Assembly: GCF_022414575.1 (NCBI RefSeq)
Contig: NZ_JADWYQ010000028.1
Location: forward strand, 1 to 64,000
Reading direction: 5' to 3'
Origin: Streptomyces sp. MUM 178J
GTDB taxonomy: Bacteria; Actinomycetota; Actinomycetes; Streptomycetales; Streptomycetaceae
Length of the DNA stretch: 64,000 nt
Part shown: positions 1-64,000 of the stretch, in pieces
Layout: every line of letters starts with the position of its first letter
Numbering within the stretch: the first letter of the stretch is position 1
Program-made: the position numbers and the translations under genes
The notes under the pieces: model-generated
The model's database searches: none
Told to the model about the DNA's origin: nothing
Seen by the model: only the letters and a program-made list of their open reading frames with translations

Positions 1-2963
1 CTCGGGCCGCGTCCCGGGCCCGCGGCGCCGCAGCAGCGGCAGCCACCGACGCCGGAAACGCCGCCGCGGCGCGCAAGGCCGCTGACGACGCCGATGCAGC
101 CGCCAAGGCAGCCGAGGACGGCGCTGCCGCGGCCGCGCAGGCCGAGATCGCCGCGAACGCCGCCGGTGATGCCGCGCTCGCCGCCGCCGGAGCGGGTCTC
201 AACTCCGCCGCCGCCGCCGACGCGGCCGTCCAGGCCAGCAGCTACGCGAACCAGAGCGACGCACGAGTCGCCCAGGCCCGTGCCGCGGCGGCGCAGGCGC
301 GCCGTCACGCCAACGAGGCTTCCCGCTCCGCCAATGCCGCCGTGGCGCTGGCCCAGAAGGCGGCCAAGGCGGCGGGCGAGTCGAGGGCAGCCGCGACATC
401 GGCTGCCAAGCACGCCCGGGAGGCCGCGAAGGCCGCTCGCGAGGCGGCCGACAACGCCGGGCAGGCCGCTACCGCCGCGGCCAAGTCCACGGCCCATGCC
501 AAGGCTGCCCAGCAGGACGCCGACGAGGCCTCCCGTTACGTGGAGATGGCCAGGGCCACCTTCGCGATCGCACGCGAGGCCGAGGCAGCGGAGATCCTCG
601 CCCGTACCAACGCCGGGATCGAGCGGGCGCGCGACCTCAAGGAGCGTCAGCAGGCGAGCAAGACCGAGCAGTCCGAGGTCGCGACGAAGGCGCAGGAGCG
701 TGCTGCCGAGGCACAGCGCCTCGCCGCGGAGGCGGGCGTGCCGGGCGCCGACACGCAGGCGGTGGTCGCCAAGGGCCGCAGACTCGCCGTGCTCACGATG
801 CAGGACGGCGGTCCGTGGAGCCGGGCCGCGGCACAGGCCGCGGTCGCGGGTGCCGACGAGTACGTTCTCGACTACGTCCGTACCCGGTGGAAGGAGGCCG
901 CGGAACAGGACGCCCGGGGCCGGGTCGCCCTGCTCTCCACCGACAGCCCGCTGAAGGCGGTCAGAGATGCCGCGGACGAGGCCCTCAAGGGCGATGCGAC
1001 CACGGTGTCCGCGTTCCTCGCTTCGGGTCAGTACCAGGCGGGACGCCAGGACTACCGCATTCGCACGGCACAGATCATTTCCGGCGGCGGTCCGGTCGTG
1101 CGGGAGGCCGGGCGGGCCGCTCTCGCCAAGAACACCCTGGAGGCGTACCGCGAGTTCCTCGGCGATGGCCAGTACACGGCCCGGAGCCAGGACGAGCGGG
1201 TCCGCGCCGCACAGCTGATCTCCGTGGGAGGCGACGAGGTCAAGTCGGGGGCGCGGATCGCCCTCGAGGGCCCGTCCAACCTGCTGCACGAGTTCATCCA
1301 GTCCGGGCAGTACACAGCCCAGCGCAAGGACATGCTGACGGCCACCCATGTCGCGCAGGTCCAGAAGCTGATCGCGGAGTCGGCCAGGACGGCGGCTCTC
1401 GCCCAGCAGGAGGCTGCCGAGGCCAACCGGGTTGCCGCGCTGGCGCGTAAGGTCGCGGAGGATGCTAGGCAGTACGCTGATGCGGCGAAGGCCGCGGCGG
1501 AGTCGGCGAAGAACCACGCGGCGGACGCCGACAAGTCGGCCGACGCGGCGGAGGCGTCGGCCGCACAGGCCGCCGCGTCGGCTAAGACGGCGCGGGACGC
1601 CGCCGCGTCGGCACAGCGTTCGGCGACCGAAGCAGCCACTTCGGCCGCTGACGCGACCCTCTCTTCCGAGCTTGCGCACGCCTCCGCCGCCACAGCATGG
1701 GCCGAGGCCGACAAAGCGCGCGCGTCGGCCACGGCCGCGGGCAAGGACGCCGCGGCGGCCCTGGAGGCCAGCAAGAGCGCATTCTCGACCGCCGCGGCCA
1801 AGCTCAAGGCCGAGGCGGAACAGCAGCGCAACGAGCTGAGGCGGCAGCAGAACGAGACCGGGTTCCAGCGCATGCTGCGCTGCGGACTGCTGGACTGCCC
1901 GCCGGAGAACGACCCGTTCCACTGCGACAAGAGGCCTCCGAGCGACCCCTTCTGCCTCTCGCTCGCCCTGTCGAAGGAGCTGGCGCCCTACGCAGAGGCG
2001 ATGTTTGAGCTGGGCAAGGCCATTGTCGGCCTCGACCAGCTCGAAGAGTGCACGGACTACGACCTGTGGGCCTGCGCGGAGCTGATGCGTGACGTCACCA
2101 TCTCCAGCAAGCTGCGCCTGCTCAAGGGCGCGTACGAGACGCTGCGCACGGTCGAGCGGATCATCGTCTGCGAAACCTGCTTCCTCGCCGGCACGAAGGT
2201 GCTCATGGCGGACGGCGGGAAGCGGAACATCGAGCGGATCCGTCTCGGGGAGAAGGTCCTCGCGACGGACCCGGTTTCCGGGGAGTCGGGACCGCGCAAG
2301 GTCACACGGCTGATCGTCACCGAACACGACAAGCACTTCAACACGCTGACGATCAGGACCGGGCAGGGGACCGCGAAGCTCACCGCCACCTTCGAGCACC
2401 CGTTCTGGAGCCCGTCGAAGAAGCAGTGGGTCAGGGCCGTCGACCTGCGCCCCGGCATGACCCTGCTCAGCAATGACGGCACCACCGTCGCCGTGACGGC
2501 GAACCACCCCCACTCCCGGCAGGCCAGAACGTACAACCTCACGGTCGACGACCTGCACACGTACTACGTACTCGCAGGCACGACGCCGGTTCTCGTGCAC
2601 AACGCCGGGTGCAAGCACGTCGCACTCGGCCGGACAGAGACCCCGGACAACCCGTTCTCCCTCGAGGAATTCGCGATGGAGCATGGTGCCGACATGTACA
2701 AGCACTGGCCCGACGGCAAACAGTGGTACAACCACGTCAAGGACTTCCTGGCCAGGGACTCGACGGCACGCATCTCCTTCAACCTGGACGGCATCGACGA
2801 CCCGGTGGAAGCTGCGGCACGAGGAAAGTCAGTCGATCCCGCCAACGACTTCGAAGGCCTCACGGACTGGGAGCTGCACCAGATCAGCCAGTCTCCCGAC
2901 TCATGGGCCAGGATCACCTGGTACAAGGGAGGAAAGAAGGTTGACAATCCGTTCAAGAGGTGA
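1..2963 (+). CDS. Polymorphic toxin: Ala-rich coiled coil, ALF repeats, Hint, C-terminal toxin (5' partial)
   Basis: The reading frame (first full codon at 3) is open to the left edge, so the N-terminus lies outside the window; 986 residues are visible. In order: an Ala/Lys/Glu/Asp-rich coiled-coil region to about 940; three ALF-type repeats (roughly 946-1345, each containing a SGQY or DGQY motif); a second Ala-rich coil (about 1360-1850); a Cys-rich linker; a Hint (intein-like, probably self-cleaving) domain from CFLAGTKV at 2178 to VLVHNA near 2603; and a tip of about 115 residues (2604-2960) ending GGKKVDNPFKR. Established: Hint plus a variable short tip is the layout of secreted polymorphic toxins, with the tip as effector. 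The tip (ALG near its start, FNLDGI, TDWELHQI, ITWY) resembles, from memory, the 'polymorphic toxin type 27' family; that assignment is tentative. An overlapping downstream gene is the expected immunity partner. Confidence 0.85.
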   Translation, partial: RAASRARGAAAAAATDAGNAAAARKAADDADAAAKAAEDGAAAAAQAEIAANAAGDAALAAAGAGLNSAAAADAAVQASSYANQSDARVAQARAAAAQARRHANEASRSANAAVALAQKAAKAAGESRAAATSAAKHAREAAKAAREAADNAGQAATAAAKSTAHAKAAQQDADEASRYVEMARATFAIAREAEAAEILARTNAGIERARDLKERQQASKTEQSEVATKAQERAAEAQRLAAEAGVPGADTQAVVAKGRRLAVLTMQDGGPWSRAAAQAAVAGADEYVLDYVRTRWKEAAEQDARGRVALLSTDSPLKAVRDAADEALKGDATTVSAFLASGQYQAGRQDYRIRTAQIISGGGPVVREAGRAALAKNTLEAYREFLGDGQYTARSQDERVRAAQLISVGGDEVKSGARIALEGPSNLLHEFIQSGQYTAQRKDMLTATHVAQVQKLIAESARTAALAQQEAAEANRVAALARKVAEDARQYADAAKAAAESAKNHAADADKSADAAEASAAQAAASAKTARDAAASAQRSATEAATSAADATLSSELAHASAATAWAEADKARASATAAGKDAAAALEASKSAFSTAAAKLKAEAEQQRNELRRQQNETGFQRMLRCGLLDCPPENDPFHCDKRPPSDPFCLSLALSKELAPYAEAMFELGKAIVGLDQLEECTDYDLWACAELMRDVTISSKLRLLKGAYETLRTVERIIVCETCFLAGTKVLMADGGKRNIERIRLGEKVLATDPVSGESGPRKVTRLIVTEHDKHFNTLTIRTGQGTAKLTATFEHPFWSPSKKQWVRAVDLRPGMTLLSNDGTTVAVTANHPHSRQARTYNLTVDDLHTYYVLAGTTPVLVHNAGCKHVALGRTETPDNPFSLEEFAMEHGADMYKHWPDGKQWYNHVKDFLARDSTARISFNLDGIDDPVEAAARGKSVDPANDFEGLTDWELHQISQSPDSWARITWYKGGKKVDNPFKR

Positions 2964-3363
2964 CGATGCCGACCCCTCCGTGGTGTTCGCCTCCGCACGG
3001 AGGTTCAGGGTCTGGCGCTACGGAGTCGGCCACTCACAGTTGCTGCTCCGTTCGGCTCCGGACCCCTCGAACCCGGAACGTCTGGACCTCCTCTTCGAAG
3101 GGGTGGAAGCCATACAACTGGTCACCCACTACGAAGCCCTGGAGCTCCACACGCTCGACGAAGCGGAGAACGGGCACATCTTCGAGATGTCCGGGGTGCC
3201 TGCCCACTTGAGGCCGGAGCGGCTCGTCCTCGGTCTCCGGTCCAGGAGCGGTGCGGGCTACGTGCAGTGTCTGAAAGTGTCCGCTCTCCTTGGTGGCAGG
3301 AACGTCATCGGGCCCGACGATCCGTCCGAGTCCATCGACGTCATCTGGAGTCTGCGCAGCTGA
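2941..3363 (+). CDS. Putative immunity protein for the upstream Hint toxin (TTG start)
   Basis: A 140-aa frame begins at TTG 2941, inside the last 23 bases of the toxin gene, and ends at TGA 3361-3363. A strong ribosome site (GGAGG at 2929-2933) sits 7 nt before the TTG, which favours it over in-frame GTG codons at 2980 and 2983. The predicted protein is soluble and acidic, with no signal peptide or membrane segment, alternating hydrophobic strands and a C-terminus ending IDVIWSLRS. I do not recognise a named family. The role as antidote is inferred from position: in polymorphic toxin loci the gene directly after the toxin tip nearly always encodes immunity, and the overlap implies translational coupling so that antidote is made with toxin. 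Confidence 0.7.
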   Translation: MTIRSRGDDADPSVVFASARRFRVWRYGVGHSQLLLRSAPDPSNPERLDLLFEGVEAIQLVTHYEALELHTLDEAENGHIFEMSGVPAHLRPERLVLGLRSRSGAGYVQCLKVSALLGGRNVIGPDDPSESIDVIWSLRS

Positions 3364-3559
3364 CGTTCCTGCTCCACGAGGTGCCCGCCGGTTCGCCGGC
3401 GGGCACCGACGCACCTGACGGGCAAGGCCGGCTTCTCCCGGCGCGAGCCAAGGGATGCCGAGGAGCCCAACTCGGCATGATGCACCGCCGGGGGCTCTGT
3501 CGCTGCCGCACAGCGCATCAGGCCCGGCTGCCCGGCGCCGCCGGCCGGGACGGGAAGCC

Positions 3560-3735
3560 GCCGCGATCCTTACCCCCCGGTGCCGAGTCGCCCACCGGGG
3601 CGGCCGACTGCCAGGCGGCGAACAGCGGGAGCCGCCCCGAGGCATCGAGGACGACGATGCCGAAGGGGCGGTCGTAGGCGAGCCGGAGGTCCGGTGGGGA
3701 CGAGGCGCGCCGCCCGCGAGGGTGAGGACTGCCGT
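3560..3735 (-). pseudogene. Serpin-like C-terminal remnant
   Basis: The minus strand reads TAVLTLAGGAPR, then, after a shift of frame, LRLAYDRPFGIVVLDASG followed by RLPLFAAWQS. The DRPFGIVV...GxxPLFxAW pattern resembles the C-terminal strands of serpin-family proteins. No start codon or upstream body is present: the next sequence belongs to a different remnant on the other strand. This looks like the broken tail of a lost gene. The family call is tentative because only about 45 residues survive. Confidence 0.35.
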
Positions 3736-4025
3736 CGCGGTCGCCGCCTCCACTGCCCCGGCTGCGGCGGCGACCGCAACTACCGCCGGCGCACCGGCCG
3801 CCGGCGCTTCACCCTCCTGGGCGTCCCGCTGCTGCCGCGCGGCTCCGCGGGCCCGGTCGTCGAGTGCGCGGCCTGCCGCTCCCGCTACGGCATGGACGTC
3901 CTGGACCACCCCACGACCACCCGCTTCTCCGCGATGCTCCGCGACGCGGTGCACACCGTCGCCCTGGCCGTCCTCGCCTCCGGCGGCACCGCCTCCCGCA
4001 CGGTCCGCGAAACGCATCGCGCCCC
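3735..4025 (+). pseudogene. Zinc-ribbon/TerB-like protein remnant
   Basis: The plus frame encodes CPGCGGDRNYRRRTGRRRF, then GPVVECAACRSRYGMDVLDHP and an Ala/Leu helix ending GGTASRTVRE. Two CxxC pairs (CPGC and CAAC) form a zinc ribbon, followed by the start of a helical domain. This matches my memory of Streptomyces zinc-ribbon proteins carrying a TerB-like domain. The N-terminal start is missing and the helical domain breaks off near 4020, where the frame runs into unrelated sequence. I read it as a truncated pseudogene left in a decayed zone between the toxin locus and the phosphotransferase gene. Confidence 0.45.
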
Positions 4026-4376
4026 GCACCGGCCTGCCGCCGCTGGCCGTGGTGATCTGGCCGGAGCCGTCCGACACAGACGCTCAGGACGAGCGGAACG
4101 GGCTGCGCTGGAAGACGCGTGCCCTGGTTGACTGGGCGGGCTGTGAACTGGGCAGGTGAGTCGCGAAGGTGTCCGTGACGCGTTTCCCGCCTCACGCCAC
4201 CGCACTTGATCCGCTCTGTGGCCTGCTCGACGTCCCGGTCGACGCGTCCACGTCTCAGCGAAGCTGCTCCAGCGGCAGCGGCACTCGCCGCCATCAGCCC
4301 TAGATCTTCGAGGATCAAGACGACGGCCGACGAAAGTCACTGGCTTTCTGTGACGTCCAGCGGTGAGACTTCCGAC

Positions 4377-5303
4377 GTGACGCTTCACGAGAAAGAGATC
4401 CCAGTCGATGAAACGCTGGTCCGGACGCTGCTGAAGACACAGCGCCCAGAGTGGGCTGACCGACCGTTGTCGCCCGCAGGCGCTGGTACGGACAACACCA
4501 TGTATCGGCTGGGCGAAGACCTGCTCGTGCGACTTCCACGAACCGCAGACAACGGACACTCCGTGCGCAAGGAACAGGAATGGCTTCCTCGTCTCGCGCC
4601 GCTCCTTTCATGTCCGATTCCCGAGCCCGTCCACTCCGGGACGCCCACCGATGCGTTCCCGCTGGTCTGGTCGGTCTACCGCTGGATTGACGGTGCCGAA
4701 GCCGGCCCGGACACCGTACGGGACTGGGCTGCTTTCGGAGCCGACCTGGCGGCGGTCGTGAGGGAGCTCCACGGCATCGACCTCATGGGAGCGAAGCGCA
4801 CAGACGGCCTCAGCTGGTACCGCGGAGGCAGCCTGAAGCCATGCGACCAGTGGATCAGCAGGTGTCTCGACGAGTGCCGGACCACCGTGGGATCTGAACT
4901 CGACGTCGACACTCTGGAACGGCTATGGCGAGCCGCGCTCGCACTGCCCGAGCCTTCCGGACCTCACGTGTGGCTCCACGGCGACCTGAAGCCGACCAAC
5001 CTCCTGGTCCGGGAAGGCAAGCTTCACGCAGTCATCGACTTCGGCGGACTCTCGGTCGGCTTTCCCGACGCCGAGCACTCCACGCTCTGGGACCTGCCTC
5101 CACAAGCACGGCAGACCTACAGGGACACCTTGAACCTCGACGATTTGACCTGGGCCCGCGCCCGCGCCTGGGCTATCGCGGTGGGCGTCAGTGGAGTCTC
5201 CTACTACTGGCACACCTTCCCCGCCTTCGTCGCCGAATGCCGAGCACGCCTTGATGCAATCCTCACTGACGCATGTACCGGAGGAAATGGAGGCAGTCGG
5301 TAA
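4377..5303 (+). CDS. Aminoglycoside phosphotransferase (APH) family protein
   Basis: A protein of about 308 aa from GTG 4377 (VTLHEKEIPVDETL); GTG 4350 is an alternative. It has the kinase-like APH fold: an N-lobe with AGTDNTMYRLGEDLLVRLPR, the Brenner-type catalytic motif HGDLKPTNLLV (about 4978-5010) and the metal-binding motif IDFGG shortly after. Family members transfer phosphate from ATP to aminoglycosides, macrolides or other small hydroxylated molecules. The chromosomal Streptomyces subgroup with this N-terminus has no substrate I can name, so resistance should not be assumed. An insertion sequence begins 16 bases after the stop codon. Confidence 0.85.
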   Translation: MTLHEKEIPVDETLVRTLLKTQRPEWADRPLSPAGAGTDNTMYRLGEDLLVRLPRTADNGHSVRKEQEWLPRLAPLLSCPIPEPVHSGTPTDAFPLVWSVYRWIDGAEAGPDTVRDWAAFGADLAAVVRELHGIDLMGAKRTDGLSWYRGGSLKPCDQWISRCLDECRTTVGSELDVDTLERLWRAALALPEPSGPHVWLHGDLKPTNLLVREGKLHAVIDFGGLSVGFPDAEHSTLWDLPPQARQTYRDTLNLDDLTWARARAWAIAVGVSGVSYYWHTFPAFVAECRARLDAILTDACTGGNGGSR

Positions 5304-5318
5304 CCGGAACGGGTCGCC

Positions 5319-5333
5319 AGTGAGGTTTTCTCA
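5319..5333 (+). repeat. Left terminal inverted repeat of the IS
   Basis: AGTGAGGTTTTCTCA, perfectly inverted at 6292-6306. Homology continues imperfectly inward toward a shared GTGATC. Confidence 0.85.
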
Positions 5334-5448
5334 GCGAAGTGATCTACATGGAGCGGGTGATCTACCTGTCCCCGGACGGATCGGTCAGGCGGCACCTGGA
5401 TCCGAGCAGACGTAAAGCCCCTGGTAGGACAGGTCTCACCACAAGATC

Positions 5449-6284
5449 ATGTCCGTAGCTACCAGAGGCTTCACGTTGGTCACCTATGTTGCCACGCTCG
5501 ACGTGCCGCGCCACGTCGTCGAGTTCCTCGCGCGACTGCTGGTCGCCCACCGCCGCCGGATCGGCACTCCGAAGGGCTCCCGCGCGCTGGGGCCGTTCCG
5601 GCAGGCGGTTCTGGTGCTGCGCTGGTTCCGTGAGCGCGGCTGCGTGCACTGCCTGGCCCGCGACTTCGGCATCTCGCAGGCCACCGGCTACCGCTACCTG
5701 CACGAAGGCATCGACGTCCTCGCCGACCGGGCCCCCGACCTGCACGAAGTCCTCGCCCGCTGCCGGCACGAGGGCATGACGCACGTCATCCTGGACGGCA
5801 CGCTGATCGAGTCCGACCGCCTCGCGGGCGTTCGCGAGAACGGCAACGACCTGTGGTTCAGCCAGAAGCACAAGGCGTTCGGCGGAAGCATCCAGTTCCT
5901 GTCGGCCCCGGACGGCACCCCGCTGTGGGTCTCCGACGTCGAGCCGGGCTCCACCCCGGACATCACCGCCGCCCGCATCCACGCCCTGCCCGCCCTGTAC
6001 AAGGCGGCGGCACAGGGCCTGCCGACCCTGGCGGACAAGGGCTACATCGGCGCGGGCATCGGCATTCTCATCCCTGTCCGTCGCCAAAGGGCAAGTCAGA
6101 ACAGGCACTTCACGTCGATACGCGCATGTTCAACACCCTGGTGCGGCACGTGCGAGCTCTGGGCGAGCGCACCGCTGCCGAGCTGAAGCAGCGATGGCGG
6201 ACCCTCCAGTACGTCACGCTCAGCCCCAGCCGGATCGGCGACATCGCCCGAGCCGCACTCGTCCTCAACGGAATCTGGAAGTGA
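5449..6284 (+). pseudogene. IS5-family DDE transposase, frameshifted
   Basis: The first frame (5449 to about 6083) carries a helix-turn-helix (CLARDFGISQATGYRYLHEG) and the start of the DDE nuclease: first Asp in ILDGTLIESDR and second Asp in LADKGYIG. After IPVRR, the continuing homology (PKGKSEQALHVDTRMFN, then AELKQRWRTLQ...LSPSRIGDIARAAL) is one base out of frame. The simplest explanation is loss of one C in the run near 6083-6084. In its own frame the protein runs into 34 unrelated residues (stop at 6184-6186) and loses the C-terminal catalytic Glu region, so this copy is probably inactive unless it frameshifts during translation. Confidence 0.8.
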
Positions 6285-6291
6285 TCACCGT

Positions 6292-6306
6292 TGAGAAAAC
6301 CTCACT
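6292..6306 (-). repeat. Right terminal inverted repeat of the IS
   Basis: TGAGAAAACCTCACT, the exact reverse complement of 5319-5333. It lies 7 bases after the transposase stop codon. Confidence 0.85.
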
Positions 6307-6407
6307 CGTCCGCCTCACCACATAGGACACGGTCTAAGTCCCCTGCTCCTGTGAAATCCACGGAGTCATATCTGCGGAATACGAGTTCACCCACCACTCG
6401 ACATTAT

Positions 6408-6437
6408 GAGGGTCCGACACTAGGATGCCGGACCCTC
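6408..6437. terminator. Hairpin between the IS and the RHS immunity gene
   Basis: GAGGGTCCG and CGGACCCTC form a 9-bp perfect stem around a 12-nt loop. It lies 11 bases beyond the end of the minus-strand small membrane protein gene, so it probably ends that transcript; there is only a weak T-tract. Confidence 0.55.
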
Positions 6438-6447
6438 TTATGAGGGC

Positions 6448-6684
6448 CTAGTCAGAGAAATCCCTGGCCAGGCTTCCCATGAAGACTGTGACTGCGGCCA
6501 GAATGGCGGCTTGGAGTGCGCCATCAATCGATTTGGTGGAGAGTACTAGGATTCCTGTGACTGCAACCACGGTAAATCCTACGAGGATTCTCCAGCCGCG
6601 CGGTCGAGACACGTACCATCCTATTAGGCGTCGATAGGTATTCACTGTTGTGCAGCCTATCGGCCTTTTCCGCTCTCCAGCCAT
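6448..6684 (-). CDS. Small two-helix membrane protein, putative immunity protein of the RHS toxin
   Basis: 78 aa, overlapping the 3' end of the RHS gene by 28 bases on the same strand. After a basic N-terminus (about 30 residues) come two hydrophobic segments, ILVGFTVVAVTGILVL and GALQAAILAAVTVFMGSL, joined by a short loop. No family is recognised. Position directly after a variable RHS tip, the overlap, and base composition clearly richer in A/T than nearby genes all fit an immunity gene acquired together with the toxin tip. A membrane antidote suggests the toxin acts at or through the membrane; that is inference. Confidence 0.6.
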   Translation of the reverse strand: MAGERKRPIGCTTVNTYRRLIGWYVSRPRGWRILVGFTVVAVTGILVLSTKSIDGALQAAILAAVTVFMGSLARDFSD

Positions 6685-9600
6685 GCTCGTGTCAGTTCTA
6701 TGGTTGCTCTCTCTATGCGGGTCACGTCAACCTCCAATTCGAGCAGTCTTTCCTGAATGGTGCGCCTGGTTGTCCCATTGGTTTTCTCGGTCAGCCGCCC
6801 GGAGACTGATTTGCCGTTTACCCTACCTGCGAAAAGCAGTTGTGGGCGGCCGGCGCCGGCAACTGCTCCGCTGGCAACACCGACCACGAAGCCTGATACC
6901 TCCCAATTCCTTTTAGGGGTTGTGACTGCGTAGATCGTACCCCCGGTTGCCGCCCCAATAGCTACAGGGCAGGTTACACCAGAGGTGGGGCAGAATCCTG
7001 CGGCAACGAACCCGAGGGCTATCGCTCCAAAGGCAGCGACAGTTCTCTCGTTCTCCTTGAGCCACGTCTTTCCGCGGAATACGCTCGAGGCCTGATCCTG
7101 GCATTCTACAGGATTATTTCCAAGTAGCCCGCAAAGCGTCTTGTATATATGTCCGCTGTCGTCGCTTTCGGCAAATTTCGCTGCCTCGGCGAGAGTGAAG
7201 TTCTTACTTCCCTGGTACCCCATGTCCTGGAACCATCGGTAAGTCTCATCGTCTATCGGCCCGCCAAAATATAGTTCGCTGTCCGCGTTAACCGTCCTTA
7301 CCTGTCCCTTACTCGAGACGGTGGTGTTGCCGCTTGTAGAAGCTGTGCCACTGGTCTGCTTGGAGTTTCCCTTGTTGGACGGAGTGCTTTGCTTGTATGT
7401 GACACCGGGGTTCAGCGGGTAGGAGGGGTCGGGTGTGCCTTCTCTGCCGGATCCGGTGGTTGTGCTCTGGTGGCAGCGGCCGTTGCCTGGGTCCATGCAG
7501 AGGCCCGTGGGGTCGGAGAAGCTGACCGCATTCTGGTTGGCGTAGGCGTAGCCGTTGAGGGATTGGTGCTGTTCCGGGAGGAGAAGCGGGTCGACGCTGA
7601 TGAACTGGCCGATGGTGGGGTCGTATTGGCGGGCGCCGATGTGGGTCAGGCCCGTGGTTTTTCCGGTGGTTTTGCCGAGGAAGCCCTTGTCGTCGGGCCA
7701 GGAGGTGCCGATGGGCTTGCCGCGTTGGGCGCCGAAGGGGGTGGTATGGCGCTTGCTGAAGGTTTGGCCGGTGTCGGCAAAGACCGCCAGGCTTTGGGTG
7801 CCGTGGTGGTCGCCGGCGAGGTAGGTCAGTTTGGGGGTGCCGGTTTCGTTGGAACGGACGGCGACGGCGAGGTCGCCTGAGGTGTAGTAGCGCTGGGCCC
7901 AGGTGGTGCCGTTGGCCTTGAGGTGGAGTTCGGTGGCTCCGGCGTACAGGACGCGTTCGCCGTTCTCCGTGTTGCGGATGAGGAGGGTGCCGTCGGCGTC
8001 GTAGAGGTAGTCGGTGGTGGTGCCGTTCTCGGTGAGCTGGGCCAGTCGGCCGGCCTCGGACCAGGTGAGGTTCTGCTGGGCGCTGGGGCCGGGTCGTTTG
8101 GTGGTGTTGCCGGTGGCGTCGTAGGCGTAGGCGCGCTCAGGGGTGGTGCAGTCGTCTGTGGTACTGGTGCCGCTCAGGGTGTGGGGCTGGGCATCGTTGG
8201 TGTAGCAGTGGGTCGTCTTGGTGGTGCCGGATGGCTTGTGCTGGGTTTCGCTGGTGCGCTGGCCTGCGGTGTTGTAGGTGTAGCTGGTCCAGTAGGGGGC
8301 CGGTCCGGAGAGCTTGTCGGCGCTGCGCGGGTCGGCGCACTTCTGGGAGGCGGGGGTCCAGGCTTCGACGAGGCGGCGGTGGCCGTCGTAGGCGAAGCAC
8401 TGGGTTTCGGGCGCGCTGGCGCCGCCGAGAGTGGTGGGGTCGGCGATGGAGGTGACGTTGCCGACTTGGTCGAAGGTGTAGTTCAGGTCCTGCAGCATGT
8501 ACGGGTGGGTCTGGTCCGTGACGTGACTGCGGGTCAGGCGTCCCGTGCCCTCCTCATAGGTGTTGGTGACGTAGACACGCTTGTGGCCCGACGCGTTGGC
8601 GGTCCCGAGAGCAAGCTGCTGCGGCTGGCCCAGCGCTGAGTAGTCGGCGTCCAGGAGGTAGCCGGTGGTGCCGCCGATCGAAGTCACCTGGCCGAGGTCG
8701 GTGTAGTCGTATTCGATGACTTCCTTGGGCAGGCCGCCGAGAGCCGGTTCCCTGATGTTCTGCAGAGTGCCGTCGATGTTGTAGTAGCTGCTGTACTCAA
8801 GCGTCGAGGGCGTCCCCGCCTTCACCAGCGGATCACTGTCGGGCAGCCGCAGCTCGGTTTCGACGGGGCGGGAGAGGCTGTCGTACTTGGTGACCGCCTT
8901 GGTGTAGGCCTGGCCGTTCTTTCCGCCGATGTATCGGGTGGATGTGGCGGGCTGGCCCTTGAGGATCGTGTCGTAGGTGCGGGCGGTGAGCTGGTTGGCG
9001 TCGGTCTGGGCGCCGTTCCAGGTCCCGGTGGCCCGGCCAAGCTCGTCGTACGCGGTCAGGATCGACTGTCCGCGGGCATCGGTGGCCTTCACCAGCTGGT
9101 CGAGATTGTTGTACGCGCTGGTGGACGTGCCCTTGTCGGGGTCCTTGGCGCTGATCTGCCGGCCGAAGATGTCGTAGCGGTAGGTCCACTTCGCGCCGTC
9201 CGGGCCGGTGATGGACGTCTGCTGGTCGTCGAGTGCGTACGTGAACATCGTTGAGGTGTAAGCGGTGCCGAGGCTTCCGCCCCACTCGGTGTCGGCCGGG
9301 CTGGTGCCTGCGTATTCGCGGGTTTCGACTGTGCGGCCACGGGCGTCGGTGATCGAGCGGGTCGCGGATCCGCCCTCAAGAGCCGTGGCGGCGGTGGAAT
9401 CACCGGTGTACGTGGTCGACGTCGACCACTTCTTCGTGCCGAACACATGGAGCGTGCTGGTGGTGGGGCGGCCCGCGCCGTCGAAGACCGTCTCGGTCTG
9501 GGTCGGGGCTTCGCCGTATTCAGCGCGGGTGTAGGTGCCGTTCGGAGTGCTGGTGGTGTCGAAGATGTCCGCGTACGTCTCGTAGGCCAGGCCGCGGGAG

Positions 9601-12600
9601 TCATAGCGGGTGTCGGTCAGCAGCCGCCCGCCTTGCGGGGTCGGCGACTGGGTCTGCAGCGGACGCAGCAGCGCGTCGTAGATCGTGTACGTGGTGTTGT
9701 ATGTGTCGCCGTCCCTCTTGAGGGTCGAGGTGGCGACCGAGGACGGCTTGGTGTTGGACAGGTTGTAGGTGAAGGTGCTGCTGGGGGCCTGGCTGCTGCG
9801 GATGCGGTTGGGGAGCCAGACCTCGGTCAGCCGACCGAGCGCGTCATACGCCAGCTCCGTCTTCTTCAGATTGATGTCATAGCTGCGCAGCGTCTGGCCG
9901 CGGCGTGGGTCGAGAAAGGCCACGGACCTGTGACCCTTGGCGTTTGTGCTGATGGTCTTGGTCAGTGGACCCGCTTCGGCCGGGGTGTAGGCGGTCGAGG
10001 TGGTGTTGCCCGCGGCGTCGGTGACGGTCAGAGGGCGGCCGAGCGTGTCAAAGGTGGTGGCGGAGGTCTTCTGCCAGGTGGGTGTGCCTGCGGTGTTGTA
10101 GCCCTGGGCGCGGCCGGTCCAGGTGGCCAGTCCGGTCTTGGGCTTCGTCGATGGCGACCAGGCGGCGCCGTCGTAGGCGACGGCGGTGTCGGCCAGGACG
10201 TCGCCGCGGGTTGAGCTGTCGGCCGGGAGGTCGACGTCGGCCTCTGCGACCGAGCACTTCGCTGCCACGGTGCGGGTGCGGGAGGTCAGGCTGGTGATGC
10301 CCTCACCGGGGTTGCGGGCGTACCAGGTGCGGGTGCAGGTCTCGTCGCCGTTCTTGGCGTCGTCGCCGCGGTCTTCGACCTGGTACGGCATGCCGTAGTC
10401 GTCGAAGGAGGTGTCCACCGTCCGTGAGCGCCAGGTCTTGGCTGCGGTGAGGTAGGTGTAGGCGGTGGTCTTCTTGACGCGGGTGTAGCGGGCGATGTGG
10501 TCGCCTGCGTCGGGGGCGCTCTGGCGGGCGGTCTCCTTCGACCACGGCCAGTTCGCCATCGCGTCGATCGGAGTCGAGCCGTTGTAGGTGACCTGTTCGC
10601 GCAGCATGCCCGCGTACTGGTCGTAGTCCGTGATGCCCTCGATGCCGATGCTTGGCGACGTCAGCGGGGCGACCGTGACCGTCTTGGTGGTGCCGTCCTT
10701 GTTCTTGTCGCCGTGCATGCCCTGCAGATAGAGCGAGACGGTCTTTGAACGGGGAGTGTCTTTCGCCCCGCTGTAGACGCTGACCTGGCGGTATCCGCGC
10801 CAGTCGGACCAGGTCCGCTCGTCCTTAGGCGTCAGCGGATCGTCGTTGTAGTGCCAGGCCGCGCCGCTGTACGCGTACTCGTGCTCCACGGCGTCGTTGT
10901 GACCGGCCGGGTCCGAGACCACCACGGCCAGCACCCGGTACTTGTGGAACCAGTCCACCGACGCGGTGTCGCTGCCGTTGATGTTCCAGTACTGCGGATA
11001 GCACGAGCGGGTGTTGGTGTCCTGGGCCGCGCCGAGGACCTCGCTGCGGCGGCACTCCGGCGACGACAGCGTGACCGTGGTGATCGCGCCGGTCTCCGAG
11101 GTGATGGTGGAGATGCGCGGGCGCGTCAGCGGCAGGATGTCATCGGTGGCGTCGACCCGGTTCGGCCGCATCTGATACGTGAACGACAGCGGATTCAGCC
11201 CAATGCCCGTGCCCGCCTTGCCGGTCCTCTTGACCGACTTCAGCGTCAGGACATGGTCGGAGGTGTCGCCGATGTCACCGCCGTCCAGATACTGCTGCTC
11301 CAGCTTCCACGAGTCCACCGGATCGTAGGCGCCGGTTCCGGCGTTGTACGAGTGGGTGTGGACGTCTGTGAGGCGCTTGCGTGTGAAGAACGATGCGCCA
11401 GCCGCATTGCACTCGTCGTCGTCCTTGGAGCAGATCGCATCGAAGGGGACGTCGGGCCAGTTGTCGGCGGTGTCCTTGGTGAGTTCCTTGCAGTCGGCGG
11501 CGGTGCAGCGCTCGGCGTAGCCGAAGGTCACCTTCGCGTCGGCGTCGTCGGTGAACAGCGCGCCCTTGCGCAGACCGTACTTGATCTCCTTCAGGTAGCC
11601 GCCGCGGGTGTAGAGGGCGCTTGCCTTGGCGGCCTTGTTCTTCTTGTAGTAGTTGGTCTCCTTTGCGTACCAGTAGGTGGCGGCGTTGCCGCGGGTGTCG
11701 ACGACGTAGTCGAGGTTCCACCGCCAGGCCTGATTCAGCGACCGGTCCGCGAACGTGCCGCCCTTGGAGTAGCCGGGCTCGCCGGAGTCGTCGCCGAAGA
11801 CCGGGAGCGTCCAGGTCGAGTTGGTGCGCTGGGTGGCAGCCCCGTCCAGCTTGTCGAGGCCGAAGACGTACCTGGTGCCGTCGCCGGTCACCACGGTCCA
11901 GTACTCGCCGTCGTCGTCGCCGTTGGCCGCCCCGGTGGAGCGGATCACCTTCGAGGCGTCGTCACCCTGCAGCCGCCACTGACCGGAGTCTTTGTCCTTG
12001 ACCAGGCGGCTTGACGTTCCGTTGAGGACGAGGCGGGCGTTGTCATACGTCCAGCAGCGGTCGAAGACGTCCTTGTGGCCGTCCTCGTCACAGCTGCCGT
12101 AGGCCCGCTCGATGTACGACTCGGTCAGGGAGAAGCCCTCGCCGACCGCCGTGCCCTGGTTGTTGGTCGTCGCGGTGCGGCCGTCGATGCTCCCCGAGTC
12201 ATACGACAGCGACAGACTCGGCGTGGGCCCGGCCGCCGCGGGCGGCACGGTGAAGTCGTACGACCAGGTGAAGGAGCCCGAACTGCCGCCCGCCTCCCAC
12301 GACGAGGACGCGGACAGCTCCGTCGCCGAGTAGTCACCCGAGCCGTTCGCCGACTCTCCGCCACCCGCGGAGGCGGCCGTCAGGGCCAGTACGGTGGCTC
12401 CGGCGGTGCTGCCGCTGCGGGCGAGCTGCGTCGACAGGCCGCCGCCAGACTTCGCCAGCGTCACCTGGGAGGTGACGGTCTGCTCGCCAAGGTCGTTGTC
12501 GGAGGCAAGAGGGGTCTGCTTGCGGCACTCGGCCTTCTCAGGTGTCGTCACCGCACAGGCAGGAAGCTGCACCAGACGGAGACGCTGCGACCAACTGCCG

Positions 12601-13166
12601 CCGACCGCTGAAGCGAAGCCGCTGTAGTCCACGCTCACCTCGGCCTCGCCGCCGGCGTCCGACTGGGCGGTGAGCAGCACACCGGTGACGCCGAGGCGCT
12701 TCGCCGCCTCCTGGTCCAGCACGGTCAGGTGGGCTGTCCCGGCCGTCGCAGACCTGGTCGACTTGTCCGCGCGGGGGCTGACCGTCATCGGAACACCACC
12801 CGGCGAGGCCGTCCCCGGCTTTGCGCCGTCGAGCTTCACCGTCGCAGCGCCTTGCTTCGGCCATGAGCCCTGCTGCTCCTGCCGTGCGAGCCGGGCCTGC
12901 TCGGCATTGGTCTTACGGTCCCGGGCGACCTTCTCGCGGGCCTTCTTCGCGCCAAGGCCCTTGACAGCCTCGACCTTGCTTACCCGCTGCTCGGGAAGAT
13001 CTGGTTTCCCGAGGCCCACCGGTACTGCTTCTGCTACTGAGGCGGGTGCCAGCCCTAATGGAAGGACCAGTGAGAACGCCACCGACCGCAACAACAGCCG
13101 GCTGTCCCAGTGGTTCGCTGTGCTCTGACGGCGTCCTCGTCTTGATCTGCCTATGCCAAGTCTCAT
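6657..13166 (-). CDS. RHS/YD-repeat secreted polymorphic toxin
   Basis: 2169 aa. It starts with an export signal (basic segment, then LLLRSVAFSLVLPLGLAPASVAEA). Residues about 295-370 resemble the SpvB/insecticidal-toxin-type module (GSFTWSYDFTVPPAAAGPTPSLSLSYDSG is split here: GSFTWSYDF, then PSLSLSYDSGSIDG). Many YD repeats follow (YDALGRL, YDIFGRQ, YDELGRA, YDATGN), then the RHS core at about 1780-1883 ending FSDPTGL, the usual junction to a variable tip. The 285-residue tip has Ser/Thr/Gly-rich linker sequence, a hydrophobic stretch at about 2042-2085 and a charged C-terminus. Established: RHS cores encapsulate a C-terminal toxin (WapA-like in Gram-positives). The tip itself matches nothing I recognise, and its DNA is AT-richer than the core, suggesting module exchange. 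Confidence 0.88.
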   Translation of the reverse strand: MRLGIGRSRRGRRQSTANHWDSRLLLRSVAFSLVLPLGLAPASVAEAVPVGLGKPDLPEQRVSKVEAVKGLGAKKAREKVARDRKTNAEQARLARQEQQGSWPKQGAATVKLDGAKPGTASPGGVPMTVSPRADKSTRSATAGTAHLTVLDQEAAKRLGVTGVLLTAQSDAGGEAEVSVDYSGFASAVGGSWSQRLRLVQLPACAVTTPEKAECRKQTPLASDNDLGEQTVTSQVTLAKSGGGLSTQLARSGSTAGATVLALTAASAGGGESANGSGDYSATELSASSSWEAGGSSGSFTWSYDFTVPPAAAGPTPSLSLSYDSGSIDGRTATTNNQGTAVGEGFSLTESYIERAYGSCDEDGHKDVFDRCWTYDNARLVLNGTSSRLVKDKDSGQWRLQGDDASKVIRSTGAANGDDDGEYWTVVTGDGTRYVFGLDKLDGAATQRTNSTWTLPVFGDDSGEPGYSKGGTFADRSLNQAWRWNLDYVVDTRGNAATYWYAKETNYYKKNKAAKASALYTRGGYLKEIKYGLRKGALFTDDADAKVTFGYAERCTAADCKELTKDTADNWPDVPFDAICSKDDDECNAAGASFFTRKRLTDVHTHSYNAGTGAYDPVDSWKLEQQYLDGGDIGDTSDHVLTLKSVKRTGKAGTGIGLNPLSFTYQMRPNRVDATDDILPLTRPRISTITSETGAITTVTLSSPECRRSEVLGAAQDTNTRSCYPQYWNINGSDTASVDWFHKYRVLAVVVSDPAGHNDAVEHEYAYSGAAWHYNDDPLTPKDERTWSDWRGYRQVSVYSGAKDTPRSKTVSLYLQGMHGDKNKDGTTKTVTVAPLTSPSIGIEGITDYDQYAGMLREQVTYNGSTPIDAMANWPWSKETARQSAPDAGDHIARYTRVKKTTAYTYLTAAKTWRSRTVDTSFDDYGMPYQVEDRGDDAKNGDETCTRTWYARNPGEGITSLTSRTRTVAAKCSVAEADVDLPADSSTRGDVLADTAVAYDGAAWSPSTKPKTGLATWTGRAQGYNTAGTPTWQKTSATTFDTLGRPLTVTDAAGNTTSTAYTPAEAGPLTKTISTNAKGHRSVAFLDPRRGQTLRSYDINLKKTELAYDALGRLTEVWLPNRIRSSQAPSSTFTYNLSNTKPSSVATSTLKRDGDTYNTTYTIYDALLRPLQTQSPTPQGGRLLTDTRYDSRGLAYETYADIFDTTSTPNGTYTRAEYGEAPTQTETVFDGAGRPTTSTLHVFGTKKWSTSTTYTGDSTAATALEGGSATRSITDARGRTVETREYAGTSPADTEWGGSLGTAYTSTMFTYALDDQQTSITGPDGAKWTYRYDIFGRQISAKDPDKGTSTSAYNNLDQLVKATDARGQSILTAYDELGRATGTWNGAQTDANQLTARTYDTILKGQPATSTRYIGGKNGQAYTKAVTKYDSLSRPVETELRLPDSDPLVKAGTPSTLEYSSYYNIDGTLQNIREPALGGLPKEVIEYDYTDLGQVTSIGGTTGYLLDADYSALGQPQQLALGTANASGHKRVYVTNTYEEGTGRLTRSHVTDQTHPYMLQDLNYTFDQVGNVTSIADPTTLGGASAPETQCFAYDGHRRLVEAWTPASQKCADPRSADKLSGPAPYWTSYTYNTAGQRTSETQHKPSGTTKTTHCYTNDAQPHTLSGTSTTDDCTTPERAYAYDATGNTTKRPGPSAQQNLTWSEAGRLAQLTENGTTTDYLYDADGTLLIRNTENGERVLYAGATELHLKANGTTWAQRYYTSGDLAVAVRSNETGTPKLTYLAGDHHGTQSLAVFADTGQTFSKRHTTPFGAQRGKPIGTSWPDDKGFLGKTTGKTTGLTHIGARQYDPTIGQFISVDPLLLPEQHQSLNGYAYANQNAVSFSDPTGLCMDPGNGRCHQSTTTGSGREGTPDPSYPLNPGVTYKQSTPSNKGNSKQTSGTASTSGNTTVSSKGQVRTVNADSELYFGGPIDDETYRWFQDMGYQGSKNFTLAEAAKFAESDDSGHIYKTLCGLLGNNPVECQDQASSVFRGKTWLKENERTVAAFGAIALGFVAAGFCPTSGVTCPVAIGAATGGTIYAVTTPKRNWEVSGFVVGVASGAVAGAGRPQLLFAGRVNGKSVSGRLTEKTNGTTRRTIQERLLELEVDVTRIERATIELTRAWLESGKGR

Positions 13167-13234
13167 TCGTGCCTGTCCCGCCTGTCTTGTTCAACGCTTC
13201 CTGACAAGTCGTCATGCGCCACGGAGTGGCTGCT

Positions 13235-13272
13235 CCGGGGGCGGCACGGCGAGGCCGCCGTGCCGCCCCCGG
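13235..13272. terminator. Strong hairpin after the LamG gene
   Basis: A perfect 16-bp stem (CCGGGGGCGGCACGGC and its complement) with a 6-nt loop lies 10 bases past the stop of the LamG gene and 69 bases before the RHS start codon. It probably separates the two transcription units. Confidence 0.75.
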
Positions 13273-13281
13273 CTCTGCACC

Positions 13282-16200
13282 TCAGTCGCCGACCGTGAGC
13301 TCGATCTGCCGCAGGCCCGCCATGGCACCGGCCCACAGACGGACCTCGGCGACGCGCGCGGGCAAGTGATGTGCCCATGTACCGGACGAGAGGCCCCGGC
13401 CGATCGCGAAGTCACCTGAACCGGCCTCAGCTGTGAAGGCTGTCGGTTCGCCGTTGCGGTCATAGCCCACGAAGAGGCTGATCTCGCCCGCCTGGGCATC
13501 GAAGACACCGGTCAGTCGAACCGAAGCATCGACTGCAGCCGCTTCATCGGAGGCCACCGAGGAGAATGTGCCGTCGGGGCTGAGTCGGCCGAAGTGCCAG
13601 AGACCGACCGGAACCGTCCTCTCCTCAAGCGTCTCCTCGTCGACGACGGTCTCCTTGCCGGTCATCTGGAACCAGAACCCCCACGCGGAGCCGTCGGCGG
13701 TGCGTTGCCCCAGCACCTGGCCGGTGTAGCCGACCTCCTTGGCCGCCAGCTTGTCCCCGTCCAGCGCGGCCAGCGTGGTGACCGTGAACGATCCGGTGTC
13801 ATCGATGACCGGACCGGTTGCGGTGGCCGCGTCGTCCACCCCGTCAAGGGCGATCTCCCCGTCCTGGATCGACGCACCGCCGGTCAGGGCCAGACTCCTG
13901 CCGTAGCCGGAAGTGGTGTCCGCGATCGAGGCACCGCTGCCGTGGGAGGCGGACCAGTCCGCCACCAGCTCGGCGCCGGTGAAGTGCTCGGAGGTCAGCA
14001 GGCGTGCCTCCTGGGCGATCTCGTCCGGGAGCAGGGCACGCTGCCACGCGGCTACCTCGTCGATGGAGCCATTGAAGTAGTCGGTGTAGTCGCCGCGCCA
14101 CAACACCCGGCCGATCTGCAGCGGTCCGGAAGCGTCCCAAGGAGAGCCGACGCCGTCCGTCCCCTGCAGGCGCCCGTTCACGTACAGGCGGATCTCACCG
14201 GCCGCCGCGTCGTACACGGCCGCCAGATGCGTCCACACGCCGAACGTCGCAGGCTGCTTGGCCACTACGATCTGCTCACCGATGTTGCCGTCCGTCGCGT
14301 CCTTCGGCGAGGTACGCAGGGTCCAGGTCTTCTTGTCGCCCTGGTAGGAGAGGTAGAAGCCGCTGTAGAACGAGCCGTTCTGCCCCAGCACCGTGACGTT
14401 GCGCCCCGGATCGGAGTCAAGGCGCGCCCAGGCCGAGACCGTGTAGGAAGACCGGGTCTCCACCACGGGGCCTGCTGTGGCCGCGTGGCCGGTGCTTCCG
14501 TTCAGCGCCAGGCCTCGGTCCGTCACTGGCGTTGCCAGCGGCTGGCCCTGGGCATCGTGGGTGATCAGCCCACGTCGGCCCCGGTCGTCACGGACGGCTC
14601 CAGCGCTGAGCGTGGCGTCATGCCGCGCCGCGCCGCCTGCCGTCGCCGAGTCCTTGGCCACGCCCGTGGCCTCGTCGAAGTGCCAGCGCCCGACCGGGCC
14701 CTCACCCGCCGCGACAAGGAAGTCCAGCAGATTCTGCGCGCCCCAGCGGCCGACGTCGTCCTTGGCTCGCACGTATACGCGGTGTGTGCCGGCCTTCCCG
14801 GGTGTGGTGCTCACTGTGACCTTCGAGCCCGACTGCTCGGCAGACCACGCCGCGCCCGAGGAGAGCTTGTACTGGTAGGCGATGTCGTTGCCGTCACCGG
14901 AGGCCGGGGCGAAGGTGAAGGAGGCCTTCTGACCCGGGCCGCCGGACGGTGCACAGGCGTTGGGGGTGCACTCCGTGTACGGCGCGCCGACGGTGATCTT
15001 CGGTGCCTTGGGTGCGGTCGGGTCGACCTTGAAGTAGCACCAGCGGAACTCCGGGCTGTTCAGATTGCTCTTGCCGGAGTTGTAGTAGGAGCGCACCCAG
15101 GTCCGGTAGCGGTACAGCTTCCCCTCGGACAGAGTCGACCAGGACAGCGTCACCTTCGTGTTGTCGCCCACGAAACCGCTGGAGGGGCGTACATCGCCGT
15201 TGCCGGCCGGGGTGTCCGACCAGGTGCCGTCGCTGTTCTTGTGGTCGAGGTCGAACGAGACCCGCAGCTGGGCGTCCTTCTCGCCGCCCGCGGCGGTCTG
15301 CGCGGTCGCCGTGAGCGCCGGTGTCGGGTCCGACACGATCGCGGGATCGTATTCCTTCGTCTCGCACACCGTCCCCGAACCGGTGACCAGACCGACCGCC
15401 GTCGGCTTGGCGGGCAGCCCCACGAAGTCCACTGCCAGCACGGCGTCGTTCTTGAACCGCTTCCACGCCGAGGTGTCCGACTCGTCGTGCGCCTTGATCA
15501 TCAAGGTGAGCCGGGAGAACTTGCCCGCGGCGAAGTTCGCGACCGTCGGGGTCAGGTTCTCGTTGGGCTCCTGAGGGTTGTCGTGAAACTCGATCGGAGC
15601 GTCAGGCGAGTTCGGGTCGCACAGAGAACCGCGCCCCGCAGACACCCAGCGGTCGCCCATGAAGTCCAGATGTGTCGGCCGGGACGACCACGTCGTGGAC
15701 GACGAGATGTTGTTCGTACGCCACAGGTCAACCGGGCGCGGATCGCACTGGAAGGCCCAAGGCTCCGTGACGCGGAACGTCGCGTCCAGGATCTTCTTGC
15801 CCTTCAGGCTCGCCGGAGAGAACTCGAAGTACAGCCGCTGCACATATCCCGGGCCGCAGTAGTAGCCGTTCCACGTTCCGCACTTGCCCGCGCCCTTGCC
15901 GCGGTCGTCCGAGCCGTTGCCCCAGCCGTAGGACTCATAGCCGTCGCTGCGCAGCAGTGTCCGCTCCGACTCGCCCCAGGTGACGGTCGGGTCGATGAAC
16001 AGCGGGAAGGCAGCCGGATCGGTCTCGTTCAGCAGCTCCGCGTCCGGAACGACCGACAGCGAGTCCTTGGAGAGCCTCACGTCCATCCGGGCGACGTCGT
16101 CGCCCTGGCCCGGCTCCAGACCGGAACCGGACGGAGCGGACTCCGACGGGTCCGTCGGCGTCCGCGTCGGCGTCTCATCGGTCGAGGCGGCCGGTGCGGC

Positions 16201-17034
16201 CGGTGCGGAGGCGGCGCTGAGCTTCATCGCGGCCGGCTGCTGCCCGTCCTCCGCCTTGCCCGCCGAGTTCCACATCTGCGCCGGCGGCGCACGGAACACC
16301 GTCCGACCGTCCCCGTCGACGGCGGCGAGATTGCCCGCAGCCCCCTTGCGCACCGTGAGGCCCTTGCTCTTCAGCCCAAAATTGAGTTCCTTCAACTCCG
16401 GCAGCGTCGCCGCCTTCGGCGTCTTGACGACCAGGACGTGTTGGAAGCTCTCCGGGGTGGCGGTCACCTTCAGATCCACGTCCGGCAGCACATCCGCGTA
16501 CAGAGCGCTCGGCCCGTCGAGCCGGGGTTCCGGAAGCTTCCCGGACCAGCGCAGCTCCAGCGAGCGGCCCTGATCGGCGATCTCCGCCAACGGGTCTCCG
16601 TCCCCGCCGCCGGAGAAGGACATCTCCGCCGCCGCGGCCTTCGGGCCTACTGAGCCGTCGGAACGGCGTACGAGCGTGGGATCAGGGTCCTGCCAACCGC
16701 CCTGCCCCGTGGCCACACGCACCGGGACGGACGACTCCTCCAGTGTGAAGGTGAACCCGTCCGGGTTCGCGAAGACGGTCGTACGCTCGGAACGCTGCCC
16801 TGCGACCTCGACGCGCTGCCCCGACTCCTTCGCCTCCGCAAGGGCTCGCTGCCCCTCGGAGAGCGGCGCGGGCTCCGATGCCGGGGCCGCCTTTGCCCCG
16901 GCCGCGTTCGTCAGCGGCAATGCGAGCGTCGCCACTGCGGTGACGAGGACCGTTGCGGCCGTCCGCCCGCGTGCCGCCCTTCGTCTCCGGGCAGGCGTGT
17001 GTGCACGCCCCCGTATTAACTCCACAATCCCCAC
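13282..17034 (-). CDS. Secreted LamG-domain protein next to the RHS toxin
   Basis: 1250 aa. An Arg-rich N-terminus and hydrophobic segment (ATVLVTAVATLALPLTNAAG) form an export signal. The first 550 residues are a large extracellular region (WGESERTLLRSDGYESYGWG and DLWRTNN are recognisable) typical of Streptomyces exoproteins found beside RHS genes; fibronectin-like stretches follow. Two LamG/concanavalin-like modules are at about 780-1000 (RSSYTVSAWARLD, GEIRLYVNGRLQG, GSIDEVAAWQRAL) and 1020-1245. LamG folds bind carbohydrate or protein, so a surface-adhesion or toxin-delivery accessory role is plausible but inferred. A hairpin and a 115-bp gap separate it from the RHS gene downstream. Confidence 0.8.
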   Translation of the reverse strand: MGIVELIRGRAHTPARRRRAARGRTAATVLVTAVATLALPLTNAAGAKAAPASEPAPLSEGQRALAEAKESGQRVEVAGQRSERTTVFANPDGFTFTLEESSVPVRVATGQGGWQDPDPTLVRRSDGSVGPKAAAAEMSFSGGGDGDPLAEIADQGRSLELRWSGKLPEPRLDGPSALYADVLPDVDLKVTATPESFQHVLVVKTPKAATLPELKELNFGLKSKGLTVRKGAAGNLAAVDGDGRTVFRAPPAQMWNSAGKAEDGQQPAAMKLSAASAPAAPAASTDETPTRTPTDPSESAPSGSGLEPGQGDDVARMDVRLSKDSLSVVPDAELLNETDPAAFPLFIDPTVTWGESERTLLRSDGYESYGWGNGSDDRGKGAGKCGTWNGYYCGPGYVQRLYFEFSPASLKGKKILDATFRVTEPWAFQCDPRPVDLWRTNNISSSTTWSSRPTHLDFMGDRWVSAGRGSLCDPNSPDAPIEFHDNPQEPNENLTPTVANFAAGKFSRLTLMIKAHDESDTSAWKRFKNDAVLAVDFVGLPAKPTAVGLVTGSGTVCETKEYDPAIVSDPTPALTATAQTAAGGEKDAQLRVSFDLDHKNSDGTWSDTPAGNGDVRPSSGFVGDNTKVTLSWSTLSEGKLYRYRTWVRSYYNSGKSNLNSPEFRWCYFKVDPTAPKAPKITVGAPYTECTPNACAPSGGPGQKASFTFAPASGDGNDIAYQYKLSSGAAWSAEQSGSKVTVSTTPGKAGTHRVYVRAKDDVGRWGAQNLLDFLVAAGEGPVGRWHFDEATGVAKDSATAGGAARHDATLSAGAVRDDRGRRGLITHDAQGQPLATPVTDRGLALNGSTGHAATAGPVVETRSSYTVSAWARLDSDPGRNVTVLGQNGSFYSGFYLSYQGDKKTWTLRTSPKDATDGNIGEQIVVAKQPATFGVWTHLAAVYDAAAGEIRLYVNGRLQGTDGVGSPWDASGPLQIGRVLWRGDYTDYFNGSIDEVAAWQRALLPDEIAQEARLLTSEHFTGAELVADWSASHGSGASIADTTSGYGRSLALTGGASIQDGEIALDGVDDAATATGPVIDDTGSFTVTTLAALDGDKLAAKEVGYTGQVLGQRTADGSAWGFWFQMTGKETVVDEETLEERTVPVGLWHFGRLSPDGTFSSVASDEAAAVDASVRLTGVFDAQAGEISLFVGYDRNGEPTAFTAEAGSGDFAIGRGLSSGTWAHHLPARVAEVRLWAGAMAGLRQIELTVGD

Positions 17035-17635
17035 CCCAGAGTTACCGGTTGTTCAAGATCGCAGCGAGTCAACGACAGGCCACCCTCGGCAGTCAAGCAA
17101 TTACGTGTGCATGGCCTGTCGGCGTGTACGGCGGCAAAAGGGCAGGACGGGGCGGGTCCGGCGAGGCGACAGTCCTCGCCGGACCCGCCGGTCGGACCTC
17201 CGTGAGCAGGCAGCGCGGTCAGGTAAGGGGTGTCCGACCGTCACCGCGTCCGGCCGGATGCGGATGGCTTTCTGACGGGGCTGGCCGAAACCCTTCAAGG
17301 TCGTGAGCTGAACCGACGTCAGGTGCCCGCGCTCCGGCGGCACGTCCACCGCCCCGGATCGTCGGCGTCAGCGGGAACACCGCGGTGACCGCTCAGCGGT
17401 CCATGGGCAGCAATTACCGAGCGGGGTCCCTGCGGGTCGCCTTCGGGGTGGATGTGAGCGACCCGGACAACCCGAAGCAGATATGGAAGCTCGCGGGCTT
17501 CGATGCCTTCGCGTGACGGACAAGGCCGTGGTGGGAGTACGGGGGACTCTCGATGCTGGAGGGCAGCACCCGCAAGCGGGACGAGAGCTACGGCCGGTGG
17601 AAGCCCTCTCTGCACCGTGCCGTCGGCTGACGCGT
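17035..17635. other. Gene-poor interval with broken small ORFs and an orphan hairpin
   Basis: About 600 bp without an intact gene. It holds a perfect hairpin at 17152-17188 (listed separately), a 37-codon plus-strand ORF at 17403-17516 (product begins MGSNYRAGSLRVAF) and a further coding-like fragment ending RWKPSLHRAVG near 17630. None matches a family I know. They look like decayed remains rather than expressed genes. Confidence 0.4.
17152..17188. terminator. Orphan terminator-like hairpin
   Basis: A perfect 15-bp stem (GCGGGTCCGGCGAGG and its complement) around the loop CGACAGT. No intact gene ends just before it on either strand, so it may be the surviving terminator of a lost gene. Confidence 0.55.
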
Positions 17636-17908
17636 TCAGCCCTTGAGGGTCTCGACGAAGGCGGCCCAGGCCGGGGCGGCGACGATGAGGACGGGGCTGG
17701 AGGGGAACTTGGAGTCGCGGACGGGGACGACGCCGGGGACGTTGTCCAGGACTTCGAGGCAGCTGCCGCCCTCACCGTTGCTGTAGCTGCTCTTCCGCCA
17801 GGCGGCCGCGCCCGGGAAGTCGTACCCCACTTCGACGCAGCTGCCGCCGTCCCCGTCGCTGTAGCTGCTCTTGCGCCAGCGGGCGGTGCTCAGGTCGAAC
17901 GCTCGCAT
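17636..17908 (-). CDS. DUF397 protein (tandem DUF397)
   Basis: 90 aa with two copies of the DUF397 core: WRKSSYSDGDGGSCVEVGYD and WRKSSYSNGEGGSCLEVLD, then VPVRDSK and WAAFVETLKG. DUF397 proteins in Streptomyces are the small partners of XRE/DUF5753 regulators and are thought to work as a regulatory or toxin-antitoxin-like pair with them. The gene overlaps the end of its XRE partner by 19 bases, so the two are co-transcribed and probably translationally coupled. Confidence 0.9.
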   Translation of the reverse strand: MRAFDLSTARWRKSSYSDGDGGSCVEVGYDFPGAAAWRKSSYSNGEGGSCLEVLDNVPGVVPVRDSKFPSSPVLIVAAPAWAAFVETLKG

Positions 17909-18723
17909 CGTCTGAAGTCCTCCGCCGCCGACTCGATCAGGGTCAGGGACGCCTCCGGCGACAGCGCGGCGGCCCTGAGGAGATCGTAAGCGGCCTGGGT
18001 GCGCTTCACCACCGCTGGATCGTCCAGCAAATTCCCTGAATACACCGCTTCTGTATAGGCCGTTGGCGGGGCGTCCTCGAACTCCATCAGCGTGAACATC
18101 TTGCCCATCTGCGGGTGTGCACCGGTTGCGAACGGAACGATCTGGATCAGCGCCTTGCGGTCGCGGACCATCGTCGCGAGATGGTCGAGCTGGCGGGCCA
18201 TGTCGACTGATGCCCCTGCCTGGATCCGCAGCGCTGATTCGTGAAGGATCGCCCAGTACAGCGGACGCGTGGCATCGCCCAGGATCTTCGCGCGGTCCAT
18301 ACGTGCGCCGACGGTGTCTTCGAGGAACTCCTCCGTCGCCAGCGGGTTACTGGCCAGTACGACCGCGCGTGCGTACTCCTTCGTCTGAAGCAGGCCCGGG
18401 ATGAGCGTCGGGGCGAAGTCGCAGATTTTCGTGGCCAGGGCTTCGAGCTCCGCCGCCGCGGCGAAGTAGGTCGCATACGGCGACTTGTCGATCAGCTTTC
18501 GCCACATCCTCTCGAAAATGCCATCGGTTTGCAGTACCTCGTCGATGCGCTGCGCCACATCCAACTGCGGTTTTCTGATGGCCTGTTCGAACTGGCCGAT
18601 GTATCCGCCGGATACGAACACCCGCGTCCCCAGCTCCGATTGTGTGAGCCCCGCCGCCTCCCTCCGCCGCTTGAGTTCCGCGCCGAAGAATTCCCACTCC
18701 GCCTGCCGCAGACCCTTGGCCAT
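17890..18723 (-). CDS. XRE-family regulator with DUF5753 domain
   Basis: 277 aa. The N-terminal helix-turn-helix spans about residues 10-70 (LKRRREAAGLTQSELG, then GGYIGQFEQAIRKP). The DUF5753 domain (about 90-270) contains LIPGLLQTKEYARAVV, the usual signature, and the late motif FTLMEFEDAPPTAYTE. Known family: actinobacterial cytoplasmic DNA-binding regulators paired with DUF397 genes. It starts 114 bp from a divergent small gene, so the gap likely holds both promoters and its operator. Confidence 0.92.
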   Translation of the reverse strand: MAKGLRQAEWEFFGAELKRRREAAGLTQSELGTRVFVSGGYIGQFEQAIRKPQLDVAQRIDEVLQTDGIFERMWRKLIDKSPYATYFAAAAELEALATKICDFAPTLIPGLLQTKEYARAVVLASNPLATEEFLEDTVGARMDRAKILGDATRPLYWAILHESALRIQAGASVDMARQLDHLATMVRDRKALIQIVPFATGAHPQMGKMFTLMEFEDAPPTAYTEAVYSGNLLDDPAVVKRTQAAYDLLRAAALSPEASLTLIESAAEDFRRCERST

Positions 18724-18837
18724 GGATCAATCCCCTTGTGACACACGTCCGTTGTAGTGCGCGTCCCCCTGTTGAGCGTAGCTGCGGAGCGTCACCCTTG
18801 TGTTGCGAAACGTGAAGTCGGATCGAAGAGGAAAACC

Positions 18838-19098
18838 ATGGCCGCGAACATGTCGAAGCCCCCGAACCCGCGCACCCGGCACTCGGTGAATTGCATCGAA
18901 GAGGCGGAGGAGGCCGTGAACAGACTGCGTGAAGTCCTGCAGCAGTTGGGCATTACGCTGCCGTCGCTGCGCGTCGAGGTCGCCTCGTACACCCGGGACA
19001 TCCCCTGCCCGCTCATTGAACTGGGGCGCTGCAACGTGGACACGGCGCGTGCCATCGCCGCCGCTGTGCTCTCGGGAAAAGGGGGAGCAGCGCAGTGA
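18838..19098 (+). CDS. Small conserved hypothetical protein, divergent from the XRE gene
   Basis: 86 aa from ATG 18838, preceded by a GAAGAGGA ribosome site; an upstream in-frame start at 18757 would overlap the promoter region. The sequence is hydrophilic with a central helix (EEAEEAVNRLREVLQQLG) and a conserved-looking stretch PCPLIELGRCNVDTARAIA. No family recognised. It overlaps the next small gene by four bases and is divergent from the XRE/DUF397 pair, an arrangement often seen for that regulator class, so it may be its target. Confidence 0.7.
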   Translation: MAANMSKPPNPRTRHSVNCIEEAEEAVNRLREVLQQLGITLPSLRVEVASYTRDIPCPLIELGRCNVDTARAIAAAVLSGKGGAAQ

Positions 19099-19313
19099 CG
19101 ATGCCGGTCGAGGGCACGTACGTCGTCGACGTCCGCACCGGAACGGTGGGCAGGTGCGTCGGTCAGACCGGGCGCGTTCTGCTGCTGCGGCCGTTGGGCG
19201 GCGGTCGCGAGTGGGTGTGCACACCGGAGAAGGTCCGGCCGGCCACCGCCTCCGAGCGGATCAGCGCGCAGACGGCGTACGAGAACGCCCGGAGTCGCGG
19301 GGAGGTTCCTTGA
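19095..19313 (+). CDS. Small conserved hypothetical protein
   Basis: 72 aa from GTG 19095 (ATG 19101 also possible). The start overlaps the previous stop by four bases (GTGA). Sequence: a short beta-rich barrel-like segment (GTYVVDVRTGTVGRCVG, then VLLLRPLGGGREWVC) and an acidic-basic tail. Similar tiny proteins accompany XRE/DUF397 clusters in Streptomyces; function unknown. Its 3' end overlaps the end of the convergent gene that follows by 53 bases. Confidence 0.65.
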   Translation: MTMPVEGTYVVDVRTGTVGRCVGQTGRVLLLRPLGGGREWVCTPEKVRPATASERISAQTAYENARSRGEVP

Positions 19314-20550
19314 CCTCTGGGGCCTCCTTGAAGGCGGACGCGGATGGGAACTTCACGTCCGCGCAGCCGCGGCGGGCGGTGACATCGACGACGTACGCGC
19401 GGAACACCGCCGAGAGCCGGGCCCGTACGGTGCGGTCGTAGGGGTAGGCAACCGTCAGCGTATGGAGGGCGGGTTGGCCCTGACAGGTGGAAGAGGCCCA
19501 CCAGACATTCGCGCCGCCGACCTCCCCTGCGGTACCGGGTTTGAGCGGTGTCTGGTCAATGACGCCTTCAGCGGTGACCGCTGTCGCTTCGTCGCCGAAG
19601 AAGGACTCCGTCTGCATCCACCACGGCAGATGCCGGAGAAAGGGCTCCAGCTCGAAGTCCCGGTGCAGCCACGGATTCAGCTCGGGCCATATACGGCGCA
19701 GTTCATCCGTGCTCAGGGCGAGCAGACAGGACTCCGTCCAGGCCCGTGCGCTGGTCGGAGCCGACAGGAAGCGGTCGGGCAGCCTTCCGCGGTCGGCGCC
19801 GTGCAGGAAACGTGCGTACCAGGCGCAGGTGCCGTCCGCAGCGGTCGCGGCGCCGAGGCGTCGGTTCGGCGGATCGAGGTTTTTCGGGGGCCGGGCGAGC
19901 TGTGCGGAGCAGTCCAGCTGGGCCGCTGCCTTCTGCGCGGCCTCCCTTGCCAGGGCCGCCAGGGTCCTGCGCTCCTCGGCCGTCACCGTGTCCGGGTCGT
20001 AGGAAGCCAGTGCGGTGGCCGACACCGAGGTGAGTTTCCCGTCGCCCGGTGCGTCGCACACGGCCTTCATGGTGACCCTGCCCTGTGTGTAGCTGCCGAG
20101 GCGGCCGTCACCAAGGGGGTGCTCCATCGGGATGTCGGCGTCGCGCACCGGGTTGTCCGTGCCTTCGCGTATCTCGTTCTCGAAGGGGGCCGTGACGCTG
20201 TTCCCGACGAGGTGGGCGTATCGCTCGTTCGGCTTGGGGCGTATGGACAGCTGGAACAGGCCGAAGAGTTTGTCTTTCCCCGTCACGCGATAGACGACGC
20301 AGCGTTCTGGCCCGGTGACGGGTGCGGTGATGCGATCGTCCGCATCGTCGGGGGCTTGTGCGCGCAGCGTTCCGCCGTGCAGGCTCAGCACTTTCTCCGG
20401 GTCCACCAGGCCCCCGCATGCCTTGGCTATCTCCTCCTGGCTGCGGGAGCGGGTCCGTAACTCGTCGAGGTTGGTCCACAGGCTCCAGCCGCCGAAAGCC
20501 AGGCCGAGCAGCGCCACTCCGACGATCAGCCGGTTCCACCTCTGATCCAT
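19261..20550 (-). CDS. Membrane-anchored hypothetical protein
   Basis: 429 aa from ATG 20550 (MDQRWNRLIVGVALLGL); a start 18 bases further upstream is less likely. One N-terminal transmembrane helix, then a large extracellular domain with several Cys residues (CGGLVD, ERCVVYRV, CDAPGDG, LDCSAQL, CAWYARF, SCLLAL, STCQGQP, RRGCADV) that could form disulfides. No family recognised. It is convergent with the small gene before it, and its start faces the recO upstream region. Confidence 0.75.
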   Translation of the reverse strand: MDQRWNRLIVGVALLGLAFGGWSLWTNLDELRTRSRSQEEIAKACGGLVDPEKVLSLHGGTLRAQAPDDADDRITAPVTGPERCVVYRVTGKDKLFGLFQLSIRPKPNERYAHLVGNSVTAPFENEIREGTDNPVRDADIPMEHPLGDGRLGSYTQGRVTMKAVCDAPGDGKLTSVSATALASYDPDTVTAEERRTLAALAREAAQKAAAQLDCSAQLARPPKNLDPPNRRLGAATAADGTCAWYARFLHGADRGRLPDRFLSAPTSARAWTESCLLALSTDELRRIWPELNPWLHRDFELEPFLRHLPWWMQTESFFGDEATAVTAEGVIDQTPLKPGTAGEVGGANVWWASSTCQGQPALHTLTVAYPYDRTVRARLSAVFRAYVVDVTARRGCADVKFPSASAFKEAPEVKEPPRDSGRSRTPSAR

Positions 20551-20783
20551 GGCGGATAAAAGTATCAACCGACGAATGGCGGGGGTGGGGTGGCGCTGTC
20601 CGGTTCACGGTTGCGGCGTCGCTATTCGGCCTTGCCGACGTCGCTGTGCTGCGAGCCGTGCAGCGGGGCTCTGCGCGGGCGCGTCTCCCGGGCTGCCGGA
20701 CGACCCTGCGGATCTCCGGCCCATCCGACTCATTTCCGCGACGTCGCCGCCGCCCGGGGGAGCTGCTACGGCAATTGCCACGC

Positions 20784-20977
20784 TCGCCGGAGCGGGTCGC
20801 CGGAGCGGGTCGCCGGAGCGGGTCGCCGGAGCGGGTCGCCGGAGCGGGTCACGGACCGGGTCGCAGGGCCGGGTCACAGGACCGGGTCACGGACCGGGTC
20901 GCAGGGCCGGGTCGCAGGGCCGGGTCGCAGGGCCGGGTCACAGGACCGGGTCACGGACCGGGTCGCAGGACCGGGTC
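20784..20977. repeat. 13-bp minisatellite upstream of recO
   Basis: About 15 tandem copies of a unit of 12-13 bp. The first five are GGGTCGCCGGAGC; later ones are variants such as GGGTCGCAGGGCC, GGGTCACAGGACC and GGGTCACGGACC, some one base shorter. The array ends 33 bp before the recO start, so it lies in the promoter or leader region. No protein family fits any translation of it. Confidence 0.9.
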
Positions 20978-21010
20978 CGCCGCCGCCCGGTCGTACGGGA
21001 CAATGGAGCC

Positions 21011-21757
21011 ATGACCCTCTTCCGTGATGACGGCATCGTCCTGCGCACCCAGAAACTGGGCGAGGCGGACCGCATCATCACGCTCCTCACCCGCGGACAC
21101 GGGCGGGTGCGGGCCGTCGCCCGCGGCGTGCGGCGCACCAAGTCGAAGTTCGGCGCACGGCTGGAACCCTTCTCCCACGTCGACGTCCAGTTCTTCGCCC
21201 GCGGCAGCGACCTGATCGGCCGCGGACTCCCGCTGTGCACCCAGAGCGAGACCATCGCTCCGTACGGTGGCGGCATCGTCGCCGACTACGCCCGCTACAC
21301 CGCCGGCACCGCCATGCTGGAGACCGCCGAACGCTTCACCGACCACGAAGGCGAACCGGCCGTCCAGCAGTACCTCCTCCTCATCGGCGCACTGCGCACC
21401 CTCGCCCGCGGCGAGCACGCCCCCAACCTCGTCCTCGACGCCTTCCTGCTGCGCTCCCTCGCCGTCAACGGCTACGCCCCCAGCTTCGAGGACTGCGCCC
21501 GCTGCGGCCTCCCCGGGCCGAACCGGTTCTTCTCCGTCGCCGCGGGCGGCGTCATATGCGGCGACTGCCGGGTGCCGGGCAGCGTCGTACCCTCTGCGGA
21601 GGCCGTCGGGCTGCTCAGCGCGCTGCTGACCGGCGACTGGGCCACGGCGGACGCCTGCGAGCCGCGGTATGTCAGAGAGGGCAGCGGACTGGTCTCCGCC
21701 TATCTGCACTGGCACCTGGAGCGCGGGCTGCGCTCACTGCGATACGTCGAGAAGTAG
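21011..21757 (+). CDS. recO: DNA repair protein RecO
   Basis: 248 aa from ATG 21011 ([18 protein letters not shown]). RecO anneals single-stranded DNA and loads RecA with RecF and RecR. The N-terminal OB-fold covers about residues 1-80 ([18 protein letters not shown]), followed by a helical domain with a zinc-finger-like set CARCGLPGP ... [12 protein letters not shown] near 160-190, as in the family. The start is fixed by conservation of the [10 protein letters not shown] end; the longer open frame upstream is only the minisatellite being read through. uppS follows 32 bp downstream. Confidence 0.95.
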
Positions 21758-21789
21758 CGATCAACACACCAATGGGAGATGTGAGCCGC

Positions 21790-22614
21790 ATGGCACGACG
21801 CGGAATCCTGGGCCGGTCCCGCCGCGAGTACAAGGTCCCCGAGCCGCACCCGTCCGGCGCCCGGCCACCCAAGATCCCCGGCGAGCTGATCCCCAACCAT
21901 GTCGCGGTCGTCATGGACGGCAACGGCCGCTGGGCCAAGGAGCGCGGGCTGCCCCGCACCGAAGGCCACAAGGTCGGCGAGGGCGTTGTCCTCGACGTCC
22001 TCAAGGGCTGCCTGGAGATCGGGGTGAAGAACCTCTCCCTCTACGCGTTCTCGACCGAGAACTGGAAGCGCTCGCCCGACGAGGTCCGCTTCCTGATGAA
22101 CTTCAACCGCGACGTCATCCGCCGCCGCCGCGACGAAATGGACGAGCTCGGCATCCGCATCCGCTGGGTCGGCCGGATGCCCCGCATGTGGAAGTCCGTC
22201 GTCCAGGAGCTCCAGGTCGCCCAGGAGCAGACCAAGGGCAATGACGCGATGACCCTGTACTTCTGCGTCAACTACGGCGGCCGCGCCGAGATCGCCGACG
22301 CCGCCGCGGCCATCGCCGCCGACGTCAGGGCCGGCAAGCTCGACCCCGGCAAGGTCAATGAGAAGACCGTGCAGAAATACCTGTACTACCCGGACATGCC
22401 GGATGTCGACCTCTTCCTGCGGCCCAGCGGCGAAATGCGTACCTCCAACTACCTGATCTGGCAGAGCAGCTACGCCGAAATGGTCTTCCAGGACGTGCTG
22501 TGGCCCGACTTCGACCGCCGCGACCTGTGGCGCGCCTGCCTGGAGTACGCCCAGCGCGACCGCCGCTTCGGCGGCGCGATCCCCAACGTGGTCGGCGACG
22601 AGGCCGTCAAGTGA
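21790..22614 (+). CDS. uppS: Isoprenyl (undecaprenyl) diphosphate synthase
   Basis: 274 aa from ATG 21790 ([20 protein letters not shown]); in-frame starts at 21772 and 21781 are alternatives. It condenses isopentenyl diphosphate in cis onto allylic diphosphates to make the polyprenyl carrier lipid for cell-wall synthesis. Visible family motifs: [14 protein letters not shown] with the catalytic Asp, [13 protein letters not shown], and the late [19 protein letters not shown]. Length and order are normal. It follows recO in the same direction and is ended by a strong hairpin before the convergent zur gene. Confidence 0.95.
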
Positions 22615-22640
22615 ACGGCCAAGTGACCGGATGACGCACA

Positions 22641-22669
22641 AGGGGCGGGGTGCCCGGCACCCCGCCCCT
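22641..22669. terminator. Bidirectional terminator between uppS and zur
   Basis: A 13-bp perfect stem (AGGGGCGGGGTGC and complement) with loop CCG lies between the convergent ends of uppS and zur. Confidence 0.8.
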
Positions 22670-22703
22670 CATCCTGCGAACGCTCCCGCACATGACCCTG
22701 CGG

Positions 22704-23135
22704 TCACTGCTTCTTCGCGGCGCACTCCGCACATGTACCGAAGATCTCGACTGTGTGCGCCACATTCACATAACCGTGCTGCGCCGCGATCGACTCCGCC
22801 CACTGCTCCACCGCCGGGCCCTCGACCTCCACGGCCTTGCCGCACAGCCGGCACACCAGATGGTGGTGGTGGTCGTCGGTCGAGCAACGGCGGTACACCG
22901 ACTCGCCGTCGCTGGTACGCAGCACATCGACCTCGCCCGCCTCGGCGAGCGACTGCAGCGTGCGATAGACCGTCGTCAGCCCGACCGAGTCGCCGCGGTG
23001 CTTCAGCATGTCATGGAGCTCCTGCGCACTGCGGAACTCGTCGACCTCGTCGAGCGCCGCCGCCACCGCGGTGCGCTGCCGGGTCGACCGACCGCGCACA
23101 GGGGCCGCCTTTCCGCCGCTTGGCGCCGTCGTCAC
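22704..23135 (-). CDS. zur: Zinc uptake regulator, Fur family
   Basis: 143 aa from GTG 23135, chosen because GGAGG sits 8 nt before it. Winged-helix DNA-binding domain (RQRTAVAAALDEVDEFRSAQ, then GLTTVYRTLQSLAEAGEVDV) and a metal/dimer domain with DDHHHHLVCRLCGKAVEVEG and a C-terminal CAEC pair (structural zinc). Fur-family members with zinc repress zinc-uptake genes. Assignment as Zur rather than Fur rests on its place next to znuBCA on the same strand and on the Zur-like palindromes at the znuA promoter. A 136-bp gap separates it from znuB. Confidence 0.93.
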   Translation of the reverse strand: MTTAPSGGKAAPVRGRSTRQRTAVAAALDEVDEFRSAQELHDMLKHRGDSVGLTTVYRTLQSLAEAGEVDVLRTSDGESVYRRCSTDDHHHHLVCRLCGKAVEVEGPAVEQWAESIAAQHGYVNVAHTVEIFGTCAECAAKKQ

Positions 23136-23271
23136 AGGTGCCTCCTCGCCTCGCCGCTCTTCACTCACGTCCGGCCAATTGTGCCAGGTTGCGTCGGACA
23201 CCCGGCCGACCTGTCGACTCCTGGCCAGACCTTGACGCGCTCCTTGACTGAAGACGGCCCACGGGGCGGGT

Positions 23272-24210
23272 TCAGACCCTGACGTCGTCCGCCGGAGTCT
23301 CCGGAGTCCGCGGGGGGCCCGGGGTCCCAAGGGGCGTCAGGGGCTCCGAGGCCTGCCCGGCCGCGTGCGCCGCCGCCACAGCGGCCTCGGCCGCCCGGGC
23401 GCGTCGCCGCGCCAGCGGGGTCGCCAGTGCGGCGAGCACGACGAAGAGCGCGATCGTCAACAGAACAATGGTCGCTCCCGGCGGCACGTCCTGGTAGTAC
23501 GAGGTGGCCGTGCCCGCCACCGAGACGGTCACCCCGATCGCCACCGCGCCTGCGAACGTCGCCCGGAACGACCGGGACAGCTGCTGCGCCGTCGCCACCG
23601 GGACCACCATCAGCGCGCTGACCAGCAGCAGTCCGACCACCCGCATGGCGACGGTGACGGTCACCGCCGCGGTCACCGCGATCAGCAGATTCAGCGCCCG
23701 CACCGGCAGGCCGGTCACCCGCGCGAACTCCTCGTCCTGGCTGACCGCGAACAACTGCCTCCGCAGCCCGATCGACACCAGGATCACAAACGCGGCCAGC
23801 ACCGCGATCGCCGTCAGGTCGGCGTCGGAGACCGTGGACAGCGAGCCGAAGAGATAGCTGGAGAGGTTGGCGGCCGAACCCCCGTCCGACAGCTCGATCA
23901 GCATCACACCGCCTGCCATGCCCCCGTAGAACAGCAGCGCAAGCGCGATGTCGCCGCGGGTGCGGCCGTATGTGCGGATCAGCTCCATGGTGATCGCGCC
24001 GGCGACGGACACCAGGGTGGCCATCCAGATGGGGTTGGCCGACAGCAGAAAGCCCAGACCCACACCGGTCATGGCGACATGGCCGATGCCGTCGCCCATC
24101 AGCGCCTGCCGGCGCTGCACGAGATAGATGCCGACGGCGGGCGCGGTGACGCCGACCAGGATCGCGGCGATGAACGCCCGCTGCATAAAGGCGGTGTCGA
24201 GGATGTCCAT
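23272..24210 (-). CDS. znuB: Zinc ABC transporter permease
   Basis: 312 aa, ABC-3 family integral membrane protein with about eight to nine hydrophobic helices. Recognisable motifs: YLVQRRQALMGDGIGHVAMTG (the cytoplasmic-loop region), FGSLSTVSD, and VGLLLVSALMVVPVATAQQL. It forms the membrane channel of the zinc importer with ZnuC and ZnuA. The C-terminal tail is Ala/Pro-rich and probably disordered. It begins four bases after the znuC stop codon, so the three genes form one operon. Confidence 0.93.
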   Translation of the reverse strand: MDILDTAFMQRAFIAAILVGVTAPAVGIYLVQRRQALMGDGIGHVAMTGVGLGFLLSANPIWMATLVSVAGAITMELIRTYGRTRGDIALALLFYGGMAGGVMLIELSDGGSAANLSSYLFGSLSTVSDADLTAIAVLAAFVILVSIGLRRQLFAVSQDEEFARVTGLPVRALNLLIAVTAAVTVTVAMRVVGLLLVSALMVVPVATAQQLSRSFRATFAGAVAIGVTVSVAGTATSYYQDVPPGATIVLLTIALFVVLAALATPLARRRARAAEAAVAAAHAAGQASEPLTPLGTPGPPRTPETPADDVRV

Positions 24211-24214
24211 GGTC

Positions 24215-25066
24215 CTAAGTCAGCAGTCCCGTGCGGAGCGGCTCGTCGGCCGCATGCGGATGTACGTGGTCGTGGCCGGGCAGCGCGTGCTGGCCGACCG
24301 CCTCGGGCGGCGGTCCGTCATGGACCACGCAGCCGTCGCGCAGCACCACGGCGCGGTCGATCAGCGGCTCCAGCGGGCCCAGCTCATGCAGCACCAGCAG
24401 CACCGTCGTACCGTGTGCGACCTGCTCGCGCAGTGTGTGGGCGAGGATCTCCTGACTGGCCAGATCGACCCCCGCCATCGGCTCGTCCATGATCAGCAGA
24501 TCGGGCTGCGCGGCGAGCGCCCTGGCGATCAGCACCCGCTGGTGCTGGCCGCCGGAGAGCGCGCTCACCGAGTCCTTGGCACGGTCGCCCAGACCCACCA
24601 GGTCGATCACCCGCTGCACGGCCTCCTTGTCCGCGCGGGAAGCCCAGCCCAGCCGCGTACGGGAGAGCCGGCCCGCGGAGACCACCTCGCGGACCGTGGC
24701 GGGCACACCGCTCGCAGCGGTGGTGCGCTGCGGCACATAGCCCAGGCGCGACCACTGGCGGAAGCGGCGCAGCGGGTCGCCGAAGAGCCGTATCTCCCCT
24801 GCGGCCAGTGGAACCTGGCCGATCACGGAGCGGACGGCGGTGGACTTGCCGGAGCCGTTCGCGCCGAGCAGCGCGACGACCTCACCGCGGCGCACGGTGA
24901 GGTCGACGCCCCGCAGCACGGGGCGGGCGCCGAGGGTGGCACGGGCGCCGCGGACGGATATGACGGGGGGTTCCGTCTCCGCCGCGGCTCCTGCGGGTGC
25001 GGCCATCGCTCCGGCCGCGGGTATGGCGGGCTCACTCATCGCCGTCGCCTCCACTACGTCTGTCAT
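24215..25066 (-). CDS. znuC: Zinc ABC transporter ATP-binding protein
   Basis: 283 aa. Walker A LLGANGSGKST (about residue 75), ABC signature LSGGQHQRVLIARAL, Walker B LLIMDEPMAGVD and a switch His in LVLHELG are all present. It powers zinc import. Its start overlaps the znuA stop (ATGA). The N-terminal 35 residues are low-complexity, and a second in-frame ATG (MSEPAIPAAG) could be the true start. Confidence 0.93.
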   Translation of the reverse strand: MTDVVEATAMSEPAIPAAGAMAAPAGAAAETEPPVISVRGARATLGARPVLRGVDLTVRRGEVVALLGANGSGKSTAVRSVIGQVPLAAGEIRLFGDPLRRFRQWSRLGYVPQRTTAASGVPATVREVVSAGRLSRTRLGWASRADKEAVQRVIDLVGLGDRAKDSVSALSGGQHQRVLIARALAAQPDLLIMDEPMAGVDLASQEILAHTLREQVAHGTTVLLVLHELGPLEPLIDRAVVLRDGCVVHDGPPPEAVGQHALPGHDHVHPHAADEPLRTGLLT

Positions 25067-26052
25067 TTCGCGCCGAGCGCCTTCTTGAGCGCGGTGAGGT
25101 TGGCTTCCATGACCTCGATGTAGTCATCGCCCTTGGACCTGTCCGTGATTCCCTCCAGGGGGTCCAGGACGTCCGTCTTCAGTCCGGTGTCGCCGGCGAG
25201 GGTCCTGGCGGTCTTGTCGCTGGCGAGGGTCTCGAAGAAGACCGTGGTGACCTTGTCCTTCTCGGCGGTCTCCTGGAGCTCCTTGACCCGGGCGGGGGAG
25301 GGGTCGGACTCGGGGCTGAGGCCGGCGATGCTCTCCTGGACGAGGCCGTAGCGCTCGGCGAGGTAGCCGAAGGCGGAGTGGGTGGTGATGAAGGTCCTGG
25401 TGGAGGTGTTCTTCAGACCGTCCGCGAACTGCGTGTGCAGCGCGTCGAGCTTCTTGACCAGGGCGTCGGCGTTCTTGGCGTAGTCGGCGGCGTGGTCGGG
25501 GTCGGCCTTGCCGAGGGTCTCGCCGACCTTCTCGGCGACCTCCGCGTACTTCACGGGGTCGAGCCAGATGTGGGGGTCGGCGAGAGCGGGGTCGCCGTGG
25601 CCCTCGTCCTCGTGGCCGGGCTCGTCTGCGTGGCCCTCGCCCTCGTGGTCGTGGCCGACCTCGGCGCCGTGGTTCTCCAGCGTGGTCAGCGTCGCGGCGT
25701 CGACCTTGTGCTCGGCCTCGGACTGGCCGATGGCCTTGTCGACGGCCGGCTGGATGCCCTTGAGGTACAGGATGTAGCCGGCTTCGTTCAGCTCGGCGGT
25801 CTGGCGGGGCTTGAGCTCCAGGTCGTGCGGCTCGATGCCCGGCTTGGTGAGCGTGGTGACGGAGACGTGGTCGCCGCCGATCTGCTCGGCCAGGAACTGC
25901 ATGGGGTAGAACGACGCCACCACCTTCAGCCTGCCGTCCGCGCCCTTGCCGTCGGCCGAGGTGGAGCCGGAGCAGGCGGTCAGGGCAGTCAGCCCGAGCG
26001 TGATCGCTCCGGTGGCGGCGGCGGCGGGTATGAGGCGGCGTCGTACGTTCAT
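25063..26052 (-). CDS. znuA: Zinc ABC transporter substrate-binding lipoprotein
   Basis: 329 aa from ATG 26052 ([15 protein letters not shown]), favoured because it gives a clean lipoprotein signal with lipobox LTAC and coincides with a predicted leaderless transcript start; ATG 26061 is in frame too. It is a cluster A-1 metal-binding protein: [21 protein letters not shown], the first ligand in EPHDLELKP, a His/Asp/Glu-rich loop ([20 protein letters not shown] is typical of zinc binders), HIWLDP, and [15 protein letters not shown]. It captures zinc outside the cell and hands it to ZnuB. It is first in the operon and likely repressed by Zur. Confidence 0.94.
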
Positions 26053-26089
26053 GGAAGTCATTTTCAACAAAACTGGAAACGATTGTCAA
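26052..26089 (-). promoter_or_regulatory. znuA promoter with two Zur-box-like palindromes
   Basis: Minus strand: a -35 TTGACA at 26089-26084, then a weak -10 around 26066-26060. TGAAAATGACTTCCA (26066-26052) is a 7-1-7 palindrome close to the actinobacterial Zur consensus TGAAAATGATTTTCA and covers the -10 region and the ATG. A weaker one, TGACAATCGTTTCCA (26088-26074), fills the -35/-10 spacer. Binding would block RNA polymerase. The motif match is seen; regulation is inferred from the family. Confidence 0.6.
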
Positions 26090-26169
26090 CAAGGTCTTCA
26101 AAGGGCCTCCGTCCCCTACCGATTTGATCCGAGGGGTGCGGCCGCCGGTAATCTGAAGCATTCGCCCGC

Positions 26170-26279
26170 CCGTCTCCCGACCACCACCCCTCATCGAGGC
26201 GCTACGCGCCGCCCTTTTGTCCATCCGTCTCCCGACCATCACCCCTCATCGAGGCGCTACGCGCCAGTTTTGTCCGTTC
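26170..26279 (+). repeat. Duplicated 41-bp hairpin element in the glyS leader
   Basis: A 41-bp sequence at 26170-26210 is repeated at 26225-26265 with one mismatch (period 55). Each copy ends in GGCGCTACGCGCC, a small hairpin, followed shortly by TTTTGTCC. Tandem terminator-like hairpins between the znuA promoter and the glyS start suggest an attenuator or insulating terminators. Confidence 0.75.
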
Positions 26280-26305
26280 GTCGTCGTCGTAATGAAGAGA
26301 GCACC

Positions 26306-27688
26306 GTGGCCGCCGACAAGATCGACACCATCGTCAACCTGAGCAAGCGCCGTGGCTTCGTCTACCCCTGCAGCGAGATCTACGGCGGTCAGCGGGCCGC
26401 CTGGGATTACGGGCCGCTGGGTGTCGAGCTGAAGGAGAACATCAAGCGCCTGTGGTGGCGTTACATGGTCACCTCGCGCGAGGACGTGGTCGGCATCGAC
26501 TCCTCGGTGATCCTGGCCACCGAGGTGTGGGAGGCCTCCGGCCATGTCGCCACCTTCACCGACCCGCTGACCGAGTGCACCTCCTGCCACAAGCGCTTCC
26601 GCGCCGACCACCTCGAAGAGGCCTACGAGGAGAAGCACGGCAAGCTCCCCGAGAACGGCCTCGCCGACCTCAACTGCCCCAACTGCGGCAACAAGGGCAC
26701 CTTCACCGAGCCCAAGCAGTTCTCCGGTCTGCTCTCCACCCACCTCGGCCCCACCCAGGACTCCGGCTCCGTCGCCTACCTGCGTCCGGAGACCGCCCAG
26801 GGCATCTTCACCAACTTCGCCCAGGTCCAGCAGACCTCCCGGAAGAAGCCGCCCTTCGGCATCGCGCAGATGGGCAAGTCCTTCCGCAACGAGATCACCC
26901 CCGGCAACTTCATCTTCCGCACCCGCGAGTTCGAGCAGATGGAGATGGAGTTCTTCGTCAAGCCCGGCGAGGACGAGCAGTGGCACGAGTACTGGATGGA
27001 GCAGCGCTGGAACTGGTACCGCGACCTTGGTCTCCGTGAGGAGAACATGCGCTGGTACGAGCACCCCAAGGAGAAGCTCTCCCACTACTCCAAGCGCACC
27101 GCCGACATCGAGTACCGCTTCCAGTTCGGCGGCAGCGAGTGGGGCGAGCTGGAGGGCGTCGCCAACCGCACCGACTACGACCTCTCCGCCCACTCCCAGG
27201 CGTCCGGCACCGACCTGTCGTACTTTGACCAGGAAGCCGGCGAGCGCTGGACCCCGTACGTCATCGAGCCCGCCGCCGGCGTCGGCCGCACCATGCTCGC
27301 CTTCCTCCTCGACGCGTACAACGAGGACGAGGCCCCCAACGCCAAGGGCGTCATGGAGAAGCGCGCCGTGATGCGCCTCGACCCGCGCCTTGCTCCCGTC
27401 AAGGTCGCGGTGCTTCCGCTCTCCCGCAACCCGCAGCTCTCGCCCAAGGCCAAGGGCCTCGCCTCGGACCTGCGCAAGCTCTGGAACATCGAGTTCGACG
27501 ACGCGGGCGCCATCGGCCGCCGCTACCGCCGCCAGGACGAGATCGGCACGCCGTTCTGCGTCACCGTCGACTTCGACACCCTGGACGACAACGCGGTCAC
27601 CGTGCGCGAGCGCGACACGATGAAGCAGGAGCGCGTCTCGCTCGACCAGATCCAGACCTACCTGGGCAGCCGCCTGCTCGGCTGCTGA
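26306..27688 (+). CDS. glyS: Glycyl-tRNA synthetase (class II, alpha2 type)
   Basis: 460 aa from GTG 26306 ([19 protein letters not shown]). It charges tRNA-Gly with glycine. Class II motifs: [43 protein letters not shown] (motif 2), and the motif 3 region [16 protein letters not shown]; the C-terminal anticodon-binding domain starts near [15 protein letters not shown] zinc-finger-like insert CTSCHKRF ... CPNCGNKG is present. Length is normal for the bacterial dimeric type. It is preceded by the repeated hairpin leader and ended by a perfect hairpin at 27721. Confidence 0.96.
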
Positions 27689-27720
27689 CGCCCGCGCCCC
27701 AAGGCGGCTTCACGGCATGC

Positions 27721-27756
27721 GAAGCCCCCGGTTCCACGTACGGAACCGGGGGCTTC
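27721..27756. terminator. Terminator of glyS
   Basis: A 15-bp perfect stem (GAAGCCCCCGGTTCC and complement) with a 6-nt loop, 33 bp after the glyS stop. Confidence 0.85.
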
Positions 27757-27773
27757 GCTGCACACTGGGCACC

Positions 27774-27995
27774 ATGCCGACGACCCTCATACCCAGCCTC
27801 AGCAGATGGGACCAGCACGGCCGCGAACACGTCGTGCGCGCCCACCGGGCCGGAATCCGGCGCACGTTGCGCTGCGGCACCTGCGGCTGGCGCAAGGCCG
27901 CGCGGTTCCTGCCGTATCTCCCCTGGCTGAAAGCGGAGAGCCACCTCATGGAAGCCCACCAGGCGACGGTCGACCCGGCCGCGGGCCGCGCCTGA
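27774..27995 (+). CDS. Small conserved hypothetical protein with a CxxC
   Basis: 73 aa from ATG 27774, 18 bases after the glyS terminator. Basic protein with LRCGTCGWRKAARFLPYLPW in the middle and a C-terminal amphipathic HLMEAHQATVD. A single CxxC pair and several His could bind a metal ion. I know of no function. It is codon-biased like its neighbours, which supports it being real; a weak ribosome site makes the start less certain. Confidence 0.65.
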   Translation: MPTTLIPSLSRWDQHGREHVVRAHRAGIRRTLRCGTCGWRKAARFLPYLPWLKAESHLMEAHQATVDPAAGRA

Positions 27996-28005
27996 GCGCT
28001 CCGCA

Positions 28006-28056
28006 GGACGCGCCACGGTGCGCCGTCGAGCGGACGCGCCACGGTGCGCCGTCGAG
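28006..28056. repeat. Direct repeat of 25 bp
   Basis: The 25 bases at 28006-28030 are repeated exactly at 28032-28056 (period 26), just after the small CxxC protein gene. Confidence 0.85.
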
Positions 28057-28135
28057 GGGGCGGGCCCCCGACGGTCGTCCGGAAGGCCCGAAAATCGGGT
28101 GCTCCGACGCCCTCCGCCCCGCTACCGTCGCCGTC

Positions 28136-28203
28136 ATGGACGCATTCCTCCCGATCTACGAGTGAGGGGAGGGCGGCCCGGCCTGCCGGCCCGGCGCCGC
28201 CTC
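28136..28203 (+). other. Possible leader peptide plus hairpin upstream of the DUF6243 gene
   Basis: A nine-residue ORF (MDAFLPIYE, 28136-28165) is followed at once by a GC-rich, partly paired segment (28167-28203, core GGCGGCCCGGCC against CCGGCCCGGCGCCGCC). Short ORF plus hairpin ahead of a gene is an attenuator-like layout, but there is no run of a regulatory amino acid, so this is tentative. Confidence 0.25.
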
Positions 28204-28257
28204 CTTCCGACGCGAATCAGCACATACCGCACTTCTCACTGCGAATGGGAGAAACCC

Positions 28258-28467
28258 ATGGCCAAGAGTCGTAACAACCTCCTCGGCGTCGGCGGTCAGC
28301 GCCGCAAGCTGTCCCGCGCCGACCAGCAGGGCGGCGGCCCGTCCCGCGCGGCCGACCGCAGCGCCGCCGCCGACCAGAAGCAGGACCTGCTGCGCAGGAT
28401 GCGTGAGCGCAGCCGGGGGCAGTCGGCGCCGTCTCCTCAGTCCCCGCGGCAGGACGGCGACAGCTGA
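28258..28467 (+). CDS. DUF6243 family protein
   Basis: 69 aa from ATG 28258 with GGGAGAA before it. Sequence MAKSRNNLLGVGGQRRKLSR at the start, then a basic, Gln/Ser/Arg-rich tail. I recognise this as a small actinobacterial family (DUF6243) without known function. It is highly basic and probably disordered, so nucleic-acid binding is possible but unproven. It is followed by a perfect hairpin terminator. Confidence 0.75.
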   Translation: MAKSRNNLLGVGGQRRKLSRADQQGGGPSRAADRSAAADQKQDLLRRMRERSRGQSAPSPQSPRQDGDS

Positions 28468-28484
28468 ACACACGGCACAGAAGA

Positions 28485-28524
28485 CCAGGGCCCGGCCCGC
28501 AGCGCGCTGCGGGCCGGGCCCTGG
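28485..28524. terminator. Terminator after the DUF6243 gene
   Basis: A 19-bp perfect stem (starting CCAGGGCCCGGC) around a 2-nt centre, so effectively a 40-bp palindrome, 17 bp beyond the stop codon. Confidence 0.85.
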
Positions 28525-28619
28525 TCCAGGAGCGGCCGAAGCCCGCTCCCCGGGCTTTACGGGTCGGCCGTGCCCGCGGGTGTGTGAGGGCCACTGCCGC
28601 GGTGCGGGACAATGGGCCG

Positions 28620-29816
28620 ATGACCACCACCCCGCTCCCCGGGCTGTCGATAGGCCCGTACGCCGTGCAGCCGCCCGTGGTGCTCGCTCCCATGGCCGGC
28701 ATCACCAACGCGCCGTTCCGCACGCTCTGCCGCGAATTCGCCGAAGGCGGGCGGGGGTTCGGGGGTCGTCCCCCGGGGGGTGCGGCCGCCGGCGGGAAGG
28801 GCCTGTTCGTCAGCGAGATGATCACGACGCGGGCGCTGGTGGAGCGCAACGACAAGACCATGCAGCTGATCCACTTCGACGCGAGCGAGACCCCGCGGTC
28901 GATCCAGCTGTACGGGGTGGACCCGGTCACCGTCGGCAAGGCCGTCCGCATGATCGTGGACGAGGGCCTGGCCGACCACGTCGATCTGAACTTCGGCTGC
29001 CCGGTGCCGAAGGTCACCCGCAAGGGCGGCGGCTCCGCCCTGCCGTACAAGCGGCCGCTGCTGCGGGCGATCCTGCACGAGGCGGTGACGAACGCCGGGG
29101 ATCTGCCGGTGACGATGAAGATGCGCAAGGGCATCGACGACGATCACCTGACGTATCTGGACGCCGGCCGGATCGCGGTCGAGGAGGGCGTGACGGCGAT
29201 CGCGCTGCACGGCCGCACGGCGGCCCAGCACTACGGCGGCACGGCCGACTGGGACGCAGTCGCCCGGCTGAAGGAGCATGTGCCGGAGATCCCGGTGCTC
29301 GGCAACGGCGACATCTGGACGGCGGACGACGCGCTGCGCATGGTCCGCGAGACCGGCTGCGACGGGGTCGTGGTGGGGCGCGGCTGCCTGGGCCGCCCGT
29401 GGCTCTTCGCGGACCTGGTGGCGGGCTTCGAGGGCGCGGGCCCGGACGCGTACGCAAGGCCGTCGCTGCGTCAGGTCGCGGACGTCATGGTGCGCCATGC
29501 GCACCTGCTGGGGGAGTGGATCGGCGACGAGGCGCGGGGCGTCGTCGACTTCCGCAAGCATGTGGCCTGGTATCTGAAGGGCTTCTCGGTGGGCTCCGAG
29601 ATGCGCAAGCGGCTCGCGATCACCTCCTCCCTGGACGAGCTGCGCGAGCTGCTCGCCGAGCTGGACCTCGACCAGCCCTGGCCGTCCGGCGCGGACGGCC
29701 CGCGCGGGCGGACGTCCGGCAACAACCGGGTGGTGCTGCCGGACGGCTGGCTTCGGGACCCGTACGACTGCGCGGGCGTCACGGCGGACGCGGAACTGGA
29801 CACCTCGGGCGGCTGA
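28620..29816 (+). CDS. dusB: tRNA-dihydrouridine synthase
   Basis: 398 aa from ATG 28620 (MTTTPLPGLSIGPYAVQPPV). FMN-dependent TIM-barrel enzyme that reduces uridine to dihydrouridine in the tRNA D-loop. Motifs: VLAPMAGITNAPFRTLCRE, the catalytic Cys in DLNFGCPVPKVTRKGGGSAL, KMRKGIDDDH, LHGRTAAQHYGG, GNGDIWTADDA and VVVGRGCLGRPW. A Gly/Arg-rich insert (GGRGFGGRPPGG, near residues 43-58) interrupts the usually compact stretch before FVSEMI. It lies alone between terminators and the convergent GntR gene. Confidence 0.93.
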   Translation: MTTTPLPGLSIGPYAVQPPVVLAPMAGITNAPFRTLCREFAEGGRGFGGRPPGGAAAGGKGLFVSEMITTRALVERNDKTMQLIHFDASETPRSIQLYGVDPVTVGKAVRMIVDEGLADHVDLNFGCPVPKVTRKGGGSALPYKRPLLRAILHEAVTNAGDLPVTMKMRKGIDDDHLTYLDAGRIAVEEGVTAIALHGRTAAQHYGGTADWDAVARLKEHVPEIPVLGNGDIWTADDALRMVRETGCDGVVVGRGCLGRPWLFADLVAGFEGAGPDAYARPSLRQVADVMVRHAHLLGEWIGDEARGVVDFRKHVAWYLKGFSVGSEMRKRLAITSSLDELRELLAELDLDQPWPSGADGPRGRTSGNNRVVLPDGWLRDPYDCAGVTADAELDTSGG

Positions 29817-29895
29817 CGTCCCGGACTCTGCCTATGTCCCGGGCTCTGCCTGCGTCCGGGCCCTTGAGGCCTCTTCCAGGCGCGCCGAGGGAGGG

Positions 29896-30648
29896 TTACC
29901 CGTCCAGCCTGCCCGCCCGGCGCGACAGCGGGGAGGCGTCCGCGGAGTTGCTGACGCTGAAGGTGACCGCGCCCGCGACATACCGGTCGTCGGTCCATTC
30001 GATGGGGCGGCCCGTCGCGGTGCAGGTCAGATGGCGTTGGCGGAGGAGGGGGCTGCCGCGGCGGACGTGGAGGAGGCGGGCGTCGACGCTGCCGGCCGGG
30101 ACCGCGTCGATCAGATGGTCGCCGTAGTGGGCGACGATGCCGTGGGCGTCGGCGAGGCTGTTCATGATGGAGACGCAGTCGTCGGGGAGCTCCTCGACCG
30201 ACGGGGCGACCCAGTCCGCGTAGGCGGTGCGTTCCAGCATGGCCGGTTCGCCGTCGAGGAGGCGCAGGCGGACCACATAGAGGACGCCGGCGCCCGGCGG
30301 CAGGGTCAGTCGGGTGGACTCCGTGGGAGTGGCGGGGCGGCGGGTACGGGTCAGGATGCGGCTGGAGATCTCGTAGCCCTCGCCCTGGGCCCACTGGGCG
30401 AAGCTGTTCAACTCGGCGAAGCTGTGCCGCCGTTCGCGCCGAAGCACGATGCGGCGTGCGCCCTGGCGGGAGCCGATGAGGCCTTCGGAGGCGAGGAGGG
30501 CGACCGCCTGGCGCACCGTGCCGCGGGAGGCGGACCAGCGGGCCGCGAGGTCGCTCTCGCTGGGCAGCTGGGAGCCGACCGGGTACTCGCCGCCGAGGAT
30601 CGAGCGGCGCAGGGCCTCCGCGATCTGCAGATAACGCGATGCCGCCAC
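29896..30648 (-). CDS. GntR-family regulator (HutC/UTRA type)
   Basis: 250 aa. N-terminal winged helix (YLQIAEALRRSILGGEYPVG, LPSESDLAARWSASRGTVRQ, LLASEGLIGSRQGARR), then a UTRA ligand domain (about 80-240). It is divergent from an ABC importer operon whose promoter carries the palindrome CTTGTTCAGACAAG, a typical GntR-type site, so it most likely represses that operon until the transported compound or a metabolite binds UTRA. Ligand unknown; phosphonates, sugars and amino acids are usual for this class. Confidence 0.9.
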   Translation of the reverse strand: MAASRYLQIAEALRRSILGGEYPVGSQLPSESDLAARWSASRGTVRQAVALLASEGLIGSRQGARRIVLRRERRHSFAELNSFAQWAQGEGYEISSRILTRTRRPATPTESTRLTLPPGAGVLYVVRLRLLDGEPAMLERTAYADWVAPSVEELPDDCVSIMNSLADAHGIVAHYGDHLIDAVPAGSVDARLLHVRRGSPLLRQRHLTCTATGRPIEWTDDRYVAGAVTFSVSNSADASPLSRRAGRLDG

Positions 30649-30876
30649 GCGTTCGCCCTCCGTGTCAGGGGTTAAGTGTGCGCAGTTCGCCGTAGAACCG
30701 CTGCTGTTTCCAGTCAGCCTAGACCGGGGGAGGGGCTGCTGTCGCCACCGTCGCCGAGAGGCCCGCTGGGCGCTGGATCACGGGGAGGAAACGGTTTTCG
30801 GTCTTCGGGAAGCCGTGCCCGGCACGTCATTCGCCGTTCATGAACCGGCCAGGTCCGCCGGGCGAACTGAACCCGG

Positions 30877-30890
30877 CTTGTTCAGACAAG
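30877..30890. promoter_or_regulatory. GntR-type operator upstream of the ABC importer
   Basis: CTTGT-TCAG-ACAAG, a perfect 5-4-5 palindrome, 31 bases before the binding-protein start and between the divergent GntR gene and its likely target. Confidence 0.55.
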
Positions 30891-30920
30891 TTCCGTCCCC
30901 TCGGCTCTTGGGAGAGACCC

Positions 30921-32078
30921 GTGTTCAGATCTGCCGGCCGCGGCACGGCCGCCCTGCTCGGCGCCGCCGCCGTCCTCACGTCCCTCAGCGCCTGTGGCGC
31001 CGCCCCCGACGACACGGCCGACGCGGCCGGCAGCGGCGGGGTCAAGGCGTCTGCCGCCGGCTCCGCCGCCGACTTCGGCGGGATGAAGGAGCTTATCGCC
31101 GCAGCCCAGAAGGAGGGCGAGCTCAACGTCATCGCCCTGCCGCCGGACTGGGCCAACTACGGCGAGGTCATCAAGGCGTTCGAAGCGAAGTACAAGATCA
31201 AGGTCAACAGCGAGAACCCGGACGCCTCCAGCGCCGACGAGATCGCCGCCGTGAAGTCCCGCAAGGGCCAGAAGCGCGCCCCCGACGTGCTGGACCTGGG
31301 TATCGCCTTCGCCCGGAGCGGCGCCGAGGAAGGGCTGTTCGCGCCTTACAAGGTCGAGTCCTGGGACAAGATCCCGGACTCCCAGAAGGACGCCGAGGCG
31401 CGCTGGTACAACGACTACGGCGGCTATGTCTCCATCGGCTGCGACGCCGAGCGGATCAAGAACTGCCCGCAGACGTTCGCCGACCTGCTCAAGCCCGAGT
31501 ACAAGGGCAAGGTCGCGCTCAACGGCAACCCGACCAAGTCCGGGTCCGCCTTCGGCGGCGTGTACGCCGCGGCGCTCGCGAACAAGGGCTCCTTCGGCGA
31601 CATCCAGTCCGGCATCGACTTCTTCGCCGAGCTGAAGAAGAGCGGCAACTTCATCCCCGTGGAGTCCACCCCGGCCACGGTCGAGAAGGGCGAGACGCCC
31701 ATCAGCATCGACTGGGACTACCTCAACGCCGGGTACGCCGACCAGTTCAAGGACAAGGGCGTCGACTGGAAGGTCGCCGTCCCCAGCGACGGCGTCTACG
31801 CCCAGTACTACTCGCAGGCCGTCAACAAGGAGGCCCCGCACCCGGCCGCCGCCCGCCTGTGGATGGAGTTCCTCTACAGCGCCGAGGGCCAGAACCTGTG
31901 GCTGAAGGGGTACGCCCGGCCCGTTCTGCTCCCCGCGATGATCGAGGACGGCACCGCGGACAAGGAGTTCACCGGCAAGCTCCCCAAGGTCTCCGACGCG
32001 CCCGCCTTCCCCTCCTCCGAGGAGCTGGACAAGGCCAAGGCCGACCTCGCAGAGAAGTGGGACAAGGCCCTCTCCTGA
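30921..32078 (+). CDS. ABC transporter substrate-binding lipoprotein (family 1)
   Basis: 385 aa from GTG 30921, preceded by GGGAGAG. Signal with lipobox LSAC. The mature part is a type-1 periplasmic-binding fold similar to iron/thiamine/2-aminoethylphosphonate/polyamine receptors (KEGELNVIALPPDWANYGEV, KRAPDVLDLG, GKVALNGNPTKSGSA, TPISIDWDYLNAGY). It delivers ligand to the two permeases encoded just downstream (stop overlaps the next ATG). Neighbouring UTRA regulator and HAD phosphatase make a phosphonate-type substrate attractive, but the sequence alone does not decide it. Confidence 0.88.
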   Translation: MFRSAGRGTAALLGAAAVLTSLSACGAAPDDTADAAGSGGVKASAAGSAADFGGMKELIAAAQKEGELNVIALPPDWANYGEVIKAFEAKYKIKVNSENPDASSADEIAAVKSRKGQKRAPDVLDLGIAFARSGAEEGLFAPYKVESWDKIPDSQKDAEARWYNDYGGYVSIGCDAERIKNCPQTFADLLKPEYKGKVALNGNPTKSGSAFGGVYAAALANKGSFGDIQSGIDFFAELKKSGNFIPVESTPATVEKGETPISIDWDYLNAGYADQFKDKGVDWKVAVPSDGVYAQYYSQAVNKEAPHPAAARLWMEFLYSAEGQNLWLKGYARPVLLPAMIEDGTADKEFTGKLPKVSDAPAFPSSEELDKAKADLAEKWDKALS

Positions 32079-32983
32079 TGACCGCGCTCTCCCAGCCCCC
32101 CACGCCTGTCGCCGGCGGCGCGTCCCGTCGCCGCCGGCGGCGGCGCGGACCCCGCACGCATCTCGCCGCGCTGCCGCTGCTCGGCTTCACCGCGCTGTGC
32201 TTCGGACTGCCCGTCGGCGCGCTGCTGTACGGGGCCGTCACCCGCACCGACCCGGACACCGGCGCCACCGCGGTCACCGGCGAGCATCTCGCCCGCTCGC
32301 TCCAGGGGCCCTATCTCGGCTCCCTGATCGGCAGTGTGCAGCTCTCGGCGCTCACGGCGCTGATCGGCTCGGTCCTCGGCGTCCTGATCGCCCAGGCGAT
32401 CGTCACCTCACGCTCCCGCGCCCTGCGCGACGCCGCGCTCACCGCGTCCGGCGTGCTCGCCAACTTCGGCGGCGTGCCGCTCGCGTTCGCGTTCATCGCG
32501 ACCCTCGGCATCTCCGGAGTCGTCACCCAGCTCGCCGACCTCACCTCGCTCGGCTGGAACCTGTACTCCTTCACCGGGCTCGCCGTCGTCTATCTGTACT
32601 TCCTCACCCCGCTGATGGTGCTCGTGATCGTCCCAGCGCTGGACGGGCTGCGGCCCCAGTGGCGCGAAGCCGCGCAGAACGCAGGCGCAAGCGGACGCCA
32701 GTTCTGGCTCCACATCGGCCTGCCCGTGCTCGCGCCCTCGCTGCTCGGCGGCTTCGTCCTCCTCTTCGGCAGCGCCTTCGCCGCGCATGCCACCGCCGCC
32801 GCCCTCGTCGGCGGCTCGGTGCCGCTCGTCACCCTGAAGATCGCCGACGCGCTGTCCGGGAACGTGCTCGTCGGCCAGGAGAACGTGGCTCTCGCTCTCA
32901 GCCTCGACATGATCCTGATCGCCGGGCTCGTGATGGCGGTCTACCTCCCCCTCCAGCGACGGAGCGCGCGATGGCTGCGATGA
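32078..32983 (+). CDS. ABC transporter permease 1
   Basis: 301 aa from ATG 32078, overlapping the binding-protein stop (TGATG). A basic N-terminus then about six transmembrane helices. The permease EAA-type loop is visible as WREAAQNAGASGRQFWLHIGLP, the site where the ATPase docks. Pairs with the next gene as the heterodimeric channel. Confidence 0.9.
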   Translation: MTALSQPPTPVAGGASRRRRRRRGPRTHLAALPLLGFTALCFGLPVGALLYGAVTRTDPDTGATAVTGEHLARSLQGPYLGSLIGSVQLSALTALIGSVLGVLIAQAIVTSRSRALRDAALTASGVLANFGGVPLAFAFIATLGISGVVTQLADLTSLGWNLYSFTGLAVVYLYFLTPLMVLVIVPALDGLRPQWREAAQNAGASGRQFWLHIGLPVLAPSLLGGFVLLFGSAFAAHATAAALVGGSVPLVTLKIADALSGNVLVGQENVALALSLDMILIAGLVMAVYLPLQRRSARWLR

Positions 32984-33876
32984 CGACCTCCACGATCGAC
33001 CGCCCCGCGCGGGCGGCCGCGACACGCCGGAGAGGGCGGCCCCGCATCTGGCGGGGGGCCGTGCTCGCGCTCGCCGCCTGCTACTTCCTGATCCCGCTGG
33101 CCGCCTCCTTCGTCTTCACCGTGCACACCCCGGGGCAGGGCGTCTCCTTCGAGGCCTACACCGCGCTGCTCGCCGCCGACGGATTCACCGACAGCCTGCT
33201 GCTGTCGCTCTCCCTCGCCGCCGCGACCATCGCACTCGCCCTGCTGCTGGCCGTGCCCGCGCTGGTCGCGGTGCGCCTCGGCGCGCCGCGGCTGCGGCCC
33301 GTTGTCGAGGTGATGTGCATGCTGCCGCTGGTCGTGCCGCCGATCGCGCTGGTCACCGGCGTCAGCACCGTGCTGCGCTGGGGGCCGGACCAGCTGTCGC
33401 GCACGCCCCTGTACCAGACGTTCCTCGCCGTGCAGAACGAAGAGTTCCCGCTCGTGCTCGTCCTCGCGTACACGGTGCTGGCGCTGCCGTTCGTCTACCG
33501 CTCGCTGGACACCGGGCTGCGCGCGGTCGATGTGCCGACCCTGGTGGAGGCCGCCCGCAACTGCGGCGCGTCCTGGCCGTACGTCGTCGTCCGCGTCCTG
33601 CTGCCCAATCTGCGTGCCGCGCTCGCCGGGGCCGCGTTCCTCACCCTGGCGCTGGTGCTCGGCGAGTTCACCATCGCCTCGCTCCTCGGCTTCGAGCCGT
33701 TCGCGGTGTGGATCGTCACCATCTCCGGCTCGCAGGCGAGGATGTCCGTGGCCGTCTCCGTCCTCAGCCTGCTCATCACCTGGGCGCTGCTGCTTCTGCT
33801 GTCCCGCGCGGGCACGGCGGCGGCCACCGCCGCCCCGTCCCGCGACTCCTCCCGTACCTCCCGCAAGGAGCCCTGA
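32971..33876 (+). CDS. ABC transporter permease 2
   Basis: 301 aa from ATG 32971 with GGAG six bases before it; ATG 32980, overlapping the previous stop as ATGA, is also possible. Six hydrophobic segments and the EAA loop LVEAARNCGASWPYVVVRVLLP. The C-terminal tail is Ser/Arg-rich. Translationally coupled to permease 1 by overlap. Confidence 0.9.
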   Translation: MAAMTTSTIDRPARAAATRRRGRPRIWRGAVLALAACYFLIPLAASFVFTVHTPGQGVSFEAYTALLAADGFTDSLLLSLSLAAATIALALLLAVPALVAVRLGAPRLRPVVEVMCMLPLVVPPIALVTGVSTVLRWGPDQLSRTPLYQTFLAVQNEEFPLVLVLAYTVLALPFVYRSLDTGLRAVDVPTLVEAARNCGASWPYVVVRVLLPNLRAALAGAAFLTLALVLGEFTIASLLGFEPFAVWIVTISGSQARMSVAVSVLSLLITWALLLLLSRAGTAAATAAPSRDSSRTSRKEP

Positions 33877-33880
33877 GACC

Positions 33881-35053
33881 ATGTCCACCCCCACCGCCGA
33901 GGCCGAGCGGGCACGCCCGGCCGCCGCAGCGGCGTCCGGCGCGCGCGTCGAATTCCGCGGGCTGCGCCGGGCGTTCGGCGCGACCGTCGCCCTCGACGGC
34001 CTCGATCTGAGTGTCGAGCCCGGCGAACTGATGGCGCTCCTCGGCCCCTCGGGCTGCGGCAAGACCACCGCTCTGCGGGTGCTCGCCGGATTCGAGCACC
34101 CGGACGCGGGCGAGGTGCTGCTCGACGGCGAGGACATCACCGGTGTGCCGGCCAACCGGCGCGACGCCGGGATGGTGTTCCAGTCGTACAGCCTCTTCCC
34201 CAATCTGAGCGCCCGCGACAACGTCGCCTTCGGGATGCGCGTCCGCAGGGTCCCGGCCGCCCGGCGCAACGCCCGCGCCGCCGAACTCCTCGACCTGGTC
34301 GGCCTGCCCGACCACGGGGACCGCTTTCCGCACCAGATGTCCGGAGGCCAGCAGCAGCGCGTGGCCCTCGCCCGTGCCCTGGCCCTCGAGCCGCGGGTGC
34401 TGCTGCTCGACGAGCCGCTGTCCGCGCTGGACGCCAAGGTGCGGCTCAGCCTGCGGGAGGAGATCCGGCGGCTGCAGCTCTCCCTCGGCGTCACTGCCGT
34501 GTTCGTCACCCACGACCAGGAGGAGGCGCTGTCCATGGCGGACCGGGTCGCCGTCCTCAACGCGGGGAGGCTGGAGCAGTGCGCCGCCCCGGCCGAGCTG
34601 TACGAGCGGCCCGCGACCGCCTTCACAGCCTCCTTCATCGGCACCATGAACCGGCTGCCGGGTCTGCTGACCGGCGGCGGGACCGTGGCGGTCGCGGGGC
34701 AGAAGCTGCCCGTGGACGGCGACGTGCCGACCGCCGTACGGGATGTGGAGGTGCTCATCCGGCCCGAGAACGTCGCCGTGGCCGCCGAACCGGACGGCGA
34801 GGCGGTGGTCGCCTCCGCCTCCTTCCTCGGCGCGGTCACCCGCGTCCACGCGGAGCTGGCGGGCGTCGGCACGATCACCGCGGACGTCCCCTCGCGCGAC
34901 GCAGTGGACCTGGCACCCGGTGCCCGCGTCCGGATCGGCCTCGCGGAACGCCCGGTCCGTGTCGTGCCGTCGGCGTCGCCGGCGGCGACGCCGACGGAGG
35001 CGGCGGCCGCGACGGCGACTGCCGGGGCCGCAGCTGCCGGGGCCGCCGAGTGA
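33881..35053 (+). CDS. ABC transporter ATP-binding protein
   Basis: 390 aa. Walker A LLGPSGCGKTTALRVLAG, Q-loop MVFQSYSLFPNLSA, signature MSGGQQQRVALARALALEP, Walker B LLLDEPLSALD, switch His in VTHDQEEALSMAD, then a TOBE-type domain (about 240-370) as in CysA/PotA/AfuC-type importers. The C-terminus ends in an Ala/Thr-rich tail. The stop overlaps the next gene start by four bases. Confidence 0.93.
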   Translation: MSTPTAEAERARPAAAAASGARVEFRGLRRAFGATVALDGLDLSVEPGELMALLGPSGCGKTTALRVLAGFEHPDAGEVLLDGEDITGVPANRRDAGMVFQSYSLFPNLSARDNVAFGMRVRRVPAARRNARAAELLDLVGLPDHGDRFPHQMSGGQQQRVALARALALEPRVLLLDEPLSALDAKVRLSLREEIRRLQLSLGVTAVFVTHDQEEALSMADRVAVLNAGRLEQCAAPAELYERPATAFTASFIGTMNRLPGLLTGGGTVAVAGQKLPVDGDVPTAVRDVEVLIRPENVAVAAEPDGEAVVASASFLGAVTRVHAELAGVGTITADVPSRDAVDLAPGARVRIGLAERPVRVVPSASPAATPTEAAAATATAGAAAAGAAE

Positions 35054-35754
35054 GCCCTGACGCGCCCCGCCCCGCCGCCGTCCTCTTCGACATGGACGGC
35101 ACCCTCGTCGACACCGAGGTCCTGTGGTGGCGGGCGGCCGAAGAGGTCGCGGCCGGGCTCGGCCACGACCTCGGCGACGCCGACGCGCCCGAGGTCGTCG
35201 GCCGCGCCGTCGAGGACACCGCCGCCCACCTCATACGGGTCACCCGTGCGAGAGGCCCGCAGTCCGCGGCGCGCGTGGCGGCCGAGCTGACCCGGACGTT
35301 CTTCGCCAAGGTGGCCGCGGGCGCGCCGCTGCGCCCCGGCGCCCGGCGGCTGCTGTCCGCGCTGGAAGCCGACGGAGTGCCGTTCGCGCTGGTCAGCGCC
35401 TCGCCGCGGGTCGTTGTAGATGCGGTGGCACAGGGAGCGCTGGCCGGAGTGCCGTTCGCGTTCACGCTGTCCGCGGACGACACCGTGCGGACCAAGCCGC
35501 ACCCCGACCCCTACCGGGCTGCGGCCGAGCGGTTCGGGGCGCTCCCCGGGGACTGTGTGGCGGTGGAGGACTCGCCGGACGGCAGCGTGTCCGCCGAGGC
35601 CGCGGGGTGCGCGGTGCTGGTGGTGCCGTCGCTGCTGCCGGTGGAGCCGTCGGCCCGCCGGGTCTTCGCCGGGAGCCTGGAGGAGGTGGATCCGGCGATG
35701 CTCGGACGGTGTGTTTCCGGCGCGTTGCGGGCACCCGTCGGTGAGTCCGGATGA
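35050..35754 (+). CDS. HAD-superfamily phosphatase
   Basis: 234 aa from GTG 35050. HAD motif I FDMDGTLVDTE, motif II LVSAS, motif III K in RTKPHPDPYRAAAERFG, motif IV AVEDSPDGSVSAEAAG. A beta-phosphoglucomutase-like subclass of cytoplasmic phosphohydrolases. As the last gene of the ABC operon it may remove phosphate from the imported compound. A rationale exists for phosphonate or sugar-phosphate catabolism, but substrate is not predictable. Confidence 0.9.
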   Translation: MSPDAPRPAAVLFDMDGTLVDTEVLWWRAAEEVAAGLGHDLGDADAPEVVGRAVEDTAAHLIRVTRARGPQSAARVAAELTRTFFAKVAAGAPLRPGARRLLSALEADGVPFALVSASPRVVVDAVAQGALAGVPFAFTLSADDTVRTKPHPDPYRAAAERFGALPGDCVAVEDSPDGSVSAEAAGCAVLVVPSLLPVEPSARRVFAGSLEEVDPAMLGRCVSGALRAPVGESG

Positions 35755-36135
35755 TGAAATCGGGACGTGTAGGAGTGCGTGATTCTCGCCACCCTTGATA
35801 GGGGTTGCGCTCAGATGAGCGGTCTTGAGGGGGTGGCCCCCTCGCTCCAGATCTAGAAGGGGTGGCACGGGGTGCCACCCCTTTTGGCTTCAAGACTTGA
35901 AAACAAAAGCTGATGGAGGCGCTCATGTGAGCGCGTAATCTCTGGTTTGAGTCAAGTGCGCTTCGGTGGGTGAAGGGAGGTCGAAGCGGCTTACTACGCG
36001 TCAGTCACTTTCGATCTGCTGGCGGACGAGTGGTTAAGGCCGTATGACGCGCAAGTGGACGTACCCAGACGCCTTTGATCTGGGTATGTTCCTCGCCGTC
36101 AGGGCAGCCACCGAGTCCTCGAGGAGTCGAGACCC
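35755..36135 (+). other. Long ppdK leader region with stacked hairpins, possible small RNA
   Basis: 380 bp with no convincing ORF, lower in coding bias than its flanks. It contains a GAGGGGG...CCCCTC hairpin near 35827-35843 followed at once by a perfect 12-bp terminator stem, then a T-run. Sequence TTGATA near 35801 could be a -35 for a short transcript ending there. Closer to ppdK, TTTGATCTGGGTATGTTC (36076-36093) resembles a promoter -10 region. Confidence 0.35.
35857..35885 (+). terminator. Rho-independent terminator downstream of the ABC/HAD operon
   Basis: AAGGGGTGGCAC and its complement form a 12-bp stem with loop GGG followed by TT, the clearest intrinsic terminator in the window. 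It could end the ABC/HAD transcript or a short RNA upstream of ppdK. Confidence 0.8.
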
Positions 36136-38853
36136 GTGTCGGAAATCAAAGATCAGAAGTTCGTCTACGACTTCACCGAGGGCAACAAGGACCTCAAGGA
36201 CCTGCTCGGCGGAAAAGGTGCGAACCTCGCCGAGATGACCAACCTCGGTCTCCCCGTCCCCCCGGGCTTCACGATCACCACCGAGGCGTGCAAGGTCTAC
36301 CTCGACAGCGGCGAGGAGCCGCCCGCCCTGCGCGACGAGGTCAGCGCGCACCTGGCCGGCCTCGAGCAGACCATGGGCAAGAAGCTCGGCCAGGCCGACA
36401 ACCCGCTGCTGGTCTCCGTACGCTCCGGCGCCAAGTTCTCGATGCCCGGAATGATGGACACCGTCCTGAACATCGGCCTCTCCGACGACTCGGTCGCGGG
36501 TCTGGCCAAGCAGTCCGGCGACGAGCGGTTCGCCTGGGACTCCTACCGCCGTCTCATCCAGATGTTCGGCAAGACCGTCATGGGCGTCGACGGCGAGCTG
36601 TTCGAGGAGGCCCTCGACGAGGCCAAGGAGGCCAAGAAGGTCACCGTCGACACCGACCTGGACGCCGGCGACCTGCAGAAGCTGGTCAAGCGGTTCAAGA
36701 AGATCGTCAAGTCCGAGGCGGGCCGCGAGTTCCCCCAGGACCCGCGTGAGCAGATGGATCTGGCCATCCGCTCCGTCTTCGACTCCTGGAACACCGAGCG
36801 GGCCAAGCTCTACCGCCGCCAGGAGCGCATCCCCGGCGACCTCGGCACGGCCGTCAACGTCTGCTCCATGGTCTTCGGCAACCTCGGGCCCGACTCCGGC
36901 ACCGGCGTCGCCTTCACCCGCGACCCCGCCAGCGGCCACCAGGGCGTCTACGGCGACTACCTGCAGAACGCGCAGGGCGAGGACGTCGTCGCCGGCATCC
37001 GCAACACCGTGGCGCTCGCAGAGCTGGAGAACATCGACAAGAAGTCGTACGACCAGCTGATGCAGATCATGGAGACGCTCGAAACGCACTACAAGGACCT
37101 GTGCGACATCGAGTTCACCATCGAGCGCGGCCAGCTGTGGATGCTGCAGACCCGCGTCGGCAAGCGCACCGCGGGCGCGGCCTTCCGCATCGCCACACAA
37201 CTTGTCGACCAGGGCCTGATCGACGAGGCCGAGGCTCTGCAGCGGGTCAACGGCGCGCAGCTGGCGCAGCTGATGTTCCCGCGCTTTGACGACGGTGCGA
37301 AAGCCGAGCTGCTGGGCCGGGGCATCGCAGCCTCGCCGGGCGCGGCGGTCGGCAAGGCCGTCTTTGACTCCTACACGGCCGTCAAGTGGTCCCGCTCGGG
37401 TGAGAAGGTCATCCTCATCCGCCGCGAGACCAACCCCGACGACCTCGACGGCATGATCGCCGCCGAGGGAATCCTGACCTCCCGCGGCGGCAAGACCTCC
37501 CACGCCGCCGTCGTCGCCCGCGGCATGGGCAAGACCTGCGTCTGCGGCGCGGAGGAGCTCCAGGTGGACACCAAGCGCCGCAGGATGACCGCAGGCGACA
37601 GGGTGATCGAGGAGGGCGACGTCGTATCCATCGACGGCTCCAGCGGCAAGGTGTACCTCGGCGAGGTGCCCGTCGTGCCCTCCCCGGTCGTCGAGTACTT
37701 CGAGGGCCGGATGCACGCGGGCGCCGACGACGCCGACGAGCTGGTCGGAGCCGTCCACCGGATCATGGCGTACGCGGACCGGGTCCGCCGGCTGCGGGTG
37801 CGGGCCAACGCCGACAACGCCGAGGACGCCCTGCGGGCGCGGCGGTTCGGCGCCCAGGGCATCGGACTGTGCCGCACCGAGCACATGTTCCTCGGTGAGC
37901 GCCGCGAGATGGTCGAGAAGCTGATCCTCGCCGACCACGACGACGAGCGGCAGGAGGCGCTCGAAGCCCTGCTGCCGCTGCAGAAGCAGGACTTCATCGA
38001 GCTGTTCGAGGCCATGGACGGGCTGCCCGTCACCGTACGGCTGCTGGACCCGCCGCTGCACGAGTTCCTGCCCGACATCACCGATCTGTCGGTGCGCGTG
38101 GCGCTCGCCGAGGCCCGCCACGAGCCGCACGAGAACGAGCTGCGGCTGCTCCAGGCCGTGCACCGGCTGCATGAGCAGAACCCGATGCTGGGCCTGCGCG
38201 GCGTCCGCCTCGGCCTGGTCATCCCCGGACTGTTCACCATGCAGGTCCGGGCCATCGCCGAGGCCGCGGCCGAGCGGAAGAACGCCAAGGGAGACCCGCG
38301 CGCCGAGATCATGATCCCGCTGGTCGGCACCGTGCAGGAGCTGGAGATCGTCCGCGAGGAGGCCGAAGCGGTCATCGCGGAGGTCGAGGCCGCCAGCGGC
38401 GTGGAGCTGAAGCTGGCGCTCGGCACGATGATCGAGCTGCCGCGGGCCGCGCTGACTGCGGACCAGATCGCGGAGGCCGCCGAGTTCTTCTCCTTCGGCA
38501 CCAATGACCTCACCCAGACCGTGTGGGGCTTCTCCCGTGACGACGTGGAGGCCAGCTTCTTCACCGCCTACCTGGAAAAGGGCATCTTCGGCGTCTCCCC
38601 GTTCGAGACCATTGACAAGGACGGCGTGGGCAAGCTCGTTAGGGACGCCGTCGCGGCAGGCCGCGCCACCCGCCCGGATCTGAAGCTGGGCGTGTGCGGC
38701 GAGCACGGCGGCGACCCCGAGTCGGTGCACTTCTTCCATGAGGCCGGCCTCGACTACGTTTCCTGCTCGCCGTTCCGGATCCCGGTGGCGCGGCTGGAGG
38801 CGGGCCGGGCGGCCGCTGTGTCGTCGGGGGCTCCCGGCAGCGACTCGCGCTGA
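36136..38853 (+). CDS. ppdK: Pyruvate phosphate dikinase
   Basis: 905 aa from GTG 36136 (VSEIKDQKFVYDFTEGN). It interconverts pyruvate, ATP and phosphate with phosphoenolpyruvate, AMP and pyrophosphate. The N-terminal ATP-grasp domain has GGKGANLAEMTNLGLPVPPGF and the stretch PGMMDTVLNIGLS; the swivelling His domain carries TSRGGKTSHAAVVARGMGK with phospho-His; the C-terminal PEP barrel has the catalytic CGEHGGDPESVHFF. Length is normal. It stands alone, with a long structured leader before it and a strong terminator after it. Function in gluconeogenesis/PEP supply is established for the family. Confidence 0.96.
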   Translation: MSEIKDQKFVYDFTEGNKDLKDLLGGKGANLAEMTNLGLPVPPGFTITTEACKVYLDSGEEPPALRDEVSAHLAGLEQTMGKKLGQADNPLLVSVRSGAKFSMPGMMDTVLNIGLSDDSVAGLAKQSGDERFAWDSYRRLIQMFGKTVMGVDGELFEEALDEAKEAKKVTVDTDLDAGDLQKLVKRFKKIVKSEAGREFPQDPREQMDLAIRSVFDSWNTERAKLYRRQERIPGDLGTAVNVCSMVFGNLGPDSGTGVAFTRDPASGHQGVYGDYLQNAQGEDVVAGIRNTVALAELENIDKKSYDQLMQIMETLETHYKDLCDIEFTIERGQLWMLQTRVGKRTAGAAFRIATQLVDQGLIDEAEALQRVNGAQLAQLMFPRFDDGAKAELLGRGIAASPGAAVGKAVFDSYTAVKWSRSGEKVILIRRETNPDDLDGMIAAEGILTSRGGKTSHAAVVARGMGKTCVCGAEELQVDTKRRRMTAGDRVIEEGDVVSIDGSSGKVYLGEVPVVPSPVVEYFEGRMHAGADDADELVGAVHRIMAYADRVRRLRVRANADNAEDALRARRFGAQGIGLCRTEHMFLGERREMVEKLILADHDDERQEALEALLPLQKQDFIELFEAMDGLPVTVRLLDPPLHEFLPDITDLSVRVALAEARHEPHENELRLLQAVHRLHEQNPMLGLRGVRLGLVIPGLFTMQVRAIAEAAAERKNAKGDPRAEIMIPLVGTVQELEIVREEAEAVIAEVEAASGVELKLALGTMIELPRAALTADQIAEAAEFFSFGTNDLTQTVWGFSRDDVEASFFTAYLEKGIFGVSPFETIDKDGVGKLVRDAVAAGRATRPDLKLGVCGEHGGDPESVHFFHEAGLDYVSCSPFRIPVARLEAGRAAAVSSGAPGSDSR

Positions 38854-38962
38854 CGCCGCGGGGCCCGCCAGGCGCCTGCGGGCGCGCCTGCGAAGGGCGC
38901 CGGAGCCGCCGCGGGAGGATTCACCCTCACCGCACTCCTGCGGCGGCTCCGGGGTGAAAGAG

Positions 38963-39000
38963 GAAGGGGCGGACGCCTTGTGCGGGGCGTCCGCCCCTTC
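38963..39000. terminator. Terminator of ppdK
   Basis: A 15-bp perfect stem (GAAGGGGCGGACGCC and complement) with an 8-nt loop, about 110 bp after the ppdK stop. A second, longer imperfect hairpin (GGAGCCGCCGC ... GCGGCGGCTCC) lies just before it. Confidence 0.8.
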
Positions 39001-39494
39001 CGCTTGCCCGCGGGGCAAGGCGCACGCGGCATAGTCCCGCGGGCGCACGCCCGTTCCGTAACTGCTCTGAGAGCGCTCCGAGTTCTTGGCCCCCGGCCGG
39101 TCGCGGCGCATGCTTTCCCGCGGGCTTCCGCTGCCCGCTGTTGAATTCCGTACGTCCGTTCGCGCTAACGGCAATCGAATCTCTGCCATTCGCTGTGCAA
39201 AATCCGGGCGGGGCACGGCCGGTGGATCCCCATCCTCCGGCCGTGCCCCATTACCCATGCCGGGCACGGAGCCGCACCCTCCGCCAGCCGCCGCCGGACG
39301 CGCAAAGCCCCCCACGGTCTTCGCCACGTCACATCGGTGACAGAAGGATTCATGCCCGACGTCGTACAGCCTTTCGGTTGTCACCCCGGGCCCGCGAGGC
39401 GTTTCAACTGTGGCCGAAACTCCGTGGTGACGGCCTGTGATGGCGTGCATACTCGGGGATCGGGACAATTAGCGGATGCAACAGTGGGGGTTCA
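39001..39494. other. Gene-free interval between ppdK and the ArsR-type gene
   Basis: About 490 bp. I see no ORF with convincing Streptomyces codon bias; those that exist lack ribosome sites. It presumably holds the promoter of the downstream regulator gene (GGGACAATTAGCG near 39464 may be part of it). Confidence 0.45.
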
Positions 39495-40595
39495 GTGCTG
39501 CGTATCCATTTCACCGGGGACGATCTCGCAGGGGTGCGGATGGCGGCCAGGCCGGACGTGTTGTGGGAAACGATTCTGAGCTTTCACCGATTGCGGGACC
39601 GGCGCGGTGCGACGGTCTTCGGGGAATGGCGGTCCGAAACCCGCGCCCGGTTGAACGGTGAAACACGGCTGCTCTCCGCGCTGGTGCCGCCGAAGGGCTA
39701 TTTCCCGGACTTTCTGACCCCGCCGGAGGCGCGGGACGGGCTCGACGCGGGCCTCCAGGCCCTGCGCGCCACCCCGCCCGCTCGGCTGCGCGCCGAGCTG
39801 GCCCTGGCGGCCGCCGACCGCGCCTGTGTGCCCGGGCTGCCCGGCAGGCTCGCCGCGCTCGCCGAGGGGAGAGCCGAGCCGCTCGCCCGGCTCGTCGGCG
39901 CGCTGCACGGCTACTTCCGCGCCGCCGTCGAGCCGTACTGGCCCCATCTGCAGGCCAGGATCGAGGCGGACCGCGCCGTGCGCGGCCGTGCGATGCTGGA
40001 CGGCGGCCCCGACGAACTCCTCGACTCCCTGTCGCCCGTGCTGCGCTGGCGCGCACCCGTGCTGGAGGCGGACTACCCCGTCGACCGCGAACTGCACCTC
40101 GGCGGCCGGGGCCTGCTGCTCCAGCCGTCGTTCTTCTGCCGCGGGACGCCCGTGGTCTACCGCGACCCCACGCTGCCGCCGGTCCTCGTCTACCCGGTCG
40201 CGGACCGCTGCGGCCCGGCCTTCCACGAGCCCGGCGGGCCTTCCCTGGGCCGGCTGGTCGGCCACACCCGCTCCGCCGTTCTGCAGGCCATCCGCAGCGG
40301 CAGCACCACCAGCGAGCTGGCCCGCAGGGCGGGTGTGTCGCTCGCCTCCGCGAGCCAGCACGCGGCGGTGCTGCGCGAGGCCGGCCTGGTGGTGACCCTG
40401 CGCCACGGCAACTCCGTGCTGCATACGCTCACGCCGCTGGGCGCGGCGTTGCTGCGCGGCGGCGTCACCCCCGAGGCGCTGGGGGAGCCGCCGGGGTCCG
40501 TGCCGCCGGACGAGCCGGGGCCCGGGCGCCCGGAGGCGGCCGGACCCCGGCTTGCCCCGCCCGTCGCCCGGCTGCCGGCCCGGACGCCCGTCTGA
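39495..40595 (+). CDS. ArsR-type winged-helix regulator (DUF5937-like)
   Basis: 366 aa from GTG 39495. A large N-terminal domain (MLRIHFTGDDLAGVRMAARPD) of the DUF5937 kind precedes a C-terminal winged helix (GRLVGHTRSAVLQAIRSGST, then ELARRAGVSLASASQHAAVL, LREAGLVVTLRHGNSVLHTL). Such regulators are numerous in Streptomyces, often repressing a neighbouring gene; no obvious target is adjacent except the convergent PhoX-like gene. The last 40 residues are Pro/Gly-rich. Confidence 0.85.
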   Translation: MLRIHFTGDDLAGVRMAARPDVLWETILSFHRLRDRRGATVFGEWRSETRARLNGETRLLSALVPPKGYFPDFLTPPEARDGLDAGLQALRATPPARLRAELALAAADRACVPGLPGRLAALAEGRAEPLARLVGALHGYFRAAVEPYWPHLQARIEADRAVRGRAMLDGGPDELLDSLSPVLRWRAPVLEADYPVDRELHLGGRGLLLQPSFFCRGTPVVYRDPTLPPVLVYPVADRCGPAFHEPGGPSLGRLVGHTRSAVLQAIRSGSTTSELARRAGVSLASASQHAAVLREAGLVVTLRHGNSVLHTLTPLGAALLRGGVTPEALGEPPGSVPPDEPGPGRPEAAGPRLAPPVARLPARTPV

Positions 40596-40650
40596 CGGCT
40601 GACGGCAGCAGCCGGGTCCACGGCCCGTTGAACCGCCCACGGCCCCCGCG

Positions 40651-40738
40651 CCGGCTGCGGGCGGAGGGCTGTGAGCGGGCCGGCTGCGGGCGGAGGGGCT
40701 GCAAGCGGGCCGGCTGCGGGCGGAGGGGCTAGGAGCGG
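40651..40738. repeat. Three tandem copies of a 29-30 bp repeat
   Basis: Copies at 40651-40679, 40680-40709 and 40710-40738, each beginning CCGGCTGCGGGCGGAGGG. The third copy includes the last bases of the PhoX-like gene, including its stop, so the array seems to have grown from the end of that gene. Confidence 0.85.
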
Positions 40739-41889
40739 AACGGTCCCGTCACCTCGTAGGTGATCCCCCCGTACGAACTGCCGGACGTGCCGCGCTGGCT
40801 GGAGAGGTACAGCCGTGAGCCGTCCGGCGAGAAGGCGGGCCCGGTGATCTCGGAGCCGGACTGCCCCGTGATCCGCAGGAAGGGCGCGACCACCTCATCC
40901 GGGGTGATCACGCAGATCTCCATGTTGCCGCCGTCCTCCGCGACGAAGAGATCGCCGGACGTCGCGCCGGTGACGTTGTCGACGCCGGTCAGCGGCGCGG
41001 AGCCGCCCGGGACCAGAGAGTCGTCGTACGCCAGCTCGATCGTCTGAGCCGCCGCGTCGTACTGCCAGACGCGGTTGTCGCCCTTGGTGGTGAACCAGCA
41101 GGTGTCGTCGGCGTAGTAGCAGCCCTCGCCGCCGCTGAACCGCTTGGCCCCCGAGACCTGGTAGCGGGTCGCCGTCGGCGAGCCGTCCGGGTCGTATACC
41201 TCGCCCCAGGTGACCGGTCCCGAGGTGCCGGAACCCATCCGCAGCGCCTCCAGCGTGCCGGAGGACAGGTCGCCCCAGGTGTCCGGGGTGAAGCGGTAGA
41301 AGCAGCCGTTGCCGACGTCCTCCGTCAGGTAGATCACCTTCCGTACCGGGTCGGCCGCGGCCGCCTCGTGCTTGAACCGGCCCATGGCCGGACGCCGCAC
41401 CGCGGCCTGCACGCCCCACGGGTCGGTCTCGTACACATAGCCGCGGCTCACCTCCTCACACGACAGCCAGGTGTTCCACGGGGTCTTGCCGCCCGCGCAG
41501 TTCTGCCGCGTCGAGGAGAGGATGCGGTATGCGCCGGTGATCGCTCCGGTCGCGGAGAACGCGATGGCGCTCGCGCCTCCCGAGGGGTTCACCTCCGAGT
41601 TGGATACGTAGATCCAGCCACTGCCGTCGGCGTAGCAGGCGCCGCCGTCCGGGGCGCGGTGCCAGGTGTACGAGGTGGAGCCGACCCGCTCGCCGGTACG
41701 GGCGACGACACGGCTGGTGAAACCTTCAGGCAGGCGGATCCCGTTGGCGTCGGAGGGGCCGAGGGGGCCGTAGGGGCCGGTCCCGGGCTGGGCGGGGTCC
41801 GCCAGGGCCGCACCCCGCCACAGGGTGCCGCCGAAGGCGGCGGCCGAGGCGCCGATGACCGCTCCGCGCAGGAAACTGCGACGTTCCAC
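40729..41889 (-). CDS. Tat-exported PhoX-like (DUF839) protein
   Basis: 386 aa. Twin-arginine signal MERRSFLRGAVIGASAAAFG. The mature domain is a beta-propeller of the PhoX/DUF839 kind: WHRAPDGGACYADGSGWIYV, NCAGGKTPWNTWLSCEE, GRFKHEAAAADPVRKVIYLTED, GNGCFYRFTP, GGEGCYYAD. Related proteins are calcium/iron phosphatases acting outside the cell. Here the propeller is shorter than full PhoX (typically above 600 aa), so enzymatic activity is plausible but not certain. A perfect 7-1-7 palindrome lies upstream at 42003. Confidence 0.85.
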   Translation of the reverse strand: MERRSFLRGAVIGASAAAFGGTLWRGAALADPAQPGTGPYGPLGPSDANGIRLPEGFTSRVVARTGERVGSTSYTWHRAPDGGACYADGSGWIYVSNSEVNPSGGASAIAFSATGAITGAYRILSSTRQNCAGGKTPWNTWLSCEEVSRGYVYETDPWGVQAAVRRPAMGRFKHEAAAADPVRKVIYLTEDVGNGCFYRFTPDTWGDLSSGTLEALRMGSGTSGPVTWGEVYDPDGSPTATRYQVSGAKRFSGGEGCYYADDTCWFTTKGDNRVWQYDAAAQTIELAYDDSLVPGGSAPLTGVDNVTGATSGDLFVAEDGGNMEICVITPDEVVAPFLRITGQSGSEITGPAFSPDGSRLYLSSQRGTSGSSYGGITYEVTGPFRS

Positions 41890-42002
41890 TAGTCACTCCA
41901 GGATGGGGGGGATGCGCCGTCCCACGAGGCCGGGCGGCGTCGCGGGGCGGCGCGCTGACATTCACGTGTGCGGTGACGAGAGCGAAAGCTATGGGGGCTG
42001 AA

Positions 42003-42017
42003 TTGACGCAGCGTCAA
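42003..42017. promoter_or_regulatory. Perfect 7-1-7 palindrome upstream of the PhoX-like gene
   Basis: TTGACGC-A-GCGTCAA, 114 bp before the start codon of the minus-strand gene. A perfect palindrome of this size in an intergenic region suggests a dimeric regulator site; the regulator is unknown. Confidence 0.4.
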
Positions 42018-42186
42018 CAAGCAGTGACCTGCGGACGGCGACTGTCGTCAAGCACTGTTCTCCGTCGAGCCTGTTGACCCGGAGCCGGGGGGCCGCCCGC
42101 CCCGCGCCGACACCGTCCCCGACGCCCGCAACGGGCCGGATTCCTCCACCGCGTCCGGCCGGGCTCCTCTCGGGCGGAGCACCGGG

Positions 42187-42780
42187 TCAGGGTGTCTCCA
42201 GAAGCCTTTTGAGCGCCGCCAGCCGCTCCTTCCAGAACGCCTTGGAGGCGGCCACCGCCTCCGCGTCCGGAAGGTGGGTGTGGCCCAGGCCGACCTGGAT
42301 CCGGCCGTCGCCCTTGATCGTCAGATAGACGGAGATCCGGCTGGCCCCGCCGTCCCAGTCGGCCGTGAGCGACTTCGCCGGCCGCTGCGTACGGATGCGG
42401 AATCCGGGCTCCGGCAGCCAGCGCCGGCGTATGGAGCCGTCGGCGAAGGCATCGATGACGGCCGCGGCCGAGGCGTTCACCATCTTGCTCACGCTCGCCT
42501 GCCAGTCGCCCGAGGACGACTGGCCGACCTGGCGCATGCCGCGCTCCTGCTCATAGCCGACGGTCACCGACTGGGCGTGCCAGCCCGGCACCTGGTGCTC
42601 CTCGACCAGATGGCGGGCGATCTCGGCGTGGGTGCGGCCGGTCGCGCCCCAGCCGTCCAGCAGGGCGAACCACTCGTCCCAGTCCCGGCCGGTGGTCGCG
42701 CGCAGCGCCTCGCCGGTCAGCTGCTCGGTGATCCGCCTGCCGGCCGAGCGCGCCGCACCGGCGGCGTTTTCGCTGCTCAT
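42187..42780 (-). CDS. SRPBCC-like protein with N-terminal DUF4287-type segment
   Basis: 197 aa from ATG 42780 (MSSENAAGAARSAGRRITEQ). The N-terminal part (GRDWDEWFALLDGWGATGRT, HAEIARHLVEEHQVPGWHAQ, VTVGYEQERG) resembles DUF4287, a helical cap; the C-terminal part (KMVNASAAAVIDAFADG, RRRWLPEPGFRIR, ISVYLTIKGDGRIQVGLGHT) looks like a START/AHSA1 lipid-binding fold. Function unknown; such proteins may bind small hydrophobic ligands. A divergent VOC gene starts 149 bp away. Confidence 0.75.
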   Translation of the reverse strand: MSSENAAGAARSAGRRITEQLTGEALRATTGRDWDEWFALLDGWGATGRTHAEIARHLVEEHQVPGWHAQSVTVGYEQERGMRQVGQSSSGDWQASVSKMVNASAAAVIDAFADGSIRRRWLPEPGFRIRTQRPAKSLTADWDGGASRISVYLTIKGDGRIQVGLGHTHLPDAEAVAASKAFWKERLAALKRLLETP

Positions 42781-42928
42781 GTGGGCGAGGCTAGGACCGG
42801 GCCCGCGGTGTCGCAAACGCGAGCGGAAATTCTTCCGGCCGGAGCGATGAGTATGACCGTCCGCCCGGGTCCACCCCTCGAAAGCGCGGCGCACGGAAGC
42901 CGCACACGCCGGGAGCGAGAGGAAGACC

Positions 42929-43348
42929 ATGTCCCAGATGATCTTTGTGAACCTGCCCGTCAAGGACCTCGGGGCAGCCCGGTCGTTCTGGAGCAAGCTG
43001 GGCTACTCCTTCAACGAGCAGTTCAGCGATGACACGGCGGCCTGCCTGGTGTTCAGTGACACGATCTTCGCCATGCTGCTCACCGAGCCAAAGTTCAAGG
43101 AGTTCACCAGGAAGGACATCGCGGACGCCGCCACGTCCACCGAGGCCATCATCGCCCTGAGCGCCGAGAGCCGGGAGAAGGTCGACGAGCTGGCCGACGG
43201 GGCCCTCGCCGCGGGCGGCTCGCCGGCGAACGAACCCATGGACTACGGCTTCATGTACGGCCGCTCCTTCCAGGACCCCGACAGCCATCTGTGGGAGGTC
43301 GTCTGGATGGACGTCGAGGCCGCGGCCCAGGCCCCGGCGCAGGGCTGA
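42929..43348 (+). CDS. VOC (glyoxalase/bleomycin-resistance) family protein
   Basis: 139 aa from ATG 42929 with GAGGAAG before it. One beta-alpha-beta-beta-beta module plus part of the second (MIFVNLPVKDLGAARSFWSK, FAMLLTEPKFKEF, then YGRSFQDPDSHLWEVVWMD). The family includes metal-dependent lyases, dioxygenases and ligand-binding resistance proteins; the Glu of LWEVVW is the usual metal ligand position. Divergent from the SRPBCC-like gene. Substrate unknown. Confidence 0.88.
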   Translation: MSQMIFVNLPVKDLGAARSFWSKLGYSFNEQFSDDTAACLVFSDTIFAMLLTEPKFKEFTRKDIADAATSTEAIIALSAESREKVDELADGALAAGGSPANEPMDYGFMYGRSFQDPDSHLWEVVWMDVEAAAQAPAQG

Positions 43349-43429
43349 GGAGGCGGCCGAACCCGGGCGGCGGAACCCGGGCGGCCGAGCGCGGGCCGCC
43401 GGGCGCGGGCCGCCGGGCGCGCCAGGGCC

Positions 43430-44362
43430 TCAGGCGGCCTCGCCGAGCCCCTGGTACGTCACCTTCGTCAGCTGCTCCGACGCCGCCCACAGCCGTTCGC
43501 CCATCACATCGTCGCGCGTCCGGCGCGCCCGCCAGGACGGCGCGGGCGCGCCGCGCCACATCGCCAGCCGCGGCCCGGTGAACGAGTCCTGGCGCACGCC
43601 CGGCGCGGTGGCCGCGTACAGGCTCGGCAGCGCCCCGGACTCCGCGGGCTGGGCGACGAGGCGGTTGCCCAGCTCCATGATCCGCTCGACGCCCTTGCGG
43701 CCCTCCATCCTCGCCCCCGCGGTCTGGAGACCGGTGGCCGCGTAGCCGGGGTGCGCCGCCGCGGCCAACACATCGGCGTCGGCCGCCTGCAGCCGCCGCG
43801 CCAGCTCATGGACGAACAGCAGGTTCGCCGTCTTGGAGCGGGAGTAGGCGGCCCAGCGCCGGTAGCGGCGCTCGCTGTTGAGGTCCCCCGTGTCGACGTC
43901 GGCCAGCGCGTGCATGATGCTGGACACGCTCACCACCCGTGCGCCGGGCGTCGTCAGCAGCCGGGGCATCAGCAGCCCGGTCAGCGCGAAGTGCCCGAGG
44001 TGGTTGACTCCGAACTGCGTCTCGAAGCCGTCGGCGGTCCGCCGGTACGGCAAGGCCATCACCCCGGCGTTGTTGATCAGCAGGTCGAGCCGGTCGTACG
44101 GGAGGTCCGCGGCGAACGCCCGCACCGAGGACAGATCTGCCAGGTCGAGCCGCCGGAACTCCGCCTCGGCCCGCGGCGCCGCCGCCCTGATCCGCCGCTC
44201 CGCCTCCCGGCCGCGCGCCTCGCTGCGGCACGCCAGCACCACCCGGGCGCCGCGCCGGGCCAGCTCCCGGGCTGTGACCAGCCCGATGCCGCTGCTGGCG
44301 CCGGTGACCACCGCGACGCGACCACGCTGATCGGGAATGTCGTCCGCGCTCCAGCCCGCCAT
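43430..44362 (-). CDS. Short-chain dehydrogenase/reductase
   Basis: 310 aa from ATG 44362. Rossmann motif VVTGASSGIGLVTARELARRGA, NNAG (LLINNAGVMALPYR), Ser and the YSRSK tetrad (YxxxK). Subfamily with LGHFALTGLLMPRLL resembles retinol-dehydrogenase/oxidoreductase SDRs acting on ketones or alcohols. An upstream in-frame extension lacks a ribosome site. A repeat-rich stretch precedes it, and the VOC gene ends 82 bp beyond its stop. Confidence 0.9.
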   Translation of the reverse strand: MAGWSADDIPDQRGRVAVVTGASSGIGLVTARELARRGARVVLACRSEARGREAERRIRAAAPRAEAEFRRLDLADLSSVRAFAADLPYDRLDLLINNAGVMALPYRRTADGFETQFGVNHLGHFALTGLLMPRLLTTPGARVVSVSSIMHALADVDTGDLNSERRYRRWAAYSRSKTANLLFVHELARRLQAADADVLAAAAHPGYAATGLQTAGARMEGRKGVERIMELGNRLVAQPAESGALPSLYAATAPGVRQDSFTGPRLAMWRGAPAPSWRARRTRDDVMGERLWAASEQLTKVTYQGLGEAA

Positions 44363-44534
44363 GGGTGAGCCCCTCGCTCGTCGGTGACGTCGGTGCCGTT
44401 TGCGTCGACAGTGTGTGCGACGGCCCTGTGCGAGGGGCAGCCTACGCCCTGCGGCCGCGGGGGGCCCGGCCCCCGGACCCCCCGCGCCTCGGTCTCCCCC
44501 GGCTGCCTGGCCTGGCTCCTGCCACGGCTGCCTG

Positions 44535-44610
44535 CCCCAGTCACCTCCCCCAGTCACCTCCCCCAGTCACCTCCCCCAGCTACCTCCCCCAGCTACCTCC
44601 CCCAGCTACC
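44535..44610. repeat. 13-bp minisatellite
   Basis: Three copies of CCCCAGTCACCTC then two and a partial copy of CCCCAGCTACCTC, at 44535-44610. The following sequence to about 44800 contains decayed GGGGTGCCCTCA-type repeats, so the whole stretch upstream of the SDR gene is low-complexity and non-coding. Confidence 0.9.
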
Positions 44611-44797
44611 GCTGGGGGTGCCCTCAGGGGTGCCCTCAGGGGTGATCCCAGGCGTGCCCCCGGAGATTCCCCCGGGTTCCAGGAGATTCCCCCGGGCCCC
44701 CCGGAGGTGCCTCCAGCGGTGTGGCCCCGGCGGGTGCCCCGGAGGTGACCTCAGGGGTGCCCCGGCGATGGCCCCGGAGATTCCCCTGGAGGTGCCC

Positions 44798-45151
44798 TCA
44801 GGCGTGTCCCCCGGCGGGGCTGAATTCCGAGGTCCGGCAGGCGAAGATCTTCACGGTCACCTCGTCGTCGTCCAGGCAGCGCCCCGACTCAAGGTCGAAA
44901 CGCTGCTTGAGCAGCGGGGACGCCACGAACGGCCGGCCCTGCGCAGAGCCGAGCAGCCCGCGGGAGAGGACCTGCGCCCCGGTGAACGGATCGCGGTTGT
45001 CGATCGCGTACGTACGGCCCGCACGGTCCATGAACAGCGCCGCCTGGCGGCCGTCCGGAAGCAGCGCCGCGATGCCCCGGCCGGGCGTGAGCCGGGACAG
45101 CTCGCACACGGCCAGCCAGCTGTCGTCGTCGAGACGGAGTTCGAGCGTCAT
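44798..45151 (-). CDS. nirD: Nitrite reductase small subunit
   Basis: 117 aa from ATG 45151, overlapping the nirB stop (ATGA). A Rieske-like fold lacking the Cys-His ligands, as usual for NirD (WLAVCELSRLTPGRGIAALL, QAALFMDRAGRTYAIDNRDPF, GRPFVASPLLKQRFDLESGRC, VTVKIFACRTSEF). With NirB it reduces nitrite to ammonia in the cytoplasm using NAD(P)H. Last gene of the operon. Confidence 0.9.
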   Translation of the reverse strand: MTLELRLDDDSWLAVCELSRLTPGRGIAALLPDGRQAALFMDRAGRTYAIDNRDPFTGAQVLSRGLLGSAQGRPFVASPLLKQRFDLESGRCLDDDEVTVKIFACRTSEFSPAGGHA

Positions 45152-47697
45152 CGCGAGGAGACCCCTTCCAGGGTGAGGATCTGCAGATCCGGCTTGATCT
45201 GGTCGCGCTCCGGCACGAACTGCACGGACGGGTCCGGCGCGTCGGGCGCGTTGACGAAGGAGACGAAGCGGCGCAGCCGGTCCGGGTCGTTCAGCGTCTC
45301 GGCCCACTCGTCGCGGTAGTCGTCCACATGCTTGGCCATCAGCGCCTCCAGCTCGTCGCAGAGCCCCAGCGAGTCATGCACGACCACGTCCCGCAGATGG
45401 TCCAGGCCGCCCTCCAGTCGCTCCAGCCACACCGAGGTGCGCTCCAGCCGGTCCGCGGTGCGGATGTAGAACATCAGGAACCGGTCGATCAGCCGCACCA
45501 GTTCGGCGTCCGACAGATCCTGCGCCAGCAGATCGGCGTGGCGCGGGGTCGCGCCGCCGTTCCCGCCCACGTACAGATTCCAGCCGGAGGCGGTGGCGAT
45601 CACGCCGAAGTCCTTCGACTGCGCCTCCGCGCACTCCCGCGCACAGCCGGATACGGCCGACTTGAGCTTGTGCGGGGCGCGCAGCCCCCGGTAGCGCAGC
45701 TCCAGTTCGATGGCCATGCGCACCGAGTCCTGTACGCCGTAGCGGCACCAGGTCTGCCCCACACAGGACTTGACCGTCCGCAGCGCCTTGCCGTAGGCGT
45801 GCCCCGACTCAAAGCCCGCGTCCACCAGCCGCGCCCAGATCGCCGGAAGCTGATCCACCCGCGCCCCGAACATGTCGATTCGCTGACCACCGGTGATCTT
45901 GGTGTAGAGGCCGAAGTCCCGCGCCACCTCGCCGATCACGATCAGCTTGTCCGGGGTGATCTCCCCGCCGGGGATGCGCGGCACGATCGAGTACGAGCCG
46001 TTGCGCTGCATGTTCGCCAGGAAGTGGTCGTTGGTGTCCTGGAGGGAGGCCTGCTCGCCGTCCAGGATGTAGCCGCTGCCGAGGGACGCCAGGATCGAGC
46101 CGACGGCCGGCTTGCAGATCTCGCAGCCCTCGCCGCCGCGTGCCTCCTCGCGGCCGTGGCTGTCGAGGAGCTCGGCGTACGAGCCGAGCCGCAGCGTGCG
46201 GACGATCTCGTACAGCTCGCTGCGCGTGTACGGGAAGCAGCCGCACAGGCCCTTGTCGCCGGTCTCGGGGAGCAGTTGGCCGATGACCTTGACGCAGCTG
46301 CCGCAGCCGGTGCCCGCCTTGGTGCACTTCTTCACCTCGGGCAGCGAGGAGCAGGCGCAGATCTCGCCCTTGGTGACGTTGTGGCAGGAGCAGATCACCG
46401 CGTCGTCGGGCAGCGCGGACGGGCCGAGCGCCACCGGCGCCCCGGCCCCGGCCGGCAGCACCAGCTGCTCCGGAGAGACCGGCGGCACCGAGCCGGTCAT
46501 CGGCCGCAGCATGCCGTACGACTCGGCGTCGCCGACCAGGATGCCGCCGAGCAGAGTGCCGTCCTTGGCGACCACCAGCTTCTTGTACACGCCGGAGCGG
46601 GAGTCCGAGTAGACGACGTCCAGGCAGCCCTCCGCCGCACCGTGGGCGTCGCCGAACGACGCCACGTCCACGCCGAGCAGCTTCAGCTTGGTGGAGGTGT
46701 CCGCGCCCGTGAACGGCTTGGGCTCGCCTTCGCCAGGGAGCTCGATCGCGCCCGCCACGGCCGCGGCGGCCGTCTGCGCCATCTCGTAGCCCGGCGCCAC
46801 CAGGCCGTACACCCGGCCGTCGGCGGCGAGCGCGCACTCGCCGATCGCGAACACGGCCGGGTCGGAGGTGCGGCACTGCTCGTCGACCACGATGCCGCCG
46901 CGCTCGCCGACCTCCAGGCCGGTGTCGCGGGCGAGCTGGTCGCGGGGGCGCACGCCGGCCGAGAAGACCACCAGGTCGGCCGTGAGCTCCGTGCCGGTGG
47001 ACAGTTTCATTCCGGTGACGGGGCCGTGCGGCGTGCCGTCGGCGGTGGTGACCTCCTGGGCGCCCGCGCCGGTGTGCACGGTCAGGCCCATGTTCTCGAT
47101 GGTGCGCAGCAGGGCGGCTCCGCCGCCGTCGTCCACCTGCACGGGCATCAGCCGGGGCGCGAACTCCACGATGTGCGTGGCGAGCCCGAGGCCCTTGAGC
47201 GCGCCGGCCGCCTCCAGGCCGAGCAGTCCGCCGCCGACGACCACGCCGGTGCGGGCCGTCTTGGCGTACTCCTCGATCGCGAGCAGATCCTCGATCGTGC
47301 GGTAGACGAAGCAGCCCGCGGCGTCCTTGCCGGGCACCGGAGGCACGAAGGGGTACGAGCCGGTGGCCAGCACCAGCGCGTCGTACACGATCGTGCGGCC
47401 GGAGCGGGACGTCACCGTGCGGGCGGCGCGGTCGACCGTCTCGGCGGGGTCGTCGAGGTGCAGCTCGATGCCGTGCTCACGGATGAAATCCGGGTCGGTG
47501 AGCGACAGCTCGTCGGGGGTGCGCCCGCTGAAGTAAGAGGTGAGCTGGACGCGGTCGTACGCGGCCCGCGGCTCCTCGCACAGCACGACGACGCGCGCCC
47601 GCTCGGTCACGCCCTGCTCGGCGAGGGCCTCCAGGAACCGCTGGCCGACCATCCCGTGGCCGACGACCGCGATGGTGGGGGTGGTGGACTCAGCCAT
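45148..47697 (-). CDS. nirB: Nitrite reductase large subunit
   Basis: 849 aa from ATG 47697 (MAESTTPTIAVVGHGMVGQR). N-terminal FAD/NAD domains (VVGHGMVGQRFLEALAE, GGGLLGLEAAGALKGLG, FAIGECALAADGRVYGLV), a BFD-type [2Fe-2S] region (CSCHNVTKGEICACSSLPE, CTKAGTGCGSC), then the siroheme/[4Fe-4S] reductase half with CVGQTWC and CARECAEAQ, the cysteines ligating the cluster and siroheme. It reduces nitrite to ammonia. It begins one base after the preceding oxidoreductase gene ends, and shares the GlnR-type box upstream of that gene. Confidence 0.95.
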   Translation of the reverse strand: MAESTTPTIAVVGHGMVGQRFLEALAEQGVTERARVVVLCEEPRAAYDRVQLTSYFSGRTPDELSLTDPDFIREHGIELHLDDPAETVDRAARTVTSRSGRTIVYDALVLATGSYPFVPPVPGKDAAGCFVYRTIEDLLAIEEYAKTARTGVVVGGGLLGLEAAGALKGLGLATHIVEFAPRLMPVQVDDGGGAALLRTIENMGLTVHTGAGAQEVTTADGTPHGPVTGMKLSTGTELTADLVVFSAGVRPRDQLARDTGLEVGERGGIVVDEQCRTSDPAVFAIGECALAADGRVYGLVAPGYEMAQTAAAAVAGAIELPGEGEPKPFTGADTSTKLKLLGVDVASFGDAHGAAEGCLDVVYSDSRSGVYKKLVVAKDGTLLGGILVGDAESYGMLRPMTGSVPPVSPEQLVLPAGAGAPVALGPSALPDDAVICSCHNVTKGEICACSSLPEVKKCTKAGTGCGSCVKVIGQLLPETGDKGLCGCFPYTRSELYEIVRTLRLGSYAELLDSHGREEARGGEGCEICKPAVGSILASLGSGYILDGEQASLQDTNDHFLANMQRNGSYSIVPRIPGGEITPDKLIVIGEVARDFGLYTKITGGQRIDMFGARVDQLPAIWARLVDAGFESGHAYGKALRTVKSCVGQTWCRYGVQDSVRMAIELELRYRGLRAPHKLKSAVSGCARECAEAQSKDFGVIATASGWNLYVGGNGGATPRHADLLAQDLSDAELVRLIDRFLMFYIRTADRLERTSVWLERLEGGLDHLRDVVVHDSLGLCDELEALMAKHVDDYRDEWAETLNDPDRLRRFVSFVNAPDAPDPSVQFVPERDQIKPDLQILTLEGVSSR

Positions 47698-47698
47698 G

Positions 47699-49279
47699 TC
47701 ACAGGCCTCCGTTGTCAGTGAGCAGTTGGTGCAGGGGCGCGGACTCGGGGAGGGCCTCGTCGTCCTCCCAGGCCCGGGCCAGTTCGCCGACGGCGGCGAG
47801 GTCCCCGAGCAGCACCCCGCCGACGAGCCGGTCGCCCCGGACGACGACCTTCCGGTACGCGCCGCGCGTGGCGTCGGCGATCTGGACGACGTCGTCTCCG
47901 GGCTGCGGCACCGGGTCGCCGAACGCGGCGAGGTCGAGGGGGCCGGGGGAAGCGTTTCCGCTCCCGGCGTCCGCCGGGTCGCCCGCCGCGTCGCCCGATG
48001 CATCGCCCGCGAACGCGGCGAGGGTGAGCCGGGTGAGCGCCCGGGTGCCGGTGTAGCGCGGCGCCGGCACAGGTGCGGCCGCACCCTCGGCGTCGTCGCC
48101 GGAGGCGCGGTCGGCGGACGGCACATGGCCGTTCCCGGCGGCGGACGCGACGCCGTTGCGGGACGCGCCGCTGTCGGCGGGTGCGTGGCCGTTCGCGCCG
48201 GGCGTGTGGCCGTTGGCGGCTGCGGCCGTCCGCGGGGAGGGGGTGTCCCCGCCGGCGGCGGACGGTCCGCCCGCGGGGGCGCCGGCCGTGGCGAGGACGG
48301 GCCGGGCCGCGGCCACGCGGGACTCGTGGGTCAGCAGCCGGGCGAGGACGTCCGCCTGTTCCAGGGCGGGGCCCGCCAGGCCGTGCACGACGCCCGCGTG
48401 CTGGGCGCAGTCGCCGATGGCGTGGATGTACGGATCAGAGGTGCGCAGCTCGTCGTCCACGACGATCCCGCGGTCGACGGCCAGCCCGGCGTCCTGCGCC
48501 AGCGAGACGCGCGGGCGCACCCCACAGGCGATCACGGCGAGGTCGGCGTCGAGCGTGTAGCCGTCGGCGAGTTCCACGGCGGTGAGCGGGGCTGCTTCGT
48601 CGGCCCCCGGCGCTCCCGGCGCTCCGGGCGCTCCCAGGCGGTGCGGGCCCGGGCGGTCCGCGGTGCGCAGGCCGCGGACCCGGCACTCCGTGTGGACCTC
48701 CACGCCCAGCGCCTCCACATGGCTGTGCAGCAGCCGGGACGCGGCCGGGTCGAGATGGCGTTCCATCAGCCGCTCACCCTGCTGGGCCAGGACCACACGG
48801 GCCCCGCGCGCCGCCAGGGCGCGGGCGGCCGACACGCCGAGGAGGCCGCCGCCGATGACCACGGCGCGTGTGCCGGGGCGCACCGAGGCGGACAGGGCCA
48901 GACAGTCGTCGAGGGTCCGGAAGGGGTGGACGCCCTGCGGCAGGCCGGGCCCGATGCCGCGCAGCGGCGGCAGCACAGGGTTGGAGCCGGTGGCGAGCAC
49001 CAGCCTGTCGTAAGGGACGGCCGTGCCGTCCGCGCAGGCCACCCGCCGGCGCTCCCGGTCGATGCCGGTCACCCGCACGCCGCGCCGCACGCCCGCGTGG
49101 GGCAGCTCGATCACCTCGGGGCCGTACCGCCCGGCGAGCACCTCGGCGAGCAGGACCCGGTTGTATGGGGCGTGGGTCTCCTCGCCCAGGACGGTGACGG
49201 CCATGCCGGCGTCACCGAGCCGCCGTGCCAGGCGCACCCCGGCGGTCCCGCCGCCGATGACCACGATCTCCGATCCCAT
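47699..49279 (-). CDS. FAD-dependent oxidoreductase of the nitrite reductase operon (NirB-like reductase half)
   Basis: 526 aa. FAD motif VVIGGGTAGVRLARRLGDAG, NAD motif VVIGGGLLGVSAARALAARG and AIGDCAQHAGVVHGLAGPA; it matches the N-terminal flavoprotein half of NirB and ends with a NirB-like segment (GAYRKVVVRGDRLVGGVLLGDL). There are no cluster-binding cysteines. About residues 322-405 are an Ala/Gly/Pro-rich linker splitting the two parts. It probably passes electrons to the siroheme protein or duplicates that function; some Streptomyces carry two NirB-type genes. First gene of the operon, with a four-site GlnR-like box 23 bp upstream. Confidence 0.85.
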   Translation of the reverse strand: MGSEIVVIGGGTAGVRLARRLGDAGMAVTVLGEETHAPYNRVLLAEVLAGRYGPEVIELPHAGVRRGVRVTGIDRERRRVACADGTAVPYDRLVLATGSNPVLPPLRGIGPGLPQGVHPFRTLDDCLALSASVRPGTRAVVIGGGLLGVSAARALAARGARVVLAQQGERLMERHLDPAASRLLHSHVEALGVEVHTECRVRGLRTADRPGPHRLGAPGAPGAPGADEAAPLTAVELADGYTLDADLAVIACGVRPRVSLAQDAGLAVDRGIVVDDELRTSDPYIHAIGDCAQHAGVVHGLAGPALEQADVLARLLTHESRVAAARPVLATAGAPAGGPSAAGGDTPSPRTAAAANGHTPGANGHAPADSGASRNGVASAAGNGHVPSADRASGDDAEGAAAPVPAPRYTGTRALTRLTLAAFAGDASGDAAGDPADAGSGNASPGPLDLAAFGDPVPQPGDDVVQIADATRGAYRKVVVRGDRLVGGVLLGDLAAVGELARAWEDDEALPESAPLHQLLTDNGGL

Positions 49280-49301
49280 GTAGGCAGCCTGCGTCGTCGG
49301 T

Positions 49302-49339
49302 GTTACCCGACTGGCACCTGCTTGTTTCCCGTGGGGAAC
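49302..49339 (-). promoter_or_regulatory. GlnR-type box upstream of the nitrite reductase operon
   Basis: Minus strand reads GTTCC-N6-GAAAC-N6-GTGCC-N6-GTAAC, four half-sites at exactly 11-bp spacing. The actinobacterial GlnR consensus is GTnAC-N6-GaAAC (repeated). One half-site is perfect, the other three have one mismatch each. GlnR activates nirBD in Streptomyces under nitrogen limitation. Confidence 0.75.
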
Positions 49340-49411
49340 GCTGCGCTCAGCGCCCGCGGCGGGCCGCTGTGAGGGCCGTGCCGGTCATGGGGCGTGTCCC
49401 CGGGCGTGTCC

Positions 49412-50122
49412 CTAGACGTCCCGGCCGGGTGCCGCCCCGGGTTCCCGGACGTCGGTCAGATGCGCGTAGGCCACCACATTGCCCCGGTAGCCGGTCTTCT
49501 CGTCGAAGCCGCCACCGCAGGTGATCACCCTTAGCTCGGCCCGGCCGCGCGGGCGGTACACCTTGTCGTCGGGGAAGTCCTCGGCGTCGTACACCTCGAC
49601 CGCGTCGACGGTGAACACGGCGGTACGGCCGTCCGCCCGGGTCACCTCGATCAGTCTGCCCTTCCCCAGCGCGCCGAGGCGGTAGAACACGGCGGGTCCC
49701 TGCGCATTGTCGACATGGCCGGCGACGATCGCGGTGCCGTTCGCGCCCGGGGGAGTGCCGTCCCGGTACCAGCCGGCCAGATTGCGGTTCACGGCGGGCG
49801 GCGCCTCCAGGCTGCCGTCCCCGTCCAGACCCAGCCGCATGAGCGGGGTGTCGACGCCGATCGCGGGGATGCGCAGCTGCACGGGTGCGGCGGGCGGCAG
49901 CGGATCGGCGGCCGCCCGGGTGTGCAGTCCGGGCCCGGCGGTGAAGGACTGCTCGGCGGAGGGGACGGGTGGGGTGACGTCCTCGGAGCCGTTCTGGACC
50001 AGCCAGACGCCCAGGACGAGCGCTATGGCTATGCCCCAGCTCCTGCGACGGCCTCCGGGGGCGTCGTCGGCCCCTGACGCCGTCCCTGGGGCAGCCTCGG
50101 GTGCCGTCTCGGGCGCGGACAC
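49412..50122 (-). CDS. Class F sortase
   Basis: 236 aa. One N-terminal transmembrane helix (WGIAIALVLGVWLVQ), then a sortase barrel with the catalytic His in IVAGHVDNAQG, Cys in LRVITCGGGFDEKTG and Arg in YRGNVVAYAHL. Class F sortases are the actinobacterial group of housekeeping-like transpeptidases; substrates are poorly known. The next gene upstream encodes a small exported protein with a C-terminal membrane anchor, 16 bp apart, so the two probably form an operon. Confidence 0.9.
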   Translation of the reverse strand: MSAPETAPEAAPGTASGADDAPGGRRRSWGIAIALVLGVWLVQNGSEDVTPPVPSAEQSFTAGPGLHTRAAADPLPPAAPVQLRIPAIGVDTPLMRLGLDGDGSLEAPPAVNRNLAGWYRDGTPPGANGTAIVAGHVDNAQGPAVFYRLGALGKGRLIEVTRADGRTAVFTVDAVEVYDAEDFPDDKVYRPRGRAELRVITCGGGFDEKTGYRGNVVAYAHLTDVREPGAAPGRDV

Positions 50123-50138
50123 GGTCGGCCCGGCGAGG

Positions 50139-50696
50139 TCAGTGGTTCCGGGTGCCGTTCGCCCGGCGGCGCAGCATCAGCGCCCCGGCGACGGCGACCC
50201 CGGCGAGCACGGCCCCGCCCGCCGCCATCTGCGCGTAGTCAGGCCCCACGCTGCCGCCGACGCCGGTGGGGACATGGCCGCTGGGCCACATGCCGTGATG
50301 GGTGGGACGGTGCGTCGGCTGCGTGGGGTGGTCCGGCTGATCGCGGTGGTGGACCACCAGGTCACCGGACGCCTTCTTGCCGTTGTCACAGGTCACGGAG
50401 ATCTTGTAGGTCCCGGAGTCGGCCTTGCGGGGCACGGAGAAACTCCCGGTCGCGACCTCCTTGTGCGTGGCGGGGGTCAGCTGGAACTCCCGCACGCCCA
50501 GCTCCCGCGCCTCGCCCACGCCGTGCCCGCCCTTGCCGCAGGCCGTGGTGCTCACGGTGACGCTCTCGCCCGGCGAGGCGCTCGACGGGAACACCTCCAG
50601 CGCATCTTTCTCCCCGGCGTACGCCCCGGGGCCGCAGACCCCGATCGAGGCGGCCGCGAACGCGACGCCGGTCAGCAGGCGAGCGGTGGTGCGCAT
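50139..50696 (-). CDS. Exported, membrane-anchored hypothetical protein
   Basis: 185 aa. Signal peptide LLTGVAFAAASIGVCGPGAYA, an Ig-like beta-domain (LEVFPSSASPGESVTVSTT, GTYKISVTCDNGKKASGDL), a Pro/His/Thr-rich stretch, then a C-terminal helix (AAGGAVLAGVAVAGALMLRR) with basic tail. This is the topology of a sortase substrate but no LPxTG motif is visible. It is transcribed with the class F sortase that follows. Confidence 0.8.
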   Translation of the reverse strand: MRTTARLLTGVAFAAASIGVCGPGAYAGEKDALEVFPSSASPGESVTVSTTACGKGGHGVGEARELGVREFQLTPATHKEVATGSFSVPRKADSGTYKISVTCDNGKKASGDLVVHHRDQPDHPTQPTHRPTHHGMWPSGHVPTGVGGSVGPDYAQMAAGGAVLAGVAVAGALMLRRRANGTRNH

Positions 50697-50770
50697 GGTG
50701 TTCCTCCGGAAGCGAGGCGGTGCGATGCCGTCCCTTCCGAGGTAATGCGCCCTGCGTGCCCCATGCCTGC

Positions 50771-50861
50771 TGATGGCGCATCAGTTTCCTGCCCCGACTC
50801 TGGCGCGTCGCACTGGACGCCAGCCGTCGTCGCAGGTCATAGCAGCGGTGATGGCCCATCA
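50771..50861. promoter_or_regulatory. Two near-identical palindromes upstream of the exported-protein gene
   Basis: TGATGGCGCATCA (50771-50783) and TGATGGCCCATCA (50849-50861), 78 bp apart, in the 212-bp gap before the Uma2-type gene. Each has a TGATG/CATCA dyad. They may bind one regulator at two sites (DNA looping is possible). Confidence 0.4.
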
Positions 50862-50908
50862 GGGGGCTGGTCGCCATGCCGCGCCGAACGGGTGACGGGG
50901 CCTGCCGG

Positions 50909-51532
50909 TCACTCCTCGTGCGCGGTGTCCGCCGTGCCCAGGAAGCCGGTCGTGTCGAGGTCGAAGTCGAACGGCGGGGGCACGTGCAGCGGCTTGCCGA
51001 AGGAGACGGTGGTGTGGGAGCGGTAGCCCTTGGGGGACGGGTCCCAGAACGCGGTGATCTCCTCGGCCTGCATGTCCAGGATCAGGTATACGGGCACCTG
51101 GCGGCCGTACGTCTCCAGCTTGTCCCGCCAGTCGGCGTCCCTGGTGGAGGCGGACGTCAGCTCGGCGACGAGGGACAGCGCCTCGGCGTCGGCGTGCCGA
51201 CCGTCCGCGTCAAAGGCGGCGAGCTCCGCGACATGGAGATCCGGCCCAAATGCGCGCTCCGCTTCGGGAAAGGAGAAGAGGAACGGCGAGGTGTCCGCAT
51301 CGTGGCCTTCCGGAACGTGCCCCTCGAGTTGCTTGCGAAGAAGCCTCATCGGCATCTTGTAGCGAAGCTTGGACCACGGCGACACGACGATCTTCCCCCG
51401 GATGAGTTCGGCCTTGTAGCCGGCAGGTGTGTCCATTTCCTCCACGGTCCGGAGATCCCTCTCGAAGTCCCCCTCGAAGCCCCCGGCGTCCCCGGCGTCT
51501 ATCGATGTCGGCCGTTCCACCATGAGGGTCAC
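50909..51532 (-). CDS. Uma2-family putative nuclease
   Basis: 207 aa from GTG 51532, selected because AGGAGG lies six bases before. Uma2/DUF820 fold, related to PD-(D/E)xK nucleases: ELIRGKIVVSPWSKLRYK, AERAFGPDLHVAELAAF, ALSLVAELTSASTRDADW, KLETYGRQVPVYLILDMQA. The acidic residues of PDLHV, VAEL and KLETY are the usual active-site set. Streptomyces carry many copies; biological role is unknown. Confidence 0.85.
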   Translation of the reverse strand: MTLMVERPTSIDAGDAGGFEGDFERDLRTVEEMDTPAGYKAELIRGKIVVSPWSKLRYKMPMRLLRKQLEGHVPEGHDADTSPFLFSFPEAERAFGPDLHVAELAAFDADGRHADAEALSLVAELTSASTRDADWRDKLETYGRQVPVYLILDMQAEEITAFWDPSPKGYRSHTTVSFGKPLHVPPPFDFDLDTTGFLGTADTAHEE

Positions 51533-51646
51533 GGTAGTCCTCCTTGCTCCTGTGCGCGGGACATTGCCGCCCTCACCGTATGGACGCGCCGCAGGCCAAG
51601 GGCCGAACCCGGCGGGCTTCACCCGTCCAGGGGAACGCCTCCCGCC

Positions 51647-52102
51647 TCAGTCCTCGACCAGCCGCCGCGGCCCCGGGCCCTGTTCGGCGAGTTCGTCGGC
51701 CGGGTTGGAGAGCGCGCAGCTGTCCAGCGAGAGGCAGCCGCAGCCGATGCAGTCCGTGAGGTGGTCCCGCAGGCGCTGGAGGGTGCGGATGCGGGTGTCG
51801 AGGTCCTCGCGCCAGCACTCCGAGATGCGGGCCCAGTCCTTCCGGGTCGGGGTGCGGTCGTCCGGGAGCAGCTCCAGGACCTCGCGGATCGTGGCGAGAG
51901 GGATGCCCAGGCGCTGGGAGGTGCGGATGAAGGCGACCCGGCGCAGGGTGTCGCGGCTGTAGCGGCGCTGGTTGCCGGCAGTGCGACGGGAGGCGATCAG
52001 GCCCTCGCGTTCGTAGAACCGCAGCGCGGACGGGGCGACGCCGCTCCGCTCGGCCAGTTCACCGATCGTGGCTTCCTTGGCGTTCCAGGCGAGATGCGTC
52101 AT
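51647..52102 (-). CDS. soxR: Redox-sensing transcriptional regulator SoxR
   Basis: 151 aa. MerR-type winged helix (TIGELAERSGVAPSALRFYEREG, then SRRTAGNQRRYSRDTLRRVA), a coiled-coil dimer helix, and the [2Fe-2S] motif CIGCGCLSLDSC (C-x2-C-x-C-x5-C), diagnostic of SoxR. In Streptomyces SoxR responds to redox-cycling compounds such as pigments and activates a few genes directly. It is divergent, with only 47-53 bp in between, from an NADPH-dependent FMN reductase gene, its probable target. Confidence 0.94.
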   Translation of the reverse strand: MTHLAWNAKEATIGELAERSGVAPSALRFYEREGLIASRRTAGNQRRYSRDTLRRVAFIRTSQRLGIPLATIREVLELLPDDRTPTRKDWARISECWREDLDTRIRTLQRLRDHLTDCIGCGCLSLDSCALSNPADELAEQGPGPRRLVED

Positions 52103-52116
52103 GCGGGCCAGCGTAA

Positions 52117-52132
52117 CTTGACCTCAACCAAG
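52117..52132 (+). promoter_or_regulatory. SoxR-target dyad between soxR and the flavin reductase
   Basis: CTTG-N8-CAAG centred between the divergent genes, overlapping a TTGACC -35-like hexamer (52118). MerR-family sites lie between -35 and -10. Confidence 0.45.
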
Positions 52133-52155
52133 CTTTAAGTAAGAGCCTCGTGCGC

Positions 52156-52764
52156 ATGGACCACACCGCAGAACAGCAGCAGCCGCTCCGTCTCGCCGTC
52201 ATCCTCGGCAGCAATCGCGAGGGCCGCTTCGGCCCTGTGCTGGCCGAGTGGTTCCTCTCCCACGCCGCCCGGCGCGAGGACTTCACCGCGGACCTCCTCG
52301 ACGTCGCCGAGGCCGAGCTGCCCACCGCCCTCTCCTTCAACCCCGGCCCCGCCGTGCGCGCCGAACTCGCCAAGATCTCACCGCGCCTCGACCGGGCCGA
52401 CGCCTTCGTCGTCGTCACCCCCGAGTACAACCACTCCTTCCCCGCGTCCCTCAAGACCCTCATCGACTGGCACTACGGCGAATGGCAGGCCAAGCCCGTC
52501 GGGTTCGTCTCGTACGGCGGCGTCTCCGGCGGGCTGCGCGCCATCGAGCAGCTCAGGCAGGTCTTCGCCGAACTGCACTCGGTGACCGTCCGCGACACGG
52601 TCTCCTTCCACAACGCAGGCGCGCACTTCGACGACGCCGGCCGCCACAAGGACACGGTCGCCGCCGACGCCGCGAACGCCGCGGCGAAGAGCATGCTCGA
52701 CCAGCTGTCCTGGTGGGCCCGCGCCCTGCGCGACGCCAAGACCGCCCGCCCCTACGCCGCGTAG
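52156..52764 (+). CDS. NADPH-dependent FMN reductase
   Basis: 202 aa from ATG 52156 (GTG 52150 possible). Flavodoxin-like fold: VILGSNREGRFGPVLAEWFL (FMN phosphate loop), VVTPEYNHSFPASLKTLIDW, FVSYGGVSGGLRAIEQLR. It uses NADPH to reduce FMN or quinones. As a SoxR neighbour it likely helps detoxify redox-active small molecules. Confidence 0.88.
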   Translation: MDHTAEQQQPLRLAVILGSNREGRFGPVLAEWFLSHAARREDFTADLLDVAEAELPTALSFNPGPAVRAELAKISPRLDRADAFVVVTPEYNHSFPASLKTLIDWHYGEWQAKPVGFVSYGGVSGGLRAIEQLRQVFAELHSVTVRDTVSFHNAGAHFDDAGRHKDTVAADAANAAAKSMLDQLSWWARALRDAKTARPYAA

Positions 52765-52793
52765 CCGCCGCCGCGGGGGTCGGCGCGCACGGC

Positions 52794-52874
52794 TCATTCC
52801 GCGAGCACGAGCACGCCGACCACGGCCGTGACCGTGGTCAGGGCCCAGAGGAGATAGCGCGCATACGGCGTCAT
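52794..52874 (-). CDS. 26-aa single-helix membrane peptide
   Basis: MTPYARYLLWALTTVTAVVG then VLVLAE. A near-complete transmembrane helix. No obvious ribosome site, so real expression is uncertain, but codon use is Streptomyces-like and the ORF sits alone between two genes. Confidence 0.35.
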   Translation of the reverse strand: MTPYARYLLWALTTVTAVVGVLVLAE

Positions 52875-53074
52875 GGTGGAGTGCCGGGTGAGGAGGGTGC
52901 GGGGCGGGCATGGACTCCGTAGACGGTAGGCAGAGATCATCACGGATACCGGGAGGTTGTGTAACAGCCGTGGGTAGGGTGCGCGACCGGCCGGTGAATG
53001 ACGCAATCCCGCCGTACGCGTACGGCTACGTCTGCGCCTGCGCGTCAGGCCATCGCCCCGAAGGAGCCCGCCGA

Positions 53075-53416
53075 GTGACCCCGGATCCGACCGCCGTGAC
53101 CGTGCTGACCGTGCTGACCACGACCGACAGCGCCGAGAAGGCCGAGGCGCTGGCCCGCGGGGCGGTGCAGGCGCGGCTCGCCGCATGCGCCCAGATCTCC
53201 GCCCCCGTCACCTCCGTCTACCGCTGGAACGGCGCGATCGAGACCGCGCAGGAGTGGCAGATCCTGTTCAAGACGACCCCGCAGCGCTACGCGGCGCTCG
53301 AAGCCCATCTGACCGCCGCCCACGACTACGACACCCCGGAGATCATCGCGACCCCGGTGGTGCGGGGCGGCGCCGCCTACCTGGAGTGGGTCTCCGCCGA
53401 GACCGCCGCCCCGTGA
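53075..53416 (+). CDS. cutA: Divalent cation tolerance protein CutA
   Basis: 113 aa from GTG 53075; AAGGAG sits nine bases before it. Trimeric ferredoxin-like fold: TVLTTTDSAEKAEALARGAV, LAACAQISAPVTSVYRWNGA, EWQILFKTTPQRYAALEAHL, YDTPEIIATPVVRG. Role in metal tolerance in E. coli; function elsewhere less clear. It overlaps the next gene start by four bases, so the two form an operon. Confidence 0.92.
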   Translation: MTPDPTAVTVLTVLTTTDSAEKAEALARGAVQARLAACAQISAPVTSVYRWNGAIETAQEWQILFKTTPQRYAALEAHLTAAHDYDTPEIIATPVVRGGAAYLEWVSAETAAP

Positions 53417-53862
53417 CGGACCCGGCCTACGGCCCGGAGCTGCCGTTCTTCGTCTACGGCACCCTGCGCCCCGGCGAGCGCAACCACGATCTGTTCCTCG
53501 CCGGCCGCACGGCGGCCGAGGAGCCCGCCCGGCTCGCGGGTGCGGAGCTGTACGAGGGCCCCGGCTACCCGTACGCGGTCGAATCCCCCGACCCGTCGCT
53601 CGGGCAGGTGGCGGGCGAGCTGGTGACGGCGGCGCCGGGGGAGTGCGCGCGGCTGCTCGCCGTGCTCGACCGGCTGGAGGAGTACCTCGCGCCCGGACAC
53701 CCCCGCAACCTGTACGAGCGGGTGGCCCGCGACGTCGTCCGCCCCGACGGCACGGCCCGGCGCGCCTGGGTGTACCTGGCCGCCCCGCCTCTCGCCGCGC
53801 GCCTCCGGGCTGCCGGTGTGCTGATCGCGGGCGGCGACTGGCGCACCGCCCCAGGCCGCTGA
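53413..53862 (+). CDS. Gamma-glutamylcyclotransferase-like (GGCT/AIG2) protein
   Basis: 149 aa from GTG 53413, overlapping the cutA stop (GTGA). The signature YGTLRPGERN near the start and the active-site Glu of LDRLEEYLAPG identify the fold. The family cleaves gamma-glutamyl amino acids or gamma-glutamylamines to 5-oxoproline; exact substrate not predictable. Confidence 0.85.
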   Translation: MTDPAYGPELPFFVYGTLRPGERNHDLFLAGRTAAEEPARLAGAELYEGPGYPYAVESPDPSLGQVAGELVTAAPGECARLLAVLDRLEEYLAPGHPRNLYERVARDVVRPDGTARRAWVYLAAPPLAARLRAAGVLIAGGDWRTAPGR

Positions 53863-53897
53863 ACCACGGCCCCAGGCTGTGGCTCCGCGCCCGCGGT

Positions 53898-56183
53898 TCA
53901 GGAGTCCGCCAGCTCCACCCGCACCGCGCACACCTTGAACTCCGGCATGCGGGAGACCGGGTCGAGCGCGGGGTTGGTGACGGAGTTGGCGCGGCCCTCG
54001 CCCGGCCAGTGGAACGGCATGAAGACCACATCCGGCCGGATCCCGCGGCTGATGCGCGCGGGCCCGACCGCCCGCCCTCGCCGTGACACTACGGCGAGGG
54101 CGTCCCCCTCGGCGGCGCCGATGCGCTCCGCGAGCTTCGGATGCAGCTCGACGAACGGCCCCGGCGCGGCGGCCGTCAGCTCCTCGACCCGGCGGGTCTG
54201 CGCACCCGACTGGTACTGGGACACCACCCGGCCGGTCGTCAACAGCACGGGGTACTCCTCGTCCACGACCTCGCCGGCGTCCCGGTGGCCGACCGGCGTG
54301 AACCGGGCCCGCCCGTCGGGCGTGGCGAACCGTTCGAGGAACAGCCGCGGCGTGCCGGGATGCGGCCCGTCGGCCGTGCCGTCCGAGGCCGCGGCGCGAG
54401 CGCCGGGCTCTCCCAGGCCCGTGGCGGGGCCCCGTCCCCCGTCCGGGGTCCCGCCGGGGCCGTCGGTCCGCGTCCCCCGGGCCGCGGCGCCCCGTGCGCC
54501 GCCCTCGGTCGCGTCCCCGGCGGGCTCCTCCGCGGGGGACACCGCAGCGCCCTCCGCGGAGGGCTGCGCCGGACACGGCCAGAACACGCCGTCCTCCGCC
54601 TCGATCCGCGCATATGTGATGCCCGAGTAGTCCGCGACGCCGCCCGCCGAAGCCCGCCCCAGTTCTTCGAAGACCTCCTCCGGGTCCGTGGAGAACCCCT
54701 TCTCACAGCCGAGCAGGCCGGCCAGCGCGTTGAGCACCTCCAGATCGCTGCGCACCCCGGGCGGCGGATCGACCGCGCGCCGACGCAGCAGCACCCGGCC
54801 CTCCAGATTGGTCATGGTGCCCGTCTCCTCCGCCCACTGGGTGACCGGAAGGACCACATCAGCCAGCGCCGCCGACTCCGACAGCACCACGTCCGCCACC
54901 GCCAGGAAGTCCAGCGACCTCAGCCGCTCCTCCACATGCGCGGCGCGCGGCGCGGACACCACCGGGTTGGAGGCCATCAGCAGCAGCGCGTGCACATCCC
55001 GGCCCAGCGCGTCCAGCAGCTCGTACGCGCTGCGTCCCGGCCCCGGCAGGGTCTGGGGCTCGACGCCCCACACCCGCGCCACATGCGCGCGGGCCGCCGG
55101 GTCGTCCAGCTTCCGGTAGCCCGGCAGCTGGTCGGCCTTCTGCCCGTGCTCACGCCCGCCCTGGCCGTTGCCCTGGCCGGTCAGACAGCCGTACCCGGAC
55201 AGCGGCCGCCCGGCCCGCCCGGTCGCCAGACACAGGTTGATCCAGGCGCTGACCGTGTCCGTGCCCTTGGACTGCTGCTCGGGGCCGCGCGCGGTGAGCA
55301 CCATCCCGGTCGGCGCGTCGCAGAACATGCGCACCGTCTCGCGCAGCTCCGGCACGCCGACACCGGTGATGCGCTCGACCAGCTCCGGCCAGTACGCCAT
55401 CGCCGCCGCCCGCGCCTCGGGCCAGCCGCTGGTCCGCTCCCTGATGAACTCCTCGTCCGTGCGCCCCTCGGCGACTGCCAGATGCAGCAGCCCCAGCGCC
55501 AGCGCGAGGTCCGTGCCGGGACGCGGGGCCAGATGCAGATCGGCCTGCTCCGCGGTCCTGGTCCGCCGGGGGTCGATGACGATCAGCTTGCCGCCGTTCT
55601 CCTTCAGCTCGGTGAGGTAGCGCAGCGCCGGAGGCATCGTCTCGGCCAGGTTGGAGCCGACGAGGATCACGCATCCGGTGCGCGGGATGTCCTCCAGCGG
55701 GAACGGCAGCCCCCGGTCCACGCCGAAGGCGCGGATGCCCCCGGCCGCGGCCGACGACATGCAGAAGCGCCCGTTGTAGTCGATCTGCGAGGTGCCCAGC
55801 ACCACCCGGGCGAACTTGCCGAGCGTGTACGCCTTCTCGTTGGTCAGCCCGCCGCCGCCGAAGACGCCGACCGCGTCGGGGCCGTACGCCGTCCTGGCCC
55901 CCCGCAGTCCGTCCGCGATCGCCCCCAGGGCCTCCTCCCAGGTGGCCGGTTCGAGCCTGCCTGTGGCGGGGCGACGGACCAGGGGCTCGGTCAGGCGCAC
56001 CCGGGAGGAGAGCAGGGCGGGGGCCGTGCGGCCCTTGCCGCACAGCGCGCCCCGGTTGACGGGGAAGTCGGGGCGCTCCACCACCTCGACCGCCCCGCCC
56101 GTGGCGCGGAGGTTCATCCCGCACTGCAGGGCGCAGTACGGACAGTGCGTGGCGGTGTCGGCGGCGGTGGTGGCGTCGGACAT
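53898..56183 (-). CDS. nasA: Assimilatory nitrate reductase catalytic subunit (molybdopterin oxidoreductase)
   Basis: 761 aa. N-terminal [4Fe-4S] cysteines CPYCALQCGMN and C in ALCGKGRTAP; the molybdenum domain has GVFGGGGLTNEKAYTLGKFAR, the Cys of YNGRFCMSSAAAG (Mo ligand), LVGSNLAETMPPALRYL, ARGPEQQSKGTDT; the C-terminal MoCo barrel has LLTTGRVVSQYQSGAQTRR and FMPFHWPGEGRANSVTNPALDP. Reduces nitrate to nitrite, feeding NirBD. Residues about 534-614 are an Ala/Gly/Pro/Thr-rich insert absent from most relatives. No signal peptide, so cytoplasmic. A GlnR-like half-site pair lies just upstream. Confidence 0.92.
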   Translation of the reverse strand: MSDATTAADTATHCPYCALQCGMNLRATGGAVEVVERPDFPVNRGALCGKGRTAPALLSSRVRLTEPLVRRPATGRLEPATWEEALGAIADGLRGARTAYGPDAVGVFGGGGLTNEKAYTLGKFARVVLGTSQIDYNGRFCMSSAAAGGIRAFGVDRGLPFPLEDIPRTGCVILVGSNLAETMPPALRYLTELKENGGKLIVIDPRRTRTAEQADLHLAPRPGTDLALALGLLHLAVAEGRTDEEFIRERTSGWPEARAAAMAYWPELVERITGVGVPELRETVRMFCDAPTGMVLTARGPEQQSKGTDTVSAWINLCLATGRAGRPLSGYGCLTGQGNGQGGREHGQKADQLPGYRKLDDPAARAHVARVWGVEPQTLPGPGRSAYELLDALGRDVHALLLMASNPVVSAPRAAHVEERLRSLDFLAVADVVLSESAALADVVLPVTQWAEETGTMTNLEGRVLLRRRAVDPPPGVRSDLEVLNALAGLLGCEKGFSTDPEEVFEELGRASAGGVADYSGITYARIEAEDGVFWPCPAQPSAEGAAVSPAEEPAGDATEGGARGAAARGTRTDGPGGTPDGGRGPATGLGEPGARAAASDGTADGPHPGTPRLFLERFATPDGRARFTPVGHRDAGEVVDEEYPVLLTTGRVVSQYQSGAQTRRVEELTAAAPGPFVELHPKLAERIGAAEGDALAVVSRRGRAVGPARISRGIRPDVVFMPFHWPGEGRANSVTNPALDPVSRMPEFKVCAVRVELADS

Positions 56184-56194
56184 GCTCCCAGGGT

Positions 56195-56210
56195 GAAACG
56201 CTTGTGTTAC
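56195..56210 (+). promoter_or_regulatory. Possible GlnR half-sites upstream of nasA
   Basis: GAAAC-N6-GTTAC with the 6-nt spacing of GlnR sites, 12 bp before the nasA start. Neighbouring positions at the same spacing fit poorly, so this is weaker than the nirB box. Confidence 0.4.
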
Positions 56211-56282
56211 GTGGTCGGATGCCGCGCATTACGACCCTGGTACGCCTGCCTCAGCCCGCGCCTCCGCCCGCCGTGAGGCCGC

Positions 56283-56354
56283 CCTGCTCAGGCCCGGTGT
56301 CGTGCTCGGCCACGGTGTCCTGCTCAGGCCCGGTGTCGTGCTCGGCCACGGTGT
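56283..56354. repeat. Two tandem 36-bp direct repeats
   Basis: Positions 56283-56318 are repeated exactly at 56319-56354, in the gap between nasA and the TIGR03086-type gene. Confidence 0.9.
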
Positions 56355-56411
56355 CCTGCGCGGCCCCGGCGCCGCATGCCGGCGCCTCTGTCCGCTCAGC
56401 GCCTCGGCTGC

Positions 56412-56993
56412 TCAGCCCCTGCGGCCGGTCAGCGCCAGCAGCCGCGACTGCGCGCTGTCGCCCGGCGGCGGCTCGATCGGCGGTGCGAACAGCCCGGACT
56501 TGGCCAGGTCCGCGGCATACGGAGTGATCTCGTCCAGCGCGAAATGGACCAGGGCGTCCGGCAGCCGCTCGGACGCGCCGATGGCGCGGGACAGATCCCA
56601 GCCGTGCACGATCGCGTCCGTGGTCATCTGCGCGCAGTACGCCGTGGTCGGGGTCTCCCCGTACGACAGCTGCACCGTGCCGCGGAGCGCGCCCTCGGCC
56701 GCGAACGCCTTGCGCGCCGCCCGCGAGGCCGCGTCCCAGGTGTGGCGCGGCCGCTTGCCGAGCACATCGCCGTCGTAGGCGTCCCCCACGTCGGCCATCG
56801 ACGAGCCGTCGGTGACCAGGTCGGGCACCCACAGCTGCTCGGCCGTGAGGTGGTTGACCAGATCCCGCACGGACCACTCGGTGCACGGGGTGGGGGAGTC
56901 CCACTGGTCGTCGCGGATGGCGTGCACCCGCTCGGTGAACAGCGCGATCGCCTCGGAGTGCCGGGCGAGCAGAGCTGACGTGTCGGTGTCCAT
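56412..56993 (-). CDS. TIGR03086-family (maleylpyruvate isomerase/DinB-like) protein
   Basis: 193 aa from ATG 56993. Four-helix metal-binding fold of the mycothiol-dependent enzyme type: WDSPTPCTEWSVRDLVNHLTA with the conserved His, and AYCAQMTTDAIVHGWDLSRAIG with a His-x-WD. Predicted cytoplasmic metal-dependent transferase or isomerase; substrate unknown. Common in actinobacteria, which make mycothiol. Confidence 0.85.
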   Translation of the reverse strand: MDTDTSALLARHSEAIALFTERVHAIRDDQWDSPTPCTEWSVRDLVNHLTAEQLWVPDLVTDGSSMADVGDAYDGDVLGKRPRHTWDAASRAARKAFAAEGALRGTVQLSYGETPTTAYCAQMTTDAIVHGWDLSRAIGASERLPDALVHFALDEITPYAADLAKSGLFAPPIEPPPGDSAQSRLLALTGRRG

Positions 56994-57033
56994 ACACTTC
57001 ACTCTCGCCGCCTTCGGCCCGGTCCGCGAGCCT

Positions 57034-57720
57034 TCATCCCCCGGCCGCGTCGAGCGCGTCGCGCACCCCGGGCTCCCGCGCCCCCAGAAACACCGGGTCG
57101 GGCCGGAACACCGCGTCCCCGGCCGCCTTGCCGGCCGCGAACAGCTCCCGCACCCCGCCGTAGTACCAGGTCGCGTCATGGGGCTCGGCCACCGAGACCC
57201 CGTACGCGTCGATCCCGGCCGCATCGCACAGGGCGACGGCCCGCCGTACGTGGAACCCCTGCGTGACCAGCACCGCCCGCTCCACCCCGAAGATCTTCTT
57301 GGCCCGTACGCAGGAGTCCCAGGTGTCGAAGCCCGCGTAGTCGCTGACGATCCGCCCGTCCGGCACCCCGCGCGCTGCCAGATACGCCCGCATCGCGCTG
57401 GGCTCGTCGTACTCCGTCCGGCTGTTGTCCCCGGTCACCAGCACGACCCTGACCTTGCCCGCCCGGTACAGCTCAGCCGCCGCGTCCAGCCGATGCGCCA
57501 GATACGGCGTCGGCCGCCCCTGCCACAGCCCCGCCCCGAACACCACGGCGACATCCCGCCCGGGCGCCTCGCCGACCGATCCCACCCGCCCGTCGGCGAC
57601 GGCGTGCACCCAGGTCACGGGCGCCAGCCCCAGCACGCATCCGGCCATGATCCCCTGTATGACGCGCCGCCGGGTACGCCGCGTCATCCGTGATATCCGT
57701 GATATCCGTCCTCGCTTCAC
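57034..57720 (-). CDS. SanA/ElyC-like (YdcF/DUF218) membrane protein
   Basis: 228 aa from GTG 57720; ATG 57687 is an alternative. One N-terminal helix (VIQGIMAGCVLGLAPVTWVHA) then a DUF218 domain: DVAVVFGAGLWQGRPTPYLA, RLDAAAELYRAGKVRVVLVT GDNS is split here as RLDAAAEL and LVTGDNSRTEYDEPSAM, and RAVLVTQGFHVRRAVALCDA. SanA in E. coli affects vancomycin permeability at high temperature; role in Streptomyces is probably envelope-related. Confidence 0.85.
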   Translation of the reverse strand: MKRGRISRISRMTRRTRRRVIQGIMAGCVLGLAPVTWVHAVADGRVGSVGEAPGRDVAVVFGAGLWQGRPTPYLAHRLDAAAELYRAGKVRVVLVTGDNSRTEYDEPSAMRAYLAARGVPDGRIVSDYAGFDTWDSCVRAKKIFGVERAVLVTQGFHVRRAVALCDAAGIDAYGVSVAEPHDATWYYGGVRELFAAGKAAGDAVFRPDPVFLGAREPGVRDALDAAGG

Positions 57721-58004
57721 ATGTGACCGGACGCCGACAGGCCGTCCGCGGTTCACCGCGGACGGCTGACATCAGCGGAGCACGGCCGGTGAGCCCCTGG
57801 AAAACACCCGTCATCCCCGCGCAACGGCACGGCAACCTCGGGCGGTCAGGATCGGTTCATGACGGAGCCTGCGACGCCCCTCGATCCGGTCGTATCCGAC
57901 GACCCCTCCGAAACCTTCGACACGGCGGCGCAGCTGCTCCACCGCGTCACCGCACAGCTGGGCACGCAGCTCAGACACGTCAGACTGAACGGAACCCCAC
58001 GCGT

Positions 58005-58853
58005 ATGCCCGACCACGACGACCACGACTTCGACGCCGCCGTCCTCGACACCGCCCGCGGCCCCCGCCCCGGCGGCGGGGGCGAGCGGCCCGTGCTCGTC
58101 GCCGTCGCGCACGGCAGCCGCGACCCGCGTGCCTTCGCCACCGTCAGCGCGCTCCTCGACCGGGTCCGCGAGCTGCGGCCAGGGCTCGACGTCCGTCTCG
58201 GCCACATCGAGCTGAACGAGCCCCTGCTGCCGGACGTACTCGCCGGGCTGTCCGGGCCGGGCCGGGCGGCGCGGGCCGTGCTGGTGCCGCTGCTGCTCAG
58301 CCGCGGCTACCACGTCAGGCACGACCTGCCCCGGGCCGCGGCCGCCCTGCAGGGCATACCCGGCGCGGATGTGCGGATCGCGGCCCCGCTCGGACCGCAC
58401 CCGCTGCTCGTCGAAGCGCTGTACGACCGGCTGGCCGAGGCCGGCTGGCGGCCGGAGGACGGGGCCGCCCGCAGCACCGGGGTCGTGCTGGCCGCCGCCG
58501 GCTCCCGCGACCCGGATTCGGCCGCCGACGTGCGCCGCGCGGCGCGGCTGCTCGGCGAACGTCTCGGCGACACCCCCGTCGTCGCCGCCTACGCCTCCGC
58601 CGCCGCCCCCGCCGTCCCGGCCGCCGTCCGCGCACTCGCCGCACGCGGCCGCCACCGCATCGCCGTGGCCTCGTACTTCACCGCCCCCGGCCTCTTCGCC
58701 GCCCGCAGCGCCGCCGCCGCACCGTGGATCGCCGCGGCCCCGCTCGGCGTGCACCCGGCCCTCGCCCGGCTGGTCCTCCGGCGCTACGACGCCGCCGCGG
58801 CAGGCCCCCACCCGCCGCGGGGCAGGGCGGGAGCGAGCCTCGTCGCCGTCTAG
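58005..58853 (+). CDS. Sirohydrochlorin chelatase (CbiX-type)
   Basis: 282 aa from ATG 58005. Two tandem CbiX-like halves: the first has VLVAVAHGSRDPRAFATVSA with the catalytic His and LLLSRGYHVRHDLP with His pair; the second has VVLAAAGSRDPDSAADVRRA and ASYFTAPGLFA. Inserts Fe2+ (or Co2+) into sirohydrochlorin to make siroheme. Siroheme is the cofactor of NirB, so close genetic linkage makes sense. The first 25 residues are disordered. The end overlaps the convergent hydrolase gene by four bases. Confidence 0.88.
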   Translation: MPDHDDHDFDAAVLDTARGPRPGGGGERPVLVAVAHGSRDPRAFATVSALLDRVRELRPGLDVRLGHIELNEPLLPDVLAGLSGPGRAARAVLVPLLLSRGYHVRHDLPRAAAALQGIPGADVRIAAPLGPHPLLVEALYDRLAEAGWRPEDGAARSTGVVLAAAGSRDPDSAADVRRAARLLGERLGDTPVVAAYASAAAPAVPAAVRALAARGRHRIAVASYFTAPGLFAARSAAAAPWIAAAPLGVHPALARLVLRRYDAAAAGPHPPRGRAGASLVAV

Positions 58854-59674
58854 CGGTCCTGGACGGACCGGGGCGTGGCGCCGGCGGAGAGCCGCTGCCC
58901 CTCTCCCGCAGCCGCGCGCAGCAGCACGTCGGCCAGTTCGCCGGGGGCGGAGAGCATCGGCCAGTGCCCCGTGGCGAGGTCGAAGAAGCCCATCCGGGGG
59001 TCGGCCAGCCACTGCACGCGCGGATCGCCCGAGTCGATCAGCCGCTGGAGCGCCGCGGTGCTCATGCCGCCGCCCGCGGTGCAGAAGATCCCACTCGCCG
59101 GCAGTCCGGCCGCCGCGCCCGACAGCCGCAGCGGCCGGGTCATCGTGCCCAGCGGGTGCGGAGCCGCGAGACGCGCCAGCCGGGCGAGCGCTTCGGCGGG
59201 GACGTCGGCGACATTGCCCCACCGACGCCACTCCTCCAGCGACGGCGGCGGCACCCGCCAGCCGTCCTCGGCCCGCTCGGCCTGGCCCAGCATCCGCTCC
59301 CGGGTCGCGGCGTCGGCCATCTGCTCGCGTACCTGGTCGAACATCGAGTAGCCGTCCTGCGGCAGCGGCGCGTCCAGATAGACGACCCGGGCGATCCGCT
59401 CCGGACGCCGGTCGGCCGCGACCACCGCCGGGTAGATGCCGTAGCAGTGGCCGACGAGGACCAGCGCAGGGTCGTCCGTGTGGTCGATGAGCTGCACCAG
59501 GTCCTCGATGTGCGTGTCCAGATCCGTGCCCGGGCCCGCCAGATGGCGGCGGTCCCCCAGGCCCGTGAGCGTCGCCGGATACGCCTCCGCCCCGGCCCGA
59601 CGCAGCCGGGCGGCCGTCTCCCGCCACACCCAGCCGCCGACATGGCCCCCCGACACCAGTGCAAACGCCGTCAT
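58850..59674 (-). CDS. Alpha/beta hydrolase with a Cys nucleophile elbow
   Basis: 274 aa from ATG 59674 (MTAFALVSGGHVGGWVWRET). Oxyanion-side GGHVGG, nucleophile elbow LVGHCYGI (Cys replaces the usual Ser at about residue 76), Asp later in the DPRMGF region or nearby, and catalytic His in ATGHWPM. Resembles salicylate-esterase/hydroxynitrile-lyase-type hydrolases. A Cys nucleophile is known in dienelactone hydrolases but unusual here. Divergent from a MerR regulator with a shared operator, its likely controller. Confidence 0.85.
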   Translation of the reverse strand: MTAFALVSGGHVGGWVWRETAARLRRAGAEAYPATLTGLGDRRHLAGPGTDLDTHIEDLVQLIDHTDDPALVLVGHCYGIYPAVVAADRRPERIARVVYLDAPLPQDGYSMFDQVREQMADAATRERMLGQAERAEDGWRVPPPSLEEWRRWGNVADVPAEALARLARLAAPHPLGTMTRPLRLSGAAAGLPASGIFCTAGGGMSTAALQRLIDSGDPRVQWLADPRMGFFDLATGHWPMLSAPGELADVLLRAAAGEGQRLSAGATPRSVQDR

Positions 59675-59719
59675 GATCGCCTCCTCGCGGTGCTTCGTAC
59701 GCGTTCGCCGGTACCGTAG

Positions 59720-59741
59720 GAACTCCCCCTGAGGGAGGTTC
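59720..59741. promoter_or_regulatory. MerR-type operator between the hydrolase and MerR gene
   Basis: GAACTCCCC and GGGAGGTTC flank CTGA, an almost perfect inverted repeat right before the MerR gene start (59747) and 46 bp upstream of the hydrolase start, as MerR regulators usually bind at such divergent promoters. Confidence 0.55.
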
Positions 59742-59746
59742 AAGCC

Positions 59747-60739
59747 ATGTCCTCAGCCGGCATATCCGGCACCTGGAGCATCGGGGAACTCGCCGAACAC
59801 GCCGGCGTCACCGTCAAGACCGTCCGCTTCTACTCGGACCGCGGTCTGCTGCCCGAGGCCGCCCGCAGCGCCGGCGGCCACCGCCGGTACGGGCCCGAGG
59901 CGCTCGACCGGCTGCGGCTGATCCGCTCCCTGCGCACCCTCGACCTGCCGGTCCCGGAGGTCGGCCGGGTCCTGGAACGCTCCCTCGGCGACGAGGACGC
60001 CCTGGACGAGGCGCTGGAAGACGCCGTCGCGGGGCGGCTCTCGGAGCTCGGCCCGCAACTCGCCGCCCTGCGCTGGCGGGAGGCCGCCCTGATGCTGCTG
60101 CGCGACTGCCCGCCCGGCGAACGGGCCGACCGGCTGCGGCTGATCGGTGCGGTGTCCGCCCCGCCCGGCACCCAGTCGCTGGCCCGCTTCTGGCGGCGCT
60201 GGCTGCCGCCGAGGCTCCCGGCACGGGTCGTCTCCGAGATCCTCGACCGGTCCGTGCCGCAGCCGCCCGCCGACCCGGCCCCCGCGCAGGTGCTGGCCTT
60301 CGCCCGGCTGCACGCCTTCGTCTCCCGCGACTGCCCCGGCCCCCATGGCGCCAACCAGCCGGCGGCGCACCGGACCGACGAGGGATACCGCCCCGCCGTG
60401 CTCTACGACGGGCTCGCGGAGGCGCACGACCTGACCGCGGTCGAACTGCGGGCCGGGCGGCCGCCGAGGCAGGGCGGAGCGCTCGACTGCTTCGTCTCCG
60501 CCTACGCCCGCTCGCGCGGCGTCCGGGACACGCCCGCGTTCCGCCGCGAACTGAGCGGGCAGCTCGCCGCCGACCCCCGCATCGACCACTACTGGCGCCT
60601 GGTCGCCGAAGTGACCGCGCCCCCGTCCGGCGGGCCGCCGGAGCCGACGCCGGGAGCCGCGCACGACTGGCTCTGCGCGGCCTTGGCCGCGCAGACGGCC
60701 GGACATGCCGGCCCCGCAGGCGGCGCCTCCCAGGGGTAG
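59747..60739 (+). CDS. MerR-family regulator with large ligand domain
   Basis: 330 aa from ATG 59747. N-terminal DNA-binding domain ([20 protein letters not shown], then [20 protein letters not shown]), dimer helix (about 90-130), and a long C-terminal domain (130-320) probably binding a small ligand. Longer than classic metal-type MerR. Divergent from the alpha/beta hydrolase gene, which it probably regulates through the 59720-59741 palindrome. Confidence 0.9.
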
Positions 60740-60870
60740 CCGGGAGAGATGGAGGCGCGGGGCCCGGTGGCGGAGCCCCAGAAGAACGGGGTCCGGGCGG
60801 AGCCCCCGGCGCGGGCCGGATCGGGGCCCCGCGCCGCCCGGATGCCACCGCTTCCGGATACCTTCGGTGC

Positions 60871-62235
60871 ATGGCAGGCACCACCGCGACCAGTTCCCCC
60901 CACCCCACCGCCCCCGAGCCGCACGGATACGACGAGGCGGCTGCCGAGCGCTGGGCCGCCGAGCCCGACAAGCGGCCCGGGCGGACCGCCTTCCAGCGCG
61001 ACCGGGCACGGGTGCTGCACTCCTCCGCGCTGCGGAGGCTCGCCGGGAAGACGCAGGTGGTGACGCCCGGTTCGCGCTCCCAGGCCTGGGACGCCAGTCC
61101 CCGCACCCGGCTCACCCACTCCCTGGAGTGCGCCCAGGTCGGCCGGGAGCTCGGCGCGGCCCTCGGCTGCGACCCGGATCTGGTGGAGGCGGCCTGCCTT
61201 GCACACGACCTGGGACACCCGCCCTTCGGGCACAACGGCGAGCAGACGCTCAACGACTTCGCCAAGGACATCGGCGGTTTCGAGGGCAACGCCCAGTCGC
61301 TGAGGCTGCTCACCCGCATCGAGCCCAAGCGCTTCGCCCCCGCCCCCGGCCCCCACGCCCGGGAAGCGGGGACCGACCCCCGGGGCGGCGGCCGCGCCGA
61401 GCTGGTCAGCGTCGGGCTGAACCTCACCCGCGCCACCCTGGACGCCGCCACCAAGTACCCCTGGCCGCGCGGCGGACACCCCGCGGATCCCGCCTCCGTG
61501 AAGTTCGGGGTGTACGAGGACGACCTGCCCGTCTTCGCCTGGGCGCGCGACGGCGCACCCGCCCACCGCACCTGCTTCGAGGCGCAGGTCATGGACTGGT
61601 CCGACGATGTGGCCTACTCCGTGCACGACTTCGAGGACGGGCTGCACGCCGGGCACATCGACCCCAACTGCCTGCTGTCCGAGCAGGAGCGCAGCGCCGT
61701 CTGGGCCGTGGCGATCGGCCGTTACGTCCCCGTGGACGCCGACCCCCGGGAGCTGGCCGACGCCCTCGACCGGCTCATCGACCAGGAGTGGTGGCCGCAC
61801 CACTACGACGGCTCGGCCGTCGCCCAGGCCCGGCTCAAGGACGCCGCGAGCCAGCTCATCGGGCGGTTCTGCCTGGCCGCCGAGAGCGCGACCCGCCAGG
61901 CGTTCGGCCCCGGCCGGCTCACCCGGTACGCGGCCGAGCTGGTCGTGCCCCGCGCCGCGCGCTACGAGTGCGCCGTGCTCAAGGCCGTCGCCGACCGCTA
62001 TGTGATGCAGCGCGCCGAGCAGGAGGCGCTCCGCGCCGATCAGCGCATCGTGCTCGCGGAGCTGGCCGAGGCCCTGATGGCGCGTGCGCCCGAAGGGCTG
62101 GAGCCGCAGTTCCGGGCGCTGTTCGACGGCGCGGCGGACGATCGGGCGCGCAAGCGGGTGGTCGTCGACCAGATCGCGTCCCTGACCGACGCCTCCGCAC
62201 GTACGCTCCACACGCGGCTCACCGCCCGCCGCTGA
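60871..62235 (+). CDS. dgt: Deoxyguanosine triphosphate triphosphohydrolase-like protein
   Basis: 454 aa from ATG 60871. HD-domain dNTPase: [35 protein letters not shown] (first His), the HD of [19 protein letters not shown], and a later Asp in [18 protein letters not shown]. It hydrolyses dNTPs to nucleoside and triphosphate, controlling the dNTP pool. In Streptomyces it lies close to dnaG, as here. Length fits the actinobacterial subgroup. Confidence 0.93.
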
Positions 62236-62412
62236 GCCGCGCCGCCCGCCCGTGCGCCGTGCGCCGCTGAGCCGCCGCCCGCGGACGGACCCAGCGGGTG
62301 TCCGGAACATCCGGGATGACACGCCAGGGACGTACTCCCTCTTTCGTCATCACGCTCCGTGCGGGACGCTCGCTAAAGGCTGCGCAGCGTGGAAGCAACG
62401 AGGAGGCATCAC

Positions 62413-63681
62413 GTGGTCGACGCACATCGGACATTCGTCATCGTCGGCGGTGGACTCGCGGGGGCCAAGGCCGCCGAGACCCTCCGCGCCGAAGGGTTCA
62501 CCGGACGAGTGATCCTCATCGGCGACGAACGCGACCACCCCTACGAACGCCCGCCGCTGTCCAAGGGCTATCTGGCCGGCAAGGAGGACCGCGACAGCGT
62601 CTTCGTCCACGAGCCGGCCTGGTACGCCCAGACCGAGATCGAACTGCACCTCGGCCAGTCGGTCGTCGCCGTCGAACGCGACGCCAAGGCCGTGCACCTG
62701 GGCGACGGCGCGGTCATCCAGTACGACAAGCTGCTCCTCGCCACCGGCGCCGAGCCCCGCCGGCTCGACATCCCCGGCACCGACCTCGCGGGCGTCCACC
62801 ATCTGCGCCGCCTCGCCCACGCCGACCGGCTCAGCCGGGTACTGGCCACCCTGGGCCGGGACAACGGGCACCTCCTCATCGCGGGCGCCGGCTGGATCGG
62901 CCTGGAGGTCGCCGCGGCCGCCCGCGGATACGGCGCCGAGGTGACCGTCGTCGAGCCCGAGCCGACCCCCCTCCACCAGGTCATCGGCCCCGAGCTCGGC
63001 CAGGTCTTCACCGAGCTGCACCGCGAGCACGGAGTCCGCTTCCACTTCGGCGTACGCCTCACCGAGATCACCGGCCAGGACGGCGTAGTCCTCGCCGCCC
63101 GCACCGACGACGGCGAGGAGCACCCCGCCCACCACGTCCTCGCCGCCATCGGCGCGGCCCCGCGCACCGCGCTCGCCGAGGCCGCCGGGCTCGCGCTGGT
63201 GGACCGGGCGCACGGCGGCGGCGTCGCCGTCGACGCCTCCCTGCGCACCTCCGACCCGGACATCTACGCCGCCGGAGACATCGCCGCCCAGCACCACCCC
63301 CTCCTCGACCTCCGGCTCCGCGTCGAGCACTGGGCGAACGCGCTGAACGGCGGACCGGCCGCCGCCCGCGCCATGCTCGGCAAGGACGTCGTCTACGACC
63401 GAGTGCCCTACTTCTTCTCCGACCAGTACGACCTGGGGATGGAGTACTCGGGCTGGGCGCCGCCGGGCAGCTACGACCAGGTCGTGCTGCGCGGGGACGC
63501 GGCCAAGCGGGAGTTCATCGCCTTCTGGCTGAAGGACCGCAGGGTACTGGCCGGGATGAACGTCAATGTGTGGGATGTCACGGACCCGATCCAGGAGCTG
63601 ATCCGCACCGGGACGCCCGTGGACCCGGAAGCCCTGGCCGACCCCGGCACCCCGCTCAGCGCCCATCTCGACGTCCCCTAG
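62413..63681 (+). CDS. FAD/NAD(P)-dependent ferredoxin-reductase-like protein
   Basis: 422 aa from GTG 62413, with GAGGAGG six to seven bases before it. Motifs: FAD site FVIVGGGLAGAKAAETLRAEG, NAD site LLIAGAGWIGLEVAAAARG, ATG (LLLATGAEPRR), and DIYAAGDIAAQHHPLL (second FAD site); the C-terminal reductase domain has PYFFSDQYDLGMEYSGWAP. Similar proteins transfer electrons from NAD(P)H to ferredoxin or rubredoxin for oxygenases. It stands between dgt and dnaG without an obvious partner in the window. Confidence 0.9.
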   Translation: MVDAHRTFVIVGGGLAGAKAAETLRAEGFTGRVILIGDERDHPYERPPLSKGYLAGKEDRDSVFVHEPAWYAQTEIELHLGQSVVAVERDAKAVHLGDGAVIQYDKLLLATGAEPRRLDIPGTDLAGVHHLRRLAHADRLSRVLATLGRDNGHLLIAGAGWIGLEVAAAARGYGAEVTVVEPEPTPLHQVIGPELGQVFTELHREHGVRFHFGVRLTEITGQDGVVLAARTDDGEEHPAHHVLAAIGAAPRTALAEAAGLALVDRAHGGGVAVDASLRTSDPDIYAAGDIAAQHHPLLDLRLRVEHWANALNGGPAAARAMLGKDVVYDRVPYFFSDQYDLGMEYSGWAPPGSYDQVVLRGDAAKREFIAFWLKDRRVLAGMNVNVWDVTDPIQELIRTGTPVDPEALADPGTPLSAHLDVP

Positions 63682-63744
63682 CGGATGATCGGAAAGACGG
63701 CCCTCACGCCCCGGGCGCCCTCGCCCGCCCCGTAGAATCCACGC

Positions 63745-64000
63745 GTGGCAGGCAGGATCAACGACGACGATGTGAAGGCGGTGCGGGACGCGGTCCCGAT
63801 CGACGCCGTCGTGTCCGAGTACCTCCAGCTGCGCAACGCGGGCGGCGGCAACCTCAAGGGGCTGTGCCCCTTCCACGACGAGAAGTCGCCCTCCTTCCAG
63901 GTCAGCCCGAGCAAGGGACTCTTCCACTGCTTCGGCTGCCAGGAAGGCGGCGACACCATCGCCTTCGTGATGAAGATCGACCATCTGTCCTTCTCGGAGA
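63745..64000 (+). CDS. dnaG: DNA primase, 3' partial
   Basis: The first 85 residues only. GTG 63745 (VAGRINDDDVKAVRDAVPID). The CHC2 zinc-finger of primases is visible: CPFHDEKSPSFQVSPSKGLF, then HCFGCQEGGDTIAFVM (Cys-x2-His, Cys-x2-Cys). It makes RNA primers for replication. The rest lies beyond the right edge. Confidence 0.93.
   Translation, partial: MAGRINDDDVKAVRDAVPIDAVVSEYLQLRNAGGGNLKGLCPFHDEKSPSFQVSPSKGLFHCFGCQEGGDTIAFVMKIDHLSFSE

Follow-up and report, generated by a model that had tools for sequence, protein, structure and literature searches.

A candidate membrane-acting tip and its probable two-helix immunity partner at the end of a Streptomyces RHS gene

INTRODUCTION

What is encoded at the A/T-richer end of a long RHS gene in Streptomyces sp. 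MUM 178J, and does the small gene that follows it belong to the same unit? The gene lies in a stretch of 64,000 nucleotides of contig NZ_JADWYQ010000028.1, called the window here in the sense of the whole stretch that was analyzed. A type VI effector of a Gram-negative bacterium already provides one example of a membrane-depolarizing RHS tip paired with an immunity protein of two transmembrane segments. Among the matches listed from the open-licence literature, none described a tip of this kind in the RHS proteins of Streptomyces.

RESULTS

An RHS protein with an exchangeable end

The RHS gene occupies positions 6657 to 13166 on the minus strand and encodes a protein of 2,169 amino acids. A Pfam scan of the whole protein returned RHS_repeat matches, with FAM194 and SpvB below the cut-off, and the NCBIfam model Rhs_assc_core (TIGR03696) covers residues 1809 to 1889. 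By eye, the N-terminus carries a signal-like hydrophobic stretch; no type VI secretion or PAAR-type N-terminus was found in the protein, and the scaffold that bears the tip is RHS, a CdiA scaffold being absent. The core ends at an FSDPTGL junction (7500 to 7520, minus strand), so that RHS/YD repeats, an RHS-associated core and a DPxGL-type junction, the marks of RHS polymorphic toxins, are all found in one protein.

The initial annotation had described the sequence as richer in A/T from about 7400 down to 6450, past FSDPTGL, and the measurements bear this out. The GC content falls from 0.671 in the RHS body to 0.571 in the tip (7499 to 6660) and 0.540 in the small gene, with the drop starting at about 7400, and third-position GC falls from 0.888 to 0.618 and then 0.554. 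Sliding windows likewise excluded a uniform composition through the RHS gene, as 97 windows within the RHS body had a mean GC of 0.673 and none lay below 0.653. The feature from 6448 to 7299 (852 bp) has a GC content of 0.555, equal to the minimum of the windows sampled across the 64 kb (fraction equally low, 0.0016). When plasmids were searched by tblastn with the 290-amino-acid tip stretch, alignments in 7 records were confined to residues 2 to 40 and consisted of RHS-core ends only; ordinary RHS homology therefore ends near 7410, about 30 residues past FSDPTGL and approximately where the composition changes. The stop in plasmid RHS homology, the composition break and the differing modules found behind one front domain (described below) characterize an exchangeable tip.

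Anatomy of the tip

Behind the junction, a low-complexity linker (7272 to 7499, minus strand, as are all parts of the tip) leads from the core to the tip domains. It is followed by a front domain with entry- or pretoxin-like character (7098 to 7271), delimited by alignments, shuffle tests and hhalign and marked by the motif GYxGSxxFTxxEAAxF and two conserved cysteines. Next comes a hydrophobic Gly/Ala-rich module (6846 to 7043) with two to three possible membrane helices, recognized from its KD profile and from shuffles. A C-terminal helix with the pattern ERxxELExxVTxxExxxxxLxR (6675 to 6755), identified in alignments and predicted as helical in a low-confidence model, closes the tip. The hydrophobic stretch that had been noticed in the tip is real, with KD peaks of 1.84 (residues 97 to 115) and 1.30 (residues 118 to 136) in the 224-amino-acid tip. 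An AlphaFold model of the tip, built from a two-row alignment, reached a pLDDT of 40.6 and was unusable.

The hydrophobic module holds GFVVGVASGAVAG, a four-glycine zipper that was reached by 56 of 2,000 shuffles. The zipper was rejected as a mark of the family, as the four-glycine run occurs in the window only and the runs of the relatives are within lengths frequent among shuffles.

No Pfam, NCBIfam or PHROG model matched the tip at an E value of 1 or below, and no Pfam or NCBIfam family was found for the front domain. Profiles of the tip and of the small protein matched no PDB sequence at the same limit, in a PDB copy that may lack the full Tse5 chain; with the single tip sequence, two PDB matches were obtained at E values of 0.29 and 0.36. 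The tip of one relative touched a PTS model (E = 0.0088). The earlier statement that the tip matches nothing known thus stands as regards Pfam, NCBIfam, PHROG and PDB families, but the tip is not unique: it recurs at full length at one locus (L008) and in diverged form at two others (L009 and L011).

Relatives are few

A single-sequence query of a genus sample was positive in 2 of 392 genomes, namely the source genome itself and genome G276 (locus L003). With a two-row alignment, one locus emerged from 78 pattern matches, L008 of Streptomyces alkaliterrae, which aligns along the whole tip of the window at 37% identity, the C-terminal helix included. In the family sample, 7 of 394 genomes were positive (own, L009, L010, L011, L012, L013 and L014); a four-row profile run on a genus sample detected 4 of 333 (own, L003, L012 and L017). 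Six of 220 genomes were positive in the order sample (own, L003, L009, L012, L026 and L025, the last a near copy of L017), and 3 of 346 in the phylum sample at E ≤ 0.01 (own and two frames containing stops). The genus, family, order and phylum samples overlap, and their counts cannot be summed; with so few positive genomes in each, the tip is rare. Further scans yielded no relatives: the single tip was run against genome contigs, the small protein as well as two tip alignments against viral contigs, the tip against phages, and the window DNA as well as the individual tips of L008, L009, L017, L012 and L011 against plasmids.

Several matches were discarded as relatives. L005 and L006 are frames that contain stops, L014 and L026 are not RHS, L028 is an internal RHS stretch, and a Thioclava match had an E value of 0.9. 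L007 (E = 0.38) was also set aside; its gene is presumably AhpD-like.

One front domain precedes differing modules

The front domain is common to nine distinct loci (the window, L003, L008, L009, L010, L011, L012, L013 and L017). In comparisons against block shuffles, with the cuts between front domain and remainder placed by hand, all 36 pairs of front domains scored z values of at least 3.3, and 6 of the 36 pairs passed z 2.5 in the rest of the tip. Three of these six involve the window, paired with L008 (8.3), L011 (5.8) and L009 (4.8); the others are L009-L012 (3.4), L008-L013 (3.0) and L008-L011 (2.8). The grouping of the rest modules is not clean, since L009-L012 and L008-L013 pass while L008-L009 and L009-L011 remain below z 2.5.

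The tip of L010 runs on into PT-HINT plus an LHH nuclease, and that of L013 into PT-HINT. When the four-row tip profile was compared with these two by hhalign, the alignment was restricted to the front domain in L013 and covered the front domain plus part of the hydrophobic stretch in L010. As the front domain precedes differing modules, with L010 and L013 aligned mainly there, it behaves as a reusable module, for which we infer an entry or pretoxin role. Its occurrence in both the HINT/LHH tip and the HINT tip parallels the shared entry domains of contact-dependent inhibition (CDI) ionophores. At L003 (2155 to 3309), a front-domain tip has a different C-terminus, and a long opposite-strand ORF converges on the tip.

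These comparisons bear on which part of the tip would be toxic. An unlikely reading is that the hydrophobic module is a translocation helix only and that the toxin is the last 35 to 65 residues, comprising the C-terminal helix, with the membrane or something else as target. In L010 and L013 a hydrophobic stretch lies between the front domain and HINT, in L010 thus also upstream of the nuclease, so delivery is one role open to such a stretch; the glycine zipper of Tde1 is reported to function in delivery (PMC10240207). The C-terminal helix is moreover conserved among the aligned tips in the window and L008 and partly in L011. Yet it is absent from L009, L012 and L017, which still have membrane-type ORFs downstream. 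Only about 30 residues (L009) and 20 residues (L017) follow the hydrophobic module, too few for a separate enzyme, and two-peak ORFs follow in both; the simplest account is therefore that the hydrophobic module itself would be the toxin.

Instead of forming a pore or serving as an ionophore, the tip might be an enzyme active in or at the membrane, with lipids or cell-wall precursors among its conceivable substrates, and the neighboring gene would still be its immunity gene. Membrane proteins can in principle protect against membrane-acting enzymes too, and two cysteines and other residues of the front domain, whose role is putative, are invariant across six aligned tips. No enzyme family was matched, however, and a HINT/LHH nuclease tip carries the same front domain, which speaks against that domain as the catalytic part. 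We consider an enzymatic tip quite improbable and retain the hydrophobic module as the candidate toxin.

The small gene and its surroundings

The initial annotation listed a 78-amino-acid membrane protein that overlaps the RHS gene by 28 bp. This ORF exists as listed (6448 to 6684, minus strand, ATG start), but the overlap is probably an artifact of the start codon. The GTG at 6645 corresponds to residue 14 of the 78-amino-acid ORF, and the GTG start of the L008 relative corresponds to residue 18 of the 78, which makes GTG 6645 likelier than ATG 6684. Upstream of both starts the match to a ribosome-binding site is unconvincing (3 and 4 of 6 positions), and the GTG start is therefore one that we infer. 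The comparison suggests a gene from 6448 to 6645 on the minus strand that encodes 65 amino acids and begins 11 nt after the RHS stop, free of overlap.

The predicted product is a small two-helix membrane protein, and its gene is a probable immunity gene. Two KD peaks are present, as in the two-transmembrane immunity proteins of Tse5 type, and an AlphaFold model from a two-row alignment (pLDDT 74) places helices at residues 2 to 12, 16 to 36 and 42 to 64, that is, a helix followed by a two-helix hairpin. Pfam, NCBIfam and PHROG gave only weak matches, below the cut-off where one exists; the weak Pfam matches to DUF2374 and Gly_transporter were rejected on that ground. In a search of 145 genus genomes, the small-protein profile found only the copy of the window at E ≤ 0.001; four more hits at 0.006 to 0.009 were short stretches of larger frames, one with an internal stop. 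A small protein conserved apart from RHS tips was thus not seen in the 144 genus genomes beyond the source genome.

An inverted repeat just after the small gene (6405 to 6440, minus strand; 15-nt arms, 87% complementary, 6-nt loop) is a possible transcript end, and no T-run terminator was found after the gene. An IS element lies just past the small gene at 5319 to 6306, with 18-nt inverted ends (94% complementary) and a DDE_Tnp_4 transposase whose frame looks interrupted by eye; its one match in its own genome is itself. Beyond it, positions 4206 to 5303 encode an APH-family phosphotransferase (PF01636, E = 1.7e-31) in opposite orientation to the RHS gene.

The pair recurs

Co-occurrence of the two parts was examined in other genomes. 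A small membrane ORF follows the related hydrophobic module in 4 of 4 loci (the window, L008, L009 and L011), with lengths of 65 (or 78), 55, 93 and 72 amino acids, respectively; the core claim of pairing is thus based on four genomes. In L008, a 55-amino-acid ORF with a GTG start lies 34 nt after the RHS stop, with 13 of 28 aligned columns identical to the small protein of the window and an E value of 4e-5 in a single comparison. Against block shuffles, the small proteins scored z values of 6.6 (window-L008), 6.5 (L008-L009) and 3.4 (L008-L011). Direct likeness was lacking for window-L009 (0.3), window-L011 (0.6) and L009-L011 (-0.5), and the four would form one weak family, joined only through L008. 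As putative cognate immunity genes they co-occur with the tips and are weakly alike.

Other loci have other neighbors. The partners of L017 and L025 have 96 amino acids, two peaks and a third-position GC of 0.81, which is a coding signal; that of L017 is unlike the small proteins of the window family. With their near-identical tip and partner, L017 and L025 would provide a further membrane cassette attached to this front domain. L012 has a 184-amino-acid partner with three peaks. When compared with the small protein, the neighbors of L012 and L017 scored like shuffles. L010 is followed by an SMI1/KNR4-type (SUKH) protein (SUKH_5, E = 4.8e-13) and L013 by a protein with a DUF4288 match below the cut-off, and at L003 none of the ORFs downstream showed a membrane peak. 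The small-protein (A6) profile was run over seven genomes, those of L017 and L025 being left out; 3 of the 7 were positive, by construction its own members, and the genomes of L003, L010, L012 and L013 gave no match up to an E value of 0.1.

A partner was defined as a same-strand ORF of at least 50 amino acids that starts between -60 and +200 nt from the RHS stop and has at least one KD peak of 1.6. Counting KD peaks of at least 1.6, L008 and L011 have one, the window, L009 and L017 two, and L012 three. The SUKH neighbor of L010 also has one (1.62), so that one peak alone discriminates poorly; the neighbor of L013 has none. The controls came from 124 plasmid records that matched RHS; 16 of them were hand-picked from H9 to H31, seven being skipped. 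Under the one-peak rule, a membrane-type ORF followed 6 of 6 hydrophobic-ending tips compared with 4 of 16 controls (L034, L036, L040 and L043; P = 0.003); the 6 of 6 omits L025, a near copy of L017 that also has a two-peak ORF, and L003, where the tip lacks a hydrophobic peak. L034, with one peak in a long ORF, is the extra locus relative to a count on annotated genes (ORFs where none was near), which gave 3 of 16 controls (P = 0.001). Under a two-peak rule the comparison was 4 of 6 with 3 of 16 (P = 0.054), and both HINT tips, L010 and L013, failed this rule.

Hydrophobic peaks were also present in the control tips L036, L043 and L044. The neighbor of L044 is a DUF4265 protein that does not have two peaks, and those of L036 and L043 have two. 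In L036, positions 4830 to 5051 encode a 73-amino-acid hypothetical protein with two membrane peaks behind a hydrophobic RHS tip, and in L043 an 84-amino-acid two-peak ORF (4978 to 5232), missing from the gene table, lies in the same position. Both are further candidates for membrane-acting tips of other families. Behind the S. alkaliterrae pair in L008 (6482 to 8340), two ORFs appear lipoprotein-like by eye, with no Pfam match at E ≤ 0.01, and a fragment resembling the RHS body of that locus lies between them; the two ORFs are possibly immunity genes that have been displaced, and the fragment possibly a relic of an old RHS gene.

The recurrence of the pair is also what weighs on a reading in which the tip is a decayed cassette that has lost its original toxin, and the small ORF an incidental membrane protein or no gene. 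The rarity of the tip in the single-sequence search and the IS element directly downstream are in keeping with decay, as are the codon-position GC values of the window small ORF (0.585, 0.492 and 0.554), which carry no coding signal. Against it, the whole tip including its end recurs with a similar small ORF in S. alkaliterrae and in diverged form in L009 and L011, the RHS reading frame is uninterrupted across 2,169 codons, and the IS element is positioned beyond the small ORF. Decay therefore seems to us very unlikely. The proposal of a swapped toxin/immunity cassette in the initial annotation gains from the composition break, from the front domain shared by nine loci with differing modules and from the membrane proteins paired with 4 of 4 related modules. 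We regard a real toxin/immunity cassette as highly probable on this sequence evidence.

DISCUSSION

The membrane character of both the tip end and its partner leads us to favor, with reasonable though far from full confidence, a cassette whose terminal module would insert into the target membrane and depolarize it and whose two-helix membrane protein would neutralize it. In such a mechanism, the RHS protein would be exported, and its core would cleave off the C-terminal tip after PTGL, as the motif suggests. The front domain, which elsewhere is joined to other C-terminal modules, would handle delivery or entry. The terminal hydrophobic module would then enter the cytoplasmic membrane of a neighboring cell and conduct ions or disrupt the membrane, so that the membrane potential would collapse; in the membrane of the producer, the two-helix protein would block the inserted toxin.

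The nearest known system by analogy is Tse5 of Pseudomonas aeruginosa. As far as the cited extracts go, a 149-residue C-terminal fragment of this RHS protein, freed by the aspartyl protease within its core, enters the cytoplasmic membrane, depolarizes it and forms channels, and its immunity protein Tsi5 has two predicted transmembrane regions (PMC9637101, PMC10684867). The window cassette shares with Tse5/Tsi5 the RHS carrier, an apparently membrane-type tip end and a predicted two-helix partner. Tse5, however, is described there as a type VI effector of a Gram-negative, and its N-terminus is PAAR-like, whereas that of the window RHS protein is signal-like.

CDI ionophores, in the part of the account drawn on here, combine an entry domain with a terminal ionophore domain; some of the entry domains also occur with nuclease toxins, and the CdiI immunity proteins are predicted two-helix hairpins of 72 to 100 residues (PMC11630599). 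The front domain of the window likewise also occurs before a nuclease tip, and a two-helix partner follows. In contrast, the CDI ionophores described in that source have a CdiA scaffold, belong to Gram-negatives and are predicted five-helix bundles; the window tip has an RHS scaffold, and its model is too poor for a five-helix bundle to be judged. The window cassette would thus resemble Tse5/Tsi5 and the CDI ionophores in its mode of action, with no sequence relationship detected.

Among Gram-positive secreted toxins, TelE and EsxX have a glycine-zipper C-terminus that damages or depolarizes membranes (PMC10434224, PMC12744356). From the portions of these papers used, EsxX immunity factors include membrane proteins (PMC12744356), and TelE is neutralized by a protein that has no transmembrane domain (PMC10434224). 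Their carriers are LXG/T7SS proteins, unlike that of the window, and a strict glycine zipper is not kept in the window tip family. The polymorphic toxin survey lists Tox-WTIP, a small toxin domain of two membrane helices that is predicted to form pores, and Imm-CdiI, a class of immunity proteins with two transmembrane segments (PMC3482391). The signatures of Tox-WTIP, RxxR in helix 1 and W-[ST]IP in helix 2, are absent, by eye, from the hydrophobic module of the window.

A broader hypothesis, which we put forward tentatively and at slightly less than even confidence, is that a single new entry domain (GYxGS/two-Cys) brings HINT-processed nucleases into the cytoplasm in some tips and terminal ionophore modules into the membrane in others, each with matching immunity. 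The tips would then form an undescribed class in streptomycete RHS proteins and an independently evolved equivalent, on RHS proteins of Gram-positives, of the CDI system of entry domains and ionophores. Small partner genes such as that in L043, missing from the gene table, are easily overlooked or given a wrong start codon. The front domain, found before a nuclease tip as well as before putative membrane modules, may offer a handle on how such tips cross the Gram-positive envelope.
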